This document shows, in pieces, positions 1 to 64,000 of a stretch of 64,000 bases of DNA. Position 1 is the stretch's first letter. Each line of letters opens with the position of its first letter. This DNA comes from an uncultured Chloroflexota bacterium (GTDB lineage: Bacteria > Chloroflexota > Dehalococcoidia > GIF9 > AB-539-J10). Position numbers and translations under genes: made by a program. The DNA is taken from the NCBI GenBank assembly GCA_903884455.1, contig CAISEW010000005.1:1-64000 (forward strand), written 5' to 3'. Below the pieces are notes generated by a model. The model ran no database searches. It was not told the origin of the DNA and was given only the letters and a program-made list of their open reading frames with translations.

Positions 1-252
1 CTTCAATGTCGCTTCACCTCCTGCTTGTCCTAGCTCTGAGAAAAATTGGCTTTTGATTAACGACCCACAGACAGGGCACAGGGTAGGATGATTGTCCCGC
101 GTCCTTAACCCGCCTAATCTGCCAGTCTCGACTCTGTCCATATCTTTCTTTAACCTCTGGATACTGGATGGGTAAGAGGGGTTCCCGGCGGCGATGGCCA
201 GTCGTCTCTTATCGCGGGTTCTTATGATATTTATGTTATCCCCACAGCCCAA
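1..252 (-). CDS. Partial protein with CxxC zinc-ribbon half, cut by window edge
   Basis: An open frame without stops runs 84 codons from a TTG at 252 off the left edge of the window. The product is basic at first, then reads GRLGGLRTRD followed by CPVCGSLI, which looks like half of a zinc ribbon; the other cysteine pair would lie outside the window. I do not recognise the family. It sits beside phage-type regulators, so it may belong to a decayed mobile element. The start is uncertain: an in-frame TAG lies two codons upstream of the TTG, and no clear Shine-Dalgarno is visible. Confidence 0.4.
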   Translation of the reverse strand, partial: MGCGDNINIIRTRDKRRLAIAAGNPSYPSSIQRLKKDMDRVETGRLGGLRTRDNHPTLCPVCGSLIKSQFFSELGQAGGEATLK

Positions 253-292
253 TTCCTACCCGCCCAGTATTCAGTTGTTAAAGTGCTAAACC

Positions 293-541
293 TTATGGTT
301 TATCTTTGGCATTATTGGGACAACTCTTGGCATCACTAGCCAAAAAAATTAGAATATCTGCTTGAAGCTCAGGGAAGGCAGCCGAGATACCTTTCAATAT
401 CTTAGTTCCTAGTGGGATTTTCCCACTTCTAGTTCCCTGGTAAAGTTGCCTTGAACAGTTCAATCGCTTCGCTATCTCACTATCGGTCAGCCCTTCCCTC
501 GATTGAATCTCTTTTATTTTGGTCAGTAGTGTCACTTCCAT
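293..541 (-). CDS. Small HTH regulator, Cro/XRE-like
   Basis: This 82-aa protein is little more than one helix-turn-helix: residues 8-50 contain REGLTDSEIAKRLNCSRQLY, the usual XRE/Cro spacing of two helices around a turn. It is divergent from a LexA-fold regulator 172 bp away, the arrangement of a phage or integrative-element lysogeny switch. Its promoter (TTGACA, 17 bp, TAAGAT at 548-576) would start transcription at about the ATG itself, so the message is probably leaderless. Target genes are unknown. Confidence 0.6.
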   Translation of the reverse strand: MEVTLLTKIKEIQSREGLTDSEIAKRLNCSRQLYQGTRSGKIPLGTKILKGISAAFPELQADILIFLASDAKSCPNNAKDKP

Positions 542-547
542 GCCAAT

Positions 548-576
548 ATCTTAGCACCATGCCAAAACCTTGTCAA
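548..576 (-). promoter_or_regulatory. Promoter of the Cro-like gene with overlapping operator
   Basis: Reading the minus strand, TTGACA (576-571), 17 bp and TAAGAT (553-548) form a good sigma-70 promoter. The 10-mer GTGCTAAGAT, which contains the -10 box, recurs on the plus strand at 691-700 just before the divergent gene. Predicted +1 coincides with the ATG at 541. A repressor bound to the 10-mer would block the polymerase directly. Confidence 0.6.
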
Positions 577-690
577 TACCCCCCTTAGCTTTGGTGGCAA
601 AATTAGCACAAACTTTCTATTTTGTATCTGGCTTACAATAGGTTAGAACATTTGTCCTAGAACACAAGACCTTCCCTTTTCCTCCAATAA

Positions 691-700
691 GTGCTAAGAT
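691..700 (+). promoter_or_regulatory. Operator-like copy of GTGCTAAGAT before the LexA-fold gene
   Basis: This is an exact inverse copy of the 10-mer at 548-557, placed 13 bp before the start codon at 713, with TAAGAT in a plausible -10 position. The -35 region is poor, which suits a regulated promoter. Related TTAGCAC half sites occur at 603-609 and 719-725. Confidence 0.45.
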
Positions 701-712
701 TTTGGCTCTAGA

Positions 713-1345
713 ATGGCATTAGCACAGAAGTTAAAGGAACTCAGGAAAGAACGAGACTGGACGCAAGAGGAAGTCGCCAAGCGTTCAGGCTTAGGTAGGC
801 GAACTGTTTCTTATTGGGAAAAAAAGGATAGAAAGAGACCCCCAGCCAATATTTTATTAGGATTTGCCCGTGCCTACAACATCAAGCCTGAAGAACTCTA
901 TCAGGCTGCGGGGTATATCAAAGAAACTAAAATCCCTTATCACCTTGAGGCCCCTGAGGAAATCCTTGATAAGCTGAGGCTCGCTACTCCCGTATCAATC
1001 CCTGTCTATACCGAGTTTCCCTTTCATGCCGGGGACTCCGCGGAGCCTGTGGACTTTGTGTATAGAGCCCGTCCTAAAACTACCGGCAAGAACATTGAAG
1101 GTTATTTGGTTCATGGCAGTTGTCTTGAATCCCAGGTGTCCAGTGGCGATATTATCATCATTGATAGACAAGGGGAGATGAACAATGGCGATATAATAGT
1201 CTGTCTTGTTGATAATGAGCTGCGCATAGGTCGCCTCAGAAAGATAGCCGATGAGCTTTGGTTAGAGAATAATAATAGTAGAATCAAATTGCAAGATTGC
1301 CAGATAGCAGCCCCGGTCATCGAGGTTATAAGGAGGTTGAAATGA
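713..1345 (+). CDS. Phage-repressor-like regulator: XRE HTH plus catalytically dead S24/LexA fold
   Basis: The 210-aa product has an N-terminal XRE helix-turn-helix (residues 3-62, KLKELRKERDWTQEEVAKRS) and a C-terminal S24/LexA-like domain (about 93-208). In self-cleaving family members the pocket reads GDSM with a Ser nucleophile and a Lys about 35 residues later. Here the pocket reads G135-S-C-L, putting Cys137 at the Ser position, and the Lys position in RIGRL is Gly173. It is therefore probably not cleaved on RecA activation and acts as a dimeric repressor switched another way. It overlaps the next gene by ATGA, so the two are likely co-translated. A Cys nucleophile cannot be excluded. 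Confidence 0.75.
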   Translation: MALAQKLKELRKERDWTQEEVAKRSGLGRRTVSYWEKKDRKRPPANILLGFARAYNIKPEELYQAAGYIKETKIPYHLEAPEEILDKLRLATPVSIPVYTEFPFHAGDSAEPVDFVYRARPKTTGKNIEGYLVHGSCLESQVSSGDIIIIDRQGEMNNGDIIVCLVDNELRIGRLRKIADELWLENNNSRIKLQDCQIAAPVIEVIRRLK

Positions 1346-1731
1346 AAAAGGCAGGAGTTATTATCGGTATTATAGCGGTCATAGCTATTATTGCTGGAAC
1401 CGCAATCTGTGTTCTTTCTATTCCGCCCGAATCATCTACTCCACCATATACTGCGTTACCCAGTGTCGTATATAAAATAACGGGAACGGCTAAGGCGGTA
1501 GATGTAACACTTAGTAATCCTACGGGCGGAACAGAGCAATACAGTGGTGTGTACCTTCCCGTACAAGTTACCTATAATTCGTTCTCTGATAGTTTCGTTT
1601 ATATATCTGCGCAAAATGATGGTTCATACGGAAGTGTGACAGTCTCGATTTATGTAAATAATGCACTTTTCAAAACCTCAACAAGCTCAGGTGCTTACGT
1701 GATAGCGACGGCTTCCGGGATGATTAAATAA
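1342..1731 (+). CDS. MmpS-like membrane-anchored beta-sandwich protein
   Basis: The start at 1342 is set by AGGAGG at 1331-1336 and the ATGA overlap with the repressor gene. The 129-aa product has one N-terminal membrane segment (residues 4-27), a short Pro/Ser linker, and a beta-rich outer domain with VVYKITGTAKAVDVTLSNPT, GGTEQ, YISAQNDG and SSGAYVIATASG. That order matches the MmpS-type C-terminal domain of small actinobacterial envelope proteins. No MmpL partner is nearby. Co-transcription with a repressor suggests a gene expressed in the maintained state of an element, perhaps envelope-directed immunity, but that is inference. Confidence 0.6.
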   Translation: MKKAGVIIGIIAVIAIIAGTAICVLSIPPESSTPPYTALPSVVYKITGTAKAVDVTLSNPTGGTEQYSGVYLPVQVTYNSFSDSFVYISAQNDGSYGSVTVSIYVNNALFKTSTSSGAYVIATASGMIK

Positions 1732-1780
1732 GGGAAGATACCCTCCAGGTATTGTCCTTGCTACTTTTTATAGTATCGGA

Positions 1781-1825
1781 CTTTTAATCAGGGTGTCGGG
1801 AGTTCGAGTCTCCCACGGCTCACCA
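1781..1825 (+). pseudogene. 3' fragment of a tRNA-Lys(UUU) gene including CCA
   Basis: The stretch carries an anticodon loop CTTTTAA, the 3' anticodon strand TCAGG, variable loop GTGTC, a perfect T-arm (GGGAG TTCGAGT CTCCC, 1798-1814), acceptor strand ACGGCTC, A73 and CCA. No 5' half (GAGCCGT or similar) precedes it, so it cannot fold as a tRNA. Such 3' ends are typical of attachment sites left by integrases. The 17-bp core CTTTTAATCAGGGTGTC recurs at 12404-12420. Confidence 0.75.
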
Positions 1826-1857
1826 AAGCTATCAGACAAGATTCTCCCCCGGATTAT

Positions 1858-1910
1858 TGATAAAATCAGGGTGTCAGAACACCAGGTCAACCGACACCCT
1901 GATTTTATCA
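1858..1910. repeat. Perfect 18-bp inverted repeat carrying the tRNA-Lys core
   Basis: TGATAAAATCAGGGTGTC (1858-1875) is followed after 17 bp by its exact reverse complement (1893-1910). The inner 12 bp, AATCAGGGTGTC, equal the tRNA-Lys core found at 1786-1797, 12344-12355 and 12409-12420. There is no T-run, so an intrinsic terminator is unlikely; a recombinase site with two arms is a better guess. Confidence 0.7.
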
Positions 1911-1944
1911 CTTCTAATACGGCTTGGAATATTTTGGGTGTTAA

Positions 1945-2175
1945 GAAATTGAGGTTGGCTATTCGGTTCTTTCTGAATTTCAGGGAGAGGGTTTAGCAAC
2001 GGAAATGGTAGCTGGTATAGTTCAATGGGCAAAGCACCAGCCTGAGGTAAGACAGATCGAGGCTGAGACAAATAATGATAATAGAGCTTCAATTCGGGTT
2101 CTAGAAAAGAATAGCTTTGTCTGTGTTGGCGTAGGATTGGAGCCCGATACAATCAGATTTCTCCACTGGTCCTGA
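1945..2175 (+). pseudogene. GNAT acetyltransferase remnant (C-terminal half)
   Basis: After an in-frame TAA at 1942, 76 codons read IEVGYSVLSEFQGEGLATEM and later IEAETNNDNRASIRVLEKNS. This is the acetyl-CoA-binding core and C-terminal part of a RimJ/RimL-like GNAT (Q-x-x-G-x-A/G loop as QGEGLA, and the N-x-A-S-x-R-V-L-E-K-x-x-F motif). The N-terminal half is missing and the break lies 34 bp from the inverted repeat, so the gene was probably truncated by the same rearrangement. Confidence 0.7.
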
Positions 2176-2280
2176 ATCATTTTGACACCCACATGCGTCA
2201 TACAAACTACAAATAATGACAATAATCTTCAAGTGAGGGTGATATTCCAGTGTTTTGTGCTGCCAGAGATTTGACCGTCG

Positions 2281-3549
2281 TCAGTCTATTTTCCGGCGGC
2301 GCAAATGCTCCGCCGTGTAGCCATATGCCCGCTTGAGCCACCCGGGCTGAAAATCGCTGAATAGCAATTCCCTGGCTTCAATCTGCGGCACCTTGCGCAC
2401 TTCCTTGATGCGCGGCAGGAAAAACAACGCCACGACGAGCCGAGCCACCCCTGACACTATGAAGATGGAGAGAAAATAGCTCCCCATAAAAGGCGGCAGG
2501 AGCGGTGCCACAATACCTCCAGTCAAAGACCCCACGCTGACGCCAATGAATATCAGAGAATTGTAGAGAGCTATGTAGCGCGTCCTGTTTTGCGGGGGAG
2601 CTGCATCGAAGATAAAGACGCTACTGGAAAGCTGGAAACCCGCCCATGCAAACCCGGAAAATAGCTGCATACCAATGAGCCACCAGAAGTTGTGGCTTAG
2701 CGCCCACCCGAGCGGTACAAATGGAACAAAGAGGGATGTGATTTTCAGCACCTTGATACTTCCCGCCCTGTCCATCCGTTTGCCCCACCATGGCATAGAA
2801 CCGACAGTCGCAAGGACCGCCACGGAGTTTATGATAGTGTAGACGATGTAGCTGAATTGAAGGTCGTCTAGCATATACGGCGAGAAAAACGGTCCGGCAA
2901 GAGTCGCCGTGAAATTTATCAGCGCGCAGAAAATTATGAACCTGCCGATATTGGTGGAGAACAAGCCCTGAGCTATTTGCAGCACGCCGTCATGGCTCCG
3001 CTTTTCAGTCACCGGGCTGAGCGGTTCATACATCTGTGACAGAAAATAGAACGAGATTAGCCGTGATGCAATTGCTCCGGCAAATATAATGGTGAAAGCC
3101 AGGTCAGTATTGCCGGTGAGCAATTGCAAGATGCCACCAGAGACATAGGTGAACACCCCGGAGATAAAGCCGGTAATGCGATTGCGCTGGCCAAAGTATC
3201 GGCCGCGCATCTGCGCCGGCACCAGGTCCGCCATCATGCTTCCCCACACGGGGTTCAAGGCAGAATCAAAGGCGGTACTCAAAGTCATGAACGCTATCAG
3301 CCACCAGACTTGGTGCGTCTGGAACAGATAGGGAATGAAGAGAATTGGCAGCCACATCAAAGCGTGCATAAGGGCCATGCGGAGTATGAAACCCTTTCGG
3401 CTCCCCATTCTTTCAGAGAGGGCCGGCACCGCGAACTGCACCGCTGCCATGGTGAAATTGGGCACGCTGGTGAGCAAGCCAATCTGCTGAATGCTGGCTT
3501 TCATTGTCAGTGCATATGGTGTAATGTAGTTCTGCGTCAACCCGAGCAT
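2281..3549 (-). CDS. Major facilitator superfamily transporter
   Basis: A 422-aa polytopic membrane protein with about 12 hydrophobic segments. The loop after the second helix reads LSERMGSRKGFILRMAL, the MFS motif A region, and MRGRYFGQRNRI resembles the corresponding loop of sugar/drug permease-like MFS proteins. The substrate cannot be read from sequence. The first ATG leaves the first helix short: the frame stays open upstream for about 40 codons and encodes SLRNSILDGSAYSV, which looks like the family's usual N-terminus, but only ATT, ATA or CTG could start it. A promoter (GTAACA, 17 bp, TATAAT at 3857-3885) lies about 300 bp upstream. Confidence 0.8.
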   Translation of the reverse strand: MLGLTQNYITPYALTMKASIQQIGLLTSVPNFTMAAVQFAVPALSERMGSRKGFILRMALMHALMWLPILFIPYLFQTHQVWWLIAFMTLSTAFDSALNPVWGSMMADLVPAQMRGRYFGQRNRITGFISGVFTYVSGGILQLLTGNTDLAFTIIFAGAIASRLISFYFLSQMYEPLSPVTEKRSHDGVLQIAQGLFSTNIGRFIIFCALINFTATLAGPFFSPYMLDDLQFSYIVYTIINSVAVLATVGSMPWWGKRMDRAGSIKVLKITSLFVPFVPLGWALSHNFWWLIGMQLFSGFAWAGFQLSSSVFIFDAAPPQNRTRYIALYNSLIFIGVSVGSLTGGIVAPLLPPFMGSYFLSIFIVSGVARLVVALFFLPRIKEVRKVPQIEARELLFSDFQPGWLKRAYGYTAEHLRRRKID

Positions 3550-4012
3550 TACGGAATAGGCTGAGCCATCAAGAATACTGTTCCTCAGGCTCTTTTTGAC
3601 CTGTTCCTCGCTCAGATTGGATGGAACATCACGAGGGCGGTGCGGAGGATGTATATCAACCGAAATGGTAGTTTACCTGCCTTGTGCGTAATGGAACCGG
3701 CGTATGCGTCCGGGTGTTGAGTCACATATAACGGTTTCACAGACAATTGCACCCGGATTTCGCTCAAGCCAAGACCCCCGACGTGCTCCCCACTTGAGCC
3801 ATGAGAGAAAGAAACATTGTGAGAGCTTGTGTACGGAAGCAACCATCGATGGGCTCATTATATTGGGCGGGAATTACCCTGTTACCATCGGCGGTATGAT
3901 ATGTCTTTGTTGGTCAATTGTCAACGGGTTGAACAAAGTAGCATTTCGTTACTATTGAAGAAGCGAATAGAGCATAGCAATCTTGCTCTCGAATTTAGAG
4001 TGGCCAGCATCC
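3550..4012. other. Gene-free stretch with promoter for the MFS gene
   Basis: I see no convincing gene here. On the minus strand, GTAACA at 3885-3880, 17 bp and TATAAT at 3862-3857 form a promoter aimed at the MFS gene, with a leader of roughly 300 nt. Part of the leader is in frame with the transporter and may be its lost N-terminal coding sequence. Confidence 0.5.
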
Positions 4013-4357
4013 CTATTTTTTGTTCCTGATAGCTTCCAACTTAGCCTTGGCCTTAACGACTCTGGTGTGGAAGTTATTCAGCTTGTCACATGGGTACTCT
4101 ACGCAGTAGCCACAATTCAATACTTTTCTATCAGCACCACATTTTCTTATTTCGCACACCTTGCAATAACCAATCTGTACATTACCGACTGCTAAGCAAC
4201 CATTGCAATTAATATCTTCAGTCTTGAAGGTGTGTTGATATTGTCTGCTCCATTCTTCGGCAATCTTAGCCCTGGCCTTATTATCGTTTTTTTTGGTTGC
4301 CTTATACGTTGGGCATTCAGTACAAACGAGACCGCAATAAGCTACCATTTCTTGCAT
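4013..4357 (-). CDS. DUF3795-type cysteine-rich protein
   Basis: A 114-aa soluble protein starting MVAYCGLVCTECPTYKAT after a short leader, with later CNGC, CKVC, IRKC and NCGYCVEYPC clusters. This spacing of Cys pairs around a central WS motif matches the DUF3795 family, common in anaerobes and thought to bind metal or an iron-sulfur cluster; the function is unknown. An ATG three codons downstream is an alternative start. It stands alone, with its own short upstream region. Confidence 0.75.
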   Translation of the reverse strand: MQEMVAYCGLVCTECPTYKATKKNDNKARAKIAEEWSRQYQHTFKTEDINCNGCLAVGNVQIGYCKVCEIRKCGADRKVLNCGYCVEYPCDKLNNFHTRVVKAKAKLEAIRNKK

Positions 4358-4748
4358 ATTTTCTCCTTATCTGATATCACTACTACGAATGGCACTAAGC
4401 CATCTGTCGGCTGGCAGTTAATCAACTAACTGTAATTATACCTGATCACCATCAATGCCTAAATTTGGTAATGCGTCTTAGCAAAGAATCGCCAAGTCTA
4501 ATTCGAATCCCGAGGAAACTGAGGAAAAACTGGTTAAAGCCGCCTTCCCTTATCACATTAACTCAATTTGTTACACTGATTCTGAATGAGAAAAAGAGCT
4601 TCTTACACTTAAGTGCATGTCGACATCCCGATGTTTGTCCAACAGTATATAAAATTCGAAGTTAAATAATTCGTAGTTTGATTTAGCTGGTATCTCTATC
4701 TATAATGACCTTGTTATTAGTTTGATAGAAATGTGAAGAAGGATAAAA
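4358..4748. other. Gene-free stretch, possibly a decayed coding region
   Basis: No intact gene is supported. Around 4500-4660 one frame reads NPEETEEKLVKAAFPYHINS and then breaks at a stop, which might be an old remnant, but I cannot place it in a family. Confidence 0.3.
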
Positions 4749-5171
4749 ATGACTTACACAAGCGATGAAGTAGGGCAAATATTGAATCAATTTAAGGAAA
4801 CTCAATTTGTTGCATTGGCCACCATCGATGGAATACGACCAAGAGTAAGGCCAATGACACTGATATATTTGGATCGTAGGTTCTGGATGGTGACCTCTAC
4901 TTCCAGTAACAAAGTTATACAAATTAAGCAGAATACAAATGTAGAGTTTACCTATCAATTCACTGAGAAGAGCGAGGACTGTTGTATACGAATACTAGGA
5001 AAAGCTAAAATCATTAAAGATAAGAAGACAAAAACCAGCATCGCAAAACGGATTGTTTTTTTTAACAATTATTGGTCTAGCCCCGAAGATCCTGATTACA
5101 CCTTACTGGAAATTTTACCTGATGAACTGCAATATGTCGCCCCCTCAGGCATGAAACAATTCCGGTTATAG
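4749..5171 (+). CDS. Pyridoxamine 5'-phosphate oxidase-like (split-barrel FMN) protein
   Basis: This 140-aa protein reads FVALATIDGIRPRVRPMTLI near the N-terminus, the typical first strands of PNPOx-like split-barrel flavin proteins, followed by FWMVTSTSSNKVIQIKQNTN. It is too short and lacks the C-terminal motif of true PdxH, so a general FMN- or F420-binding reductase of small molecules is more likely. GAAGGAT lies 6 bp before the ATG. It is monocistronic in a patch with remnants on both sides. Confidence 0.75.
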   Translation: MTYTSDEVGQILNQFKETQFVALATIDGIRPRVRPMTLIYLDRRFWMVTSTSSNKVIQIKQNTNVEFTYQFTEKSEDCCIRILGKAKIIKDKKTKTSIAKRIVFFNNYWSSPEDPDYTLLEILPDELQYVAPSGMKQFRL

Positions 5172-5399
5172 TCATTTTCATCTTGCGTATTAACGCTCTC
5201 AAATTCATTTTTTACAAAGGGATTATCTCACTATGTCAGTTAAGAAACCACTATTTTTATACTATAATCCTAAACGGCAATCCTATATATGGTTGAAAAG
5301 TGATGCCGATGTTTGTTAAATGGTAACAATTTAGTAGAAAGTTATCCAACAAGATAGCATATTGTTGGATATCTCCGGGTGTTTACCCAAACCACGAAC

Positions 5400-5657
5400 T
5401 TAGCACAGGCTTCTCGGCGGCGTATAAAGCTGGCGCATATGTTCTGACCTTAGAGCTAGATTGGGTACATATTCAACCTTTTCTGTTCCTACTGTCAAGG
5501 CCGTCGCAATGGTGTCGTTATCCCAACCCTTTTCCAGAGCCAACAAAATCAAGTCCAACTTTTCATAGGGAATCCTGATCGCGTCCTCATCGACAATCCC
5601 TGGAATAATGTCCGGTGAAAAAGCTTTGTTTACGATCTCTGAGTTTAACGCACCCAC
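5400..5657 (-). pseudogene. nadE: Remnant of NH3-dependent NAD+ synthetase (C-terminal part)
   Basis: The frame reads SPDIIPGIVDEDAIRIPYEK, LDLILLALEKGWDNDTIA and, at the end, VEYVPNLALRSEHMRQLYTP. This follows the C-terminal stretch of NadE (PSA-x-L-x-P-G-Q-T-D-E, then Y-x-x-L-D-x-I-L and the terminal S-x-H-K-R-x-x-P), but the ATP-pyrophosphatase half (SGGxDS) is absent and the terminal KR is changed. The GTG start is therefore arbitrary. It is best read as a decayed fragment on the minus strand. Confidence 0.6.
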
Positions 5658-5802
5658 GAAGCCCGAGAACTGAGTTGATGTAGTGCCGCTCCCTAGCTAT
5701 TTTCGCGGGGCTCTTATGTATTCTGTTGCCATAAGTCATATTGGAAGGGAACCTGCGAGACGTTCCGGGGAGTATTACCTGTGCGACAAGATGGACGTCC
5801 TA

Positions 5803-5831
5803 TTGACAAATTCTCAGAGGCACGTTATGAT
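5803..5831 (+). promoter_or_regulatory. Strong sigma-70 promoter upstream of the oligopeptide importer
   Basis: TTGACA at 5803-5808, 17 bp, TATGAT at 5826-5831: five of six -10 bases and a perfect -35. Transcription would start near 5838, leaving a leader of about 320 nt before the binding-protein gene. Confidence 0.75.
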
Positions 5832-5837
5832 GTAAGT

Positions 5838-6161
5838 TCACAGTAGTTGCAGCTAGGGGTAACCGTTGTCTCCGTCCGAAAAAGAGTGAGGTTTATGTTC
5901 GTGAGGCTGCCTGCGTGAATTAGTATCGGAGAGGTGCCGGGTGTCTGTTCCCCAGGTTCACCGGCTTTCTTACAAGCGCAGGCAGACTGTGAAAAAAGAG
6001 CTGGAAAGGATCGCTTATTTACAGACCCACTTAACAAGATTTTAATATAAGTAGCGTACTCTTCGAGATAAACAAATCCAAAAAAGGGAGGTGATGCCTA
6101 TCGACCGAGAGTTTAGATAACCAAATTATTGCTTGAAGAAATTTAAACAAAGGAGGTTGGA
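5838..6161 (+). other. Long structured leader of the ABC importer operon
   Basis: The leader contains CTGCCTGCG (about 5908-5916) and its exact complement CGCAGGCAG (about 5979-5987). Inside that, GCCGGGTG pairs with CACCGGC around 5938-5967 with one bulge. Two such nested helices suggest a stable RNA fold. I could not match it to a T-box, cobalamin or other riboswitch I know. AGGAGGT just before 6162 is the ribosome site for the first gene. One frame through 5950-6040 could encode about 30 basic residues, but no start is convincing. Confidence 0.4.
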
Positions 6162-7940
6162 ATGAGTAAAAGAGTTTCAAAAGTGGGCTGGATAATCATG
6201 GCTGCTTTGTTATGCGTTTCTCTTGCCATATTGCCAGCCTGTGGTGGTGGTGGGGCGATACCATACAAGAACCCCGGTGTCTTTGTCCAGCAGACCATCG
6301 GAAGGATCGACTCCCTTGACCCGTGCTACTGCTACGACACCGCTAGCGGTGAGCAGATTTACTATATGTATGAGGGGCTACTGGGTTATAATGGCACTAG
6401 CACCGACACGTTCGTGGGGCTTATGGCCACAGACTATTATTGGGTCAACAGCACGTCACTACGCTTCAATATCCGTCCGGGCGTAAGATTCTCAAACGGC
6501 GACAATATGACCGTTGCAGATGTGGAATACTCGTTTGAACGGGCGATGGTTGAGGACCCGGATTATGGGCCTGTCTGGATGTTTTATTTCCCGCTGCTGG
6601 ATACCTACGGCAGCCGTAATTCGACCGGTAATATTACGATTACTTCCGCCGAAATCGACCATGCAGTGGAGGTAGTTAACAGCACTTGCATCGAGTTTAA
6701 CTTCGTTCGCCCCTTTCCAGCTACCACTTGGTACCAGATCGTGTGCGGCTCCTGGGGTTCGATTGTAGATAAGGCATATTGCGTCGCTCACGGCGACTGG
6801 CCTGGCAGCTGGGGCAATTGGACACTTTATAACAACCCGGCACAGACGAACCTTGTACTCCAAAGTAGAGCCATGGGTACAGGGCCCTGGGCACTTGACA
6901 CCTGGACCCCACCCGGTGAGATCAAGCTGGTGAAAAACGATTACTACTGGAACGCCGGTGTGCACGCTGTGCCCTTTGATAGGGTCCTCACCCAGTTCGT
7001 CGACTCATGGCCTAGCCGAAAACTGGCACTCTTGGCCGGAGATTGTGACATTGCCTATTGTCCGCGGACGAACATCGCTGACCTCGCAGGTGTTGCGGAC
7101 GTCAACGCCGTCAGTGGTCTGCCTGAGCTTACTATTGATTCCTTCTACTTTAATCAGAACATAACGAGCACCACCACCTATGCTGGCAGTAAAACACTTG
7201 ACGGCAACGGCATCTCCTTGGACTTCTTCTCTGACATAAACGTGCGCAAAGGCTTTACTTATGCCTTCGACTGGGCTACCTATATCGCGCAGGCCATGCA
7301 GGGCGAGGCTACGCAGAGGGGCTCACCATTTGTTTATGGCCTCCCGTACTTCAACCCGGCTGCTAATATGTATAGCAAGAATCTAACGCTGGCTAAGTAC
7401 TATCTCGAGCACTCCGCCTGGGGTAACCTCACGGCTATTGGATTCAAATTCACTTTAATCTACAACACCGGTAACCTGGTGCGTAAGACTGCCTGCGAGA
7501 TTCTGGCTAATAACCTGTTCGCTATCAGCCCCAACTTTCAGGTCGCCGTCCTGGCGAAAGACTGGTCGAGTACAATGTCACTTATAAGAGGCAGGACGTG
7601 GGTTATGTTCCAGATAGGCTGGCTGCCCGACTATGCCGACCCCGACAATTATGCAGTTCCTTATATGCACAGTCAGGGTACATTCTCCGGACCCGCTTCC
7701 TTCAACAACGCCACCGTCGACGCCCTGATTGCGGAGGGCGCAATTTCTACCAATACCACACGGCGGCAGGAAATCTACTATGCGCTGCAGCAGGCCTGGT
7801 ACGATCAGCTCCCTGGCATCATTCTGGCTCAGCCGCTGGGCAGGCGCTTCTTCACCAAGTATATAAGTGGCTTTGAGTTTAACCCGACAACATGTGGCCA
7901 GCCCGGCAATCTGTATTACATGAGCAAGTCAGAGTCCTAA
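6162..7940 (+). CDS. Oligopeptide/dipeptide ABC importer, substrate-binding lipoprotein
   Basis: A 592-aa family 5 extracellular solute-binding protein. The N-terminus has KR, a hydrophobic stretch and a lipobox LPAC with Cys27, so it is predicted to be a lipid-anchored exported protein. The mature part has the family signature around LRFNIRPGVRFSNGDNMTVADVEYSFERA (positions about 88-116). Many N-x-S/T and small aromatic residues occur in the lobes. It heads a five-gene operon with two permeases and two ATPases; a strong hairpin follows it. The ligand may be peptides, but this family also carries nickel, sugars and opines, so substrate is open. Confidence 0.9.
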   Translation: MSKRVSKVGWIIMAALLCVSLAILPACGGGGAIPYKNPGVFVQQTIGRIDSLDPCYCYDTASGEQIYYMYEGLLGYNGTSTDTFVGLMATDYYWVNSTSLRFNIRPGVRFSNGDNMTVADVEYSFERAMVEDPDYGPVWMFYFPLLDTYGSRNSTGNITITSAEIDHAVEVVNSTCIEFNFVRPFPATTWYQIVCGSWGSIVDKAYCVAHGDWPGSWGNWTLYNNPAQTNLVLQSRAMGTGPWALDTWTPPGEIKLVKNDYYWNAGVHAVPFDRVLTQFVDSWPSRKLALLAGDCDIAYCPRTNIADLAGVADVNAVSGLPELTIDSFYFNQNITSTTTYAGSKTLDGNGISLDFFSDINVRKGFTYAFDWATYIAQAMQGEATQRGSPFVYGLPYFNPAANMYSKNLTLAKYYLEHSAWGNLTAIGFKFTLIYNTGNLVRKTACEILANNLFAISPNFQVAVLAKDWSSTMSLIRGRTWVMFQIGWLPDYADPDNYAVPYMHSQGTFSGPASFNNATVDALIAEGAISTNTTRRQEIYYALQQAWYDQLPGIILAQPLGRRFFTKYISGFEFNPTTCGQPGNLYYMSKSES

Positions 7941-7990
7941 CAAAGGGCTAGTCTTGCAGAGCGCCCGATGGGCGCGATGAGATAAATCTG

Positions 7991-8018
7991 GAGACCCCCG
8001 CTTGCCAGCGGGGGTCTC
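7991..8018 (+). terminator. Intra-operon hairpin between binding protein and permease genes
   Basis: GAGACCCCCGCT and AGCGGGGGTCTC form a perfect 12-bp stem with a TGCC loop. There is no long T-run (TCTATGG follows), so it more likely stabilises the upstream message or partly attenuates, giving more binding protein than permease. Confidence 0.7.
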
Positions 8019-8039
8019 TCTATGGTATAAAGGGGCGAT

Positions 8040-9086
8040 TTGGAACTAAGGTCTTATATCATCCGCCGTGTGCTTCTTCTTATCCCGGTCCTTATCGGGG
8101 TGACTTTGTTTATCTTCGGCATTACCATGCTCTTTCCCCCTGCACAGCGTGCGACTCTTTATGTCACTAACATGAGGCAGCTGTCTGACCTGCCGGCTAT
8201 CATTCAGAAGTATGGTCTTGATAAACCGTTCTTCGTGCAGTACGGCACCTGGCTCAACCAGGTACTCCACGGTAATCTGGGCTGGTCGCGAGCGATCTCT
8301 ATGCCTGTTGCGCAGGCTATCCCGCATCTCCTGCCGGCTACGCTGGAACTGGCTATATTCGCAGTGCCGCTTATCGTTCTGGTTGGCATTTTCTTAGGTA
8401 CTAAGGCCGCCACCCACAAAGACAAGCCTCTTGACCACGGTACACGGGTAGTAGCCATCCTGGGCTGGTCGCTGCCCAGCTTCTGGCTGGGGCTGGTACT
8501 GATGATGATTTTCTACGGCTACTTCTCCGGCCTTCTACCGCCTGGCCGGCTCGGTGTTCAGATGGATATTTTAGTTGACTCGGCCGCGTTTATACGCTAC
8601 ACTCATATCAACACTATTGACGCCATCCTCAATCTTAACGGGCCGGTTCTTCTGGACGCCTTAAGACACCTCATCTTGCCGGTGATGACCCTTTCAGTGA
8701 TCAACATGGCCTTTATCATGAGACTGATGCGCTCCAGCATGCTGGAGTCTCTGGGCAAGGGATACATCCTCACCGCCAGGGCCAAGGGACTTGCTGAAAA
8801 AGTTGTGGTCAATAAGCATGCCCGCCGCAATGCCCTCATCCCAGTGATAACTGTATCGGGCTATCTATTTGCCGGCCTGGCGAGCGGTGCTGTTATCACC
8901 GAGACCATCTTCAGCTTTAAGGGCATCGGCTGGTGGGCCTGGCAGGCGGCGGTTATGTTGGACATACCATCAGTTTTGGCTTTTGCCCTGTTCACTGCCA
9001 CCCTGTTTGTCGTCATCAACTTACTGGTGGATATCCTCTACACACGTGTTGACCCGCGAGTGAGATTAGGAGGAGCAGTGCAATGA
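8040..9086 (+). CDS. Oligopeptide/dipeptide ABC importer, permease 1 (DppB/OppB type)
   Basis: A 348-aa permease with a TTG start; its N-terminus MELRSYIIRRVLLLIPVLIGV is the usual opening of OppB/DppB proteins (positive residues, then first helix). About six membrane segments follow, with the cytoplasmic EAA loop around residues 240-262 (TARAKGLAEKVVVNKHARRN), where the ATPase docks. The last bases overlap the next gene in ATGA. It forms the membrane channel with the second permease. Confidence 0.9.
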   Translation: MELRSYIIRRVLLLIPVLIGVTLFIFGITMLFPPAQRATLYVTNMRQLSDLPAIIQKYGLDKPFFVQYGTWLNQVLHGNLGWSRAISMPVAQAIPHLLPATLELAIFAVPLIVLVGIFLGTKAATHKDKPLDHGTRVVAILGWSLPSFWLGLVLMMIFYGYFSGLLPPGRLGVQMDILVDSAAFIRYTHINTIDAILNLNGPVLLDALRHLILPVMTLSVINMAFIMRLMRSSMLESLGKGYILTARAKGLAEKVVVNKHARRNALIPVITVSGYLFAGLASGAVITETIFSFKGIGWWAWQAAVMLDIPSVLAFALFTATLFVVINLLVDILYTRVDPRVRLGGAVQ

Positions 9087-9970
9087 GTGACTGGAGATTT
9101 ACAGCACGGCAGCTTGCTAAGAACCCGCTTTCGCTGACGGGAGTCGTGATCATTGCCATCTTTATCATCATTGCCATCTTCGCTCCTCTTATTGCTCCCA
9201 CACCGGCAGGTCAACTAAACTCCTATATGATACCCCGTGATGGTTACTGGGCAGAACCGCAACCTCCCAGCGCGGCGCATATCTTGGGCACCACCCAGGG
9301 GCAGTACGATATCTTCTACGGGGTTGTCTGGGGCGCTCGCTCTGCGTTTCGTGTGGCATTGGTGGTGATGTCCATTACACTTCTCATCGGGATCGTACTG
9401 GGTAGCCTGGCTGGCTACTTTGGCGGGGTTCTGGACGAGATTCTCATGCGCATCACCGATATCTTCCTGGCCTTCCCCTGGCTAATTCTGGCTATGGCGC
9501 TCGTCGTTGTCTTGGGGCCCGGCCTGAAGAGTGTTATGATTGCTCTTATCGTGGTCTGGTGGCCTTCCTATGCGCGGCTCATCCGCGGCGACATACTCCA
9601 GGTGCGTGAAGAAGACTATGTCGAGGCTGCTCGCGGCCTCGGGGCCTCGAGCGGGCGGGTCATAATCCGCCATGTGCTGCCCAACGCCATCTACCCCGCA
9701 CTTATCATGGCTTCACTGGACATCGGAGCAGTGGTCCTGTCGGCGGCAGCGCTGAGCTTCCTTGGTCTGGGTGCCCCTGAAGGTTACGCCGACTGGGGGC
9801 AAATGACCCAGTTCGCCCAAAACTGGATTGTAGGGCCACTGGATAACCCTTTGAAGTACTGGTATGCGGTCATCATTCCCGGCCTGTTCATCCTCTTTTT
9901 TGTGCTGGGCTGGAATCTTCTCGGGGATGCCTTCAGGGATATTTTTGATCCGAGGTTGGCGAGGCGCTAG
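9083..9970 (+). CDS. Oligopeptide/dipeptide ABC importer, permease 2 (DppC/OppC type)
   Basis: A 295-aa permease starting inside the end of the previous gene. Residues 8-40 form the first helix (LAKNPLSLTGVVIIAIFIII), followed by a periplasmic stretch with HILGTTQGQYDIF, the usual OppC motif (HxLGTDxxGRD) with D and R replaced. The EAA loop reads EAARGLGASSGRVIIRHVLP near residues 182-201. It pairs with the first permease; the stop codon abuts the next start. Confidence 0.9.
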   Translation: MSDWRFTARQLAKNPLSLTGVVIIAIFIIIAIFAPLIAPTPAGQLNSYMIPRDGYWAEPQPPSAAHILGTTQGQYDIFYGVVWGARSAFRVALVVMSITLLIGIVLGSLAGYFGGVLDEILMRITDIFLAFPWLILAMALVVVLGPGLKSVMIALIVVWWPSYARLIRGDILQVREEDYVEAARGLGASSGRVIIRHVLPNAIYPALIMASLDIGAVVLSAAALSFLGLGAPEGYADWGQMTQFAQNWIVGPLDNPLKYWYAVIIPGLFILFFVLGWNLLGDAFRDIFDPRLARR

Positions 9971-11128
9971 ATGGAAGACCTTGTCAGGATAAGAGACCTC
10001 ACTGTCAGGTTTCACACTTATGAGGGCGTCGTTTACGCTATCGATGACCTGGACCTGGACATCAGACAGGGAGAGACGCTGGGGATAGTGGGCGAGACCG
10101 GTTCGGGAAAGACCATGACTGCCCTGGCTATCCTGCGCCTTATCCCCTACCCCGGTAGAATAGAATCGGGGAGCATCGTCTTCTTTGACAAAGGCCTCCG
10201 TAGTGAACTTGAGCTGCTGAAATTGAGCGAGGATAAGATGAGGTCCATTCGCGGCTGCAAAATATCCATGGTGTTCCAGGAGCCGGGGTCTGCCTTAAAC
10301 CCCGTGTATACTATCGGTGATCAGATCTCCGAAGTCTACCTACTTCACCAGCGACAGGAGCTCGGCCGCCAGGCAAAGCGACGAATAGACAGCCTGCTCG
10401 GCAACGGAGGCACCCTTGCCGCTAGCATCAAGAGGCCTTTCTGGCGCTGGCAGAGCAGGCTTTACAACAAGATAGCCGAGGGATCTAATCCCCTTGAGCC
10501 TCGCATCTTGAGTCATATCCCGTTGTTCAGGCGGCTTCTTTGGCGGCTAAAAGATGAGGCTGGGTTGCTCACGGTTAGTATGCTGAAGGATGTGGAGATC
10601 CCCGACCCGGACCGCGTGGCTGGTCGCTACCCGCACGAACTCTCGGGGGGTATGAAACAGCGGGCGGTGATTGCCATGGCACTGGCCTGCTCTCCGGAGC
10701 TCCTCATAGCCGATGAGCCGACTACATCACTTGATGTCACGATTCAGGCGCAGATGCTGGAGCTCTTCCGCCGGATTAAGGCGGACAGAGGAGCCTCCGT
10801 TCTCTTTATTACTCACAACCTGGGAGTGGCCGCGGAAGTCTGTGACCGGGTGGCGGTTATGTATGCCGGCAGGCTCTGCGAGGTAGCCGGCGTCGAGGAG
10901 ATATTCCTCCACCCCATGCATCCTTATACCAAGGCTTTACTGGAAGCCGTTCCTATGCCGGGGAAAGAACTGCAGACCATCCCCGGGGCACTGGCTGACG
11001 CGTTCAACCCGCCGCCAGGTTGCCGCTTTCACCCGCGGTGTCCCAGCGCCATGCCGACGTGCCAGCACGAGAGGCCTAAACTTAAGGAGGTCGCCAAGGA
11101 CCATATGGTCGCCTGTTATCTTTACTAA
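9971..11128 (+). CDS. Oligopeptide/dipeptide ABC importer, ATPase 1 (DppD/OppD type)
   Basis: A 385-aa ABC ATPase: Walker A GETGSGKT (about 36-43), Q-loop VFQEPGSALNP, signature LSGGMKQR, Walker B LLIADEPTTSLD and H-loop ITHNL. The C-terminus has the oligopeptide transporter tail PPGCRFHPRCPSAMPTC. Compared with ordinary DppD there is an extra segment of roughly 50 residues between the Q-loop and the signature (around 125-190, rich in Arg and Trp). It works as a heterodimer with the next product. Confidence 0.9.
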   Translation: MEDLVRIRDLTVRFHTYEGVVYAIDDLDLDIRQGETLGIVGETGSGKTMTALAILRLIPYPGRIESGSIVFFDKGLRSELELLKLSEDKMRSIRGCKISMVFQEPGSALNPVYTIGDQISEVYLLHQRQELGRQAKRRIDSLLGNGGTLAASIKRPFWRWQSRLYNKIAEGSNPLEPRILSHIPLFRRLLWRLKDEAGLLTVSMLKDVEIPDPDRVAGRYPHELSGGMKQRAVIAMALACSPELLIADEPTTSLDVTIQAQMLELFRRIKADRGASVLFITHNLGVAAEVCDRVAVMYAGRLCEVAGVEEIFLHPMHPYTKALLEAVPMPGKELQTIPGALADAFNPPPGCRFHPRCPSAMPTCQHERPKLKEVAKDHMVACYLY

Positions 11129-11131
11129 TTT

Positions 11132-12178
11132 ATGGACACCTTAGTTGATATCAGAAGATTGAAGAAACACTTCCCAATACTCGGGGGTGTTTTGAGAAGA
11201 CCGGTGGGAGCAGTCAAGGCGGTGGATGGTGTCAGCCTGGCGATTAAGCGGGGGCAATGGCTGGGGCTTGTCGGCGAATCGGGCTGTGGCAAGACGACAC
11301 TGGCCAAGACACTTATCCGTCTCTGGAAACCAACCAGCGGCCATATTTATTTTGATGTTCCCGATGTGGTGAAAGCGGAGATAGAAATGTTGGAGTCACA
11401 GGACAAGAACGGTAGTAAGCTGAACTCTCTTCTCAAGGAGAATGATCTAGGGACCTTTTCCAGTAGCAGGGTCCGCTCATTTCATCGCCGTGCCCAGCTT
11501 GTCCACCAAGACCCCTTTACCTCCCTTAATCCACGCATGAAGATAAAGAATATAGTTGCTGAGCCGCTGAAGATACACCATGTCCTGTCCGGCCACGCAG
11601 TCGAGACGGCGGTCGAGGAGCTATTGGACAAGGTTGGTCTAAGCTCAGGGCAACTGGAGCGCTATCCCCACCAATTTAGCGGCGGTCAGCGCCAGCGCAT
11701 CGCCATCGCTCGCGCCCTGGCTACGAAACCGGAGTTCATCGCATTTGATGAACCGACTTCTGCCCTGGACGTCTCTGTCCAGGCCCAGATTCTCAACCTT
11801 TTAAAGGATCTCAAGAGAGAATTCGGCCTCACTTATCTCTACATCACCCATGAGCTTTTGATTGCCGAGAGTGTCTGCGATTATATCGCTGTGATGTACG
11901 TGGGTAAGGTGGTGGAGATGGGGAAGCCGGAGGAGATATTTCACACACCACGTCATCCCTATTCCCAGTCCCTGATAGCGGCAACGCCAGTCCCTGATCC
12001 TACGAGAAGGGTCGGTCGCATTGTCCTTCCTGGTGAGGTACCCAGCCCAGCCAATCCACCACCCGGCTGTCATTTCAACCCCAGGTGTTCTCGGGCCAGC
12101 GACGAGTGCCGGGAATTTGAGCCAGAGCTCAAGCTTATTAGCAACGACCACTACGTTGCCTGCTTTTATCCTCTGTAA
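11132..12178 (+). CDS. Oligopeptide/dipeptide ABC importer, ATPase 2 (DppF/OppF type)
   Basis: A 348-aa ABC ATPase beginning 3 bp after the previous stop. Walker A GESGCGKT, Q-loop VHQDPFTSLNP, signature FSGGQRQR, Walker B IAFDEPTSALD and H-loop ITHEL are intact; the tail carries PPGCHFNPRCSRASDEC. An insertion of about 40 residues sits between Walker A and the Q-loop (EIEMLESQDKNGSKLNSLL). As the last gene of the importer operon it completes the ATPase pair. Confidence 0.9.
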   Translation: MDTLVDIRRLKKHFPILGGVLRRPVGAVKAVDGVSLAIKRGQWLGLVGESGCGKTTLAKTLIRLWKPTSGHIYFDVPDVVKAEIEMLESQDKNGSKLNSLLKENDLGTFSSSRVRSFHRRAQLVHQDPFTSLNPRMKIKNIVAEPLKIHHVLSGHAVETAVEELLDKVGLSSGQLERYPHQFSGGQRQRIAIARALATKPEFIAFDEPTSALDVSVQAQILNLLKDLKREFGLTYLYITHELLIAESVCDYIAVMYVGKVVEMGKPEEIFHTPRHPYSQSLIAATPVPDPTRRVGRIVLPGEVPSPANPPPGCHFNPRCSRASDECREFEPELKLISNDHYVACFYPL

Positions 12179-12532
12179 ACCGCCTTCCTCTCCAGCTATG
12201 TTTATTTACCTAATATATCCCGGTATATCTCACGGGTTTGCTAACTGGTGTTTGTTTTCTCCTAGTTGTGTATATGGATTGACATGCTGGATCTCAACCT
12301 CCTCTATCATTATTTGTCGGTTTAAACCCAGTGCCTGAGAAAAAATCAGGGTGTCAAAATGGCTCATTTCACCTCCTTTCCTATTTATTTTTACCCTCCA
12401 TAACTTTTAATCAGGGTGTCACAGGTTCGAATCCTGTACGGCTCACTCTCTATTTCCCTGGTCAATATAGTTATACGACATCCTGGTCAGACTGATCAGC
12501 CCCATTTCAAGGGCATTGACTAAGGTGTTACA
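12179..12532. other. Gene-free stretch with two copies of the tRNA-Lys core
   Basis: No gene is visible. The stretch holds the 12-bp core AATCAGGGTGTC at 12344-12355 and the tRNA-Lys 3' fragment at 12404-12445, about 90 bp before an excisionase-like HTH gene. It looks like one boundary of an integrated segment. Confidence 0.6.
12404..12445 (+). pseudogene. 3' fragment of a tRNA-Lys(UUU) gene without CCA
   Basis: The fragment carries the loop CTTTTAA, TCAGG GTGTC, a perfect T-arm ACAGG TTCGAAT CCTGT (12421-12437), ACGGCTC and A. The following CTC means no encoded CCA. There is no 5' half upstream. It shares the first 17 bp exactly with the fragment at 1781 but has a different T-arm, so the two derive from different tRNA-Lys copies or from exchange inside the anticodon arm. 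Confidence 0.75.
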
Positions 12533-12880
12533 ATGTTCTTAATGAAGGGCTATACACTAAGAGAGGCTGCCGAGGCTTTAGGGGTCTCAATAGTTACCAT
12601 CCGTCGCTATATCAAGTCTGGCAAGCTCAAAGCCAGGCTAGTCCCTTCCAAGTTCGGAGAGTCATACATTATCGAAGACCTACCCCTGCCCACTAAGCCG
12701 TTATCAGATAACACCTTATCAACCCAACCCCTTATCAGTAGAATAGAGCAACTATCCCAGGAAGTCGGCTATTGGAAAGCTAAAGCAGAATTGCTTCAGG
12801 AACGATTATTGCTTCTAGAAGCCCCTAAGCAGACCCCTAAGCAAAAGTGGTGGCAAAGATTGTTCAGGCCTTGGCAGTGA
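12533..12880 (+). CDS. MerR/excisionase-like HTH protein with coiled-coil tail
   Basis: The 115-aa product starts with a short winged HTH (GYTLREAAEALGVSIVTIRR, then KSGKLKARLVPSKFGESYII), the helix-turn-helix-17/excisionase pattern. After a Pro/Ser linker, residues 70-98 form a likely coiled coil (SRIEQLSQEVGYWKAKAELL), and the tail is Lys/Trp rich. Position next to the tRNA-Lys fragment fits a recombination directionality factor or a plasmid-type regulator, but no integrase is nearby. ATG at residue 4 is an alternative start. Confidence 0.6.
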   Translation: MFLMKGYTLREAAEALGVSIVTIRRYIKSGKLKARLVPSKFGESYIIEDLPLPTKPLSDNTLSTQPLISRIEQLSQEVGYWKAKAELLQERLLLLEAPKQTPKQKWWQRLFRPWQ

Positions 12881-13087
12881 ATAGACAAGGCTGTCTCAAT
12901 CTAATTCCGTCACTACATCTCTTACTTTACAACGCCTTTTGCTAACATTTTTGCTAACGAACTTTTCACCATCAAAAACTAAAAGTTACTTAGCGGTATA
13001 AATCACAGCTACCCAGCCTCTTTTTGTGGAAGGAAGGAAAAACACTAGATGTTTCGGTAGAAAGGGCATAATGTTAAAATTAGTTAT

Positions 13088-14068
13088 ATGCCAGCGAATC
13101 TACCGCCACAGTATTTTGAGGCTGAGAAGAGATACAGGTCAGCCAGGGAGCCAGAGGAGAAGATTGCGGCTCTAGAAGCTATGCTCGCCATTATGCCCCA
13201 CCATAAAGGCACCGATAAGCTCCATGCCGTGCTAAGACAGAAGATTGCCAAGTTTTCCCAGGAGGCAGAAAAAAAGTACGCCACAGCCAGGAGAACAGGA
13301 TTCTATATTGATCGGGAGGGTGCCGGACAGGTAATGTTAGTAGGGCCGGCCAATGCCGGGAAATCCCAGCTGCTGGCGGCGGTAACCGAGGCCATTCCTG
13401 AGATAGCTGAATATCCCTTCACGACTAAAACCCCTATGCCGGGTATGATGAAGTTTGAAGATATTCAAATACAACTGGTAGATACGCCGCCCATCGGGCA
13501 CAAAGAAGTGAGAATACTATTAGCAAATGCCCTGAGAAACGCTGACCTCATTGCTATTGTAATAGATTTATCCCTGGAGCCAATAAGTCAGGTAGAGGCA
13601 GCTCTTCAAGGGCTAAGAGAAGCCAGAATAGAGCCCTTAACAGATGATGGTACACAACCAACTCCGGGAAGTTATTCCAGCAGGATGTTGATCGTGGGAA
13701 ACAAGAATGAGCTGGCAGGTTCAAACAGGAATTGGGAGCGCTTGCATTCACAATATGCCAAGTTGTTTCCCCTGGTTTCCATTTCAGCCAGGGAAGGTCG
13801 CGGCTTGGAGGAGTTCAAAAGAGCAGTTTATCAAGCCTTGAATATAATCCGGGTTTATACCAAGACCCCCGGCAGCAAGGCCGACCTGACTGACCCCATG
13901 GTACTGGAGAAGGGCAGCACACTGGAAGAAGCTGCTGAAAGCCTCCATAAGGACTTCTATCAGAATTTGAAGTATGCTGTAGTTTGGGGCTCAGGAAAGT
14001 ATGATGGGCAGAGGGTTAGCAAGGGACATGTCCTTCAAGATGGCGACATAGTCGAGTTTCATATCTAA
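13088..14068 (+). CDS. Obg/DRG-type GTPase with C-terminal TGS domain
   Basis: A 326-aa protein with an N-terminal helical region (1-75), a G domain and a TGS domain. G1 is GPANAGKS (about 85-92), G2 lies in YPFTTKTPMPGM, G3 is DTPP, and G4 is NKNE, a variant of NKxD. The C-terminal 70 residues (RVYTKTPG ... VSKGHVLQDGDIVEFHI) are a TGS fold, as in DRG and YchF-like proteins, which bind ribosomes or RNA. Replacement of the G4 Asp by Glu may change nucleotide specificity. It appears to be a single-gene unit. Confidence 0.85.
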   Translation: MPANLPPQYFEAEKRYRSAREPEEKIAALEAMLAIMPHHKGTDKLHAVLRQKIAKFSQEAEKKYATARRTGFYIDREGAGQVMLVGPANAGKSQLLAAVTEAIPEIAEYPFTTKTPMPGMMKFEDIQIQLVDTPPIGHKEVRILLANALRNADLIAIVIDLSLEPISQVEAALQGLREARIEPLTDDGTQPTPGSYSSRMLIVGNKNELAGSNRNWERLHSQYAKLFPLVSISAREGRGLEEFKRAVYQALNIIRVYTKTPGSKADLTDPMVLEKGSTLEEAAESLHKDFYQNLKYAVVWGSGKYDGQRVSKGHVLQDGDIVEFHI

Positions 14069-14144
14069 ACAAACCCCAAAAAGTGGCAAGGACCCCTGAG
14101 CGGAGTGAGAACACTGCTGGCTTTTATTACAGTCTGACTTAAAC

Positions 14145-15254
14145 TTACGCCAGAACCTTTTTCGGGACTTTCCTGAGGACAGTTTCTGCTTCTTTGATGA
14201 TCTCCTGCACTAAATCGTTAACCTTGGGCATATCTTTAATTCGCTGAGCCACTTCACCGGCAGCCATAAGCGCTTTTTCTTTATTTCCTTCATAGACAGC
14301 TTTGATGGATTCAATCTCAAAATTAGTCAACATATCAGCCGTGGAGTAATCCTCTGGGATTCCCAGAAAAACACCGGGGGATTTCTGGAGGGTGTTTCTG
14401 GCATGTTCGCTACTGCGTGGCGTTTTCAGCCACCGGGCCGGTCCGACAAAGCCGCGGGCTACGAGTGTGCCTCTATCTTCCGCAACCACGACACCTTCCT
14501 TCCATATCTGAGGAAAATCGCTTTCCTGCGTTGCCAGAAAACGAGTCCCTATCTGGGCTCCGTCTGCCCCTAAAATTAGCGCCGCTGCCAGCGTCCGGCC
14601 ATCACAAAAGCCACCGGCGCCGGCGACCAGGGTATTATCGTCTGAGACTGCATCTACAACAGCCGGGAGTAGAACCATTGAGTGAACAGGTTCCCAGGAG
14701 ATGTGGAAACCTCCTTCATGACCAGAAGCTACTATCACGTCAACGCCGGCTTTCTTGCAACGCAAGGCAGCCCTCACCGAGGGTACGACGTGAATCCAGG
14801 TGAATCCAGCGCCTTTTATTTTTTCTGCCCAGCCTACAGGGTCGCCAGCAGACGTAAAGATAACTTTGAAGTGGTCTTTCATATCGTGGTTCTCCTGACG
14901 GACCCTGATAGCCGTATCAATCAGTACGCGCGAATATTGGATAACTTCTGCTGAGACCATCACATTGATGCCGAAAACGCCGGCTTTATCTTTGACTAGC
15001 CTGTTTGTGCGCTTCAGTACTTTTTCCAGGGCTGTAGCCATATCATCCTCGGACTTAGCCTCTCCTGTTTCGACAAAGGCTTTGTAAATCCAGGGTTGTC
15101 TTTCTTTTTCAAAAAGGCCACTCGTGGAAAGCAATCCGAGGACGCCTGCGCTGGCTGTAGCAACACAAAGGTTGTTGTTGCTGAAGGGACCCATCCCTGC
15201 CTGTATAATTGGATATTTGATTCCGAGCCGGTCACACAATCTTGATTTAATCAT
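14145..15254 (-). CDS. NPD/FabK-like FMN-dependent oxidoreductase
   Basis: A 369-aa TIM-barrel flavoprotein: N-terminus LGIKYPIIQAGMGPFSNNNL, central GVDVIVASGHEGGFH and the FMN-phosphate loop LILGADGAQIGTRFLATQES. These are the hallmarks of the nitronate monooxygenase / FabK enoyl-ACP reductase family. The His of VASGHEGGFH is the conserved catalytic-site position in nitronate monooxygenases. Which reaction it performs is uncertain; the fatty-acid operon in this window has its own FabL-like enoyl reductase. Its promoter is at 15285-15313. Confidence 0.8.
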   Translation of the reverse strand: MIKSRLCDRLGIKYPIIQAGMGPFSNNNLCVATASAGVLGLLSTSGLFEKERQPWIYKAFVETGEAKSEDDMATALEKVLKRTNRLVKDKAGVFGINVMVSAEVIQYSRVLIDTAIRVRQENHDMKDHFKVIFTSAGDPVGWAEKIKGAGFTWIHVVPSVRAALRCKKAGVDVIVASGHEGGFHISWEPVHSMVLLPAVVDAVSDDNTLVAGAGGFCDGRTLAAALILGADGAQIGTRFLATQESDFPQIWKEGVVVAEDRGTLVARGFVGPARWLKTPRSSEHARNTLQKSPGVFLGIPEDYSTADMLTNFEIESIKAVYEGNKEKALMAAGEVAQRIKDMPKVNDLVQEIIKEAETVLRKVPKKVLA

Positions 15255-15284
15255 AGAGCCACCTCTTTATTTTTTAATCACAAC

Positions 15285-15313
15285 ATTATAGATATGGCAT
15301 TGCTGCGGGTCAA
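15285..15313 (-). promoter_or_regulatory. Promoter of the NPD/FabK-like gene
   Basis: On the minus strand TTGACC (15313-15308), 17 bp and TATAAT (15290-15285) give one mismatch in twelve. Start of transcription near 15279 leaves a 25-nt leader with AGAGGTGGC ahead of the ATG at 15254. Confidence 0.7.
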
Positions 15314-15402
15314 AATAATGGCATTTAGTTAGGGAGAAACTCACCCGGTTAGATTTTATCTTTCCCAAAATTCCCCCCATTTTGTATTATAGCGTAAAAT
15401 TC

Positions 15403-15561
15403 TCAATTTAAGAAGATTATTTGCCCCTCTCCCTGTCTCTCAAACCTACGGCCGATAACTACATCAATATTTTCCTCAATGGCACCCAGGCCGATTTGAG
15501 TAATGGCTAACCTCAAAGCTTTAATGGAAGATTGAAACAATAATTCGTAAAGTTGAGGCAT
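15403..15561 (-). CDS. Possible 52-aa small protein
   Basis: The frame encodes MPQLYELLFQSSIKALRLAI then TQIGLGAIEENIDVVIGRRF and a short tail. It has an even, protein-like composition, but no Shine-Dalgarno. GATAAT lies 8 bp before the ATG, so a leaderless message is possible. No family is recognised. It could also be the leftover of a longer gene. Confidence 0.3.
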   Translation of the reverse strand: MPQLYELLFQSSIKALRLAITQIGLGAIEENIDVVIGRRFERQGEGQIIFLN

Positions 15562-15619
15562 ACAAATCAATTATCAGATTATTAAAGAAAAATGGAGTTG
15601 ACCTTTTTATTTCCGATAG

Positions 15620-15648
15620 TTGCAATTTTTCCAGCGCTTTATTATACT
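15620..15648 (+). promoter_or_regulatory. Promoter of the zinc-ribbon gene
   Basis: TTGCAA (15620-15625), 17 bp and TATACT (15643-15648). The leader would be about 110 nt and ends with GAAAGGAGGTCATCC, a strong Shine-Dalgarno, before the ATG at 15766. Confidence 0.55.
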
Positions 15649-15765
15649 TAAATCAGTGGTTATAAGCGTAGGTTACCACGTCTCTGTGAAAGCTCTTCCG
15701 AGCCCATTCGCGAACGTTGGATGACCGAAACTCGAGCCAAGTATTAAAAGAAAGGAGGTCATCCA

Positions 15766-16071
15766 ATGGGATTTGCGGACAAAACGCTACAATGTGCTGA
15801 CTGTGGCGCCAAATTCACCTTTACCGCTGAGGAACAGGAGTTCTATGCCGGTAGGGGATATACTAATGAGCCCAAGCGTTGCCCTGCTTGCCGTGAGGCA
15901 AAGAGAGCCCAGTTCAATGGCACCAGAGGTTCCAGATCTAGCCGCCAAATGCATGCCGCAGTATGTGCTGAGTGTGGCAAAGAATGTGAAGTGCCCTTTG
16001 AGCCTCGAGAGGGCAAGCCAGTATATTGTAGTGAGTGCTACAGCAAGAATAAATTGGGCGGTCAGAAATAA
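15766..16071 (+). CDS. Small protein with two zinc ribbons
   Basis: The 101-aa product has a first ribbon LQCADCGAKF ... KRCPACREAK (residues 8-47), the zf-trcl type probable zinc-ribbon, and a second AVCAECGKECEVPFEPREG ... VYCSECYSK (64-96). The first contains TAEEQEFYAGRGYTNEPKRC, a pattern common in Chloroflexota and deltaproteobacteria. The role is unknown, perhaps nucleic-acid binding under stress. It precedes the RRM protein by about 140 bp, a pairing that suggests related RNA-binding or cold-response roles. Confidence 0.85.
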   Translation: MGFADKTLQCADCGAKFTFTAEEQEFYAGRGYTNEPKRCPACREAKRAQFNGTRGSRSSRQMHAAVCAECGKECEVPFEPREGKPVYCSECYSKNKLGGQK

Positions 16072-16209
16072 TTTAATGTAGCTGGATTCAAAGGGGGCTG
16101 GAACCAAACCCAGCCCCCGAAGGTTTAGAAGCAGAAGAGTTCAGTATGCTTTAAAAAGTCTGGCTGCACGAAGATTAAGGCAATAAAAATTGAAAGGGGG
16201 GTTAATATT

Positions 16210-16575
16210 GTGAATATATATGTAGGCAACTTATCTCGCGAGGTTACCGAAGACGAATTGCGCAAGGCATTTGAGGCTTTTGGGCAAGTCACAACGGCAA
16301 GCATCATCAAGGATAGATACAGCGGCGAATCTAGAGGTTTTGGGTTTATTGAGATGGCAACGAAAACTGAGGCCCAGGCTGCCATCACCGGGCTTAATGG
16401 AACATCGTTGAAAGAGCGGACGCTCAGTGTTAGTGAGGCACGCCCTCGCACCGAAGGCGGCAGAGGTGGTGGTGGTGGTGGGTCTTATGGTAGAGGTGGT
16501 GGTGGTGGTGGGTCTTATGGTAGAGGTGGTGGAGGTGGTGGGTCTGGTGGTAGAGGTGGTGGGCGCAGATACTAA
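16210..16575 (+). CDS. RRM RNA-binding protein with glycine-rich tail
   Basis: A GTG start after GGGGGG gives 121 aa. RNP2 is IYVGNL (2-7) and RNP1 is SRGFGFIEM (about 40-48), so the single RRM is complete (1-80). The tail is low-complexity Gly with repeats GGRGGGGGGSYGR, encoded by an imperfect tandem repeat at about 16460-16565. Such proteins resemble cyanobacterial Rbp and act in mRNA binding, often in the cold. The tail may drive self-association. Confidence 0.9.
   Translation: MNIYVGNLSREVTEDELRKAFEAFGQVTTASIIKDRYSGESRGFGFIEMATKTEAQAAITGLNGTSLKERTLSVSEARPRTEGGRGGGGGGSYGRGGGGGGSYGRGGGGGGSGGRGGGRRY
16467..16562 (+). repeat. Tandem GGT-rich repeat in the RRM gene tail
   Basis: The unit AGAGGTGGTGGTGGTGGTGG plus GTCTTATGGT repeats about three times, with the last unit altered (GGTCTGGTGGT). 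It encodes the RGGGGGGSYG-type tail and can expand or contract by slippage. Confidence 0.8.
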
Positions 16576-16938
16576 GATACCAGTATCTTACGAATTGAGA
16601 CCTTGATAATAGTGACTTGAAGTTCCCGGCTGAGGAAGGGAAGTTTGCTCTTCCTTTGCATCTCAGAAGTGAGCTTGCGGGTCACTTTATCCAGGTCGTC
16701 CATTTCTTGATATTGCTCAATAACATGGTTTTTTAAACTTTTTCGCGTGCTCCAGCCCCTGCGCCAAGATATCTCTATTAGCGCTAATGGCATTCACCAC
16801 GTTTTCTTCGGAAAATACCTACCACGAGTATGTGGAAAACGTCCTCATCTTAGCCTCGAATGGTATAATTGGCGACAAGATATTGGTTTGAGAAAGCAAT
16901 AGGTAGACTGTCGCAACATACAGAAAAGGAGGCACACC
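16576..16938. other. Gene-free stretch
   Basis: A short inverted repeat AAGATAC CA GTATCTT follows the RRM stop, but without a T-run. A minus-strand frame at 16572-16793 ends in an amphipathic lysine-rich sequence but has no ribosome site and overlaps that repeat, so I do not call it. TTG at 16939 is preceded by AAAAGGAGG. Confidence 0.4.
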
Positions 16939-17196
16939 TTGGACTGGAAAGAACTGCTCGGATTCATCGGTGGAGCTTTGACCACAATGGGATTTGTCCC
17001 ACAGGTATGGCGTCTGTTCAGGCTCAGAAGTGCGCATGAGATAAGCTTGCCATTCACCATCTTCTTCCTTGTGGGTATAGCTTTTTGGCTGTCCTACGGG
17101 ATTTCATTGGGTCTACTATCAGTAATTATATGGAATGCCATAACGTTCGGTTTAGGATTTGCCATGCTATATGCGAAGCTAAGGTATGGCAAATAG
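16939..17196 (+). CDS. SemiSWEET-type (PQ-loop) membrane transporter
   Basis: An 85-aa protein with three membrane helices: GFIGGALTTMGFVPQVWRLF, LPFTIFFLVGIAFWLSYGIS and the C-terminal one. The PQ motif in GFVPQ on helix 1 and the length match bacterial SemiSWEETs, which dimerise to carry sugars. TTG is the start, with a strong AAAGGAGG 8 bp upstream. No sugar-metabolism genes adjoin it, so the substrate is open. Confidence 0.85.
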   Translation: MDWKELLGFIGGALTTMGFVPQVWRLFRLRSAHEISLPFTIFFLVGIAFWLSYGISLGLLSVIIWNAITFGLGFAMLYAKLRYGK

Positions 17197-17277
17197 TTCC
17201 AGTAAGTATTCGATTTCTAGATAAGATATTATCTTCGATGGAAAATAGTAATTGTATCTAGAAAAGGAGGCGCTATT

Positions 17278-18279
17278 ATGAAGATAGCTGTTATCGGTGC
17301 AGGAGCTGTTGGAAGTGTAATTGGTGGTCTTTTATATAAAGCTGGAGAAGATGTCACTCTAATAGGTCGGAAACCTCATGTTGATGCCATAAACCAGAAC
17401 GGCTTAGTCCTTGAGGGACCATCCGGGAAAACAGTAATCCGGGTTAAAGCTGCAGAAAATCTTGATTTCAAACCGGATTTAGCCTTGTTAGCTGTAAAGA
17501 CCCAGGATGTCGAATCTTCAGTCAGGAAAGCACATCTATTTTTATCTGGCGCTCTGGTGGTTACTATGCAAAACGGGGTTCAGAGCGACGACATAGTAGC
17601 CGGGGTTTTTGGAAAAGAAAATATCATCAGCGGCGTTGTTATATATAATTGTGAATTCCTTGAACCGGGTAAAGCATTATACTCTAAGCTATTAAGCAAA
17701 ACAGCCCTTCTGATAGGAGAACCCTTTGGCGCCAAGGGAAACCGATTACAAAGTCTTTCAGCATTGTTCAATGAAGCCTTACCCACGGATATAAGTGAGG
17801 ATATTCGTGGAGCGCACTGGACCAAGCTTCTCTGGAATCTGCTTACTGCTGTCCCGGCAGTGACAGGCTTATCATACCAAGAAGGTAATCATTACCCCCA
17901 AATTAGAGAACTAAACATCAATCTGACGAAAGAAGGTTTAGAGGTCATCAAACTAGCTGGAATCAAAACAGCGCCCGTACCTGGCTTTACGCTTTCCGTG
18001 TTGGAAACAATGGCCAAGCTACCACTGCCAGAAGCGTCATCTATGCTGAAGAAGATCATCGAGTCTGGAGGTGAGCGACATACTCTAGGTTCTATACTGC
18101 AGAGCATCATGAGAGGAAAAAACACGGAAGTTGATTATATGAATGGTGAAGTTGTGAACCTAGGAAAGAAAGTGGGTATTCCAACCCCGGTTAATTCTTT
18201 GATGGTTGAATTGGTTCATCAAGTGGAGACTACTGGGAAATTCCTGACTGTAGATGAGCTTACTCAAAGATTGAGTTAG
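17278..18279 (+). CDS. 2-dehydropantoate 2-reductase family (PanE/ApbA)
   Basis: A 333-aa protein with Rossmann motif AVIGAGAVGSVIGG at the start, substrate-side LAVKTQDVESS, QNGVQSDD and the catalytic-region KLLWNLLTAVPAVTGL (Lys around 182). These are the PanE landmarks; the enzyme reduces ketopantoate with NADPH in pantothenate synthesis. No panB/C/D nearby, and distant homologues act on other 2-oxo acids, so the specific role is moderate in confidence. AAAAGGAGGCGCTATT precedes the ATG. Confidence 0.8.
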   Translation: MKIAVIGAGAVGSVIGGLLYKAGEDVTLIGRKPHVDAINQNGLVLEGPSGKTVIRVKAAENLDFKPDLALLAVKTQDVESSVRKAHLFLSGALVVTMQNGVQSDDIVAGVFGKENIISGVVIYNCEFLEPGKALYSKLLSKTALLIGEPFGAKGNRLQSLSALFNEALPTDISEDIRGAHWTKLLWNLLTAVPAVTGLSYQEGNHYPQIRELNINLTKEGLEVIKLAGIKTAPVPGFTLSVLETMAKLPLPEASSMLKKIIESGGERHTLGSILQSIMRGKNTEVDYMNGEVVNLGKKVGIPTPVNSLMVELVHQVETTGKFLTVDELTQRLS

Positions 18280-18416
18280 AACATTACACTTAAAAATTTA
18301 TACAAGTAATTTGATTACCAGCTATGAAACTAAAATAATGGTCGTCACTTCGTCATTGCCAGAAGCTAATCCTGACGACACAGTTATTTGTGATTAAGCT
18401 CACCTCCATACGCTAG

Positions 18417-19040
18417 TTGGAGACGCAGTTGTTGAGAATTCTCGTCCTTGACGCGATGGGAGTAATATTCTCCGTCGGAAATGACGACAGAGATTTACTT
18501 TGTCCGTTTGTAGAGGAGAAAGGTGGGACTAAGGACGTGTCTAAGATTGAAATGCTCTATAATTCAACCAGTCTTGGGAATATGTCATCTGCCGAGTTCT
18601 GGAAAGCAGTTGGACTCGACCCTGGACTCGAAGATGAATACCTTCAACGGTACAAACTAACCGATGGTCTCACCGATTTCCTTGAAGCCGTCAATTCGCA
18701 AGGTTATGAGGTGTGGTGCTTATCGAATGATATATCGGAGTGGTCGAAGAAACTGCGGGCCCGCTTCGGATTGGACAAGTATATTCGCGGCTTCGTCATA
18801 AGTGGCGATGTGGGTGTCAGGAAACCAGAGCAGGCTATCTTTGACTATCTCATTGGTCAATTGACAGTAAGCCCTCGTGATGCCGTATTTGTGGACGACC
18901 AACGAAGAAACCTTGATGTAGCGGCGGCGTTGGGATTTAGTACGATTCTCTTCGCACCAGCCGGTCATGATTTGACCAATGAGAAACACATCGTGGCAAC
19001 AAGTTTTGCTGATGTCCTGTGCTGGCTGTGTAGCAAGTAA
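18417..19040 (+). CDS. HAD-like hydrolase
   Basis: The 207-aa product has motif I as LVLDAMGVI (about 10-18), where the second Asp of DxD is Met, motif II SND near residue 103, motif III Lys in GVRKPEQAIF, and motif IV FVDDQRRNLDVA. The first Asp nucleophile is present. The altered DxD means phosphatase activity may be weak or of a dehalogenase/phosphotransferase type. TTG start is weakly supported; another TTG pair lies 4 codons in. Confidence 0.75.
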   Translation: METQLLRILVLDAMGVIFSVGNDDRDLLCPFVEEKGGTKDVSKIEMLYNSTSLGNMSSAEFWKAVGLDPGLEDEYLQRYKLTDGLTDFLEAVNSQGYEVWCLSNDISEWSKKLRARFGLDKYIRGFVISGDVGVRKPEQAIFDYLIGQLTVSPRDAVFVDDQRRNLDVAAALGFSTILFAPAGHDLTNEKHIVATSFADVLCWLCSK

Positions 19041-19134
19041 CGTAACTGCCACACTTGTGAGTAGAAAGTGACTCTTTAAGCTGTTAACCAGCTAAGCTAG
19101 TAGAAAGCTGAATAATAGGCAATAATATTACCTA

Positions 19135-19210
19135 TGGTGGGCGGTAGAGGACTTGAACCTCTGACCTCCTGTGTGTAAGACAGGCGCTCTCACCACTGAG
19201 CTAACCGCCC
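19135..19210 (-). tRNA. tRNA-Val (anticodon UAC)
   Basis: Cloverleaf reads GGGCGGT acceptor, GCTC D-arm, anticodon arm CCTGT CTTACAC ACAGG with TAC, T-arm AGAGG TTCAAGT CCTCT, and encoded CCA. It leads a minus-strand cluster with Arg and Leu. Confidence 0.95.
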
Positions 19211-19211
19211 C

Positions 19212-19288
19212 TGGCACGCCTGGCGGGATTTGAACCCGCGACCCCAGCCTCCGCAGGGCTGTGCTCTATCCAGCTGAGCTACAGGCGT
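19212..19288 (-). tRNA. tRNA-Arg (anticodon GCG)
   Basis: Acceptor ACGCCTG/CAGGCGT, D-arm AGCTCAGCTGGATAGAGC, anticodon arm CAGCC CTGCGGA GGCTG, T-arm GCGGG TTCAAAT CCCGC, encoded CCA. The anticodon is GCG, reading CGC and CGU; most bacteria use ACG (inosine) here. Confidence 0.93.
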
Positions 19289-19306
19289 ATATACACCCTA
19301 CCTAAA

Positions 19307-19392
19307 TGGTGCCGAAGGAGGGATTTGAACCCTCACGTCCTTACGAACACTACGCCCTGAACGTAGCGCGTCTGCCATTCCGCCACTTCGGC
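19307..19392 (-). tRNA. tRNA-Leu (anticodon CAG)
   Basis: Acceptor GCCGAAG/CTTCGGC, anticodon arm CTACG TTCAGGG CGTAG, long variable arm typical of tRNA-Leu, T-arm GAGGG TTCAAAT CCCTC, encoded CCA. Confidence 0.93.
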
Positions 19393-19394
19393 AT

Positions 19395-19784
19395 CTAATT
19401 CTCTGCCCCGAATTCTCTCTTTGCCAGGGAGACAAAAATAACTGCCAGTATTCCCAAAATGCCTGATGGAAGGGCACAGATAGCCCCGGCTAAGGACAGG
19501 CCAAACATTTTCCTTCTTAGTGCCGAGACGCCACCTACTATAGCTAGTATACCCAGCACCAGAAGAAGTCCTCCTATAACAATCAAACAGATTGGGACAA
19601 TGTGCATGCCGCAGGCACCTTCAAAGCGTGGAAGGAATTGAAGAAGCGATAGTCTGAGCAGTATTCTGGTGCTCATTAAAACCACCATTATCCCTCCACC
19701 AATTACCTCAAATGCCCCCGCTATTATGCTTAAGATTCCGCCGGCGGTAAGTAACCCACCCCTGTTATTACCATTAGATACCAT
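19395..19784 (-). CDS. Four-helix membrane protein, DUF4064-like
   Basis: A 129-aa protein with four hydrophobic segments: LLTAGGILSIIAGAFEVIGG, an MVVL-led one, VPICLIVIGGLLLVLGILAI and SLAGAICALPSGILGILAVI. GGxLxIIAG at the start and GGVSALRRK before the last helix match small DUF4064-type proteins. The function is unknown. It lies between tRNA-Leu and tRNA-Val on the same strand; GAGGAAAGGAAATGG gives the start. Confidence 0.6.
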   Translation of the reverse strand: MVSNGNNRGGLLTAGGILSIIAGAFEVIGGGIMVVLMSTRILLRLSLLQFLPRFEGACGMHIVPICLIVIGGLLLVLGILAIVGGVSALRRKMFGLSLAGAICALPSGILGILAVIFVSLAKREFGAEN

Positions 19785-19804
19785 TTCCTTTCCTCCTCAT
19801 TTTA

Positions 19805-19880
19805 TGGTGGGCAGTACAGGATTTGAACCTGTGACCTTCGGTATGTGAAACCGACGCTCTAACCACTGAGCCAACTGCCC
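19805..19880 (-). tRNA. tRNA-Val (anticodon CAC)
   Basis: Acceptor GGGCAGT/ACTGCCC, anticodon arm TCGGT TTCACAT ACCGA with CAC, T-arm ACAGG TTCAAAT CCTGT, encoded CCA. Second Val isoacceptor, for GUG. Confidence 0.95.
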
Positions 19881-20246
19881 ATACCTTTATATTTATTATT
19901 TATTAAGATATATTAACTTTACCATACACGCAAGAAGCATCGCAATTCTTTGTCTTCTCACAATGGCTTGTCGCAAGCAACTCACCATCGGACTCTCGCT
20001 TTGCACCAAAATGCCATCAAAGGCACTTCAGAGCCCCTACAAGCCTTATCAACCACTCTATCCATGCTTTTACTAATCCATTCCGAAAACCCCGTTTTTC
20101 ATCCCCTGGGCTAAACAATCGTGGAGGAGCGCTTATCACTTCACTTTCTTAAAAACACACACCGCCTGAGTTATGCAAAACATGGTTTTAATCACTTTAT
20201 CGCAAGATTGTCACTTACTAGTGTTGAGCCGTTCTCCCTGACGGCA
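19881..20246. other. Gene-free stretch between tRNA-Val and MFS gene
   Basis: I see no gene, strong hairpin or repeat here. A plus-strand frame at 20121 runs into the transporter gene's antisense strand and is not credible. Confidence 0.4.
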
Positions 20247-21449
20247 TCAGTGAGAGTGCGGCTTTGGTGCCACATAGACAAGAATAACTGCCAGCAAAGC
20301 TATTATAATGCCGCTTAGAAAGGCTAAATAATAACTTTTAGTGGTGTCATATATCCATCCGCCATAGACTGGACCTATCATGTTACCCAACGTCGTCACC
20401 ATTTCCAAAGCTCCGTAGACAGCGCCAAAATGCTTTCTACCGAAGTAATCAGCAACGAGCCCCGGTAACATTGTCGTCAGACCACCTACGCCAACGCCTA
20501 GAAGAGCAGAATAGCCATACAGCATGGTCAAATTGGTGGTTTTCAAGAGAATGGCAAAAGCTACCGCGTGCAGGCTGGCTACCATCATCATTACGTATCT
20601 CTTGTCCATGATGTCGCCAAGCTTGCCAAACCCAATACGGGCGGGAATGCTGAAGACACAAAGCACACTCACAGCCCCGGCGGCTGTTACTCTATCTATC
20701 CCCATGTCCACAGCAAATGCTACTTGATGGGTCAGTCCTATCATATAGCCACAGTACAACAGCATTGCGCTAATGGATATTAACCAGAATGACTTTTGTT
20801 TTAATGCCTGCCCGATGGTAACACCTCCCGCCTCAAATCCTTTCTGTTGTGCTTGCCCAAGCGCGACCTTTCGCTCCTGCGATGTCCGCATGATAATAGT
20901 GCTTACGGGAATGCCCACCAATATCACTATTCCCGCCATACAGACACAAGCAGTCTGCCAATCATATTTGGAGATGAGCCATACCGCAAGCAGGGGCATA
21001 ACTACTCCACCTGCTCCAATCCCGGTTGCAGCTATACCAAAAGCTGTGCTTTTGCCGCGGTCAAACCAGCTCTCCACAGCTGTCATATTAGCAACTGAAC
21101 TTATGCCCGCTATACCTAGTGAAAAGACGAGGCCATAATAGAGATAGAATTGCCAGGGCTCAGTAACGGTTCTGAGCAGGAGGAAGCCGAGTCCAGCTAT
21201 AATAGTCCCACACACCATTACTGGTCGCAAGCCAACCTTATGAATCAACCACCCAACAAGTACACCCATCGCACCAGCGACAAAAGTCCCTATTGTCTGC
21301 GCAAGGGCTACCTGTGTCCGTGCCCATCCCATCTCTCTCACCATTACTTCAAAGAACACAGGAAAGGCATAAAACTGTATCCCTACTGCGCAAAAAAGTA
21401 GAAGAAATGCTCCACCTACCACCCACCAGCCATAGTATATTCTCTTCAT
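20247..21449 (-). CDS. MFS transporter, oxalate/formate-antiporter-like
   Basis: From the ATG at 21449 the product begins MKRIYYGWWVVGGAFLLLFC, the standard opening of OxlT/monocarboxylate-type MFS proteins; 400 aa with about 12 helices. Loop 2-3 reads VGWLIHKVGLRPVMVCGTII and the later loop FGKLGDIMDKRYVMMM is the second motif A copy. Substrate is likely a small organic acid, by family only. The frame could begin at a GTG overlapping the trpS stop (21518), so trpS and this gene may be co-transcribed. Confidence 0.85.
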   Translation of the reverse strand: MKRIYYGWWVVGGAFLLLFCAVGIQFYAFPVFFEVMVREMGWARTQVALAQTIGTFVAGAMGVLVGWLIHKVGLRPVMVCGTIIAGLGFLLLRTVTEPWQFYLYYGLVFSLGIAGISSVANMTAVESWFDRGKSTAFGIAATGIGAGGVVMPLLAVWLISKYDWQTACVCMAGIVILVGIPVSTIIMRTSQERKVALGQAQQKGFEAGGVTIGQALKQKSFWLISISAMLLYCGYMIGLTHQVAFAVDMGIDRVTAAGAVSVLCVFSIPARIGFGKLGDIMDKRYVMMMVASLHAVAFAILLKTTNLTMLYGYSALLGVGVGGLTTMLPGLVADYFGRKHFGAVYGALEMVTTLGNMIGPVYGGWIYDTTKSYYLAFLSGIIIALLAVILVYVAPKPHSH

Positions 21450-21514
21450 ACACCTACCTGTTGGATATGCGAACTCACAGAGGATTGATAAGGAATGATA
21501 AGGTGTTACCCGGG

Positions 21515-22507
21515 TCACTCCAAATCAGCACGCTGAAGGAGCTTCATCTTTTCCTTAACCTCTCTGATAGTCTCTTTAGCTATGACTTCAGCTCGATTAG
21601 CTCCATCGGCAAGAACCTGGTTGACATAGCCAGGCTTGGAGGCTAAACCAGCCCGCCTTTCTCGGAAAGGCTTCAGATTCGAATTGATGCTCTCAGCCAG
21701 TACCTTTTTGCAGTCCACACAGCCGATACGAGCGCTACGACACTCTGAAGCAATTTCCTCTACTCGTGCCGGGGTGAAAAAATTGTGGAGGCGGAAAACA
21801 TTACATACTTCAGGATGCCCGGGGTCAGAGCGGTACTTCCGCGCCGGGTCGGTAACGGCTGTCATAACTCGCTTCGAGATTTCCTGGGGGGAAGCAGAGA
21901 TTTCAATATGGTTATTATAGCTTTTGCTCATCTTCTGCACCCCATCCAGGCCCAAAACCGCAGGAAAGTTAGTAAGCTTCGCCTGGGGCTCAGGAAATAC
22001 ACCCCCGAAAAGGGAGTTAAACCGACGCACTATCTCCCGAGCCAATTCCAGATGAGGAAGCTGGTCCTCGCCCACAGGAACAACCTCACCCTTATAGAGG
22101 GCGATGTCCGCAGTCATAAGAACAGGATACCCCACCAGCCCATAATTGACGTTATCCGGCTGCATCTTAACCTTCTCCTTAAACGTCGGAACGCGTAATA
22201 ACCAGCTTAAAGGAGTCACCATACTGAACAAAGTATGGAGCTCCATTACTTGAGGAACATGAGACTGAACGAAGATGATGCTCCTTTGTGGATCAATGCC
22301 GGCCGCCAGCCAGTCAAGCACCATTTCGTAAATATCTTCCCGAAGGGATTCTGTGCTTTCCAGAGTGGTGAGAGCATGAATATCCACTACGCAGTAGACG
22401 CAGTCATATTCATCCTGAATGGCAACGTAATTCTGCACCGCTCCCAGGTAGTTACCAATATGTTGTCGGCCTGTGGGGCGTGCGCCAGAGAAAACGCGTT
22501 TTCTCAT
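21515..22507 (-). CDS. trpS: Tryptophanyl-tRNA synthetase
   Basis: A 330-aa class I aminoacyl-tRNA synthetase. The HIGH-type motif is GRQHIGNY (about 13-20) and KMSKS is KMSKSYNN (about 195). Length and the DIHALT and GYPVLMTADI segments match bacterial TrpRS. It charges tRNA-Trp in the cytoplasm. It is upstream of and nearly overlapping the OxlT-like gene. Confidence 0.95.
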   Translation of the reverse strand: MRKRVFSGARPTGRQHIGNYLGAVQNYVAIQDEYDCVYCVVDIHALTTLESTESLREDIYEMVLDWLAAGIDPQRSIIFVQSHVPQVMELHTLFSMVTPLSWLLRVPTFKEKVKMQPDNVNYGLVGYPVLMTADIALYKGEVVPVGEDQLPHLELAREIVRRFNSLFGGVFPEPQAKLTNFPAVLGLDGVQKMSKSYNNHIEISASPQEISKRVMTAVTDPARKYRSDPGHPEVCNVFRLHNFFTPARVEEIASECRSARIGCVDCKKVLAESINSNLKPFRERRAGLASKPGYVNQVLADGANRAEVIAKETIREVKEKMKLLQRADLE

Positions 22508-22579
22508 TTATTTGTGGCAAAGTTTAGCATGTAGGAGGGCAAGCAACAAGGTCGTGGAGCAAATTGCCCCAAAGTGTTA

Positions 22580-22735
22580 TTAGTAAAAGTCAGCCCAGCG
22601 GAGTATATTCTTATTCTCATCCAAAACACATTTGTTAGCCCACATTGGAAGCATTCCGAACTTTTGTTTGAGAAGTAAGCATAGAAAAGCGCCGCTATAT
22701 TGCCAACCCGGGTTCGATTTCCAGCACACGCCCAC
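22580..22735 (-). CDS. Possible 51-aa small protein or remnant
   Basis: A GTG-started frame ends LLKQKFGMLPMWANKCVLDE then NKNILRWADFY. The second half is protein-like; the first half has no clear features. No ribosome site is seen, and it starts 18 bp after the alpha/beta hydrolase stop. I do not recognise it; a decayed fragment is as likely as a real gene. Confidence 0.25.
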   Translation of the reverse strand: MGVCWKSNPGWQYSGAFLCLLLKQKFGMLPMWANKCVLDENKNILRWADFY

Positions 22736-22752
22736 TAAGACGACATAGAAAT

Positions 22753-23643
22753 TCAGCCTTCGATGAATTCTCTGATATAGGAATTAACCAGTCCCGGCTT
22801 TTCATGAATGACCCAGTGCGAGCCATCGGGAATGCGCTTGATGGTCAGATTTGGTACGTACTTTTCCAGACCTTCCAGATTTCCTGTAAGCAGCCATTTG
22901 TCTTTCTCCCCCCAGATGACCAGCGTCGGCACCACGACCGTGAACAATGAAGGGTCTGCGGACAAGCTATCGTCGCTTTCACCTGTAAAAGAGCCGAGAT
23001 GAGCGGCTCGATAATAGTTTAAGCCACCAGTCAGCGCTCCAGGCTGCGACCAGGCTTCAATATATGCTTTCCTGTCTTCTTCTGTGAAATAGCCCTGTTT
23101 TAGCCCATCCTCCAGCAGGTTGCTAGCAGGCAAAGCATAGTTGTTTCTGGACAGTATCTCTTCAGCCTTGGGGGTACGATATACCAGAATATACTGGCTG
23201 GCTTTCTGTTGCGCCGGATTATCACGGAGCTCGCGCATAAAGGTAATAGGATGTACGGCATTTATTATTATGAGCTTCTCCAGATATTCAGGATGACGTA
23301 TTGCGAACGGCCAAGCCACCCCACCACCCCAGTCATGAGCCACGAGGATGAACTTCTTATACCCAAGGTGCTCGGCAAGGGCACGAATATCATTGATAAG
23401 ATATTTCATCCGATATTGCTCGACTTCAACAGGTTTCGATGATAAGTTGTAGCCACGCATGTCTGGAGCTACAGCCTGGTAATCTCGTCCGAATTCAGCA
23501 AGCTGATTCTTCCACTCGTACCAGAACTCAGGAAAACCGTGGAGGAACATTATCAATTTCCCCTTGCCCACCGTTACATAGTGGAGGCGTATGTTATTGA
23601 CATCAGCATATTTATGTTCGAACACATTTTTTCTTAGCGGCAT
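22753..23643 (-). CDS. Alpha/beta hydrolase, epoxide-hydrolase / haloalkane-dehalogenase-like
   Basis: The ATG at 23643 is preferred to an upstream GTG because AAGGAGG lies 6 bp ahead. The 296-aa product has the oxyanion motif HGFPEFWYEW, DMRGYNLSSKP, a nucleophile elbow VAHDWGGGVAW (Asp), an acid-region VVPTLVIWGEKDKWL and catalytic His in GSHWVIHEKPGLV. Asp nucleophile with HGxP fits epoxide hydrolases; dehalogenases lack HGxP and need a halide-binding Trp next to Asp, which is also present here. Epoxide hydrolysis is the better guess. The start lies about 125 bp from the tRNA-Glu gene. Confidence 0.8.
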   Translation of the reverse strand: MPLRKNVFEHKYADVNNIRLHYVTVGKGKLIMFLHGFPEFWYEWKNQLAEFGRDYQAVAPDMRGYNLSSKPVEVEQYRMKYLINDIRALAEHLGYKKFILVAHDWGGGVAWPFAIRHPEYLEKLIIINAVHPITFMRELRDNPAQQKASQYILVYRTPKAEEILSRNNYALPASNLLEDGLKQGYFTEEDRKAYIEAWSQPGALTGGLNYYRAAHLGSFTGESDDSLSADPSLFTVVVPTLVIWGEKDKWLLTGNLEGLEKYVPNLTIKRIPDGSHWVIHEKPGLVNSYIREFIEG

Positions 23644-23771
23644 GGTATCCTCCTTAATCACACATTATACTCAAATCGATATCACAGCGAATGTGTTCTA
23701 GTACTCCCCTTGCCAGTACCCCTGGATAAAGATAGAACTTCCTCAAAGGAAGCCCTATATATTAACAGAAT

Positions 23772-23848
23772 TGGTAGCGCATACCGGATTTGAACCGGTG
23801 ATCTCCTCCTTGAGAGGGAGGTGTCCTAGACCTCTAGACGAATGCGCC
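23772..23848 (-). tRNA. tRNA-Glu (anticodon CUC)
   Basis: Acceptor GGCGCAT/ATGCGCT with one G-U, anticodon arm CCTCC CTCTCAA GGAGG (CTC), T-arm ACCGG TTCAAAT CCGGT, encoded CCA. Confidence 0.93.
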
Positions 23849-23852
23849 ACAT

Positions 23853-23926
23853 TGGCTGGGGATCCAGGATTCGAACCTGGCCTCACGGGTCCAGAGCCCG
23901 CTGTCCTACCGCTAGACTAATCCCCA
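23853..23926 (-). tRNA. tRNA-Gln (anticodon CUG)
   Basis: Acceptor TGGGGAT/ATCCCCA, anticodon arm GCGGG CTCTGGA CCCGT (CTG), T-arm CCAGG TTCGAAT CCTGG, encoded CCA. Four bp from tRNA-Glu, so probably one transcript. Confidence 0.93.
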
Positions 23927-23993
23927 GCAGATTAATATTATAGCTGTTACCCTTGTCTGGAGCAACAGCACGATGTCTGAGAGTGTCTAGTAA

Positions 23994-24065
23994 TGTCATT
24001 CTGAGAGATTCTTCGCGGAGTTTACCCTGAGCGGGGTTAGATTCTTCGCTTCGCTCAGAATGACA
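23994..24065. repeat. REP-like palindromic repeat (GTCATTCTGAG family)
   Basis: TGTCATTCTGAG (23994-24005) and its exact complement CTCAGAATGACA (24054-24065) flank two copies of AGATTCTTCGC. This is the dispersed intergenic repeat type seen in many genomes. It lies downstream of rpsI, where it could also end or protect the ribosomal transcript. A degenerate copy lies inside rplM. Confidence 0.75.
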
Positions 24066-24174
24066 AACGGATGTTATTAAACAATCGTCGCTTATCTACG
24101 AAACCGCCAAAGTTGGGTTTAAAGAAAATCCCCACAAACAGCCACACGCTGCCAATCAATAAGTTGGAGCACAG

Positions 24175-24570
24175 TTAGCGCTTGGTATATTGTGGTGCCT
24201 TGCGAGCTCGCTTGAGTCCGTATTTTTTACGTTCTTTGATTCTACTATCCCGAGTAAGCAATCCTTCTTTACGCAACATGGGCTTAAACAGCTCGTTTTC
24301 TTTAGCAAGAGCTCGAGCAATCCCATGGCGAATAGCTCCAGCCTGACCACTGAGGCCACCACCATTCACTTTCACCATGACACAAAATTTGCCCATAGTA
24401 TTGGTAGCCTGCAAAGGATGCTCAATCATACGGCGATGCTCGATGCGAGGGAAAGCTTCTTGATAGGGCCTCTCATTGACAATTATCTCCCCCTTGCCGG
24501 GGAAAAGCCTGGCTTGGGCTATAGCACACTTGCGCTTACCCGTTCCCCAAACGTAACTTTCCTCGCTCAT
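24175..24570 (-). CDS. rpsI: 30S ribosomal protein S9
   Basis: 131 aa. Starts YVWGTGKRKCAIAQARLFPG and ends YGLKRARKAPQYTKR; the terminal KR reaches the P-site tRNA in the family. It follows rplM by 6 bp, the usual L13-S9 pair, and is the last gene of the long minus-strand cluster. Confidence 0.97.
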   Translation of the reverse strand: MSEESYVWGTGKRKCAIAQARLFPGKGEIIVNERPYQEAFPRIEHRRMIEHPLQATNTMGKFCVMVKVNGGGLSGQAGAIRHGIARALAKENELFKPMLRKEGLLTRDSRIKERKKYGLKRARKAPQYTKR

Positions 24571-24576
24571 AAATCA

Positions 24577-25065
24577 TCACCTTTCCTTTGATAATATTTC
24601 GTCTTTTTTGTTCTCGGTCATTCTGCGCCCTCCGCCTCGCTCAGGGTGACGAAGGGGAGTCTGAGCCTGGTGAGGATGCTCATTTCCAGGATAAACCTTC
24701 AGTTTCTTAAACATAGCTCTGCCTAAATTATTATGAGGCAACATCCCTTTAACCGCAAGTTCAATCACACGGGCAGGGTCTTTATTAAATACTTCCTTAA
24801 AGCTGGGGCTCTTTAAGCCGCCGGGGTAACCCGAGTATCTATAATAAATCTTTTGTTCGGCTTTCTTCCCAGTCACTTTTACTTTGGCAGCATTAACTAC
24901 TACAACATAATCACCGGTATCAATATACGGGGCATAAAGCGGCTTATGCTTGCCCATAAGTAAATTAGCTACCTCTGTCGCTACTCTTCCCAAAGTTTTA
25001 TCCGCGACATCAATCACCCACCACTCCCGCTCGATATCTTTAGCTTTAGTACTATAAGTTTTCAT
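24577..25065 (-). CDS. rplM: 50S ribosomal protein L13 with repeat-derived tail
   Basis: 162 aa; the core is typical ([46 protein letters not shown]). L13 normally ends a few residues after that point, at about 142-150 aa. Here a 25-residue basic tail [20 protein letters not shown] follows, and its DNA (24617-24650) is a degenerate GTCATTCTG...CAGGGTGAC repeat. So a REP-like element seems to have replaced the native 3' end while keeping the frame open. Confidence 0.95.
24617..24650. repeat. Degenerate REP-like repeat inside rplM
   Basis: GTCATTCTG (24617-24625) and CAGGGTGAC (24642-24650) pair at seven of nine positions; CCTCGCTCAG resembles TTCGCTCAG of the copy at 24050. It encodes the L13 tail. 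Confidence 0.6.
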
Positions 25066-25090
25066 TTCCTTCGATAAACTCAGGACAGGT

Positions 25091-25852
25091 CTAGCTTCCC
25101 AAAGGCCTAGGGTAATTGACCTTCTTCAAGCATAAGCCACAAGCAGGGGACAGGGGACCGGCTAAACCCAAACTCCTGGCCTCCATTATATCACGAAAAT
25201 CTGCGATGCCTATCTTACCCAGGCCTAGCCTGATTAAAAGACCTACGGTGCTTCGTACCTGGTGAGGCAAAAAGGAGTTAGCCACAATACGGAAAACGGT
25301 AAAATCTCCTTTTTCCTCGATTCCCGCTTCATAAACATTACGCAGCGTGCTCTTGCTTCCATCCAGAGAACTGGCAAAGGAAACAAAATCATGCTCACCT
25401 TGGATAAGCTGGCAGGCCTCATTCATTGCCTGTATATTCAGCATTTTGGGCATAAATAAAGCAAACCTTCGACTAAACGGCGAGCGGGTATTGCTATTTA
25501 AAATAGAATAATGGTACTCTCGGCTCAGAGCATCGCGCCGGACATTAAAATCATCGCCAGCCCTGTAAGCCGCCTTGACTGCGATGTCTTTAGGTAAATA
25601 ATAATTTAAGGCGTTAACTAACGTCATGGTATCCAATGTAGATTTCGCCCAGAAGCTCACCACTTGTCCTTGGGCATGCACACCGGTATCAGTTCTGCTA
25701 GCTGCCATAACCCGGCTGCTTTGCCCGCAAAATCGCCTTATAGCCTGTTCAAGCTCACTTTGAATGGTCGGCAAGCCAACTTGCCATTGAAAGCCATAAT
25801 ATTGGGTACCGTCATATTCGATGAGCAAAATAAACTTACTTAACCAATTCAA
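25091..25852 (-). CDS. truA: tRNA pseudouridine synthase A
   Basis: From TTG at 25852 the product is about 253 aa beginning [20 protein letters not shown]. The catalytic Asp is in [14 protein letters not shown], and [14 protein letters not shown] is the family's C-terminal motif. It makes pseudouridine at tRNA positions 38-40. A GTG at 25879 would add nine residues and a larger overlap with rplQ; no Shine-Dalgarno decides. It commonly follows rplQ in bacteria, as here. Confidence 0.93.
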
Positions 25853-26189
25853 TTTGAACCATAGGCGCGCTATCACCACGGCGGGGTCCCAGCTTTAGCA
25901 ACCTAGTATAACCCCCGCTACGGTCAGCATAGCTTGGAGCAATTTGAGCAAATAACTTGTCAACCACTTTTTTTTCAGTAATAAAAGCTAAGGCTTCCCG
26001 CCTTGAGGCAAGGCTGCCGTCTTTAGCTAAAGTGATCATCTTTTCTGCTAAACTGCGAACTTCTTTAGCTTTAGCTTCAGTGGTGGTGACCTTTTCGTGA
26101 TCCAGAAGCGCAGTAACCTGATTTCGGTATAACGCCCACCTGTGCCCTGTCGACCTACTTAAGTTCCGTCCTGCTATCTTGTGTCTCAT
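25836..26189 (-). CDS. rplQ: 50S ribosomal protein L17
   Basis: 117 aa, [20 protein letters not shown] at the N-terminus, standard length. Starts in an overlap with the rpoA stop, consistent with the alpha operon order rpoA-rplQ. Confidence 0.97.
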
Positions 26190-27106
26190 TCCTTTTCCTT
26201 TTCAGGAACAGGAGAGCCGAATTTTGCCATTAACTCTTCCACTTCGGCTCGAGATTTTGCCCCCAAACCAGGCAACGTTGGCAAACCTTCCCTGCCTTTC
26301 TCTACCAATTGTCCCAGAGTGAAAATACCTGCTCTCTTCAAACTGTTATAGGAGCGAGTTGATAAATTTAATTCTTCCAGAGGGGCATTATATTGCTCGG
26401 GCAAAATGGACAAAGCTCCAGCCATGGGAACTTCAAAGTCCCTGAAGGGAGAGAACTGATTAATTAAGATGATAGCACTTTGACTAAGCGCCTCCCAGGG
26501 AAAAATGGTAGCATCGGTCCAAATCTCCAGGATGAGCTTTTCCGGACTTCCCTCCTGACCAGGTTTGATAGATTCTACCGAGAAATTGACCTTCTGCACT
26601 GGGGTAAAGATGGCATCTACTGGCAGTGCTCCCACAGGTAAACCATTAGCCGACTTAGCCGGCACATAACCTCTCCCTAGCTCTACATTAAGTTCGACGT
26701 AAAGCCTGGCTTTGGAGGAATCTAAAGAAGCTAAATAAAGTTCTGGATTGGCAACGCGAAAGTCAGCCGAGGGTTTAATATCAGCGGCACAGACTTTGCC
26801 TTCCCCCTCTATTTCTAAGAGCAACTGGCCGGGCTGACGGGAAAGAGGGCAGAGTCTCAGTTGCTTGATATTCAGTAAGAACTCCATAGCATCTTCTTTA
26901 ACATGGGGAATAGGAGAGAATTCATGCTGAATTCCTTCGATCTTGACCCAGGTTACCGCAGCACCAGGCAAAGAACTGAGAAGCACACGCCGCAAGGCGT
27001 TACCTAAAGTGACACCAAAACCTGGCTCTAGAGGTTCAGCAAGAAAACGACCATAATTAACATTGCTTTCAACACAAGTTACAGTGGGGATAGACAATTC
27101 GGGCAT
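26186..27106 (-). CDS. rpoA: RNA polymerase alpha subunit
   Basis: 306 aa with both domains. The NTD has [20 protein letters not shown] (dimerisation) and the CTD (about 240-295) has [16 protein letters not shown] and [16 protein letters not shown], the DNA/activator-binding helices. It lies between rpsD and rplQ in the usual alpha operon position. Confidence 0.97.
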
Positions 27107-27109
27107 AGC

Positions 27110-27760
27110 TCACCTCGAGTAATATTCAACAACAGCTTTCGCATTAAACTTAGCTTCAATATCATCTTTGCCAGGCAAATTTAACACTCTACCTGTCATG
27201 CTTTCTTTGTCCAAGCTTAACCAATTAGGGATAAATTTTTCCTCAATTTCCTCAGCTAATCTTTTATAATATTCCGTTTTTTTACTAGCTTCGCGCCACT
27301 TTATAACATCTCCCGATTTCACCAGAAAGGAAGGAATATTTGTTCTGCGATCATTGACCATTATATGACCATGCCCAACTATTTGCCTGGCTTGGGCATG
27401 TGAATCAGCAAAGCCCAAGCGATAAACCACATTATCCAGTCTCCTTTCCAGCAATATGAGAAGGGTTTCTCCAGTAGCGCCGGGGCTTTTTTTGGCCTCG
27501 TTAAAAAACCTGCGAAATTGTCGCTCCAGGACACCATAGCTAAAGCGCAGCTTTTGCTTTTCGCGCAATTGAAGTCCGCGGTCGGAAATCCCACCGCGCC
27601 CTCGAGCTCCGCCGCGCCCTCGAGATGGAGGACGCCCGCCAGGAAGAGTATTCCTTTTCTCTAAAGGACATTTAGGTGTAGGGCACTTCTCGCCTTTGAG
27701 CATCAGCTTGTCCCCAAAACGGCGACATAGGCGACAAGTCGGGCCTGTATAGCGCGCCAT
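27110..27760 (-). CDS. rpsD: 30S ribosomal protein S4, zinc-binding form
   Basis: The start [17 protein letters not shown] at 27760 (216 aa) is preferred to an upstream in-frame start overlapping rpsK. Four cysteines, CRLC and CPTPKC with a further Cys in GEKC, form the C+ zinc site near the N-terminus; the S4 RNA-binding domain starts near [15 protein letters not shown]. It is a primary 16S binder and, in many bacteria, the regulator of this operon. Confidence 0.96.
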
Positions 27761-27761
27761 C

Positions 27762-28136
27762 TTATACTCTTCGCCTCCCTTTTGGACGACAACCGTCATG
27801 GGGGATAGGAGTCACATCTCTGATAGCTGCAACAGTAATGCCGGCGGCCTGTAGGGCGCGAATAGCTGCTTCTCGTCCACTACCAGGGCCTTTAATATAC
27901 ACCTCAACTCGGCGCAAGCCATCACCTATTGCTCGGTGTGCTGCATCTCTGGCAGCTATTTGGGCAGCATAAGGGGTTCCTTTCCGGGAACCCTTGAATC
28001 CGGCAGTACCGGAACTCCCCCAGGAAACAACATTACCTTCCATATCAGTAATAGTAACAACAGTATTATTAAAGGTAGATTGGATATAAGCTTTGCCTTC
28101 GCTAACCTTTTTATGGACTTTTTTCTTCTTTGGCAT
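27762..28136 (-). CDS. rpsK: 30S ribosomal protein S11
   Basis: 124 aa. [20 protein letters not shown] and the C-terminal [16 protein letters not shown] are diagnostic. Order rpsM-rpsK-rpsD-rpoA-rplQ is conserved. Confidence 0.97.
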
Positions 28137-28153
28137 TTGTTAAAACAAGTTCC

Positions 28154-28543
28154 TTACTTCTTAGCTATGCCACGTCTCTGCCCTCGACCGGCCACTGTCT
28201 TCTTTGGCCCTTTTTTAGTTCGGGCGTTCGTGCGCGTCCTCTGTCCATGGACTGGTAACCTCATACGGTGTCTTGTGCCTCGATAGCAACTAATTTCAAT
28301 AAGCCGCTTTATATTAGATTGAACTTCCCTCCTAAGATCGCCCTCCACTCTATATTGTTTGTCAAGAACATCTCGAATCTGGCCAACCTGTTCCTCACTA
28401 AGTTCTTTCACTCTAATGCCAGGATCAATACCGGTGGCAGCCATAATGCGCTGGCTTGATGTAGCGCCGATGCCATAAATGCTCTGCAAAGCTACCCAAA
28501 TTGGCTTTTCTTTAGGAAGGTCTACACCGGCAATACGTGCCAC
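28154..28543 (-). CDS. rpsM: 30S ribosomal protein S13
   Basis: 129 aa: [20 protein letters not shown] at the start and [20 protein letters not shown] near the end, followed by the basic tail. Head protein contacting the P-site tRNA. Confidence 0.97.
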
Positions 28544-28549
28544 TGTTTA

Positions 28550-28663
28550 TTACCCCTGCCTCTGCTTATGCTTTGGATTCTCACAAATAACCCTGACCAC
28601 GCCCTCCCGCCTGATAACCTTGCATTTCCGGCATATCGGCTTAACCGAAGCTCTTACTTTCAT
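28550..28663 (-). CDS. rpmJ: 50S ribosomal protein L36
   Basis: This 37-aa gene reads [20 protein letters not shown], then [17 protein letters not shown], with zinc ligands C11, C14, C27 and H32. It sits between infA and rpsM as in most bacteria. It is short, so it is easy to miss in automatic frame lists. Confidence 0.97.
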
Positions 28664-28722
28664 TTCCAATCACCATTCAAACAAACCCTGTTATGATAAA
28701 CTTTCTTAGTTAACCTGTCAAA

Positions 28723-28941
28723 CTATTTAAGCCGATAGGTAACCCTGCCCCGGCTTAAATCATAAGGGGAAAGTTCTACCAGAACCCTATCCCCCGGCAA
28801 AATCTTGATATAGTGCTTTCTCATTTTGCCCGAGATATGAGCCAATACCTGATGTCCATTGGCCAATTCGACGCGAAACATGGTATTAGGTAAGACTGTA
28901 ATCACCTTGCCTTCAACTTCTATCCTCTCTTTCTTAGCCAT
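28723..28941 (-). CDS. infA: Translation initiation factor IF-1
   Basis: 72 aa, an OB-fold with [39 protein letters not shown] and the C-terminal LSRGRVTYR. Normal length and position between map and rpmJ. Confidence 0.97.
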
Positions 28942-28955
28942 TTCTTACACAATAC

Positions 28956-29693
28956 CTAAACAAGTACTTCAGCTTCATTATCAGTTATGGCAATGGTATG
29001 TTCAAAATGTGCTGAAAGACTTCCATCAGCGGTAAGCACCGTCCATTGATTAGCCGCCAATTTAGTGTGCCAATCTCCAGCATTAACCATAGGCTCAATA
29101 GCCAGAGTCATGCCCTTACGAAGCAAGAGACCTTTTCCAATTACAAAATTAGGTATTTGGGGCTCTTCATGCAAGTCCCGACCTACTCCATGCCCGGTAT
29201 ATTCTCTAACCACAGAAAATCCTTTTGATTCAACGTAATGTTGAATAGCAGATGAGATATCTTCTACCCATGCCCCACTTATCGCTTGAGCGATGCCTGA
29301 CTTTAAACTACCTTCTGTGACCGCGATAAGATCCGCGGCCTCCTTACTTATCCGCCCCACACCAATAGTTACGGCGGCATCGGTATGAAAGCCATTAAGT
29401 TTTGCACCTACATCTAAAGAGACGATGTCTCCTTCCTGTAGTATTCGTTCACCAGGAATGCCGTGGACTATTTCATCGTTTACCGAAACACATAAATTCG
29501 CAGGAAAGCCGCGATAATTTTTAAAGGAAGGTATAACTCCCCTCTTCCTCGATTCTTCAGCCATCATTATGTCCAATTGGCCAGTCTTAATCCCCGGTCT
29601 TACTTCCGCCCTTAGCTTATCTAAAACAGCGGCGAGGATTTTGCCACATTTTCTCATAATAACTATTTCCTCGTCAGATTTTATAATCACCAT
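28956..29693 (-). CDS. map: Methionine aminopeptidase, type I
   Basis: 245 aa. Metal ligands can be read in order: Asp in VSLDVGAKLNGFHTDAAVT (two Asp), His in YTGHGVGRDLHEEP, Glu in LAIEPMVN and the last Glu in SAHFEHTIAIT; the substrate His is in NDEIVHGIPG. Removes initiator Met. It abuts adk, start to stop, as in many secY-adk-map-infA operons. Confidence 0.97.
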   Translation of the reverse strand: MVIIKSDEEIVIMRKCGKILAAVLDKLRAEVRPGIKTGQLDIMMAEESRKRGVIPSFKNYRGFPANLCVSVNDEIVHGIPGERILQEGDIVSLDVGAKLNGFHTDAAVTIGVGRISKEAADLIAVTEGSLKSGIAQAISGAWVEDISSAIQHYVESKGFSVVREYTGHGVGRDLHEEPQIPNFVIGKGLLLRKGMTLAIEPMVNAGDWHTKLAANQWTVLTADGSLSAHFEHTIAITDNEAEVLV

Positions 29694-30347
29694 TTATTTT
29701 ATCCCTGCTTTGAGCGCAGAGATTATTTCTCTAGCTACCCCCTGCATTCCCAGGTTACCATTAACCTTAATTAGTTTACCTTGCTTTTTATAATAATCAA
29801 GTATGGGAACAGTTTGAGCAAAGAAAATACTAAGTCGGTCCTTTACTGTTTCCTCCCTGTCATCAGAACGTTGATACAACTTACCACCGCATTTATCACA
29901 TTTCCCCGGCGTTTTAGGCGGTGAATTTATTATGTGATAGGGTGTCTGACAAGTCCGGCAAAGCCATCTTCCACTGAGGCGTTTCACTAGCTCTTCATTA
30001 GGCACTTCAATGTATATTGCTTTATCTATGGTTTTTCCTTGCTCCTTAAGGGCTTTGTCTAGAACTTTAGCTTGATGCAAAGTCCGGGGAAAGCCGTCGA
30101 AAAGGCAGCCAGAGGCACAGTCAGACTGATTAATTCTTTCCAGAATCATTTTTATGGTTATCTCATCGGGAACTAGTTCTCCTTTATCCATATAGCTTTT
30201 CGCCAAGAGACCAACCTCGGTCCTTTCCTCTAATGCCTGACGAAACAAATCCCCGGAGGCTATATGAGGTAAATTCATCTCTTGAGAGAGAATATCTGCC
30301 TGAGTTCCCTTCCCTGCCCCCGGAGCGCCTAGCATGATGATGTACAT
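29694..30347 (-). CDS. adk: Adenylate kinase with zinc lid
   Basis: 217 aa. P-loop GAPGAGKGT (7-15), DGFPRT, and a LID domain with CRTCQTPYHI ... GKCDKCGGKL, a four-Cys zinc site typical of Gram-positive and Chloroflexota enzymes. Its last base overlaps the secY stop region. Confidence 0.97.
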   Translation of the reverse strand: MYIIMLGAPGAGKGTQADILSQEMNLPHIASGDLFRQALEERTEVGLLAKSYMDKGELVPDEITIKMILERINQSDCASGCLFDGFPRTLHQAKVLDKALKEQGKTIDKAIYIEVPNEELVKRLSGRWLCRTCQTPYHIINSPPKTPGKCDKCGGKLYQRSDDREETVKDRLSIFFAQTVPILDYYKKQGKLIKVNGNLGMQGVAREIISALKAGIK

Positions 30348-31657
30348 TATTTTAGGAAACCCTCGTAGCGGCGCATGGTTAGTTGAGCCTCTAATTGCTT
30401 CATGGTATCTAAGGCCACACCAACAGCTATAAGCATGGCGGTGCTCCGGATTCCCAAATCTGAAATGGTGGTAATTTTCATAGCAATGAAGGGTATAATT
30501 GCCACTACAGCTAGAAAGATGGCGCCACCAAAGGTAATGCGCGTTATGATTCTATTCAAATAATCAGCCGTTGCCTTGCCGGGTCGAACTCCAGGGATGA
30601 AGCCGCCTTGCTGTTGCAAAGTTTGAGGCAGGTTCATCTGTTCAAATATGACCATAGTGTAGAATAAAGTGAAGCCAATTACTAAGGCAAAATACAACCC
30701 GTTGTAGACTGCGGTATTAGACTGAAACACACTATAGATTGTATTCCAGAAATTCGGGTTTTCAGTGCTTGGATTCATAAAATATGTAGCTATCGTACCG
30801 GGAAGTTGCATTAGGGCTATGGCGAAAATGAGGGGTATCATTCCCGCAGTATTGACTCGCAGGGGGATGTAGGTTGAACCTGATTGGCGATACATGCGGC
30901 CACCGCGAAAAGTGCTCTTAGCATACTGTACAGGAATACGGCGATGAGCTTCAACAAATATGACTATAAGCACCACCATAGCTAAGGTTATAATAATGTA
31001 GGCGATCAACCCTCCTGGATGTCCGCCTTGAGCAGCAACAATGCCACGACCCACTATCCCAGGCAAGTCAGTCACGATACCACCAAAGATTATTATTGAT
31101 ATCCCGTTCCCGACACCACGCTCGGTAATCAATTCACCTAGCCACACGAGGAATATCGTTCCAGCGATCATTGTTATTATTATGTTGGCTATGGTCAATG
31201 ATGTAAGCGACGCAATAGTAACTCCTTGGGCACGTAACAAAGCAATCATAGCATAGCTTTGAAGAGCAGCCAAAGGTATAGTTGCTAAGTGAGTAATTCG
31301 ATTGATTTTCTCTTGACCAAGTTCCCCCTCCTGGGATAGAGCCTGAAGCCTGGGGATTACCGGGACTAGCAATTGCATAATTATAGACGCAGTGATGTAC
31401 GGATAAACGCCCAGAGCAGCCACACTAAACTTCTCCATGGCACCACCGGCAAAAAGGTTAAGCATGCCGAAGAGGGGGCTTGTCCCGATGTATTGTTGCA
31501 ACTTCGCGATGTCCACGCCGGGCAAGGGAACGTGAGTCATAAAGCGAAAAACCACAAGCATGCCAAGTGTGAAAAGAATTTTTCGCCTCAAATCAGGCAA
31601 TGTCCATATGTCCATCATTGCCTGGACGAGACGTGGTCGGGTCGTTCTGCGCTCCAT
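30347..31657 (-). CDS. secY: Preprotein translocase subunit SecY
   Basis: 436 aa with ten membrane segments. Plug-helix region ALGVYPYITASIIMQLL and the cytoplasmic loop GVRPGKATADYLNRIITRI (binding SecA/ribosome) are conserved. Follows rplO by 1 bp. Confidence 0.97.
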   Translation of the reverse strand: MERRTTRPRLVQAMMDIWTLPDLRRKILFTLGMLVVFRFMTHVPLPGVDIAKLQQYIGTSPLFGMLNLFAGGAMEKFSVAALGVYPYITASIIMQLLVPVIPRLQALSQEGELGQEKINRITHLATIPLAALQSYAMIALLRAQGVTIASLTSLTIANIIITMIAGTIFLVWLGELITERGVGNGISIIIFGGIVTDLPGIVGRGIVAAQGGHPGGLIAYIIITLAMVVLIVIFVEAHRRIPVQYAKSTFRGGRMYRQSGSTYIPLRVNTAGMIPLIFAIALMQLPGTIATYFMNPSTENPNFWNTIYSVFQSNTAVYNGLYFALVIGFTLFYTMVIFEQMNLPQTLQQQGGFIPGVRPGKATADYLNRIITRITFGGAIFLAVVAIIPFIAMKITTISDLGIRSTAMLIAVGVALDTMKQLEAQLTMRRYEGFLK

Positions 31658-31658
31658 T

Positions 31659-32102
31659 CTAAGCCTGCTTTATCTTCCCTCCAGCAGCCAGAATTTTTTT
31701 CTCCGCCGATGAAGAGAATTTGTTAGCACTAACTAGCAATGGATGCTGAATATCGCCAACGCCGAGAATTTTGGTTGGATTACCCGTGGTGTTAATCAAC
31801 CCTGCCCGAAGCAATTCCTCAGGAGTTACTTCAGTTCCTGGGGGAAAAATGGCCAGCTTTCCCACGTTGACAACATTATATTTAGTTTTAAAAATGTTAG
31901 TGAATCCCCTTTTCCGTGGTAGCCGTTTTATCAAAGGCAACTGCCCGCCTTCAAAGCCAAGGCGCACGCCACCACCAGAGCGAGACTTTTGCCCTTTGCA
32001 CCCCCGCCCCGAATAGGTGCCATGCCCGCTGCCATTCCCCCGACCTACGAGTTTCCTCTTGTGCTTAGCACCTACAGGAGGCCTTAATTCATTCTGTTTC
32101 AT
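31659..32102 (-). CDS. rplO: 50S ribosomal protein L15
   Basis: 147 aa, N-terminus [20 protein letters not shown] with the Gly/Arg-rich [20 protein letters not shown]. It overlaps the rpsE stop by 14 bp; rpmD (L30), normally between these two, is missing. Confidence 0.96.
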
Positions 32103-32631
32103 CTACCTTCTCTTCCTGAGTTTCAACATCAGTTTGAATCGCCGCTTCCTCAGTTTTTCTCAAGTTAGATAAGGCAAGCATCGTCGCCTTAGCTACATTG
32201 ACTTTGCTCGGTCCACCAAACGATTTGCCAAGGACGTCTTTTATGCCTGCCAATTCAAGCACTGCTCGAGCAGTACTACCGACAATTAAGCCTGTGCCCG
32301 GCGCTGCCGGCTTTAGTAAGATCTTAGACGCACCAAACTTGGCTAGAATTTCATGAGGGATGGTACTGCCCTTCATAGGCACCTCAATCAGCCCCTTCTT
32401 CGCCACAGTACCTGCTTTGCGAACTGCTTCAGGAACCGCTGCCGCTTTAGCTAAACCAAATCCGACATGTCCCTGGCCATCGCCAACTACCACTAAAGCT
32501 CTGAACCGAAGGTGTCTACCACCTTTGACCACTTTAGTTACACGGTCGATGCCTAACAGTTTCTCTTCGAGAGTCAGTTCTGAGGCATCGATTTTGGCCC
32601 TCTTCCCTCTTATTTTAGTAACTGCCTTCAT
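32089..32631 (-). CDS. rpsE: 30S ribosomal protein S5
   Basis: 180 aa; [20 protein letters not shown] and [20 protein letters not shown] mark the S5 fold. The C-terminus has an acidic extension ([15 protein letters not shown]). Length is slightly longer than the E. coli protein because of that tail. Confidence 0.97.
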
Positions 32632-32641
32632 AAGTTAATCC

Positions 32642-33007
32642 TCAAAATTCCAATCCAGCTTTCCTGGCAGCCTCAGCTAAAGCCTTAACTCTGCCATGAT
32701 ATTTACAGCCACCACGGTCAAAAACCACCTGTTTGACCCCTTTATTTAATGCTTTCTCTGCAAGCAAAGCCCCCACGATTTCGGCTTTCTTGCTTTTTCC
32801 CATTCCATCGGTCTTGCTTCTCACCTGAGAGTCAAGAGTGCTCATTGAGACCAAAGTCTGGCCCATAGAATCATCGATAAGCTGGGCATGGATATGATTC
32901 AAGCTACGGAAGACACATAATCGAGGACGTGATATCGTTCCCGCTACTTTTTGCCTCACCCGTCTGTGTCGTATCTTTTTGATTGCTTTTGAATCTTTCC
33001 CGCTCAT
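32642..33007 (-). CDS. rplR: 50S ribosomal protein L18
   Basis: About 121 aa from the [23 protein letters not shown] and the ending [20 protein letters not shown] are typical. A GTG three codons upstream overlapping the rplF stop is the alternative start. Binds 5S rRNA with L5. Confidence 0.95.
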
Positions 33008-33015
33008 TATAGTCA

Positions 33016-33564
33016 CTATTTCTTACCTACTTTGCCCGATTTGCCAGGTTTAAGACGTAGCTTCTCACCCAAGTATTTAATGCCTTTCCCTTTATAGGAG
33101 TCAGGAGGGCGTATCGCCCGAATTTTAGCAGCCGTTTCTCCAACTAGTTCTTTATCAATACCAGTGACGCGAATGCGATTTGTCCCCTCAACGGTGATAC
33201 TAATACCAGGAGGGGGGGGGAACTCCACAGCATTGGCATATCCCACTTGAAGCAACAGCTTGTCGCCAGTTTTCTGCGCTCTATAGCCCACGCCATTTAT
33301 TTCCAGGATTTTTTCAAAACCTTCACTCACCCCTGTAACCATATTTGCCAAAAGGCTGCGAGTGAGCCCATGTAAAGAACGATGGATCTTACTATCGCTA
33401 GGCCGGGTTACAATCAAGCTCCCATCCTTCAAAGCAATAGAAATAGCAGGGTGCAATCGACGACGGAGTTCTCCTTTGCTTCCTCTTGCCACAACTTCGC
33501 TTCCATTGATCTTTACCTCGGTACCCCGAGGGATAGCAATGGGAAGCAAGCCAATACGAGACAT
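33016..33564 (-). CDS. rplF: 50S ribosomal protein L6
   Basis: 182 aa; [20 protein letters not shown] at the start and [20 protein letters not shown] near the end. Contains the two-fold repeated L6 domain. Confidence 0.97.
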
Positions 33565-33586
33565 AATTTACAGCTCCTAAGTTAAT

Positions 33587-33982
33587 TTACCATACATAGC
33601 ACAGAATTTCACCGCCAAGATGCTGCCGCCATGCTTTCTGGCCAGTCATAATGCCTTTGGATGTGGATAGAATGGCAATACCAAAGCCCCCATAGACGCG
33701 GGGGATTTCACGCCCTCCCACATAGACCCTCAGGCCTGACTTGCTCACTCTTTCTAAACCTAAGATTGCGGGCTGCTCATCGGTGTACTTGAGGTGGATT
33801 TTTATCATTGGCTGCGGTTTCCCTTTAAGCACTTCATAACGGTCAATAAAACCCTCTTCCTTAAGTATTTTAACGATAGAAAGCTCCATTTTAGAGGAGG
33901 GCACAAGCACACTCTCGTGACTTGCCATGATAGCATTGCGTATCCTGGTCAACATATCAGCGATGGGGTCAATAATTGTCAT
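33587..33982 (-). CDS. rpsH: 30S ribosomal protein S8
   Basis: 131 aa, [20 protein letters not shown] start and the C-terminal [20 protein letters not shown]. Binds helix 21 of 16S rRNA; in other bacteria it regulates the spc operon. Confidence 0.97.
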
Positions 33983-33988
33983 TTTTCT

Positions 33989-34174
33989 TTACCAGCTTGA
34001 CTTTCTTACCCCTGGGATTACACCAGTCAAAGCAAGTTCTCGGAAACAAATACGACACAAGCCAAATTTACGCATATAAGCACGCGGCCTACCACATAAC
34101 TTACAGCGATTACGTTGCTGCACTTTATATTTTGGCGGGCGCTCTGACTTGACAATCCTAGATAACTTCGCCAT
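33989..34174 (-). CDS. rpsN: 30S ribosomal protein S14, type Z
   Basis: 61 aa with a CKLC ... CRIC zinc site: C24, C27, C40 and C43 approximately. Short zinc form, as in Gram-positive bacteria and Chloroflexota; it follows rplE by 1 bp. Confidence 0.96.
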
Positions 34175-34175
34175 A

Positions 34176-34721
34176 TCAAGCCCTCCTGAAAGGCATGCCC
34201 ATTAGTTCCAACAAAGTCCTGCCTTCATCATCGTTCTTGGCCGTAGTAACAATGGTTACCTCGAGGCCACGAATTTTGTCTACCTTATCGTAATCAATCT
34301 CAGGGAAAACTATCTGTTCTTTCATGCCCAGGCTGTAATTTCCTCGGCCATCGAACGAATCCCGTGATACTCCGCGGAAATCTCGAAACCTAGGTAGAAC
34401 AACATTAACCAGTTTGTCAAAAAAATCATACATTCGCTTACCTCGCAAAGTCACCATCATCCCAATAGGCACACCAGCCCGTAGTTTGAAAGCGGAGATA
34501 GACTTTTTTGCCCGTGTCGTCACCGGATGTTGCCCCGAAATTGTAGCTAGGTCCTTCTCCGCTGATTCAAGAGCTTTAGGCTCCTGCGTTGCTTCGCCCA
34601 AACCAATGCTAAGCACAATCTTTCTCAACTTGGGCAATTGCATTATATTGTCATAGCCTAGTCCAGCTTTAAGCTGAGGAGCTACTTCAGTTAAATATTT
34701 TTCTTCCAAGCGAGATTTCAT
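34176..34721 (-). CDS. rplE: 50S ribosomal protein L5
   Basis: 181 aa from the ATG at 34721, chosen because AAGGGA lies 7 bp before it; a TTG two codons upstream is less likely. [40 protein letters not shown] and the C-terminal MGMPFRR fit L5, which contacts 5S rRNA. Confidence 0.96.
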
Positions 34722-34732
34722 AACCAAATCCC

Positions 34733-35044
34733 TTAGTCAATCACCTCTTGACATGAATTGCAAATTCGCACTTTTTTGCCATCGTCCAAAAAGCGGAAAC
34801 TAACTCGCGTGGGTTTGCCACATTTCTCGCATACCAACATTACGTTGGATACATGAATTGGAGCTTCAAGTTCAATTATGCCAGCCTGTCGAGCAGCTTT
34901 ACGAGCTCGAGAGTGGCGCTTAATCATATTAAGTCCCTCCACTATCACTCTATCTTCGTTGAGGAGGGCACGGCGAACCTTCCCCTTTTTCCCACTGTCT
35001 TTGCCAGCAATTATGACAACCGTATCATCTTTTCTGATTTTCAT
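34733..35044 (-). CDS. rplX: 50S ribosomal protein L24, zinc-binding form
   Basis: 103 aa. KOW motif [20 protein letters not shown] at the N-terminus; C-terminal CEKC ... CNSC zinc pairs, the C+ form of L24. Confidence 0.96.
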
Positions 35045-35045
35045 T

Positions 35046-35411
35046 TTACAAGACCTCGGGGGCCAAGGATATTATCTTGGCAAAGTTTTTATCTCTAAGT
35101 TCTCGGGCTACAGGACCAAAAATACGGCTGCCCTTAGGATTATCTTTATCACCAAGAATGACTGCGGCATCTTCATCAAATCTGATATAGGAGCCGTCAG
35201 AGCGGCGATAGGACTTAGCCACACGCACCACCACAGCCCGCACTACCTCGCCCTTTTTCACCATCCCATGGGGCACCGCTCGCTTCACCGTGGCTACAAT
35301 AATGTCACCTATATGAGCATATTTCCTTGCTCCAACAGGGACATTAATGCACATAATTTGCTTAGCCCCAGTATTATCTGCTATCTTCAGTCTGGTATAA
35401 GCCTGAATCAT
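35046..35411 (-). CDS. rplN: 50S ribosomal protein L14
   Basis: 121 aa, [20 protein letters not shown] and the C-terminal [20 protein letters not shown]. Directly precedes rplX with 1 bp between them. Confidence 0.97.
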
Positions 35412-35418
35412 TCTTTTG

Positions 35419-35694
35419 TTATGGCTTGGTTTCAGCTACCTCTCTTTTAGACATTATCTCTATTACCCGCCATCTCTTCTCCCTAGACAAAGGGCGAGTC
35501 TCGACAATCTTCACTTTGTCTCCAATTTTACAGGCATTATTTTCGTCATGAGCCTTATATTTTTTGGTAACCCTGATAGCCTTCTTGTAGAGTGGATGGA
35601 CTTTTCTGGTTTCCACGGCTACCACAACGGTTTTATCCATTTTGTCACTCACCACTAAGCCCTCTTTAACCTTTCTTTTCTCGAGATAATTCAT
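35419..35694 (-). CDS. rpsQ: 30S ribosomal protein S17
   Basis: 91 aa; [20 protein letters not shown] and [20 protein letters not shown] are diagnostic. Overlaps the rpmC stop in ATGA fashion. Confidence 0.97.
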
Positions 35695-35891
35695 CTTATT
35701 GTGCCAAGTTCCCTTTCTCTTAAAATAGTTTTTATTCTGGCAATCCTTTTCTTCACTCTAGGAATCTCCCGATGATTCCCCAACTGTCTAGTGGCCAAGC
35801 GAAAACGGAGGTTAAAAAGCTCCTCATGAGCTTCTTCGAGCTTCGTTAATAGCTCTTCATTGTTGAGAGCGCGAATTTCGCTAGCTTTCAA
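35691..35891 (-). CDS. rpmC: 50S ribosomal protein L29
   Basis: From TTG at 35891 the product is 66 aa, [20 protein letters not shown] onwards, the normal L29 length. GGAAGGAGAGG about 8 bp upstream supports this over a TTG at 35915. The gene overlaps the end of rplP. Confidence 0.93.
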
Positions 35892-36306
35892 CTTTCTGCC
35901 TCTCCTTCCTGACAAAACTAGTAGCTATAGGAAGCTTGTAGGAGGCAAGGCGGGCTGCCTCCGAAGCCACATCCTCTTTTACATCAGCCAATTCGAACAG
36001 GATTTTGCCTCTCTTGACTACGGCTACCCAGTGATCCGGAGCGCCTTTCCCTCCACCCATCCTTGTCTCCGCAGGTTTCTTTGTCACAGATTTGTCAGGG
36101 AAAACTCGTATCCATAGCTTACCACCACGATGCAAGTGGCGGACAAATACGCGACGGGTTGCCTCAATTTGCCGCGCTGTTACCCACGCAGATTCCTCAG
36201 CCCTCATGCCAAAATCACCAAAAACAATGGTCTCCCCTCTCTGGGCACTACCTTTTCGCCTTCCTTTATGTACCTTGCGGTACTTCACTCGTTTCGGCTG
36301 TAGCAT
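35881..36306 (-). CDS. rplP: 50S ribosomal protein L16
   Basis: 141 aa; [20 protein letters not shown] and the loop GKPD-like [20 protein letters not shown] are conserved. Sits between rpsC and rpmC. Confidence 0.97.
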
Positions 36307-36946
36307 TTTTCTCCTTCACTTCAGGGATAATATCGCCCTTATAAATCCACACTTTAACCCCAATACGCCCCATTACAGTATGAGCTTCAACAAGACCATA
36401 ATCAATATTGGCACGTATCTTATGCAACGGCATTTGACCTTGACGGAGGGTTTCCTTTCTAGCAATTTCATTCCCACCAAGTCTTCCAGCGCACTTTATC
36501 TTTATTCCCTTAGCACCAGCTTGCAAAGTTCGGAAGGTCGCTTGCCTCATAGCTCGGCGGAAGGGGATTCTCTCTTCAAGCCGCTCAGCTATGCTCCGAG
36601 CTACCAAAAGAGCTTCGAGCTCAGGGTGCTCAACTTCCCTAATGGTCAATCTAATTTTATCCCCACTGACCTTTTCCAGGTCCGACTTTAATACTTCCAC
36701 ATTTTGTCCCCCCCGACCAATCAAGATGCCAGGACGAGCTGAGTAAAGAGTTAAATGTATCTCATCCCCCGGACGTTCAATTTCCACCCGAGCAACTGCT
36801 CCTCCAAGACATTTTTGTTCCACAACTCTGCGTAGCTTTAAATCATCTAACAAAAACCGAGTATAGTTCTTCTCAGCATACCACCTGGCCCGCCAATCCT
36901 GGTTAATACCCAGCCTGAAACCATAAGGATGAACTTTTTGTCCCAA
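36266..36946 (-). CDS. rpsC: 30S ribosomal protein S3
   Basis: 226 aa with [20 protein letters not shown], the KH motif [20 protein letters not shown], and the C-terminal S3 domain ([20 protein letters not shown]). End overlaps rplP by 41 bp. Confidence 0.97.
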
Positions 36947-36948
36947 AA

Positions 36949-37287
36949 CTATTCCTCCTCTTCGGTAACGAAAACTGTAATATTGCTAGACCGTTTTAAG
37001 ATAGGACTAATCCTCCCTTTCGACTGAGGGCGAAATCTCTTCAAGGTACGCCCTTGATCAGCAAATATATCAGTGATTCTAAGCTCAGCAGGCGACATTT
37101 GAAAATTGTTTTCAGCATTGGCTACTGCTGATTTGATTACCTTAGCCACGGCCTTGGCTGTAGGGGTAGGCAAAAAGCTGAGGATACTCAATGCCTCGTC
37201 AACTTTTTTGCCTCTAACCATATTTATCACTAAACGAACTTTCTGAGGCGAAATGCCAATTCCATTAGCTACTGCTCTTACCTTCAT
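36949..37287 (-). CDS. rplV: 50S ribosomal protein L22
   Basis: 112 aa; VANGIGISPQKVRLVINMVR and the hairpin region RTLKRFRPQSKGRISPILKR that lines the exit tunnel are clear. Confidence 0.97.
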   Translation of the reverse strand: MKVRAVANGIGISPQKVRLVINMVRGKKVDEALSILSFLPTPTAKAVAKVIKSAVANAENNFQMSPAELRITDIFADQGRTLKRFRPQSKGRISPILKRSSNITVFVTEEEE

Positions 37288-37293
37288 TGCGTC

Positions 37294-37584
37294 TTATGTT
37301 TTCGCCACCTGTTCAGTTATTTTAGCTTTGGTGACATGGCCCCTGAATGTCCTGGTAGACGCAAATTCTGCCAGTTTATGCCCCACCATATTTTCAGTGA
37401 TGAAAATGGGCACATGTTTCCTGCCATTATGCACTGCAATAGTATGACCTATCATTTGGGGCAAAATAGTAGAGGCACGGGACCATGTCTTTATCACCGT
37501 TTTCTCGCCCGAATTATTAAGCGCTTCTATTTTCTTAAGCAATTTAACATCGCAAAAAGGGCCCTTCTTAAGCGACCGTGACAT
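37294..37584 (-). CDS. rpsS: 30S ribosomal protein S19
   Basis: 96 aa, [20 protein letters not shown] and [20 protein letters not shown]. Its start overlaps the end of rplB by 17 bp. Confidence 0.97.
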
Positions 37585-38407
37585 TTTCCCTCCTTCGTTT
37601 GAGGATCATCTTGTCTGACGTTTTACGGCGACGTGTCTTAGCCCCCAAAGCTGGCTTTCCCCAAGGGGTTTTGGGATTCATTCCTCGCGGATTTCTGCCC
37701 TCCCCACCTCCATGTGGGTGGTCACGAGGAGTCATAGCAGAACCCCTGACCGTAGGCCGCCAACCTGACCATCTTCTCTTTCCAGCTTTGCCTAAATTTA
37801 TATTTTCATGGTCAACGTTGCCTATCTGACCAACAGTAGCCCAGCACTTTTGATGAAATTTACGTAGTTCACCCGAAGGGAGTTTAAGTACAACATATTT
37901 GCCCTCCTTGCTTATAATTTGGGCGGAACTCCCTGCGCTATGAACAAGCTTTCCCCCTTTGCCTGGCTCAAACTCAACATTATGCACTAAAGTTCCCACA
38001 GGAATAGACTCCAATGGCAGAGCATTCCCAGGTTTTATATCAACATCCTCGCCTGTCTGTACAGTATCACCCAACTTGATGTCCAAAGGGGCGAGTATAT
38101 AGCGCTTTTCTCCATCAGCATAATGAATTAGGGCAATGCGAGCTGCCCTATTAGGGTCATATTCAATGGAAGCTACTTTTCCTGGAACGGTAATTTTATC
38201 CCTCTTAAAATCGATAAGGCGAAGTTTGCGCTTACTGCCACCACCGCGGTGACGCACCGTTATAACACCCCGGCTATTACGCCCTGCCTTCTTTTTCAGC
38301 GGCACCAGTAAGGATTTCTCAGGAGCTACTCCAGTCAGCTCTTCAAAAGTAGCGCCAGACATAAATCTCCTGCCTGGAGAAGTTGGCTTATAAGTCTTTA
38401 ATCCCAC
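37568..38407 (-). CDS. rplB: 50S ribosomal protein L2
   Basis: 279 aa from [23 protein letters not shown] near the N-terminus and the peptidyl-transferase loop [20 protein letters not shown] are intact. AAGGAG, 6 bp ahead of the GTG, overlaps the stop codon of the preceding 31-aa gene, so the two are translationally linked. Confidence 0.97.
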
Positions 38408-38417
38408 GAATCGCTCC

Positions 38418-38513
38418 TTATTTATGCGTCCTTTGCCAGCGAGTCTTCTTAAGAAGCTTCTTATGCTGGTGCTTGGACATCTTCTTTCTTCTCCACTTGG
38501 TAACTGAACCCAT
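38418..38513 (-). CDS. 31-aa bS22 / AURKAIP1-COX24-like small ribosomal protein
   Basis: The product reads [20 protein letters not shown] then [11 protein letters not shown], 17 of 31 residues basic. It follows the mould of the small protein of actinobacterial 30S subunits, bS22, and of the COX24/mS38 domain: MGSV, basic run, KMxKxxxxKLLxKTRxQRR. The start overlaps the rplW stop as TAATG and its stop overlaps the rplB ribosome site, so it is translated within the S10 operon. It would bind 16S rRNA near helix 44 if it behaves like bS22. I know of no standard S10 operon with this gene. Confidence 0.8.
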
Positions 38514-38821
38514 TAGACACCCTCAAAGAAAGTAATTTTGTTCCCCGGTGCCAAGGTAACTATTGCCTTTTTCCAAGGTGAGCTAGTTACTTGTCTCCTG
38601 CCAAATTTTCTTGTCTTGCCAGGCACCGTCATCACATTTACCTTGCTTACCTTTACCTTAAAAGCTAGTTCTACTGCTTCCTTAATCTGAGACTCGGTAG
38701 CCTTGCCCGCCACTTCAAAGGCATATTTATCTTTCTCCTTAAGGGAAGTAGCCTTCTCTGTAATTAAAGGACGCCGCAGAACTTCGTAAAGATGCAATTT
38801 ATTTACCCCAAATTTGCTCAA
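38513..38821 (-). CDS. rplW: 50S ribosomal protein L23
   Basis: 102 aa; LYEVLRRPLITEKATSLKEK and VNVMTVPGKTRKFGRRQVTS are typical. It docks factors at the tunnel exit. Stop codon overlaps the start of the 31-aa gene (TAATG). Confidence 0.97.
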   Translation of the reverse strand: MSKFGVNKLHLYEVLRRPLITEKATSLKEKDKYAFEVAGKATESQIKEAVELAFKVKVSKVNVMTVPGKTRKFGRRQVTSSPWKKAIVTLAPGNKITFFEGV

Positions 38822-39422
38822 TGTTTCGTATTGCCGGCACAGTGGCTACCAGCATTTTATAGGAAAGCAAATCCAATACATTAATTAGAGCCGCAGGTAG
38901 GACTTTGACCTCAGGCAAATTAGCCGCTGATTTAACCACATTGGGTGTGGATTGAGCAGTAAGAATCAAAGTGGAAGAATCGATGCCGAGCGAAGACAGA
39001 ACATTTATCATGTCTTTTGTCTTTGGTCCTTTAAAATCAAGTTCCTGTACCAGTCTTATATTTCCCTCTCTAACTTTAGCGGAGAGGAGACATTTCAAAG
39101 CTAACCTCCTCATTTTCTTGGGCATCGCCTGGCGATAGGTGCGTGGCTTGGGGCCAAAAACTACCCCCCCACCCCTGAGAAGGGGTGATTTTATATCCCC
39201 CCTTCGCGCTCTGCCAGTATGCTTTTGGGCATAAAGCTTCCTTGTGCTCCCACTAACTTCCCCCCTAGTCTTGGTAGACGCAGTACCTTGACGTCCATTT
39301 GCTAATTGTCTTACCATCGCTTGGTGCACTACGGCCTCATTAAAGGGAAGCGCAAAAATAGCCTGGCTAAGCTCTATTTGCTCAGCAACTTCACCGTTTA
39401 GACTATAAACTGGCACTTGCAC
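38799..39422 (-). CDS. rplD: 50S ribosomal protein L4
   Basis: 207 aa. The tunnel loop [31 protein letters not shown] is present, as is the C-terminal [20 protein letters not shown]. Overlaps rplW by 23 bp. Confidence 0.97.
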
Positions 39423-39428
39423 TTCCTG

Positions 39429-40055
39429 TTACCTTACTTTCTCAATTACTAACAGCCCCCCATCGGCTCCAGGTACTGCACCCTTCACCAAAAGCAAATT
39501 GCGCTCTGGGTCAGCTTGAATTACCTCGAGGTTACGCGCTGTTACTCTCCTATTTCCCATATGCCCCGCCATGCGTTTCCCTTTCAGCACCCGACCGGGA
39601 AAAGTGGTAGCTCCGATTGAACCAGGGGCACGATGGCGGTCAGTTTGGCCATGGGTCTTTGGCCCACCAGAAAAATGATGCCGCTTAACTACGCCAGCAA
39701 AACCCCTGCCCTTAGAAAAGCCAATGACATTTATCAAGTCACCATGCTTTAGGAAGCCCACATCCACTTTGTCACCACGCTTGACCGAGCTAATATCATC
39801 AGCCCTGAATTCGCGAAGATATCGAACATTCTCTAAGCCTCGAAGATGTCCTTTCTCTGGAGAGCTAAGCTGAGATTGCTTCACTTTGTTCTCAATAAAG
39901 CCCACTTGGATAGCGTCATAACCATCCCTGTCCCGGCTCTTTACCTGAGTTACCACAGAAGGCCCAGCTTGAATAGCGGTTACTGCCACCGTCTCTCCGC
40001 TTTCCTGAAACAGTTGCGTCATGCCTATTTTCTTACCAATAATGCCTGGAAACAT
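39429..40055 (-). CDS. rplC: 50S ribosomal protein L3
   Basis: 208 aa; MFPGIIGKKIGMTQLFQESG and FAGVVKRHHFSGGPKTHGQT (the loop near the A-site) identify it. It follows rpsJ by 8 bp. Confidence 0.97.
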   Translation of the reverse strand: MFPGIIGKKIGMTQLFQESGETVAVTAIQAGPSVVTQVKSRDRDGYDAIQVGFIENKVKQSQLSSPEKGHLRGLENVRYLREFRADDISSVKRGDKVDVGFLKHGDLINVIGFSKGRGFAGVVKRHHFSGGPKTHGQTDRHRAPGSIGATTFPGRVLKGKRMAGHMGNRRVTARNLEVIQADPERNLLLVKGAVPGADGGLLVIEKVR

Positions 40056-40063
40056 GGTCTTAA

Positions 40064-40372
40064 CTACAACTTAATATCTATCTCCACTCCAGATGCTAAG
40101 TCGAGCTGACTCAGAGCATCTATAGTCTTAGAACTTGGCTGCAAAACATCAATTACTCTCTTATGAGTCCTGATCTCAAATTGTTCCCTGGAATCTTTAT
40201 CGATGTTAGGGGAACGAATAACACAAAATTTTTCGATATGTGTGGGTAAAGGTACTGGGCCAACCACGATAGCCCCGGTACGCTCCACTGCATCTACTAT
40301 TTGCCTCACTGCTTGATCAGCCAACTTATGATCGAAGCTTTTGATTTTGATACGAACTTTTTGTTCAGTCAT
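40064..40372 (-). CDS. rpsJ: 30S ribosomal protein S10
   Basis: 102 aa; [20 protein letters not shown] and [22 protein letters not shown]. The start overlaps the fusA stop, so the str and S10 operons are fused here without a tuf gene between them. Confidence 0.97.
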
Positions 40373-42438
40373 CTGGTTCTTCCTACTTTAGCCACAATTT
40401 GCTCAGCCAAATTTTGAGGCAACTCTTCATAGTGATGAAAGCACATAGTATAACTCGCCCTCCCTTGACTGCGCGACCTCAAATCTCCAGCGAAACCAAA
40501 TGTTTCCGCTAGAGGAACAAGACAACGGATAGCAGAGGATTCGGCGCGACTCTCAATGCTTTCGATATGAGCTCTTCGGGAGTTTAAATCGCCAATGATG
40601 TCTCCTAGGAACTCATCGGGAGTTGTTATCTCCACTTCCATAATTGGCTCGAGAATAACAGGTTTAGCTTTATTTATCCCATCCCTCATACCCATGAAGG
40701 CTGCCATCTTAAAAGCCATATCTGAAGAATCGACCTCGTGAAAACTCCCGTCATACAAAGTCACCTTTACATCTATTACAGGGTAACCAGCTAATCCGCC
40801 ACTTTGTAAAGCCGACTTGGCACCGGCTTCTACTGAGGGAGTAAATCCCTTAGGTATGGCCCCACTTCGAATCTGGTCACGAAACTCAAATCCGCTGCCA
40901 CGCTCGCCGGGCTCGATTTTAAGCCAAACATGCCCGTATTGTCCTTTACCGCCAGATTGACGGATAAATCTCCCTTCAGATTCCACAGAATTGGTGATTG
41001 TTTCCTTATAAGCGACCTGAGGCTTACCGGCATTGACCCTTATACCATATTCGCGAAATATACGCTCCATTAACACTTCGAGATGAAGTTCGCCCATCCC
41101 CGAAATCAGAGTTTGACCTGTTTCTTTGTCATGGTAAACCTTGAAGGTGGGATCCTCCATAGTAAGTTTAGCCAGGGAATCGTCTAACTTGTCCTGGTCG
41201 ACTTTACTTTTGGGTTCAACAGCCATGGAAAGCACCGGCTCAGCAAATCGTATAGCCTCAAGAAGCACTGGCCGTGCGGGCTCGCAAATGGTATCACCTG
41301 TCGAGGTCGTCTTAAGTCCCAGACTAGCTACAATGCCTCCGGTCTCAATGTGGTCAATCTCCTCACGGTGATTGGCATGCATAAGATATAGTTTTCCCAA
41401 TCTCTCTTTCTTATCTATGCTGGAGTTCAAGACTTGTGCTCCGGCCTTTATCCTGCCTGAGTATACACGCAAGTAGACCAGTCTGCCCATAAACGGGTCA
41501 AAAACTGTTTTAAACGCCAACGCAGAAAAAGGTTCATCATCGCTCGCCGGACGAAGGATTTTCTCTCCACTTTTAGGATCTGTAGCTGAGATAGGAGGAA
41601 TATCTAGCGGCGAAGGGAGGTAATCTACAATAGCATCAAGCAATAACTGGATGCCTTCGTCTCTCACGGCACTGCCACAAAGGACAGGCACTATGCAGTT
41701 AGAAATGGTCAGCCTTCTTATAGCTGCCTTAATTTGAGAGGCGGAGACATCTTGCTCATTAAGGTAGAGCAGCATAATTTGCTCATCGAGTTCAGCTAAG
41801 TTTCCAATTAATGCTTGACGATGCTTGGCCAGCAAAGTCTCACTGCCCTCTTCAATTGAAGCTGAATTAGAATCAACCGGGAAAGCAATGACTTTGTTTT
41901 CCACAAGGTCGAGGATGCCTCGAAAGTCCTTTTCACTTCCTATGGGGAGCTGTATAGGTAACGCCTTGCTCCGCAACCTTTCATTAATCATGGTCACCGT
42001 GTGCTGAAAATCAGCGCCAATCCTATCCATTTTGTTAATAAAGCAAATCCTGGCCACACCATATTTATCTGCCTGGTGCCACACAGCCTCTGACTGAGCT
42101 TCCACCCCGGCTACACCATCGAAAATCACGACACCACCATCTAATACACGGAGACTACGCTCAACCTCAGCGGTGAAATCTACATGCCCAGGGGTATCGA
42201 TGATGTTTATACGATGTTCGCGCCAGTGACATGTGGTAGCCGCTGAAGTAATGGTAATACCTCGTTCTCTTTCCTGCTCCATCCAATCCATTACCGCAGT
42301 CCCCTCATCCACACTGCCAATCTTGTAGGTGCGCCCTGTATGGTGGAGTATCATCTCTGTGGCCGTGGTCTTGCCAGCATCTATATGAGCGATGATCCCT
42401 ATATTCCGTATTTTTTCCAAAGGGAAAGTCCGCGACAT
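40369..42438 (-). CDS. fusA: Elongation factor G
   Basis: 689 aa from ATG 42438, preferred over an upstream start because AAAGGA lies in front. G1 [10 protein letters not shown]2 RERGITI, G3 DTPGHVDF, G4 NKMDR and domain IV loops ([20 protein letters not shown]) are intact. Translocase GTPase. The usual neighbour tuf is absent here and rpsJ follows directly. Confidence 0.96.
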
Positions 42439-42480
42439 GAGCTTATCCTTTACCTCAAGTACTGCTTTTAACACGACTTT

Positions 42481-42954
42481 TCACCAACGATAGTGAGCAA
42501 AGGCTTTGTTAGCCTCTGCCATCTTGTGAAGATCCTCACGTTTCTTGATTGCTGCCCCCCGACCATTAACAGCATCAACCAACTCGCTTGCCAGTTTTTC
42601 TTCCATAGATTTGCCACTACGAGCTCGCGCTGAAGCAATGAGCCACCTTATGGCAAGAGCGCGCCCCTGATCTCCTCCTACCTCCGTGGGGACTTGGTAG
42701 GTAGCCCCACCAACACGGCGTGATTTAACCATGAGAAGCGGCGCAACATTTTTAATCGCCTGCTCTAAGGCTTCTTCGGGTTTGTTGTTCACTTGCTGAG
42801 CAGTGAGTTGCAAGGCATTATAGACAATGCGCTCAGCTGTAGCTTTTTGCCCTCGTAGCATAAGCCTATTAATAAATTTAGCCACCAAGATGCTGTTATA
42901 TTTAGCATCGGGTGGTGGTATCCTTTTTACTATTTTTCTAGCTCCTCTTGGCAT
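42481..42954 (-). CDS. rpsG: 30S ribosomal protein S7
   Basis: 157 aa, PRGARKIVKRIPPPDAKYNS start and KKREDLHKMAEANKAFAHYR W end. Standard rpsL-rpsG-fusA order. Confidence 0.97.
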   Translation of the reverse strand: MPRGARKIVKRIPPPDAKYNSILVAKFINRLMLRGQKATAERIVYNALQLTAQQVNNKPEEALEQAIKNVAPLLMVKSRRVGGATYQVPTEVGGDQGRALAIRWLIASARARSGKSMEEKLASELVDAVNGRGAAIKKREDLHKMAEANKAFAHYRW

Positions 42955-42966
42955 TTGACATCCTTG

Positions 42967-43380
42967 CTATTTTTGTGCCTTGGCCCCATACCTGCTGCGA
43001 CCTTGCTTGCGATTAGCTACTCCTTCAGTGTCCAAGGTGCCACGGATAATATGGTAGCGAATTCCAGGAACGTCCTTAACTCGGCCACCACGAATCAAAA
43101 CTACCGAGTGTTCCTGCAAATTATGTCCTTCGCCAGGAATATAAGCGGTTACTTCCATACCATTGGTCAGCCTAACACGGGCAACTTTGCGCAATGCCGA
43201 GTTTGGCTTCTTAGGTGTAACCGTCTTAACCTGGATACATACACCTCTTTTTTGAGGCGCCCCTTGGACCCATTTAATTTCCCCTTTCATCGTATTTCGG
43301 GTGTAATGCAATGCTGGGACCTTGCTCTTATTTCCCAGCTTCTGCCTCCCTTTACGAACAAGTTGACTAACTGTCGGCAT
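42967..43380 (-). CDS. rpsL: 30S ribosomal protein S12
   Basis: 137 aa; [40 protein letters not shown] (containing the streptomycin-site Lys of KPNS) and the [20 protein letters not shown] loop. First gene of the 19-kb translation cluster. Confidence 0.97.
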
Positions 43381-43834
43381 TCTTATACTCTCCTATTTTA
43401 GGCAATCAAAAAGCCGTCTGCTTACATGCCGGTCTACTCTAGGAAAAATTTGCTCGGCTTCAGCCAGCCGGCTTTTATAACTCTCTAAATCTTTACCTTC
43501 TAGTAGACACCAACTTAGTAATTTAACACAAGGTAATTAGGCTGTCAACTAGCGAAGCAATCTTTTTCCAAATTAAAAATATAGTGTACACCTCAATCCA
43601 TATTTAAATTGATACAGACTCTCATAATATAATGGTGCTCACTAGTCCCTTTATATCACCTTCCGTTGATATAAAGGATGATAAGACTGTAATTGCATAA
43701 ACCTCAGGTGTGCTCGGGAAGCAAAGCGGTTTCTGGGAAAACTGTTCATGAGCGCTGGCTCACAACTCAGAAATAGAAAAGGACACTTTTCTAGGGCAAA
43801 CTTATCTGTTACGGTATTTTGAACGTCTTGCTTG
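43381..43834. other. Leader and promoter region of the ribosomal cluster
   Basis: No gene. A promoter is visible on the minus strand at 43521-43548. The leader of about 130 nt contains GCCGGCTGGCTGAAGCCG, which may form a hairpin. The rest, to 43834, is AT-rich and separates the U32 gene stop from this promoter. Confidence 0.5.
43521..43548 (-). promoter_or_regulatory. Promoter of the rpsL-rpsI cluster
   Basis: TTGACA (43548-43543), 16 bp, TTAAAT (43526-43521), or TAAATT with 17 bp. This is the best sigma-70 match upstream of rpsL, about 130 bp from the start. Confidence 0.55.
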
Positions 43835-44989
43835 TTAATGCAGGTGTTTTTTTACTCCTGCTTTAACTTTAAACATTCTGCTACTGGATAGCTTATCTAA
43901 AGATGCATTGAGCACGGCTATGTATTCGTCTACTTCATTACGATCAAACTGTATAACTTTGTTGGCTATTCGTTGGCAATAATTGCACTGGCTACACCCA
44001 GATAGGCAATCTTGCTTCCCGAAGAAATCCATAAAACCTTCCAGGGCCTGGTTATCGATATAGAATTTGGGCGGTGGCTCAATAACATTGTTTTGTACGC
44101 CCGGTAAAGCAGAATTAATAAATCCAATTTTCGGAGTAATGATGTTCAAAATATCATATAGGTTCCCTTGATAATGACGTGATGAATACGCTGTGGCAGC
44201 CTGCAAAATTCGTTCGGCGGACATTGACCTGCCACTGATTTTGAACATATCCATACCTATCTCTTCGTAAACATGAATATCCTCGGGCCTTACCCAGCGG
44301 CATTTAATGATTTGAGAAATATCACAGAGTCTGTCTAGACTACAACGGATTACACAATAGTCTACATAGTAGCCGCTGAGCGAGTTATAACTCTGACTGG
44401 CATGCCCCAGGCCATCATGGTGATAATATTCGTAGGGGCACTGGTATAGGCAGAGATTATTCATTAGTACAGTGAGTTCGCAACTAACTGCTTTCCTGAT
44501 AGCCTTGAGCAACGTAAAGTCCCGATTTACGTTAATGTCCAGAGTAATAGAATCGGCGCCTAAGGATTCAACCGATTTAGCTCTAGCAACGCTGTTCACA
44601 TGAGCAATGGTTGACACCCTTATCTTAAGATGCGGAAATTGCCGCTTTATAAGCTCAACCAGATAAGGGATGGTTACTGTGACGCTATCCGCACCAACAC
44701 TGCTGATCCAATCAAGATGCATTAACAATTCTTGATGGGTATTCTCATCCCACTCCATATTACCCATACTAGGAGCATTTAGGAGATAGTCAAACTTCAA
44801 ACCTGCTGAGTGAGCCTGTTCAATGTATTCCTCTGCTTGATTTTCCACCATGCGGACGTTATCAGGACCCGATCCCCCACTGCCTATCATTGAGGTTGGC
44901 AATACGCCATATAGTTGTACATCAGCTTCTAGCTTGCTTAATGGCAATATCAGATCTGGATCCCAATTCGTTGGCACTAATAACTTCAT
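43835..44989 (-). CDS. U32-family (peptidase U32 / UbiU-V-like) protein
   Basis: 384 aa. An alpha/beta barrel N-terminal part (LLNAPSMGNMEWDENTHQEL, VGADSVTVTIPYLVELIK) leads to CLYQCPYEYYHHDG and YCVIRC, a set of four cysteines near residues 180-215 as in U32 proteins that hold a [4Fe-4S] cluster. The tail has CLSGCSQCNYCQRIANKV. Family members hydroxylate or modify tRNA or quinone precursors in E. coli, some are proteases; the substrate here is not readable. Two promoter/operator cassettes at 45083-45308 face this gene. Confidence 0.8.
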   Translation of the reverse strand: MKLLVPTNWDPDLILPLSKLEADVQLYGVLPTSMIGSGGSGPDNVRMVENQAEEYIEQAHSAGLKFDYLLNAPSMGNMEWDENTHQELLMHLDWISSVGADSVTVTIPYLVELIKRQFPHLKIRVSTIAHVNSVARAKSVESLGADSITLDINVNRDFTLLKAIRKAVSCELTVLMNNLCLYQCPYEYYHHDGLGHASQSYNSLSGYYVDYCVIRCSLDRLCDISQIIKCRWVRPEDIHVYEEIGMDMFKISGRSMSAERILQAATAYSSRHYQGNLYDILNIITPKIGFINSALPGVQNNVIEPPPKFYIDNQALEGFMDFFGKQDCLSGCSQCNYCQRIANKVIQFDRNEVDEYIAVLNASLDKLSSSRMFKVKAGVKKHLH

Positions 44990-45082
44990 GCTATCTCACT
45001 ATGACAAATAATGTGAGTACAAAACTGAGCACATATGCCCCAATTTATATCTTTCTTCATGTTTAGCAAAACCATTCTCTAT

Positions 45083-45130
45083 ATCGCGATACGATGCATT
45101 ATGAACACAAAGAAATTTCTTGTCAATACC
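45083..45130 (-). promoter_or_regulatory. Promoter/operator cassette, proximal copy
   Basis: Minus strand: TTGACA (45126-45121), 17 bp, CATAAT (45103-45098), then ATCGTATCGCGAT over the start site, an ATCG-N5-CGAT palindrome. The 48 bp match the distal copy at 43 positions, and every difference is a transition. Confidence 0.7.
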
Positions 45131-45260
45131 TCCGAGTCAAAAGTCATTGCTCCAAGATTTTGTCAACACGTGATTGCTGTGGGAAATATCGCCCTTCCCT
45201 GGAAATAGAAGCATTGAATAGAAAAGGACAAAACCCAGATTATACCTTATATACCTTTGT

Positions 45261-45308
45261 ATCGTAATGCGATGTATTATGAACATAAAGAAATTTTTTG
45301 TCAATACC
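45261..45308 (-). promoter_or_regulatory. Promoter/operator cassette, distal copy
   Basis: Minus strand: TTGACA (45304-45299), 17 bp, CATAAT (45281-45276), then ATCGCATTACGAT at the predicted start site. Start of transcription near 45269, about 280 nt from the U32 gene, and 178 bp upstream of the proximal copy. Confidence 0.7.
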
Positions 45309-45385
45309 CTCTTGATATTGGCATATGGTTAGATATCTCGCAAAACCATAGCAGCATTAGATTGTCATCTTGCAAAAGCGATTGA

Positions 45386-46141
45386 TTAAGGAAATGCTCC
45401 GCCATCTACAGTGATGACCTGTCCCGTGATATAACCAGCTCTATTACTGGCTAAAAAAGCTACCAATTCAGCCACATCTTCAGGTTGGCCAAAGCGTTGC
45501 AACGGAATCATCGCCAGTAGAGCCTCTTTTCTTTCCGAAGGCAGTTTATCTGTCATCCCGGTAATAATGAAACCTGGGGCCACGGCATTGACAGTTATAT
45601 TGCGGGAACCTACCTCTCGAGCTATGCTTTTGGTGAAAGCAATGATTCCCCCTTTGGAAGCAGCATAGTTGCTTTGTCCGGCATTCCCTACTCTCCCGAC
45701 TACTGAAGCTATGCTAATAATGCGTCCCCACTCCTGCCTCATCATAGACTTCAGGGCAAACTTGGTGCACAGGTAAGCTCCCCGTAAATTAGTGTTGATT
45801 ACATCGTCCCAGGCATCATCAGACATTCTTAACAAAAGGGTATCTCTATTTATTCCGGCATTGTTCACCAGAATATCAATCTTGCTCCATTTACCAATCA
45901 CCTGCTCGACCATGACTTTCACTGCTTCACTATTCCGAATATCCGCTTCAACCGGCATGGCTTCCCCACCTAGACGGATTATGCTCTCCACTAAATTATC
46001 AGCGTCAATCTTATTACTGGCTTCAATTGCCACATAATTAACTGCTACTTTGGAACCAAGGCTGGCAAGCTTCAAGGCGATGGCTTTACCTATGCCGCGA
46101 GAGGCACCAGTAACTAGAGCTACCTTCCCTTCCAATTCCAT
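45386..46141 (-). CDS. fabG: 3-oxoacyl-ACP reductase
   Basis: 251-aa short-chain dehydrogenase: cofactor motif TGASRGIG (12-19), NNAG near 95, catalytic Ser in IISIASVVGR, Y-x-x-x-K in NYAASKGGIIAFTK, C-terminal ITGQVITVDGG. FabG reduces 3-ketoacyl-ACP with NADPH. Last gene of the fatty-acid operon, 10 bp after fabF. Confidence 0.92.
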   Translation of the reverse strand: MELEGKVALVTGASRGIGKAIALKLASLGSKVAVNYVAIEASNKIDADNLVESIIRLGGEAMPVEADIRNSEAVKVMVEQVIGKWSKIDILVNNAGINRDTLLLRMSDDAWDDVINTNLRGAYLCTKFALKSMMRQEWGRIISIASVVGRVGNAGQSNYAASKGGIIAFTKSIAREVGSRNITVNAVAPGFIITGMTDKLPSERKEALLAMIPLQRFGQPEDVAELVAFLASNRAGYITGQVITVDGGAFP

Positions 46142-46150
46142 TACTGGCCT

Positions 46151-47440
46151 TCACCCATTGACGCGTTTAAGTACCAGGCAGCAATTTTCCCCACCTAAAC
46201 CAAAACTATTCTTCAGACATACATTCACTTGAGCCGGGCGAGCTACATTGGGGACATAATCCAGATCACAGTCCGGGTCAGGGGTCTCATAATTTATAGT
46301 TGGATGGATAATACCTTTGTTCATAACTAATATAGCGGCGACGGTTTCAATGGCGCCGGCAGCAGTAATGCTATGCCCAATCATGGACTTAGTAGAGCTT
46401 ATAGGGATTTTGTAAGCATGCTCTCCAAACATTATTTTAATAGCTTTGGTTTCACAGGCATCATTCAGTTTGGTGCTGGTGCCGTGAGCGTTGATATAAT
46501 CAACCTCCTCAATCTTCACCCTGGCATTTTGCAGGGCAGTACGCATGGCATAAGCTTCAGCCTCAGGGGCAGGAGCAGTTGCATCATGAGCATCAAAAGA
46601 CCAGCCGGCACCGGCAACTTCAGCCAGGATAGGTGCACCCCGCCTCTTGGCATGTTCATAGCTTTCCAAAACAACTAATCCGGCACCCTCAGCATAGACG
46701 AAACCATTGCGGTTGAGATCGAATGGGCGACAAGCCTTGGACGGGTCAGGTTCATGGGAAAGGGCTCCCAAAATATCTATCCCAGCCATGCCAACTGGCT
46801 CCAGGCTGGCGTCAGAACCCCCGGCTATCATCACATCAGCATACCCTAAGCGAATGAAATTGGTCGCTGTGCCTATGGCGTCAGCGCCACTGGCACAAAG
46901 ACTATTTACACTGCTGTTAGGGCCCCTGGCCCCCAACATCATCCCCACCTGCATGGATGCTGCACTGGCAGTTGACTTAGTGATGAAGAGAGGGTCGGCT
47001 CTTCTGGGACCCATTTTTTGGTATAGCTCCCATCCCCAAACAACATAGCCTTGCTCTGTCATAGTAGAAATGCTAACACCTACTCTATCAGAATTTTCCT
47101 GAGCCATATCCAGGCCGGCTAATTGTATTGCTTCTTTGGCAGCCGCAATGGCAAACTGAATGGTCCTTGAAGTTCGGTCAATTGCCTTCAAGTCCATATA
47201 CTTTGTGGCATCAAAGCCACGCACCTCAGCATCCACCTTCACTCGAAAGTTGCTGGCATCGAAGTGGGTAATAGGACCGATGGCTGACTTTCCTGCAACT
47301 AATCCCTCCCAAAACTCTTTTGCACTTAAGCCTAAGGGATTAATGGTACCTATACCGGTAACCACAACTCTCGGTATATTTATCGTGCCCTGGTAATTCA
47401 TCGAGTTCTTAGAAACTTTAGCTGTGTTCATTATTCTCAT
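46151..47440 (-). CDS. fabF: 3-oxoacyl-ACP synthase II (FabF/KAS II)
   Basis: 429 aa with the Cys-His-His triad: Cys in SVNSLCASGADAIGTATNFI, His in YINAHGTSTKLNDACE, His in STKSMIGHSITAAGAIE. It extends acyl-ACP by condensation with malonyl-ACP. The start overlaps the fabL-like stop (ATGA). No FabH or FabD is encoded in this window. Confidence 0.93.
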   Translation of the reverse strand: MRIMNTAKVSKNSMNYQGTINIPRVVVTGIGTINPLGLSAKEFWEGLVAGKSAIGPITHFDASNFRVKVDAEVRGFDATKYMDLKAIDRTSRTIQFAIAAAKEAIQLAGLDMAQENSDRVGVSISTMTEQGYVVWGWELYQKMGPRRADPLFITKSTASAASMQVGMMLGARGPNSSVNSLCASGADAIGTATNFIRLGYADVMIAGGSDASLEPVGMAGIDILGALSHEPDPSKACRPFDLNRNGFVYAEGAGLVVLESYEHAKRRGAPILAEVAGAGWSFDAHDATAPAPEAEAYAMRTALQNARVKIEEVDYINAHGTSTKLNDACETKAIKIMFGEHAYKIPISSTKSMIGHSITAAGAIETVAAILVMNKGIIHPTINYETPDPDCDLDYVPNVARPAQVNVCLKNSFGLGGENCCLVLKRVNG

Positions 47441-48204
47441 TTTCCTGCGAGGGCAAAGAGTCCTACAGAGGTGCCCCCATCAACAATAATAGTTTGTCCT
47501 CTTATCATAAAGGCCTCTTCACTGCACAAAAAAGCCACTACATTAGCGACATCTTCGGGAATCACCATTCTTCCCACTGGTGTTACGTAACGACTATCTT
47601 TTACCAGCCCCTCTTTGAAATAGAACTTCAAGGCCTCTGTCTCCACGGCAGAAGCAGCTACAGCATTAACGCAAATGTTTAGAGGTGCTAGCTCTATTGC
47701 CAGGTAACGGGTTAAAGCTTCCAGGGCAGCTTTGGAGACTCCCACGACAGTATAATTGGGCAAGACAAAGCGCGAACCCAGGCTAGAGATGCTAACTATC
47801 TTACCACCCCTGCCCTCCATTAGTTTAGCTGCTCTCTGGGCACAGAGCAAAAGGGCTCTGGCGTTGATGTCCATAGTCCATTCCCAGGCCTTAACATCTA
47901 TATCCGCTACAGGGCGACCTACACCTGAAGCAGCATTGCTAATCAATATATCCAGGTGGCCAAATTTATTGCCAATCATATCAAATATTTCATCTACCTT
48001 TGCCGGGTCTCCCACATTGGCTCGGATGACTTCAGCTTTCACTCCCAGAGCCTGGATATCCTTAGCTGTTTGTTCCGCGCTCTCGCGGTGGCGAAAAAAG
48101 TTGACAATAATATCGGCACCCTGAGAAGCAAGTTTTAAAGCAATCGCCCGACCAATGCCCCGTCCACTGCCTGTAACTAAAGCCAGCTTCCCTTCAAAGG
48201 ACAT
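47437..48204 (-). CDS. fabL: FabL-type enoyl-ACP reductase (SDR)
   Basis: 255 aa. GSGRGIGRAIA cofactor loop, ISNAASGVGRPVADIDVKAW and NINARALLLCAQRAAKLM, then ISSLGSRFVLPNYTVVGVSK AALEALTRYLAIEL. The Tyr and Lys are separated by six residues (Y-x6-K), the feature that separates FabL enoyl reductases from FabG (Y-x3-K). MIRGQTIIVDGG near the end also follows Bacillus FabL. It would complete the elongation cycle. The other candidate is a FabG paralogue, less likely. Confidence 0.8.
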   Translation of the reverse strand: MSFEGKLALVTGSGRGIGRAIALKLASQGADIIVNFFRHRESAEQTAKDIQALGVKAEVIRANVGDPAKVDEIFDMIGNKFGHLDILISNAASGVGRPVADIDVKAWEWTMDINARALLLCAQRAAKLMEGRGGKIVSISSLGSRFVLPNYTVVGVSKAALEALTRYLAIELAPLNICVNAVAASAVETEALKFYFKEGLVKDSRYVTPVGRMVIPEDVANVVAFLCSEEAFMIRGQTIIVDGGTSVGLFALAGK

Positions 48205-48206
48205 GA

Positions 48207-48452
48207 CTAAACCTTCTCCTTTTGCGCTACCCTATTCTCTACATAAGAGACAAAATCGCCGAAGTTCTGAAACTTCTGGGCTTCTTCGTCAGGGATTTCA
48301 ATCCCAAAGGTCTCTTCCACTGCCACCAATGCCTGCACTACATCCAGAGAATCCGCCTTAATCTCTTTAAATGTGCTTTGCCGGGTGATAATGCTCTTAT
48401 CAACACGGGTAATCCTGGCTATGATGTCTCTTATCTGTTCTTCAACAGTCAT
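48207..48452 (-). CDS. acpP: Acyl carrier protein
   Basis: 81 aa with EIKADSLDVVQALVAVEETF; Ser35 in DSLD receives the phosphopantetheine arm. Acidic, four-helix composition. It lies between plsX and the FabL-like gene. Confidence 0.96.
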   Translation of the reverse strand: MTVEEQIRDIIARITRVDKSIITRQSTFKEIKADSLDVVQALVAVEETFGIEIPDEEAQKFQNFGDFVSYVENRVAQKEKV

Positions 48453-49480
48453 AATTTACCTCCCTGGTTAAATTTTGCTAATTCTGATTTCATACTTTCT
48501 ACAACCCCGGCTTTTACCGCTTCCTTGGCGCTTTCTATAGCATTAGCTATTTGGGGAGCCCGGCTAGCCCCATGCGCTATCTTCACAACCCCATCAACGC
48601 CCCACAAAATACCACCACCCTGCTTCTCAGTTTCACTGGATATTTTGGTTGCCGGGAACAATCTCCTAAACAATAGTTTAGCTAAGGCACGTAGAGGTGG
48701 GTACTTTTTCAGCTTCCGCTCTGTCCAAACCTGGGCATACCCTCCAATGCTTTCATAGAACTTTAAAAGAACATTGCCCACAAAGCCGTCACAAACGATG
48801 ACATTAGCCTTGCCGTTTAAGATATCACTGCCTTCTATATTGCCGACAAAGTTCAACCCACTATTTTTGAGAAGTGCATAAGCTTCACGCACTGCGTCGT
48901 TCCCTTTACTCTCTTCACTTCCCGTGCTTAGCAAAGCTATCTTAGGGTCACTGATATTAAGGAATTTCTTAGCGTAGACCGAGCCAGCGATGGCAAAAGC
49001 TAGAAATTGATGCGGTTTGCAATCTACATTAGCTCCGAGGTCTACCATCACAGTATTCGGTGCAAAGCTACCCAGAGAGCCAACAAGTGCCGGACGATAC
49101 ACTCCATCCACCATGCCTATAAATTGAATGGCACTTATTGCCGCTGCTCCACTGGACCCGGCACTGAATAATGCATCTGCTTCGCCCGATTTTACCATCT
49201 TCGCCGCTACGGCAACAGAGCAATTAGGCTTGCGACGAATTACGTCAACCGGCGACTCAGTTTCCTTGATAAATTCGCTGGCTTCGACAACATGGATGGA
49301 TGAACCGTTGGTGAATTTGTACTTGGCTAATTCTTTTTCCAGAATTGTTGCAGGCCCCACCAGGAAGATTTCTACATCATCCTTCTGAGCTGCAAGCACT
49401 GCCCCCTTAATTATTTCCTCAGGAGCATAATCACCACCCATGGCATCCACAGCCACCCTTATTCTGCCATTTTGAACCAT
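48449..49480 (-). CDS. plsX: Phosphate acyltransferase PlsX
   Basis: About 343 aa from ATG 49480: RIRVAVDAMGGDYAPEEIIK at the start, SAGSSGAAAISAIQFIGMVD and GVDGVVKIAHGASRAPQIAN. It converts acyl-ACP to acyl-phosphate for phospholipid synthesis. A GTG at 49498 would overlap the upstream gene by 14 bp. Overlaps acpP start by 4 bp. Confidence 0.94.
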   Translation of the reverse strand: MVQNGRIRVAVDAMGGDYAPEEIIKGAVLAAQKDDVEIFLVGPATILEKELAKYKFTNGSSIHVVEASEFIKETESPVDVIRRKPNCSVAVAAKMVKSGEADALFSAGSSGAAAISAIQFIGMVDGVYRPALVGSLGSFAPNTVMVDLGANVDCKPHQFLAFAIAGSVYAKKFLNISDPKIALLSTGSEESKGNDAVREAYALLKNSGLNFVGNIEGSDILNGKANVIVCDGFVGNVLLKFYESIGGYAQVWTERKLKKYPPLRALAKLLFRRLFPATKISSETEKQGGGILWGVDGVVKIAHGASRAPQIANAIESAKEAVKAGVVESMKSELAKFNQGGKL

Positions 49481-49484
49481 ATTT

Positions 49485-49907
49485 TTATTTCTTATCACTC
49501 GAGACCTTGACTATTGCTTCCCCCACGACTATCATTTCACCCTTTTGATTACGGCACTCAAAATTGCAATTTGCGTATGATACATCATCCTTCCGCTCAA
49601 TGCAATCAACTTTACCGTTGATGGTCAGAGTGTCTCCGGGACGTGCCGGCTCCTTAAACTTTGCTCGCAGCTTACCCCCGGACAGCCAGCTTTGGCCAAA
49701 AGCTGAAGCCATCATCTCCGATACATAAGCTAAGCTAAGCATACCATGAGCAATAGTCCCACCCAGAGGAGTCTTAGCGGCAAAAGACTCGTCTACGTGG
49801 ATGGGATTAAAATCACCCGATGCCTCAGCATAAAGATTAATTTTCTCCTGGGTGATATGTTTTACCACAGGATTAAGAGCCTTCCCTTCTTGAATCTCCG
49901 TGAGCAT
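49485..49907 (-). CDS. MaoC-like hotdog (R)-3-hydroxyacyl dehydratase
   Basis: 140 aa. The motif YAEASGDFNPIHVDESFAAK followed by GGTIAHGMLSLAYVSEMMAS is the MaoC/hydratase-2 catalytic segment with Asp (GDFNPIH) and His (NPIHVD). It probably does the dehydration step in place of FabZ, as HadB does in mycobacteria, together with the previous hotdog protein. Confidence 0.85.
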   Translation of the reverse strand: MLTEIQEGKALNPVVKHITQEKINLYAEASGDFNPIHVDESFAAKTPLGGTIAHGMLSLAYVSEMMASAFGQSWLSGGKLRAKFKEPARPGDTLTINGKVDCIERKDDVSYANCNFECRNQKGEMIVVGEAIVKVSSDKK

Positions 49908-49914
49908 TTCTTTC

Positions 49915-50310
49915 TCAGGCGGGCAATGCTATAGTTGCCCTCCCTGATTGCACCTTTTCTTTGTCTTTGTCAAAAACCTCGATCTCCAGGATTAACATAC
50001 TCATTTTGCCCCGAGCTATCTTTTGTGCCACTCCTATATGACACTCTATAGTGGCACCAATGGGCACCAGTTTGAAAAACTCTAATTCCTGTGAAGCATG
50101 TATAGCGATAGTTCCAGGTGGCAAGGGAACAGACTTTGTCATAGCAGCTATGGCACAGGCCGTAATAGCCAAGGGGGGAACAAATCCAACACCTGCGCTA
50201 TCCACAGCTTTTAGATATTTGGAGACGAAGGAGGCACTCAGTTCATAGGCGGCGGGAGGGAATTTGTAACCGGGTGTTAGCCCTTCATAGGTTATGGTTT
50301 TGTCAGGCAT
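49915..50310 (-). CDS. HadA-like N-terminal MaoC/FAS1-type hotdog partner
   Basis: 131 aa; TITYEGLTPGYKFPPAAYEL, SAGVGFVPPLAITACAIAAM and IAIHASQELEFFKLVPIGAT are the hotdog strands that pair with the catalytic MaoC subunit in mycobacterial HadAB; the Asp-His pair itself is absent here. It is first in the operon, 7 bp before the catalytic partner gene, which supports a two-subunit dehydratase. Confidence 0.75.
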   Translation of the reverse strand: MPDKTITYEGLTPGYKFPPAAYELSASFVSKYLKAVDSAGVGFVPPLAITACAIAAMTKSVPLPPGTIAIHASQELEFFKLVPIGATIECHIGVAQKIARGKMSMLILEIEVFDKDKEKVQSGRATIALPA

Positions 50311-50325
50311 TTGAACAGTTCCAGA

Positions 50326-50344
50326 TACATCGGTATACTATGTA
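50326..50344. promoter_or_regulatory. Operator-like palindrome at the fab operon start site
   Basis: TACATCGGTATACTATGTA is an inverted repeat (TACAT and ATGTA, centre GTATAC) at the predicted start of transcription, 16 bp before the first gene. Its TACATCG half resembles TACATCGCATTACGATACA in the distal cassette at 45.26 kb (13 of 19 positions). Confidence 0.5.
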
Positions 50345-50350
50345 CCCTAC

Positions 50351-50378
50351 ATTATACACTGCCCCTGATTCTTGTCAA
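50351..50378 (-). promoter_or_regulatory. Promoter of the fatty-acid operon
   Basis: Minus strand TTGACA (50378-50373), 16 bp, TATAAT (50356-50351): perfect boxes. Leader of about 35 nt. Confidence 0.75.
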
Positions 50379-50418
50379 CATCTTGTACTCGTTCATATGA
50401 TTGGTGACACCTCTTTTT

Positions 50419-50478
50419 CGTCATTGCGAGGAGCGATGCCGAAGCTGCGAGCGAAGCGTGGCAGGACGAAGCAATCTC
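50419..50478. repeat. REP-like repeat (CGTCATTGCGAGGAGC family)
   Basis: CGTCATTGCGAGGAGCGATG, an inner GCGAGCGAAGCG, and GACGAAGCAATCTC make up the dispersed intergenic repeat type found in many bacterial genomes. It differs from the copies at 24.0 and 24.6 kb. Confidence 0.7.
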
Positions 50479-50638
50479 TAAGCGAGCCCAATTTATTGGG
50501 TGATTGCATTTGATGAATCAAGCTCAAAATCACCCTGTTCCACACAGGATACCCTGAACTCATAGGAGACATAAATAAAGAAACGACTATTGAGTAAAGT
50601 CTGTGGGCTGCATCAGATTCTCTGTGGTTATTACGAAG

Positions 50639-50710
50639 TGGGCTCGGCAGGATTCGAACCTGCGACCAACCGGTTATGAGCCGGCCGCTCTGCCCCTGAG
50701 CTACAAGCCC
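50639..50710 (-). tRNA. tRNA with CAU anticodon (Met, or Ile2)
   Basis: Acceptor GGGCTTG/CGAGCCC with a G-U, D-arm AGCTCAGGGGCAGAGC, anticodon arm GCCGG CTCATAA CCGGT, T-arm GCAGG TTCGAAT CCTGC; CCA is not encoded. Whether it is elongator Met or lysidine-modified Ile2 cannot be settled by eye. Confidence 0.9.
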
Positions 50711-50759
50711 ATGCTTTCGGCCATGAAAGGTTCCCTTTTTCATGGCAGCCAAATTTGTG

Positions 50760-50834
50760 TGGAGCGGGAGACGGGATTCGAACCCGCGACACCCTGCTTG
50801 GAGGGCAGGAACTCTACCACTGAGTTACTCCCGC
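50760..50834 (-). tRNA. tRNA-Gly (anticodon UCC)
   Basis: Acceptor GCGGGAG/CTCCCGC, anticodon arm CCTGC CCTCCAA GCAGG (TCC), T-arm GCGGG TTCGAAT CCCGT, encoded CCA. Confidence 0.94.
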
Positions 50835-50862
50835 TCAAAGCTAAGTGTTCACAACTCAGCTG

Positions 50863-51105
50863 TTAGAAAAGTTTATCACTTCCAGACCATCAGGGACAAG
50901 TCCAAAGACTACAGGTATAAAATGCAATCCTCATAGCTTCAGGAGAGGCTTTGCTGTCCACCAGGTAAAGTCGGGACTATCCAACAAGGTTATCCAGGCT
51001 CTAGGTGGTTGGGAAAGTCCTGATATGTTTAGCCACTATGCAGCAAGCCTAACCTTTGATGAGGCATTGAGGCTGTATAAGGCTGTGAACTCAAACGGTT
51101 GGTAG
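50863..51105 (+). pseudogene. Tyrosine recombinase (integrase) remnant, C-terminal end
   Basis: One frame reads FQTIRDKSK and, after a frameshift, the next reads GIKCNPHSFRRGFAVHQVKS then LGGWESPDMFSHYAASLTFD. PHSFRRGFA is box II with its H-x-x-R, GGW fills the second His/Trp position, and HYA holds the Tyr nucleophile. Everything before is missing. It touches tRNA-Gly within 30 bp, so an element probably integrated here and was largely lost. Confidence 0.7.
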
Positions 51106-51124
51106 ACTGTTCTAGGTAGTTTGA

Positions 51125-51298
51125 TTATTTATTGATTTCCCAGTATTTCGCCAGGATACCGCTCCCAACCCAGCAGGCTATCGCTATGATCAGGCCGACC
51201 CAGAAGCCATACGCGTGGGTAAACAATCCCACCAAAAACACTATCAACCCCACCAGACCAATAAGGCTGACATAAGCGATCTTTGCATTTTTAGACAT
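51125..51298 (-). CDS. 57-aa small membrane protein
   Basis: MSKNAKIAYVSLIGLVGLIV opens the first helix and AYGFWVGLIIAIACWVGSGI the second; the tail is LAKYWEINK. A strong AGGAGG lies 9 bp before the ATG, so translation is credible. Two helices with a short loop, no family recognised. It reads away from the integrase remnant's 3' end. Confidence 0.6.
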   Translation of the reverse strand: MSKNAKIAYVSLIGLVGLIVFLVGLFTHAYGFWVGLIIAIACWVGSGILAKYWEINK

Positions 51299-51670
51299 GT
51301 TACAACCTCCTTTTTCCCCTACAAATCATGCCTCGGGAACAACCACATTATAGTATTCAGGGAAAAACAACTCAATGCCTTTACAAGACAAGCCACAAAG
51401 TCATGAACCCAATGCCTGGGTAGCAGGCATTCAAAGCTAGATTGTTCACAAGGCAAGGGGGTGTCCCCCTAGGACACTGATGCTACCTGAGCCTAGCCAC
51501 GAAGATGTTGGCTCGTAGAAAACCCTCAGTTCTGGCTAAAACCCTAGAGCTACTGTAGAGGCTTAGAGGTAGGTAAACCTTAGTGCTCTTGTATAGGCTT
51601 CTAGCTTCAAGAAAACCACGCCACATCTGACTTATGCGTTGCCAAGATTAGCGTCTGCTCGATGTTCACA
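51299..51670. other. Gene-free stretch with short hairpin and degenerate repeats
   Basis: AATGCCTG GGTAG CAGGCATT at 51411-51431 could form an 8-bp hairpin without a T-run. At 51530-51620 two degenerate units around AGAGCTACTGTAGAGGCTTA and AGTGCTCTTGTATAGGCTTC repeat. Nothing else. Confidence 0.4.
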
Positions 51671-52414
51671 TCACTTTTCAGTCTTTTGTGTTTTTTTATG
51701 CTTCCTGGCCTTCCGTAATCCAAACACAAGGCCGAGGATGGTCGCAACACTAATGATTATTCCCAAGATGAGCCGCCAATCCTCTAGGAAACTCCTCCAA
51801 TTGAATGGTTTTTTCACCAATATTTGAATTTGTCGGGAATAAACAGCTCTAGAGACCAATTCTTCGTAGCCTTGCACTCGAACAGGGGTACTTAATTCAA
51901 CTCTCAATAATTGCTCACCAACTGTATTTGGAGTAATTATCCATACCCAGTCTGTTTTTGATGTAGGTGACACTTCTTTATACTGAATAGAGGTGCTACT
52001 TATCCCAAAATTAAGGGCATTCAATTCCGCATGCATCACAGAATAGAATTGAACATTATCTGATAGTACATAGTAAGTTCCTTCATTGGTAGATTCCCCA
52101 GTAACATTAGATTCAGATGTGACATTACTTGGCGGTATTAGGGTGAGTGATACCTCCTTTGAATCACCAATATTCATTCTTGGAGGATATCGAATTAGCA
52201 CCTCTCCAAAAATTGTTATACCAATATTCTTTTGTACTCCTTCCTCTACGATGTAAATAGTGTAACTGGCTGTCTCACTAATATGACCCCCACTAGCAAG
52301 GAAGGCACTGACATTTGGCACAACAACAGCTCCAATTATGGCCAATATTGCCACAACAACCAGCAATTCTATCAATGTCAAGCCACGATTGTATCTTAAA
52401 GCTATATTTTTCAT
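51671..52414 (-). CDS. Type IV pilin-like protein with additional C-terminal membrane anchor
   Basis: From the ATG at 52414 the product has a short basic leader ending in RG, then LTLIELLVVVAILAIIGAVV with the processing-site Gly and Glu5 of class III prepilins. A beta-rich outer region of about 170 residues follows, and the C-terminus (about 215-232) is a second hydrophobic segment, LILGIIISVATILGLVFGL, with a Lys-rich tail. Pilins and pseudopilins do not normally have this. After leader cleavage the protein could be fixed at both ends. No pilus assembly genes are nearby. A TTG at 52441 is an alternative start. Confidence 0.65.
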   Translation of the reverse strand: MKNIALRYNRGLTLIELLVVVAILAIIGAVVVPNVSAFLASGGHISETASYTIYIVEEGVQKNIGITIFGEVLIRYPPRMNIGDSKEVSLTLIPPSNVTSESNVTGESTNEGTYYVLSDNVQFYSVMHAELNALNFGISSTSIQYKEVSPTSKTDWVWIITPNTVGEQLLRVELSTPVRVQGYEELVSRAVYSRQIQILVKKPFNWRSFLEDWRLILGIIISVATILGLVFGLRKARKHKKTQKTEK

Positions 52415-52455
52415 GATTGATATCGGAAGTTCCTTAGGCAAGCCTTCACTATCTT

Positions 52456-52501
52456 GGTAACATTATTATATTCTGTCCTGTGCTCCCATAACCATTCGCT
52501 T
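52456..52501 (-). promoter_or_regulatory. Repeated promoter cassette, copy upstream of the pilin-like gene
   Basis: On the minus strand GGTTATGGGAGCACAGGACA GAATATAATAATGTTACC with TATAAT at 52470-52465. It matches the copy at 53504-53549 over about 45 bp, mostly with transitions. No -35 box is clear, so an activator or extended -10 may be needed. Confidence 0.6.
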
Positions 52502-52599
52502 ACTCATCAGCTACAGCATACATCGTAATCCTATTATACCACCTGCTAGCTCAATGAAGTTTGAGGATAGCTTACTGAGAAAATCCAGTCAGGCATAGA

Positions 52600-53163
52600 C
52601 TATTTACCACAACACCTCTTATACTTCTTACCGCTTCCACAAGGGCATGGTTCGTTCCTACCCACTCTCCTAAAAGACTTGGCACCCACTTGTACAGTCT
52701 CAGGCTGCTGCTTCCCAAAGTCTATGCACTCAACTGAGGGCATCCTAAAGGACATATATGTCTTACCTTGATGATTGGTGATTGCTAAGTCACCATGGGC
52801 AATAACATCCATACCGATTAGAACATCAGCATCAGCCAGCACTGCCTCTGTAACCCGAATCTGTGAAATACATACCATATTAGGTAGATATAGGCTTACA
52901 AAGTATGTATTTGTATCGGTCTCACCGCTGGCAGTCCTAAGCCTGCACATTCCAGTAGGTTTAAGTCCGCATTCTGTTGCAACCTTACTAGTAATTGAGG
53001 TTCCTGTAGCTCCTGTATCCCAGATAGCCTTGTATTCAGTAGTTGGGACAGTAGGTGGAGGCAGTTTGAGATCAAATGCTTGTTGGATTCTAACTTTTGA
53101 GGTTAATACACGAACAATGCCATTATATGCGGTTGTAAACCCATGTACTTGCTGGCGTTCCAT
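52600..53163 (-). CDS. Retropepsin-like aspartic protease with SEC-C tail
   Basis: 187 aa. Residues 46-57 read [12 protein letters not shown], the aspartic-protease active-site motif (Asp49), and [10 protein letters not shown] (111-120) is the second family motif; a single copy implies a homodimer. The last 20 residues, [20 protein letters not shown], are a SEC-C zinc motif as at the end of SecA. The pair DTG-type protease plus SEC-C is unusual. Start overlaps the stop of the DUF5678-like gene (TAATG), so they are translated together. Confidence 0.8.
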
Positions 53164-53408
53164 TAGGCAAGAGCAACTCTTGAATGGTACATCTGCGTAT
53201 AGCTACTAGCACCTGGTTCACATTTCTGTACCAGGAAAGTACCTAGTTCATGCTGCCTTGCAGTCTCAGTAATAGCTTCAAGTTCTGAATCATAAACACC
53301 TATTACTTGACGATTTTTAATGACGATAAACTTGCCGTTGTATAGTTTGGCAAGTTCCTCTTGACTAGCTAGATAATACTTAAATTCCTCTCTCAATTGT
53401 TCAGTCAT
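53163..53408 (-). CDS. Small DUF5678-like protein
   Basis: 81 aa; [32 protein letters not shown] and then [11 protein letters not shown] follow the DUF5678 pattern (GK-x-V/I-x-I ... VVGxxxxxxEA ... FLV-x-K). Proteins of this kind often sit beside retropepsin-like genes. It could be a partner, substrate or inhibitor of the protease. Transcribed from the repeated cassette at 53504, about 100 bp upstream. Confidence 0.65.
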
Positions 53409-53503
53409 AGTATTGCCCCTTAAGATATTATCATACCCACCATTTTAAGATAATACAGCATTGCTTTAGCACAAGTCAAACTAACTCCAGATAGCTCTGT
53501 TTA

Positions 53504-53549
53504 GGTAGCACTATTATACTCTGCCCTGTGTTCCTGTAGCCACTGGCTT
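53504..53549 (-). promoter_or_regulatory. Repeated promoter cassette, copy upstream of the DUF5678/retropepsin pair
   Basis: Minus strand GGCTACAGGAACACAGGGCA GAGTATAATAGTGCTACC, with TATAAT at 53518-53513. It aligns with the copy at 52456-52501, so both units may share a regulator. A partly similar stretch (GGACAGGGCAGCACACAAAA) lies near 53960. Confidence 0.6.
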
Positions 53550-53591
53550 TTCATGGTTTCATTCAGGATTTCTCCTTAAATTTGCCTGTGA

Positions 53592-53882
53592 CTAGCAGGG
53601 GTGTTTTGAACAATAAAGGCTAATAAGAGCCAAAATGTATGAAGCATTGCGACCTATGTTTTGATAGTCCGCTGGTCTCAATGATTTTGTTTCCTCATAG
53701 CGGTCAAAAATCATTTCAATTCGTCTTCTTGTGTGGGTTCTTGTGTTGCCAGTAGATACCTTATAACATAGTTTGTTATATTGGGCAGATGACAAAACAA
53801 ACTCCTTCTGTCCTCCTGCAGTCTTGATTTTTGAGCCCACTAATGACTTACAAAACTCCATAAAGGAATCAATGTTAATCAT
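53592..53882 (-). CDS. Unrecognised 96-aa protein
   Basis: No family is recognised. The product is soluble and basic in the middle (NTRTHTRRRIEMIFDRYEET) with IGRNASYILALISLYCSKHPC at the end. It is on the same strand as the retropepsin pair but separated by 180 bp. The partial cassette-like sequence near 53960 is upstream. Probably a real gene by codon pattern, but weakly supported. Confidence 0.45.
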   Translation of the reverse strand: MINIDSFMEFCKSLVGSKIKTAGGQKEFVLSSAQYNKLCYKVSTGNTRTHTRRRIEMIFDRYEETKSLRPADYQNIGRNASYILALISLYCSKHPC

Positions 53883-54062
53883 ATCAACATCCTTCTCAAT
53901 TCGTGCTCAACACTGATTATACCACTTAGTATAGTAACTTTTGTGTGCTGCCCTGTCCAATCCCCCCTATCCTTTCCCTTTTAGTACAGCATCCGTGTCC
54001 ATAGCGGATTAGCTTTGGAAGTTAGAATTGTATCCAAGAGGGTATGCGCCGTGAGCTTAGCT

Positions 54063-54473
54063 TCAGCAGCGCGGACTCACGTTATCTCTGACCCAGCCTA
54101 CTATATTATCAAGAGAGGTACCTGGTAAAAATATTTCTTTGATTCCGAGCTTCTTCAGTTTGGGAATGTCCTCTTCAGGAATGATGCCCCCACCGATGAC
54201 CATTACGTCATCTGCCTTGTTTGCTTTTAGCAGCTCGAGCACCCGCTTAAATAAGTACATATGAGCCCCGGAAAGAACGCTCAGCCCGATCAGGTCAACA
54301 TCCTCCTGTAACGCCGCAGCGACAATTTGCTCCGGCGTCTGATGCAAGCCAGTATATACCACCTCAAACCCGGCATCCCGGTAAGCCCTGGCTATAACCC
54401 TTGCTCCCCGGTCATGTCCGTCCAGGCCAGGCTTGGCCACTAGAATCCGTATCTTTCTTCCTGAGTTCACCAT
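54063..54473 (-). CDS. B12-binding subunit of acyl-CoA mutase
   Basis: From ATG 54473, 136 aa. [30 protein letters not shown] has D-x-H-x-x-G (His supplies the cobalt ligand), followed by [13 protein letters not shown] and [12 protein letters not shown]. It matches the stand-alone C-terminal subunit of methylmalonyl/isobutyryl-CoA mutases. A TTG 11 codons upstream is another start. The large subunit is the next gene upstream, 59 bp away. Confidence 0.9.
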
Positions 54474-54531
54474 ATTGTCTTTACCTTCACTCAGTCTCAC
54501 CTTCAAGCGACAGAAATTTAGATATTAGAGT

Positions 54532-56211
54532 TCAGTAAAATCCCGGGTCTCGATACTCCCCGAAAACATCTCTCCAGACATCGCAGATTTCCTGCTCAGT
54601 AGTGTATTCCCTTACTGCCTCTATCACATAGGGCATTAAGTTTTTGTCCGTCTTGGAAGCAGCGCGAAGGTCGCTCAAAATTTGAATCACCTTGTGGTTA
54701 TCTCTCTCCTTTTTTACTTTCTGCAACCTGGCCATCTGCTTTTCTTCGACAGCTTCATCTATTTTTAGTATCTCGGGAGGTACCTTTTCTTCAATAACAT
54801 ATTTATTCACCCCCACCACGACCTTCTCCCCTTTATCTATTTGCCGCTGGTAATGATAGGCAGCATCGGCAATCTCCATTTGTGGGAAACCCTTATCAAT
54901 AGCCGCCAGCATGCCTCCCATTTCATCTATCTTATTGATGTATTCCCAGGCTTTTTCCTCCATCAGTTTGGTTAAAGACTCCACAAAATAAGAGCCTGCC
55001 AGGGGGTCTATGGTGTTAGTGACACCTATTTCATCGGCAAGGATTTGCTGGGTGCGCAGAGCAATGGTAGCAGCAAATTCAGAGGGCAAAGCCAGGGTCT
55101 CATCGAGAGCGTTGGTATGCAGAGACTGTGTTCCGCCCATGACCGCAGCCAGTGCTTCAGTGGTAGTCCTTACAATATTATTGTAGGGCTGCTGGGCGGT
55201 TAGAGAGCACCCTGCAGTTTGAGTATGAAACCTCATCCACCAGGAGCGCGGATTCTTAGCCTTGAACCTGTATCTCATAATTTCAGCCCACATCCTTCTC
55301 GCTGCCCGGAACTTGGCAATCTCTTCGAAGAAATCGAGATGAGAATTAAAGAAGAAGGAAAGACGAGGGGCAAAGGAATCAACATCCATCTTCTTCCTTT
55401 CCATGACATCCTGGACATAGGCTATCCCGTCAGCCAGGGTGAAAGCCAATTCCTGGATAGCAGTGGAACCTGCCTCCCGAATGTGATAGCCGCTAATGCT
55501 TATAGGATTCCACAGGGGAACATGCTGGGTACCGAACTCGATGGTATCGCTTATCAGCCTGATTGATGGCTCGGGCGGGAGCATAAATGTCTTCTGGGCA
55601 ATAAATTCCTTGAGCATATCGTTTTGAATTGTGCCCCCGATTTTGTCCCAGCTTATCCCCGCTTTTTCGGCAATAACCAAATACATTGCCCAGAGTACGG
55701 AGGCAGGGGGATTAATAGTCATAGAAGTAGTGACACTATCCAGAGGAATCCTATGAGTCAGAATCTCGAAATCTCTCAGGGTGTCAATAGCCACGCCACA
55801 TCTTCCACACTCACCCCTGGCCCGGGGCGAATCGCTATCATATCCCATCAAAGTGGGGAAGTCGAAGGCAGTGCTCAGCCCCGTCTCTCCTTCCTTAAGC
55901 AAGTGATGCCATCTTTTGTTAGTATCCTCGGCACTGCCCATCCCGGCAAACATGCGAAAAGTCCATTCCCTTCCTCGATACATTGTGGGTTGACAACCTC
56001 TAGTAAAGGGGAAAATGCCGGGATAGCCGATATCTTTGGCAAAATCCAGATCCTTGATATCTTCCGGAGTATAAATTTCCTTTATCTCGAGGTCGGAAAC
56101 GGTGGAAAACCTTTTCCCTTTCTCAGCCTTTTGCCTTCGGGCTTTTCCTACTTCTTTCTCCCATCCCTTCTTGCCCTCCTCCACTTCTTGCAAGGTTTTC
56201 TCTGTAAACAT
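54532..56211 (-). CDS. Acyl-CoA mutase large subunit with non-methylmalonyl substrate pocket
   Basis: About 559 aa from ATG 56211 (AAAGGGG 6 bp ahead). The TIM-barrel landmarks are present: FPFTRGCQPTMYRGREWTFR, AFDFPTLMGYDSDSPR, GGTIQNDMLKEF, ISISGYHIREAGST (His243) and NTIDPLAGSYFVE. In methylmalonyl-CoA mutase Tyr89 and Arg207 hold the free carboxylate; here the matching residues are Gln74 and Gln206. Gln at 206 matches isobutyryl-CoA mutase. So the substrate probably lacks a carboxylate on the branch. Partner subunit downstream and an acyl-CoA dehydrogenase upstream suggest branched acyl-CoA breakdown or synthesis. Confidence 0.9.
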   Translation of the reverse strand: MFTEKTLQEVEEGKKGWEKEVGKARRQKAEKGKRFSTVSDLEIKEIYTPEDIKDLDFAKDIGYPGIFPFTRGCQPTMYRGREWTFRMFAGMGSAEDTNKRWHHLLKEGETGLSTAFDFPTLMGYDSDSPRARGECGRCGVAIDTLRDFEILTHRIPLDSVTTSMTINPPASVLWAMYLVIAEKAGISWDKIGGTIQNDMLKEFIAQKTFMLPPEPSIRLISDTIEFGTQHVPLWNPISISGYHIREAGSTAIQELAFTLADGIAYVQDVMERKKMDVDSFAPRLSFFFNSHLDFFEEIAKFRAARRMWAEIMRYRFKAKNPRSWWMRFHTQTAGCSLTAQQPYNNIVRTTTEALAAVMGGTQSLHTNALDETLALPSEFAATIALRTQQILADEIGVTNTIDPLAGSYFVESLTKLMEEKAWEYINKIDEMGGMLAAIDKGFPQMEIADAAYHYQRQIDKGEKVVVGVNKYVIEEKVPPEILKIDEAVEEKQMARLQKVKKERDNHKVIQILSDLRAASKTDKNLMPYVIEAVREYTTEQEICDVWRDVFGEYRDPGFY

Positions 56212-56222
56212 AATCAGCCCCT

Positions 56223-57365
56223 TTACTTTACACCCAATACCTGGCGGGCAATTGTCCACCTTTGCATCTCCGAGGTTCCTTCATAAATCTCAGTTATTCT
56301 CTGGTCACGGTAGTAGCGTTCCACGGCAAAGTCTTTAGTATAGCCATAGCCACCGAATATCTGAACGGCTTTGTGGCAAACCCTGTGGGCTGCCTCGGAG
56401 GCAAAAAGCTTGGCCATTGCCGCTTCTTTGGGAGGAGCGTGCCCCTCTTTCTTGGTTAACCAGGCAGCCCTGTAAATCAGCAACCGGGCTGCGTCTATTT
56501 CCGTAGCCATATCAGCAATCATCCATTGGATTGCCTGCAGGCGAGCGATTTCAGCACCAAATTGTTTCCTTTCCTTAGCATAGGTCACAGCGGCGTCATA
56601 AGCGGCTTGAGCAATACCTAGTGCTTGAGCAGCTATGCTGACCCTGCTGGCGTCTATGCCTTCCAAAGCTATCCGGAAGCCTTTCCCTTCCTCCCCCAAC
56701 ATATTAGCCACAGGTATTTTACAATCATCGAAGATAAGCTCCGCCACTGAAGCAGGGTGTAAGCCCATTTTTCTCTCTATTTTGCCCACCGAGAAGCCCT
56801 TAGTACCTTTATCCACGACAAAAGCACTGAGGCCACGATAGCCCAGCGATTTGTCCTTCGTAGCAAAGGTGGTGACAAAATCAGCTTCAGCACCATTACT
56901 TATGAAAATCTTCTGGCCATTCAGAACATAATAATCGCCCTGCCGTGCGTATTTTGTCTCCATAGCCGCGACATCACTGCCAGCCATAGCTTCAGTTAAG
57001 CCAAAAGCCACTATCGCCCCATTAATTACGCGGGGGATGTAGCGCTTTTTCAGCTGTTCAGTGCCATGCATGACGATAGGATACATACCCAGACCCAGGC
57101 TAACGAGATACGCCACACCTATACCGGCACAGGCACGGGAAATCTCTTCAGTGGCTATGGCAAAAGTTAGTTCGTCCCCATTTCCCCCATATTCTTCAGG
57201 AAAGTGCACACTACACAACCCGGCGTCAGCCATCTTTTTGACAACATCGTGGGGGAACTTCTCTGTCTCATCCCACTCAGCAGCGTGGGGTGCGATTTCC
57301 CCGGCGCAAAAATCCCGTACCATGGCTTGGAACATTTTTTGTTCTTCGGTAAGTTCAAAATTCAT
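56223..57365 (-). CDS. Acyl-CoA dehydrogenase
   Basis: 380-aa FAD enzyme: FGLTEAMAGSDVAAMETKYA (FAD and substrate loop), ISNGAEADFVTTFA, RKQFGAEIARLQAIQWMIAD, and ITEIYEGTSEMQRWTIARQV with the catalytic Glu of YEGT. Length and motif place it with short/branched-chain ACADs. It is 11 bp upstream of the mutase gene, so the two probably act on related acyl-CoAs. Confidence 0.93.
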   Translation of the reverse strand: MNFELTEEQKMFQAMVRDFCAGEIAPHAAEWDETEKFPHDVVKKMADAGLCSVHFPEEYGGNGDELTFAIATEEISRACAGIGVAYLVSLGLGMYPIVMHGTEQLKKRYIPRVINGAIVAFGLTEAMAGSDVAAMETKYARQGDYYVLNGQKIFISNGAEADFVTTFATKDKSLGYRGLSAFVVDKGTKGFSVGKIERKMGLHPASVAELIFDDCKIPVANMLGEEGKGFRIALEGIDASRVSIAAQALGIAQAAYDAAVTYAKERKQFGAEIARLQAIQWMIADMATEIDAARLLIYRAAWLTKKEGHAPPKEAAMAKLFASEAAHRVCHKAVQIFGGYGYTKDFAVERYYRDQRITEIYEGTSEMQRWTIARQVLGVK

Positions 57366-57755
57366 TTCTCGCTCCTCTCCAGGCTATTTTAAAACCTTTT
57401 TGTTAAAGAGTAATCAACAACCATTGATTATCTACAGCGTCTCTGAACTTTTGTTGGCTGTAAAGGCTGATTTTACTACCCAACACTAACTACGGTCAAT
57501 TTTTTTCCTGTACCCCAACGCAGTTTCACCACCTCCACGAATCTTTCCCCCATCGCTTCGAAACCCCCCGGAAAATGTCGGGTAAGCTCCTCCAAGACCC
57601 GCCTTATTGACTTAATTATGCCGTTGAATCATTGACGGGCGGAGCTCTTTGTATTAGATTTACGTCTGTAGTATGCATATTTTAGCAACCAAAAGCGAGG
57701 GCACCTGGACTTGGCTTGAGTGCCTTAACCTCGTGCCTATTCAAGAGGGAGAGAT
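57366..57755. other. Divergent intergenic region with hppA promoter
   Basis: Gene-free. It contains the promoter TTGACG (57632-57637), 17 bp, TAGATT (57655-57660), with a leader of about 90 nt. A small stem GGGCAC/GTGCCT lies in the leader. The acyl-CoA dehydrogenase promoter is not obvious. Confidence 0.5.
57632..57660 (+). promoter_or_regulatory. Promoter of the pyrophosphatase gene
   Basis: TTGACG and TAGATT are separated by 17 bp, giving a start near 57667, 90 bp upstream of the ATG at 57756. Confidence 0.5.
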
Positions 57756-59858
<2,103 letters not shown>

Positions 59859-59892
59859 CAGCAGCAATTTGTCATTGGGGTTATTTTCGTTA

Positions 59893-59910
59893 GCTTTCTT
59901 TTGAGAAAGC
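59893..59910 (+). terminator. Short hairpin after hppA
   Basis: GCTTTCT TTTG AGAAAGC forms a 7-bp stem just after the hppA stop. No T-run follows on the plus strand, so termination is uncertain; the hairpin also overlaps the uvrA -35 box. Confidence 0.4.
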
Positions 59911-59930
59911 CTGAGCACCAATGTTACAAT
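59901..59930 (+). promoter_or_regulatory. uvrA promoter, apparently giving a leaderless message
   Basis: TTGAGA (59901-59906), 18 bp, TACAAT (59925-59930), one mismatch in each box. The expected start, 59936-59938, falls at most 3 nt before the ATG at 59939, and no Shine-Dalgarno exists. No SOS box is evident. Confidence 0.6.
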
Positions 59931-59938
59931 AAAGAATC

Positions 59939-62794
59939 ATGCCCGATACCATATTTATCAAGGGTGCCCGAGAGCACAACCTTAAGGATATAGACGTCGT
60001 TATCCCCAGGAACAAACTGGTGGTTATCACCGGTGTCTCCGGCTCAGGGAAAAGCTCTTTGGCTTTCGATACCATATATGCCGAGGGGCAGCGCCGCTAT
60101 GTAGAGTCTCTTTCTGCCTATGCCCGCCAGTTCCTGGGACAGATGGAGAAACCGGACATTGATTACATTGAAGGTCTTAGCCCGGCCATATCCATTGACC
60201 AGAAAGGGCCGCCTCATAATCCAAGGTCTACCGTGGGCACGTTGACTGAAATCTATGATTACCTCCGCCTTCTGTTTGCCCGCATTGGGCACCCCCATTG
60301 TCCTGAATGTGGCAGGGAAATTTCGCGTCAGACAGTGCAGCAAATTGTGGATGCCGTCAAAGAAATACCGCAGGGTAGCCGTATCATGATTCTGGCACCG
60401 CTCGTCAGGGACCGTAAAGGTGAGCATCAGGCGATATTAAAGGACTTGCAAAAGGCCGGGTTCGTCAGAGTTCGAGTCGATGATAAAATTTATGACCTCT
60501 CCGAGGAATTTCAGTTAGATAAGAATAAGAAGCATACCATAGAGGTAGTAGTTGACCGACTTCAGATTGAGCAAGACGAAAATGCCACTCGCCTTGCTGA
60601 CTCCATTGAGACAGCATTAAAACTGGGGTCGGGCGTGGTGCTGGTCAAAGTCCTTGATGGCGAAGAATTGCTCTTCTCGGAGCACTTTGCCTGTGTCTAT
60701 TGTGGCATAAGCCTGGGGGAAATTGCCCCCAGAACATTTAGCTTTAACAATCCCTATGGAGCTTGCCCTGCTTGCACGGGACTGGGCTGTAAATTGGAAA
60801 TTGACCCTAATTTAGTCATCCCCGACAAAGGACTGAGCCTGGCTGAGGGAGCTATTCAGCCCTGGATAAGAAATGGACAAATCAGCACCTGGTCCAGCAG
60901 TATACTGCAATCTCTGGGTCGCCGCCACGGTTTTTCTCTGTCCACACCAGTAAAGGATTTAAGCGAAGAACAACTGCGCGTGATCCTCTACGATGGCGGG
61001 GGTGAACCAGTTCCTGCCACATACGAAGATCGCTATGGCATAATGCGTCAATACTACACTAATTTCGCAGGCGTCATACCATACCTGGAGCGCCGCTATC
61101 GCGAGACGGGTTCGGACAGTGTCAGAGCGGATATTGAGCGCTATATGGCATCCACCCCCTGCCCCACCTGTCAGGGAAAGAGGCTGAAGCCAGAGTCTCT
61201 AGCTGTCACTATTGTGGACAAAAATATTATGGATGTTACCGCACTACCTATCACAGAGGCTTTAAATTGGGTGGAGCAACTAGGCGGCAAAATCAGTCCC
61301 CGGGAACTCACCATAGCTAAGCAAATTATCAAAGAGATTCAAGCTCGGTTGGGCTTTCTCAGAGATATAGGCCTGAGCTATTTAACCCTGGACCGCCCTT
61401 CAGCAACATTGAGCGGCGGTGAGGCCCAGAGAATTCGTTTAGCTACTCAGATTGGCAGCGGGCTTAGCGGTGTCCTTTATATTTGTGACGAGCCTACAGT
61501 CGGTTTGCACCCTGCCGATGGTTCCCGGCTTATAGCTACTCTGAAGCGCCTCAGAGACCTGGATAATACCATAATCATCGTAGAGCACGATGAAGCTATG
61601 ATGAGAGCTGCTGACTACATTATTGATATGGGACCCGGGGCTGGTAAACATGGGGGAGAAATTGTTGCCACAGGGACACTTCAGGACATAATGGATTGCC
61701 CCCAATCAATAACTGGACAGTACCTTAGTAGGACAAAGCAAATTCCCCTGCCACCCGAGCGTCGCTCTGGCTCAGGAAAAGAGCTAGTGATCCGAGGTGC
61801 CAGGGAGAATAACTTGAAAAACATCGATGTCCATATCCCCCTGGGCAAGTTTGTTTGCGTCACTGGTGTTTCGGGCAGCGGTAAAAGCTCTCTCATTAAC
61901 GAAGTCCTGTATAAAAGACTGGCCCGCTTCTTCTACCGAGCTAAGGAGCGGCCAGGCGAGTGTGATGGTATCATTGGCACTGAGTACATTGATAAAGTGG
62001 TTAACATTGACCAGTCGCCGATTGGCCGCACCCCGAGGAGCAACCCGGCTACTTATACCGGGACATTCACCCCTATTCGAGAACTTTTCGCCGCTGTTCC
62101 TGAAGCTAAAATGCGTGGTTATCCCCAGGGGCGCTTTTCCTTCAACGTAAAGGGGGGAAGATGCGAAGCCTGTCAGGGGGCGGGCTACGTTCAGATTGAG
62201 ATGCAATTTTTGCCCAATGTCACTGTCCCCTGCGAGGTATGCAAAGGGAAAAGATATAACCGCGAAGCGCTGGAAATTCACTTTAAAGGGAAAAACATCG
62301 CCGAAATCCTGGATATGACAGTGGACGAAGCTTTGCTTTTCTTTGACCACTTCCCTAAAATCAAAAACAAGCTGGAAACACTCCGAGACGTAGGTTTGAG
62401 GTATATTTGCCTGGGGCAGCCAGCGCCGACCCTTTCTGGAGGCGAGGCCCAGCGAGTAAAATTAGCTACTGAACTGTCCCGCCGCTCCACAGGCAAAACG
62501 CTTTATATACTGGATGAGCCAACCACCGGCCTTTCCTTCTCAGATATTGCTTGTCTCCTAGAAGTGCTACAGCGCCTGGTGGATTACGGAAACACGGTAA
62601 TTGTCATTGAGCACCACATGGATGTGGTCAAAAACGCCGATTGGGTCATTGACCTTGGCCCTAGGGCTGGTGATGAGGGAGGTTACCTTGTGGATGCTGG
62701 TACACCTGAGGCATTGACTCAAAACGATGCCTCTTTTACCGGGCAATATCTACGTGGTATATTATTAACGCAGCGGGAAAAGGTATTGACATGA
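59939..62794 (+). CDS. uvrA: Excinuclease ABC subunit A
   Basis: 951 aa, full length. Two ABC domains: Walker [10 protein letters not shown] near 34 and 641, signatures LSGGEAQR at about 495 and 835, Walker [11 protein letters not shown] and [10 protein letters not shown]. Zinc modules CPECGRE, CVYCG ... [17 protein letters not shown] and CEACQGAGY ... CEVCKGKRY. It scans DNA for damage with UvrB. The last bases overlap the HD gene start (ATGA). Confidence 0.96.
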
Positions 62795-63351
62795 CATCAA
62801 AGCTCAACAGGGACGAAATTCTTGATTCCATCCATGGCAATGTCCAGGAGAGGAATATGATTAAGCATATGTTAGCCACCGAGGCTATTATGCGGGCTTT
62901 AGCCAGAAAGTTGGGAGAGGATGAAGAAGAGTGGGGCATTACCGGGCTCATCCACGATATTGATATGGAACTGGTTGAAGGTGATATGAGTAGCCATGGC
63001 AAATTGAGCGCCGACATCGCCCAGGAGCTTGGAGCCAATGGGACTATGGTACATGCTATTTTGTGTCATAACGAAGCTCATGGTGTTTCTCAAGAAACGA
63101 AATTGGATAAGGCCCTGTTTTGTGCTGACCCACTGAGCGGGCTAATCACTGCCGCTGCTCTGGTTCGCCCCGATAAACTGAGCGGACTGACCACCAAATC
63201 GGTAATGAAACGCTTTCGCGAAAAAAGCTTTGCTGCCGGAGTCAATCGGGAGCAAGTGGCTCAGTGTCAGAAAATCGGACTGGAACTGGAAGAGTTCATC
63301 GGCCTGGGAATCGAAGCCATGAAAGAAATCGCCTCAGAGTTGGAATTGTGA
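62791..63351 (+). CDS. HD-domain phosphohydrolase-like protein
   Basis: 186 aa; [29 protein letters not shown] with His55-Asp56 as the HD pair, then [11 protein letters not shown] and [15 protein letters not shown]. It fits small HDIG-type hydrolases of unknown nucleotide substrate. The ATGA overlap with uvrA suggests they are co-translated, which might point to a role in nucleotide or repair metabolism. Confidence 0.85.
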
Positions 63352-63677
63352 CACTCTTGAATTTTGTAGCACGACCTTTCAGGGTCACACAGCACGAAGC
63401 TAAAGCTCCGCACCAAATTTCTGAATATCCTCTGCTTAGAAGTGCTTAGAAGTAGGATCCCCGTGATTAGTATTTCGGATTCGGCATATGTCCAATTACC
63501 CGGATAGCGTAGATGTTTAAGCCGGAATTAAACTCTCACCATCTTCACAACCAAATTTCTATTGCTAATTGTTTGATATGTTTGATATAGTTGGGTATAT
63601 TTGGTTATGATTGGAGCCAGAGTTTTTTAGTCGGGCAGGGAAGGAAGTAGATATGATAGTAAGAAGAAAAACCGCTC
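63352..63677. other. Intergenic region with promoter for the PAS gene
   Basis: No gene. Promoter TTGATA (63573-63578), 17 bp, TATATT (63596-63601). The leader would be about 70 nt. The T/G-rich run around 63565-63610 repeats TTTGATATG units. Confidence 0.5.
63573..63601 (+). promoter_or_regulatory. Promoter of the PAS-domain gene
   Basis: TTGATA and TATATT with 17 bp between them, each one mismatch from consensus. Lies 76 bp before the ATG at 63678. Confidence 0.55.
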
Positions 63678-64000
63678 ATGAAAGAAGAAATAGAACCACC
63701 ACACAAAGAGCTAGAAGCGCTACCTAAAAGCGGAGAGATATACAGAGCCCTCGCAGCATCCTCCCGGGATGCCATACTGGGGGTGGATCGCAAAGGGACC
63801 ATAATATTCTGGAACAAAGGTGCAGAGCAAATTTTTGGCTACTCAAGCGAAGAGATACTGGGCCAGCCAGTAACCAAGTTGATTTCAGAGAAACACAGAG
63901 AGGGTCACATACTGGTACTGAGGGCTTTCTTGAGCGGAAATTGCGGGGAAACAGGGCTCATCGAAGGTGAAGCATTAAGGAAAGATGGCTCTACATTCCC
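63678..64000 (+). CDS. PAS-domain sensor protein, 5' part (runs off the window)
   Basis: The first 107 residues begin MKEEIEPPHKELEALPKSGE, then IYRALAASSRDAILGVDRKG and IIFWNKGAEQIFGYSSEEILG. These are the strands and helix of a PAS domain (I-x-x-x-D-x-x-G-x-I-x-x-W-N-x-x-A-E-x-x-F-G-Y). The output domain lies beyond 64000; histidine kinase or cyclic-dinucleotide enzyme are possible. No signal peptide, so the sensor starts in the cytoplasm. Confidence 0.8.
   Translation, partial: MKEEIEPPHKELEALPKSGEIYRALAASSRDAILGVDRKGTIIFWNKGAEQIFGYSSEEILGQPVTKLISEKHREGHILVLRAFLSGNCGETGLIEGEALRKDGSTF

Follow-up and report, generated by a model that had tools for sequence, protein, structure and literature searches.

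A tRNA-half-site palindrome as a probable integrase accessory site at the left end of a Dehalococcoidia tRNA-Lys element

We propose, with a probability of about three in four, that a perfect palindrome at positions 1858-1910 of an uncultured Chloroflexota contig (CAISEW010000005.1) forms the accessory site at the left end in a family of tRNA-Lys integrative elements in Dehalococcoidia, and that its arms copy the half-site of ~12 bp recognized by the integrase of these elements. The proposal draws on the anatomy of the element, an empty site in a relative, the conserved spacing of the palindrome, the type of integrase in related elements, and arms that track the target tRNA over a footprint of ~12 bp. 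All positions refer to the 64,000-nucleotide stretch that was analysed as a whole (hereafter, the window).

The palindrome and the elements around it

The two 18-nt arms (1858-1875, + strand, and 1893-1910, - strand) are 100% complementary and separated by 17 nt, which agrees to the nucleotide with the perfect 18-bp inverted repeat of the preliminary description. Arm 1 repeats the tRNA half-site in direct orientation (core at 1864-1875), and arm 2 repeats it in inverted orientation (core at 1893-1904). The 17-bp centre on the + strand between them (1876-1892, AGAACACCAGGTCAACC) is conserved across the family in length and partly in sequence. The 12-nt core AATCAGGGTGTC is found exactly at 1786, 1864, 12344 and 12409 on the + strand and at 1893 on the - strand; these are the five occurrences reported earlier, including the lone one at 12344-12355. 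With at most one mismatch, 7 matches fall in the window compared with 0.40 expected, a number reached by 0 of 100 shuffles, the sites with one mismatch being at 7719 (within an ORF) and 50788 (within tRNA-Gly). Searching the whole 1.56-Mb assembly added a single exact copy, inside an intact tRNA-Lys(TTT) at 1926-2000 of contig C9, with no other intact tRNA-Lys(TTT) seen at a core of this kind in the assembly; the reversed control pattern had 0 matches in the same 1.56 Mb.

The core had been described as that of a tRNA-Lys anticodon arm. Its origin in tRNA-Lys is borne out, but it is not the whole anticodon arm: the 12 nt comprise the last two bases of the anticodon loop, the 3' strand of the stem and the variable loop. 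Because the copies at 1786 and 12409 run on into the T arm and acceptor strand, they represent tRNA-Lys 3' halves; those at 1864, 1893 and 12344 have no such continuation. No Rfam match is listed at the palindrome, and the exact palindrome has 0 occurrences in viral contigs. A small hairpin within it (GTGTC/GACAC) was dismissed, as by eye it is not conserved across species. Directly 3' of the palindrome, at about 1938-2175 (+), a truncated GNAT-like acetyltransferase fragment was noted by eye.

The palindrome is located at the left end of element B (1782-12404), ~10.6 kb in length and flanked by direct repeats of the tRNA-Lys 3' half at 1782-1822 and 12405-12445, both on the + strand. The left repeat, which also matches the left-end profile, begins with the att core TTTTAATCAGGGTGTC (1782-1797), the same as in the intact tRNA-Lys on C9, and is followed by an encoded CCA at 1823-1825; arm 1 starts 78 bp after the start of this core. 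The right repeat is the original chromosomal half, which shares 98% identity with the intact tRNA-Lys and its flank at the empty site of G016, a member of the same genus. According to Pfam, the cargo of element B encodes an MFS transporter (2281-3549, -; MFS_1, 8e-45), a DUF3795 protein (4013-4357, -) and a PNPOx-like protein (4749-5171, +), the two spanning 4013-5171, and an oligopeptide ABC transporter (Opp) operon with a binding protein, two permeases and two ATPases (6162-12178, +).

In G016 the tRNA-Lys near the GTPase gene is uninterrupted, about 200 bp away from it. The upstream part of this locus can be aligned with C9 through the tRNA at 86.6%, and the downstream part with window positions 12403-12456 (98%) and 12940-14070 (87%). 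Given these matches on both sides, the tRNA-Lys of C9 and the GTPase gene of the window were formerly neighbours, and two insertions, elements A and B, appear to have separated them. On C9 the tRNA-Lys is followed by a tyrosine integrase, which marks the integrase end of element A, and the right end of this prophage-like element occupies 1-1781 (+) of the window with an S24/HTH repressor (713-1345; Pfam HTH_3 and Peptidase_S24) and a small ORF. The middle of element A is absent from the assembly; the empty site in G016 suggests that the two ends belong together. At G000:C9:1-1925 (L007) the element A integrase starts 1 bp after the tRNA and is accompanied by small ORFs. Tandem tRNA-Lys halves are also present at tRNA-Lys in other members of the genus. 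In G023, tandem tRNA-Lys-like cores of the variant TTTTAATCATGGTGTC (L258:5716 and 7641) lie downstream of an intact tRNA-Lys and form another array with a changed core. An excisionase-like HTH_17 gene is situated at 12533-12880, just inside the right-hand tRNA half; in G013 this block is conserved together with att and the right end (88%), in G007 together with att (82%), and it is absent from the empty site of G016.

Right ends, integrases and the palindrome family

No match to integrase profiles was obtained in the six-frame translated window, and element B is therefore an integrase-less derivative and not an autonomous element. Its relatives in G089 and G013 carry an integrase at the right end. 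The 43.6-kb contig G089:C6 has a left att with the palindrome and a right att at its far end; a tyrosine integrase adjoins the right att, and the gap between the integrase start and att contains a direct pair of core copies at a distance of 18 bp. The right end of G013 is built in the same way. Window positions 12247-12880 are 88% identical to it, the stretch 12247-12343 (+) being homologous to the upstream region of the G013 integrase, and lack one 18-bp repeat unit as well as the integrase gene. Hence the core copy at 12344-12355 (+), which precedes the right att by 65 bp, is what remains of the right-end sites in an element that has lost its integrase. Since G089:C6 contains a second integrase of the family in its interior, this contig may hold two or more elements. 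At the right ends of G089, G013, G399, G432 and G139, additional half-sites with the core sequence adjoin the recombinase gene. In G085, a pair of direct core copies spaced 20 bp apart (L248:3036-3067, -) lie about 600 kb from the tRNA-Lys palindrome of that genome, beside a masked stretch, and are possibly a stranded right end.

Sequence matches to Pfam, NCBIfam and PDB entries indicate that the integrases of the relatives consist of a SAM-like (core-binding) and a catalytic domain only. They align with XerC/XerD/XerA models and chains over most of their length, and none of them has a match to an arm-binding domain, which places them among the simple (arm-less, Xer-like) tyrosine recombinases. 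Residues R170, K194, H263, R266, H289 and Y298, which we take to be the catalytic set, are invariant in an alignment of 20 integrase sequences.

Within the order, 5 genomes out of 84 carry the exact palindrome. A scan of genome contigs for the palindrome arms, with a free centre of 5-35 bp, returned 101 stretches. A centre of 17 bp was observed in 30 of the 31 hits titled Dehalococcoidia, Dehalococcoidales or Dehalococcoidaceae, whereas only 4 of 66 non-Chloroflexota hits had it (Fisher 1.4e-19; four other Chloroflexota-titled hits, with centres of 17, 17, 32 and 18 bp, were left out of the comparison). The four 17-bp cases outside Chloroflexota (L136, L153, L200 and L211) have neither an adjoining tRNA core nor the family centre and were treated as chance. 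Upstream of 28 of the 33 distinct palindromes with the family centre we find the tRNA-Lys att core, at a distance of 77 (4 cases), 78 (21) or 79 bp (3), start to start; the remaining 5 have no clear upstream att core. This association does not accord with the alternative of a core that is widely dispersed and repeated without relation to tRNA genes. A tRNA D-arm motif, taken as the sign of an intact gene, accompanies 12 of the 28 linked att cores. The ORFs beyond the palindromes vary from case to case in position and size. Among 35 palindrome loci scanned, for which the DNA examined was often a few kb, only L195 has an integrase match on the element side, and three have one on the other side.

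Individual members depart from this geometry. In L205 the arms are the same and the centre measures 27 bp, about one helical turn longer, and a single arm is mutated in L240/L257 and in L228. At L149:1715-1760 the anticodon-loop sequence of tRNA-Lys is fused straight to arm 1, the 78 bp between them being skipped as if att core and arm 1 had recombined. Two tRNA-Lys left ends, L116:7585-7706 and L117:7893-8023, display by eye a terminator-like hairpin (CCACCCT..AGGGTGG) and then a T run; one inverted core copy follows the hairpin, about 110-120 bp past the att core, in the place of arm 2 in other ends.

Arms and the target tRNA

Homologous left ends at tRNA-Lys(CTT), in G103 and G139, retain the centre (AAAACACCGGGTCAAAC compared with the AAAACACTAGGTCAACC type), while in both arms, as mirror images, the CAG of the CTT tRNA replaces the GGT of the TTT tRNA; arm 1 of L291 is altered at one more position. 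The repeats at the right-end integrase of G139 read TCAGCAGGTC and TCAGCTTGTC. The two genomes with this CTT palindrome belong to a single genus, and its pattern was found in 1 of 379 genomes (control, 0). Beside tRNA-Gly(CCC), G357 and G286 have palindromes with a 17-bp centre that are built on the half-site of this tRNA, GCAGAGGGTC, with one change in one arm of G286. Genome-wide, 2 of 386 genomes contain the Gly-type pattern and as many contain its reversed control; its weight as evidence comes from the position of both true matches beside tRNA-Gly. Of 133 distinct regions downstream of tRNAs, 16 hold palindromes of the tRNA's own half-site that score 17-20 of 20, all 39-42 bp past the tRNA, and the other 117 score 14 or less; since the regions include loci chosen for holding a palindrome, these numbers do not represent a frequency.

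The spacers between integrase and tRNA provide a broader comparison. Integrase loci matched in 193 of 393 genomes, and 30 loci plus 40 further ones, mostly in rank order, gave the 70 supplied to the test. Spacers with identical outer 60 bases were merged, and rows without an intact tRNA within reach (39) or with the tRNA facing the other way (7), both counted by hand, were left out, so that 34 spacers were used. The best match to the spacer's own target averaged 8.06 of 10, compared with 7.07 (sd 0.14) for permuted targets, and 0 of 20,000 permutations reached the observed value. With one spacer for each distinct half-site (n=21) the means are 8.10 and 7.06 (0 of 20,000). The left half-site scored 7.85 compared with 6.97, and dinucleotide-shuffled spacers gave 6.77. 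In 8 of the 34 spacers the best match to the R half-site is only 6-7 of 10. A strand bias of the spacer copies (20 to 4, with 10 ties) was discarded as evidence, because permuted targets also show a value of 0.71.

In the 22 spacers with an outward-strand copy of at least 8 of 10, high identity to the tRNA is confined to positions -2 to +9, with values near background outside, so that the footprint common to the copies is only ~12 bp. Positions 0 to 9 had been selected on; position -2, with an identity of 0.91, had not. Many spacers contain a single inverted copy without a partner, and in L040 and L041, integrase homologues beside tRNA-Pro, exact inverted copies of the own half-site are located 22-24 bp past the tRNA. 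Inverted copies of the own target are also seen in relatives at a distance similar to that of arm 2.

These data bear on three other explanations of the palindrome. It might act at the RNA level, folding into a hairpin that terminates or attenuates transcription and so shields the element from read-through out of tRNA-Lys; its position just 3' of the tRNA, its perfect pairing, the TTTTAT that often follows and the terminator-like hairpin ahead of the inverted copy in L116 and L117 would suit such a role. A terminator scan of the + strand limited to loops of 3-8 found none, however, and a hairpin would not need arms that correspond to the integrase's DNA target, as they do for other tRNAs too, nor does it account for arms that decay singly or for the partnerless inverted copies in many spacers. 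We regard this function as very unlikely. About as improbable is the view that the copies are operators for self-repression of the integrase, with no part in recombination. Right-end copies do lie between the integrase start and att, and in Tn5401, binding of TnpI to its own site modulates expression (PMC7157771). Yet in G089 the palindrome is opposite the integrase end, in L271 and L291 it lies 3' of the integrase, and a fixed distance to the att core would be unexpected of an operator. The right-end copies may serve as both operator and recombination site.

The preliminary description offered two readings, a recombinase binding site or the product of repeated integration. The latter suits the tRNA halves at 1786 and 12409, which are explained by tandem insertions and have their empty counterpart in G016. 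As for the palindrome, relics of past insertions are conceivable in view of the tandem tRNA-Lys-half arrays in the genus, and core-like repeats do recombine or slip naturally, as seen in the 18-bp unit missing at the right end of the window and in the L149 fusion. But the match to the tRNA ends after ~12 bp and leaves no T-arm remnant, the spacing of 77-79 bp and 17 bp is constant over many species, one copy is inverted, and the centre is kept while the arms change. We therefore attach hardly any weight to such an origin. A recombinase binding site is the best-supported reading, as the arms follow the sequence of the target tRNA in relatives, and in this respect the earlier idea was right in kind.

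Mechanism, precedents and significance

In the accessory-site model, each arm would duplicate the half-site of ~12 bp read by the tyrosine integrase in the tRNA anticodon arm. As the enzyme is Xer-like and has no arm-binding domain, it would grip the core and the arm copies with the same domains. Once the element is circular, the core would have two direct copies to one side (at -84 and -66 in G089; only the one at -65 here) and the inverted pair opposite them (+78 and +107). The copies would make attP unlike attB, and extra protomers bound to them would take the role of the lambda arm sites, build the synapse and bias integration against excision. Having lost the integrase and one right-end site, the element in the window would be stranded or moved in trans. 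The missing 18-bp unit and the L149 fusion fit recombination among the repeats, and either could be ordinary slippage.

The principle of extra recombinase sites beside a core has precedent. TnpI/irs of Tn4430 and Tn5401 has a core of two inverted half-sites and direct-repeat accessory sites DR1 and DR2 for the same recombinase, adjoining its gene, with a DR2 copy also near each end of Tn5401 (PMC7157771). The ends described here resemble it in carrying extra half-sites of core sequence, presumably bound by the recombinase, beside the core and the recombinase gene. In contrast, TnpI/irs resolves transposon cointegrates, with no tRNA target and no target switching, and its accessory sites are direct repeats rather than an inward-facing palindrome. 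At the integron site attI1, two supplementary sites for the Xer-related IntI1, also named DR1 and DR2, lie beside the core and are described as possible topological filters (PMC8946536). Supplementary sites beside the core, here probably bound too, and an Xer-type integrase are shared features, whereas the partner of attI1 is a folded attC and not a tRNA, its cassettes have no paired att ends, and it has no far-side palindrome.

An arm-less tyrosine recombinase, predicted here for the relatives, is also the hallmark of the Brujita type, which differs in belonging to actinobacteriophages. The attP of the Brujita type has an extra binding site, P1, the system reportedly has no directional control, and we know of no target-following palindrome for these integrases. 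In a survey, the enzyme is a simple tyrosine recombinase that lacks the arm-binding domain and moves a phage, and the lambda arm sites have a sequence of their own, bound by a separate N-terminal domain (PMC8138268). Lambda attP is similar in that accessory sites for the integrase flank its core on either side and make it unlike attB; here, however, the copies equal the core half-site, and the integrases have no arm-binding domain match. The ssrA islands of Dehalococcoides are tandem, bounded by repeats of an RNA gene 3' end and in some cases devoid of an integration module (PMC3146451), and element B is likewise bounded, in tandem and without an integrase. The same source assigns them the serine recombinases DsiA and DsiB and ssrA as target (PMC3146451), whereas the target here is tRNA-Lys and the relatives carry tyrosine recombinases. 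An inverted repeat has 0 mentions in the main text of that account (PMC3146451). In the mainly open-access literature we found no description of tRNA-element ends that copy the target half-site, or of target-following palindromes at such ends.

Most phage and ICE tyrosine integrases in a large survey have an arm-binding domain, and the arm-less ones are a recognized minority that, as this survey suggests, may have less intricate regulation (PMC8138268). Another paper calls the directionality of arm-less systems a conundrum (PMC6109161), and an archaeal recombinase review has both reactions proceed without directionality factors (PMC8371274). On balance, though with distinctly less assurance than for the palindrome itself, we favour the view that the ends described here are the arm-less integrases' own answer to the lambda arm sites: they would carry extra copies of the target half-site, single or as an inward palindrome with a 17-bp centre, a switch of tRNA would rewrite the copies together with the core, the target could be read from the element end, and integrase specificity and attP architecture would evolve as a unit. 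If this is true, target-following accessory sites would be a concrete and testable solution to arm-less directionality, and the target tRNA of an arm-less integrase would be predictable from ~12-bp repeats at the element end. They would also help to detect integrase-less islands in metagenome assemblies, and the family would offer a series of integrase/attP pairs that nature has already retargeted.
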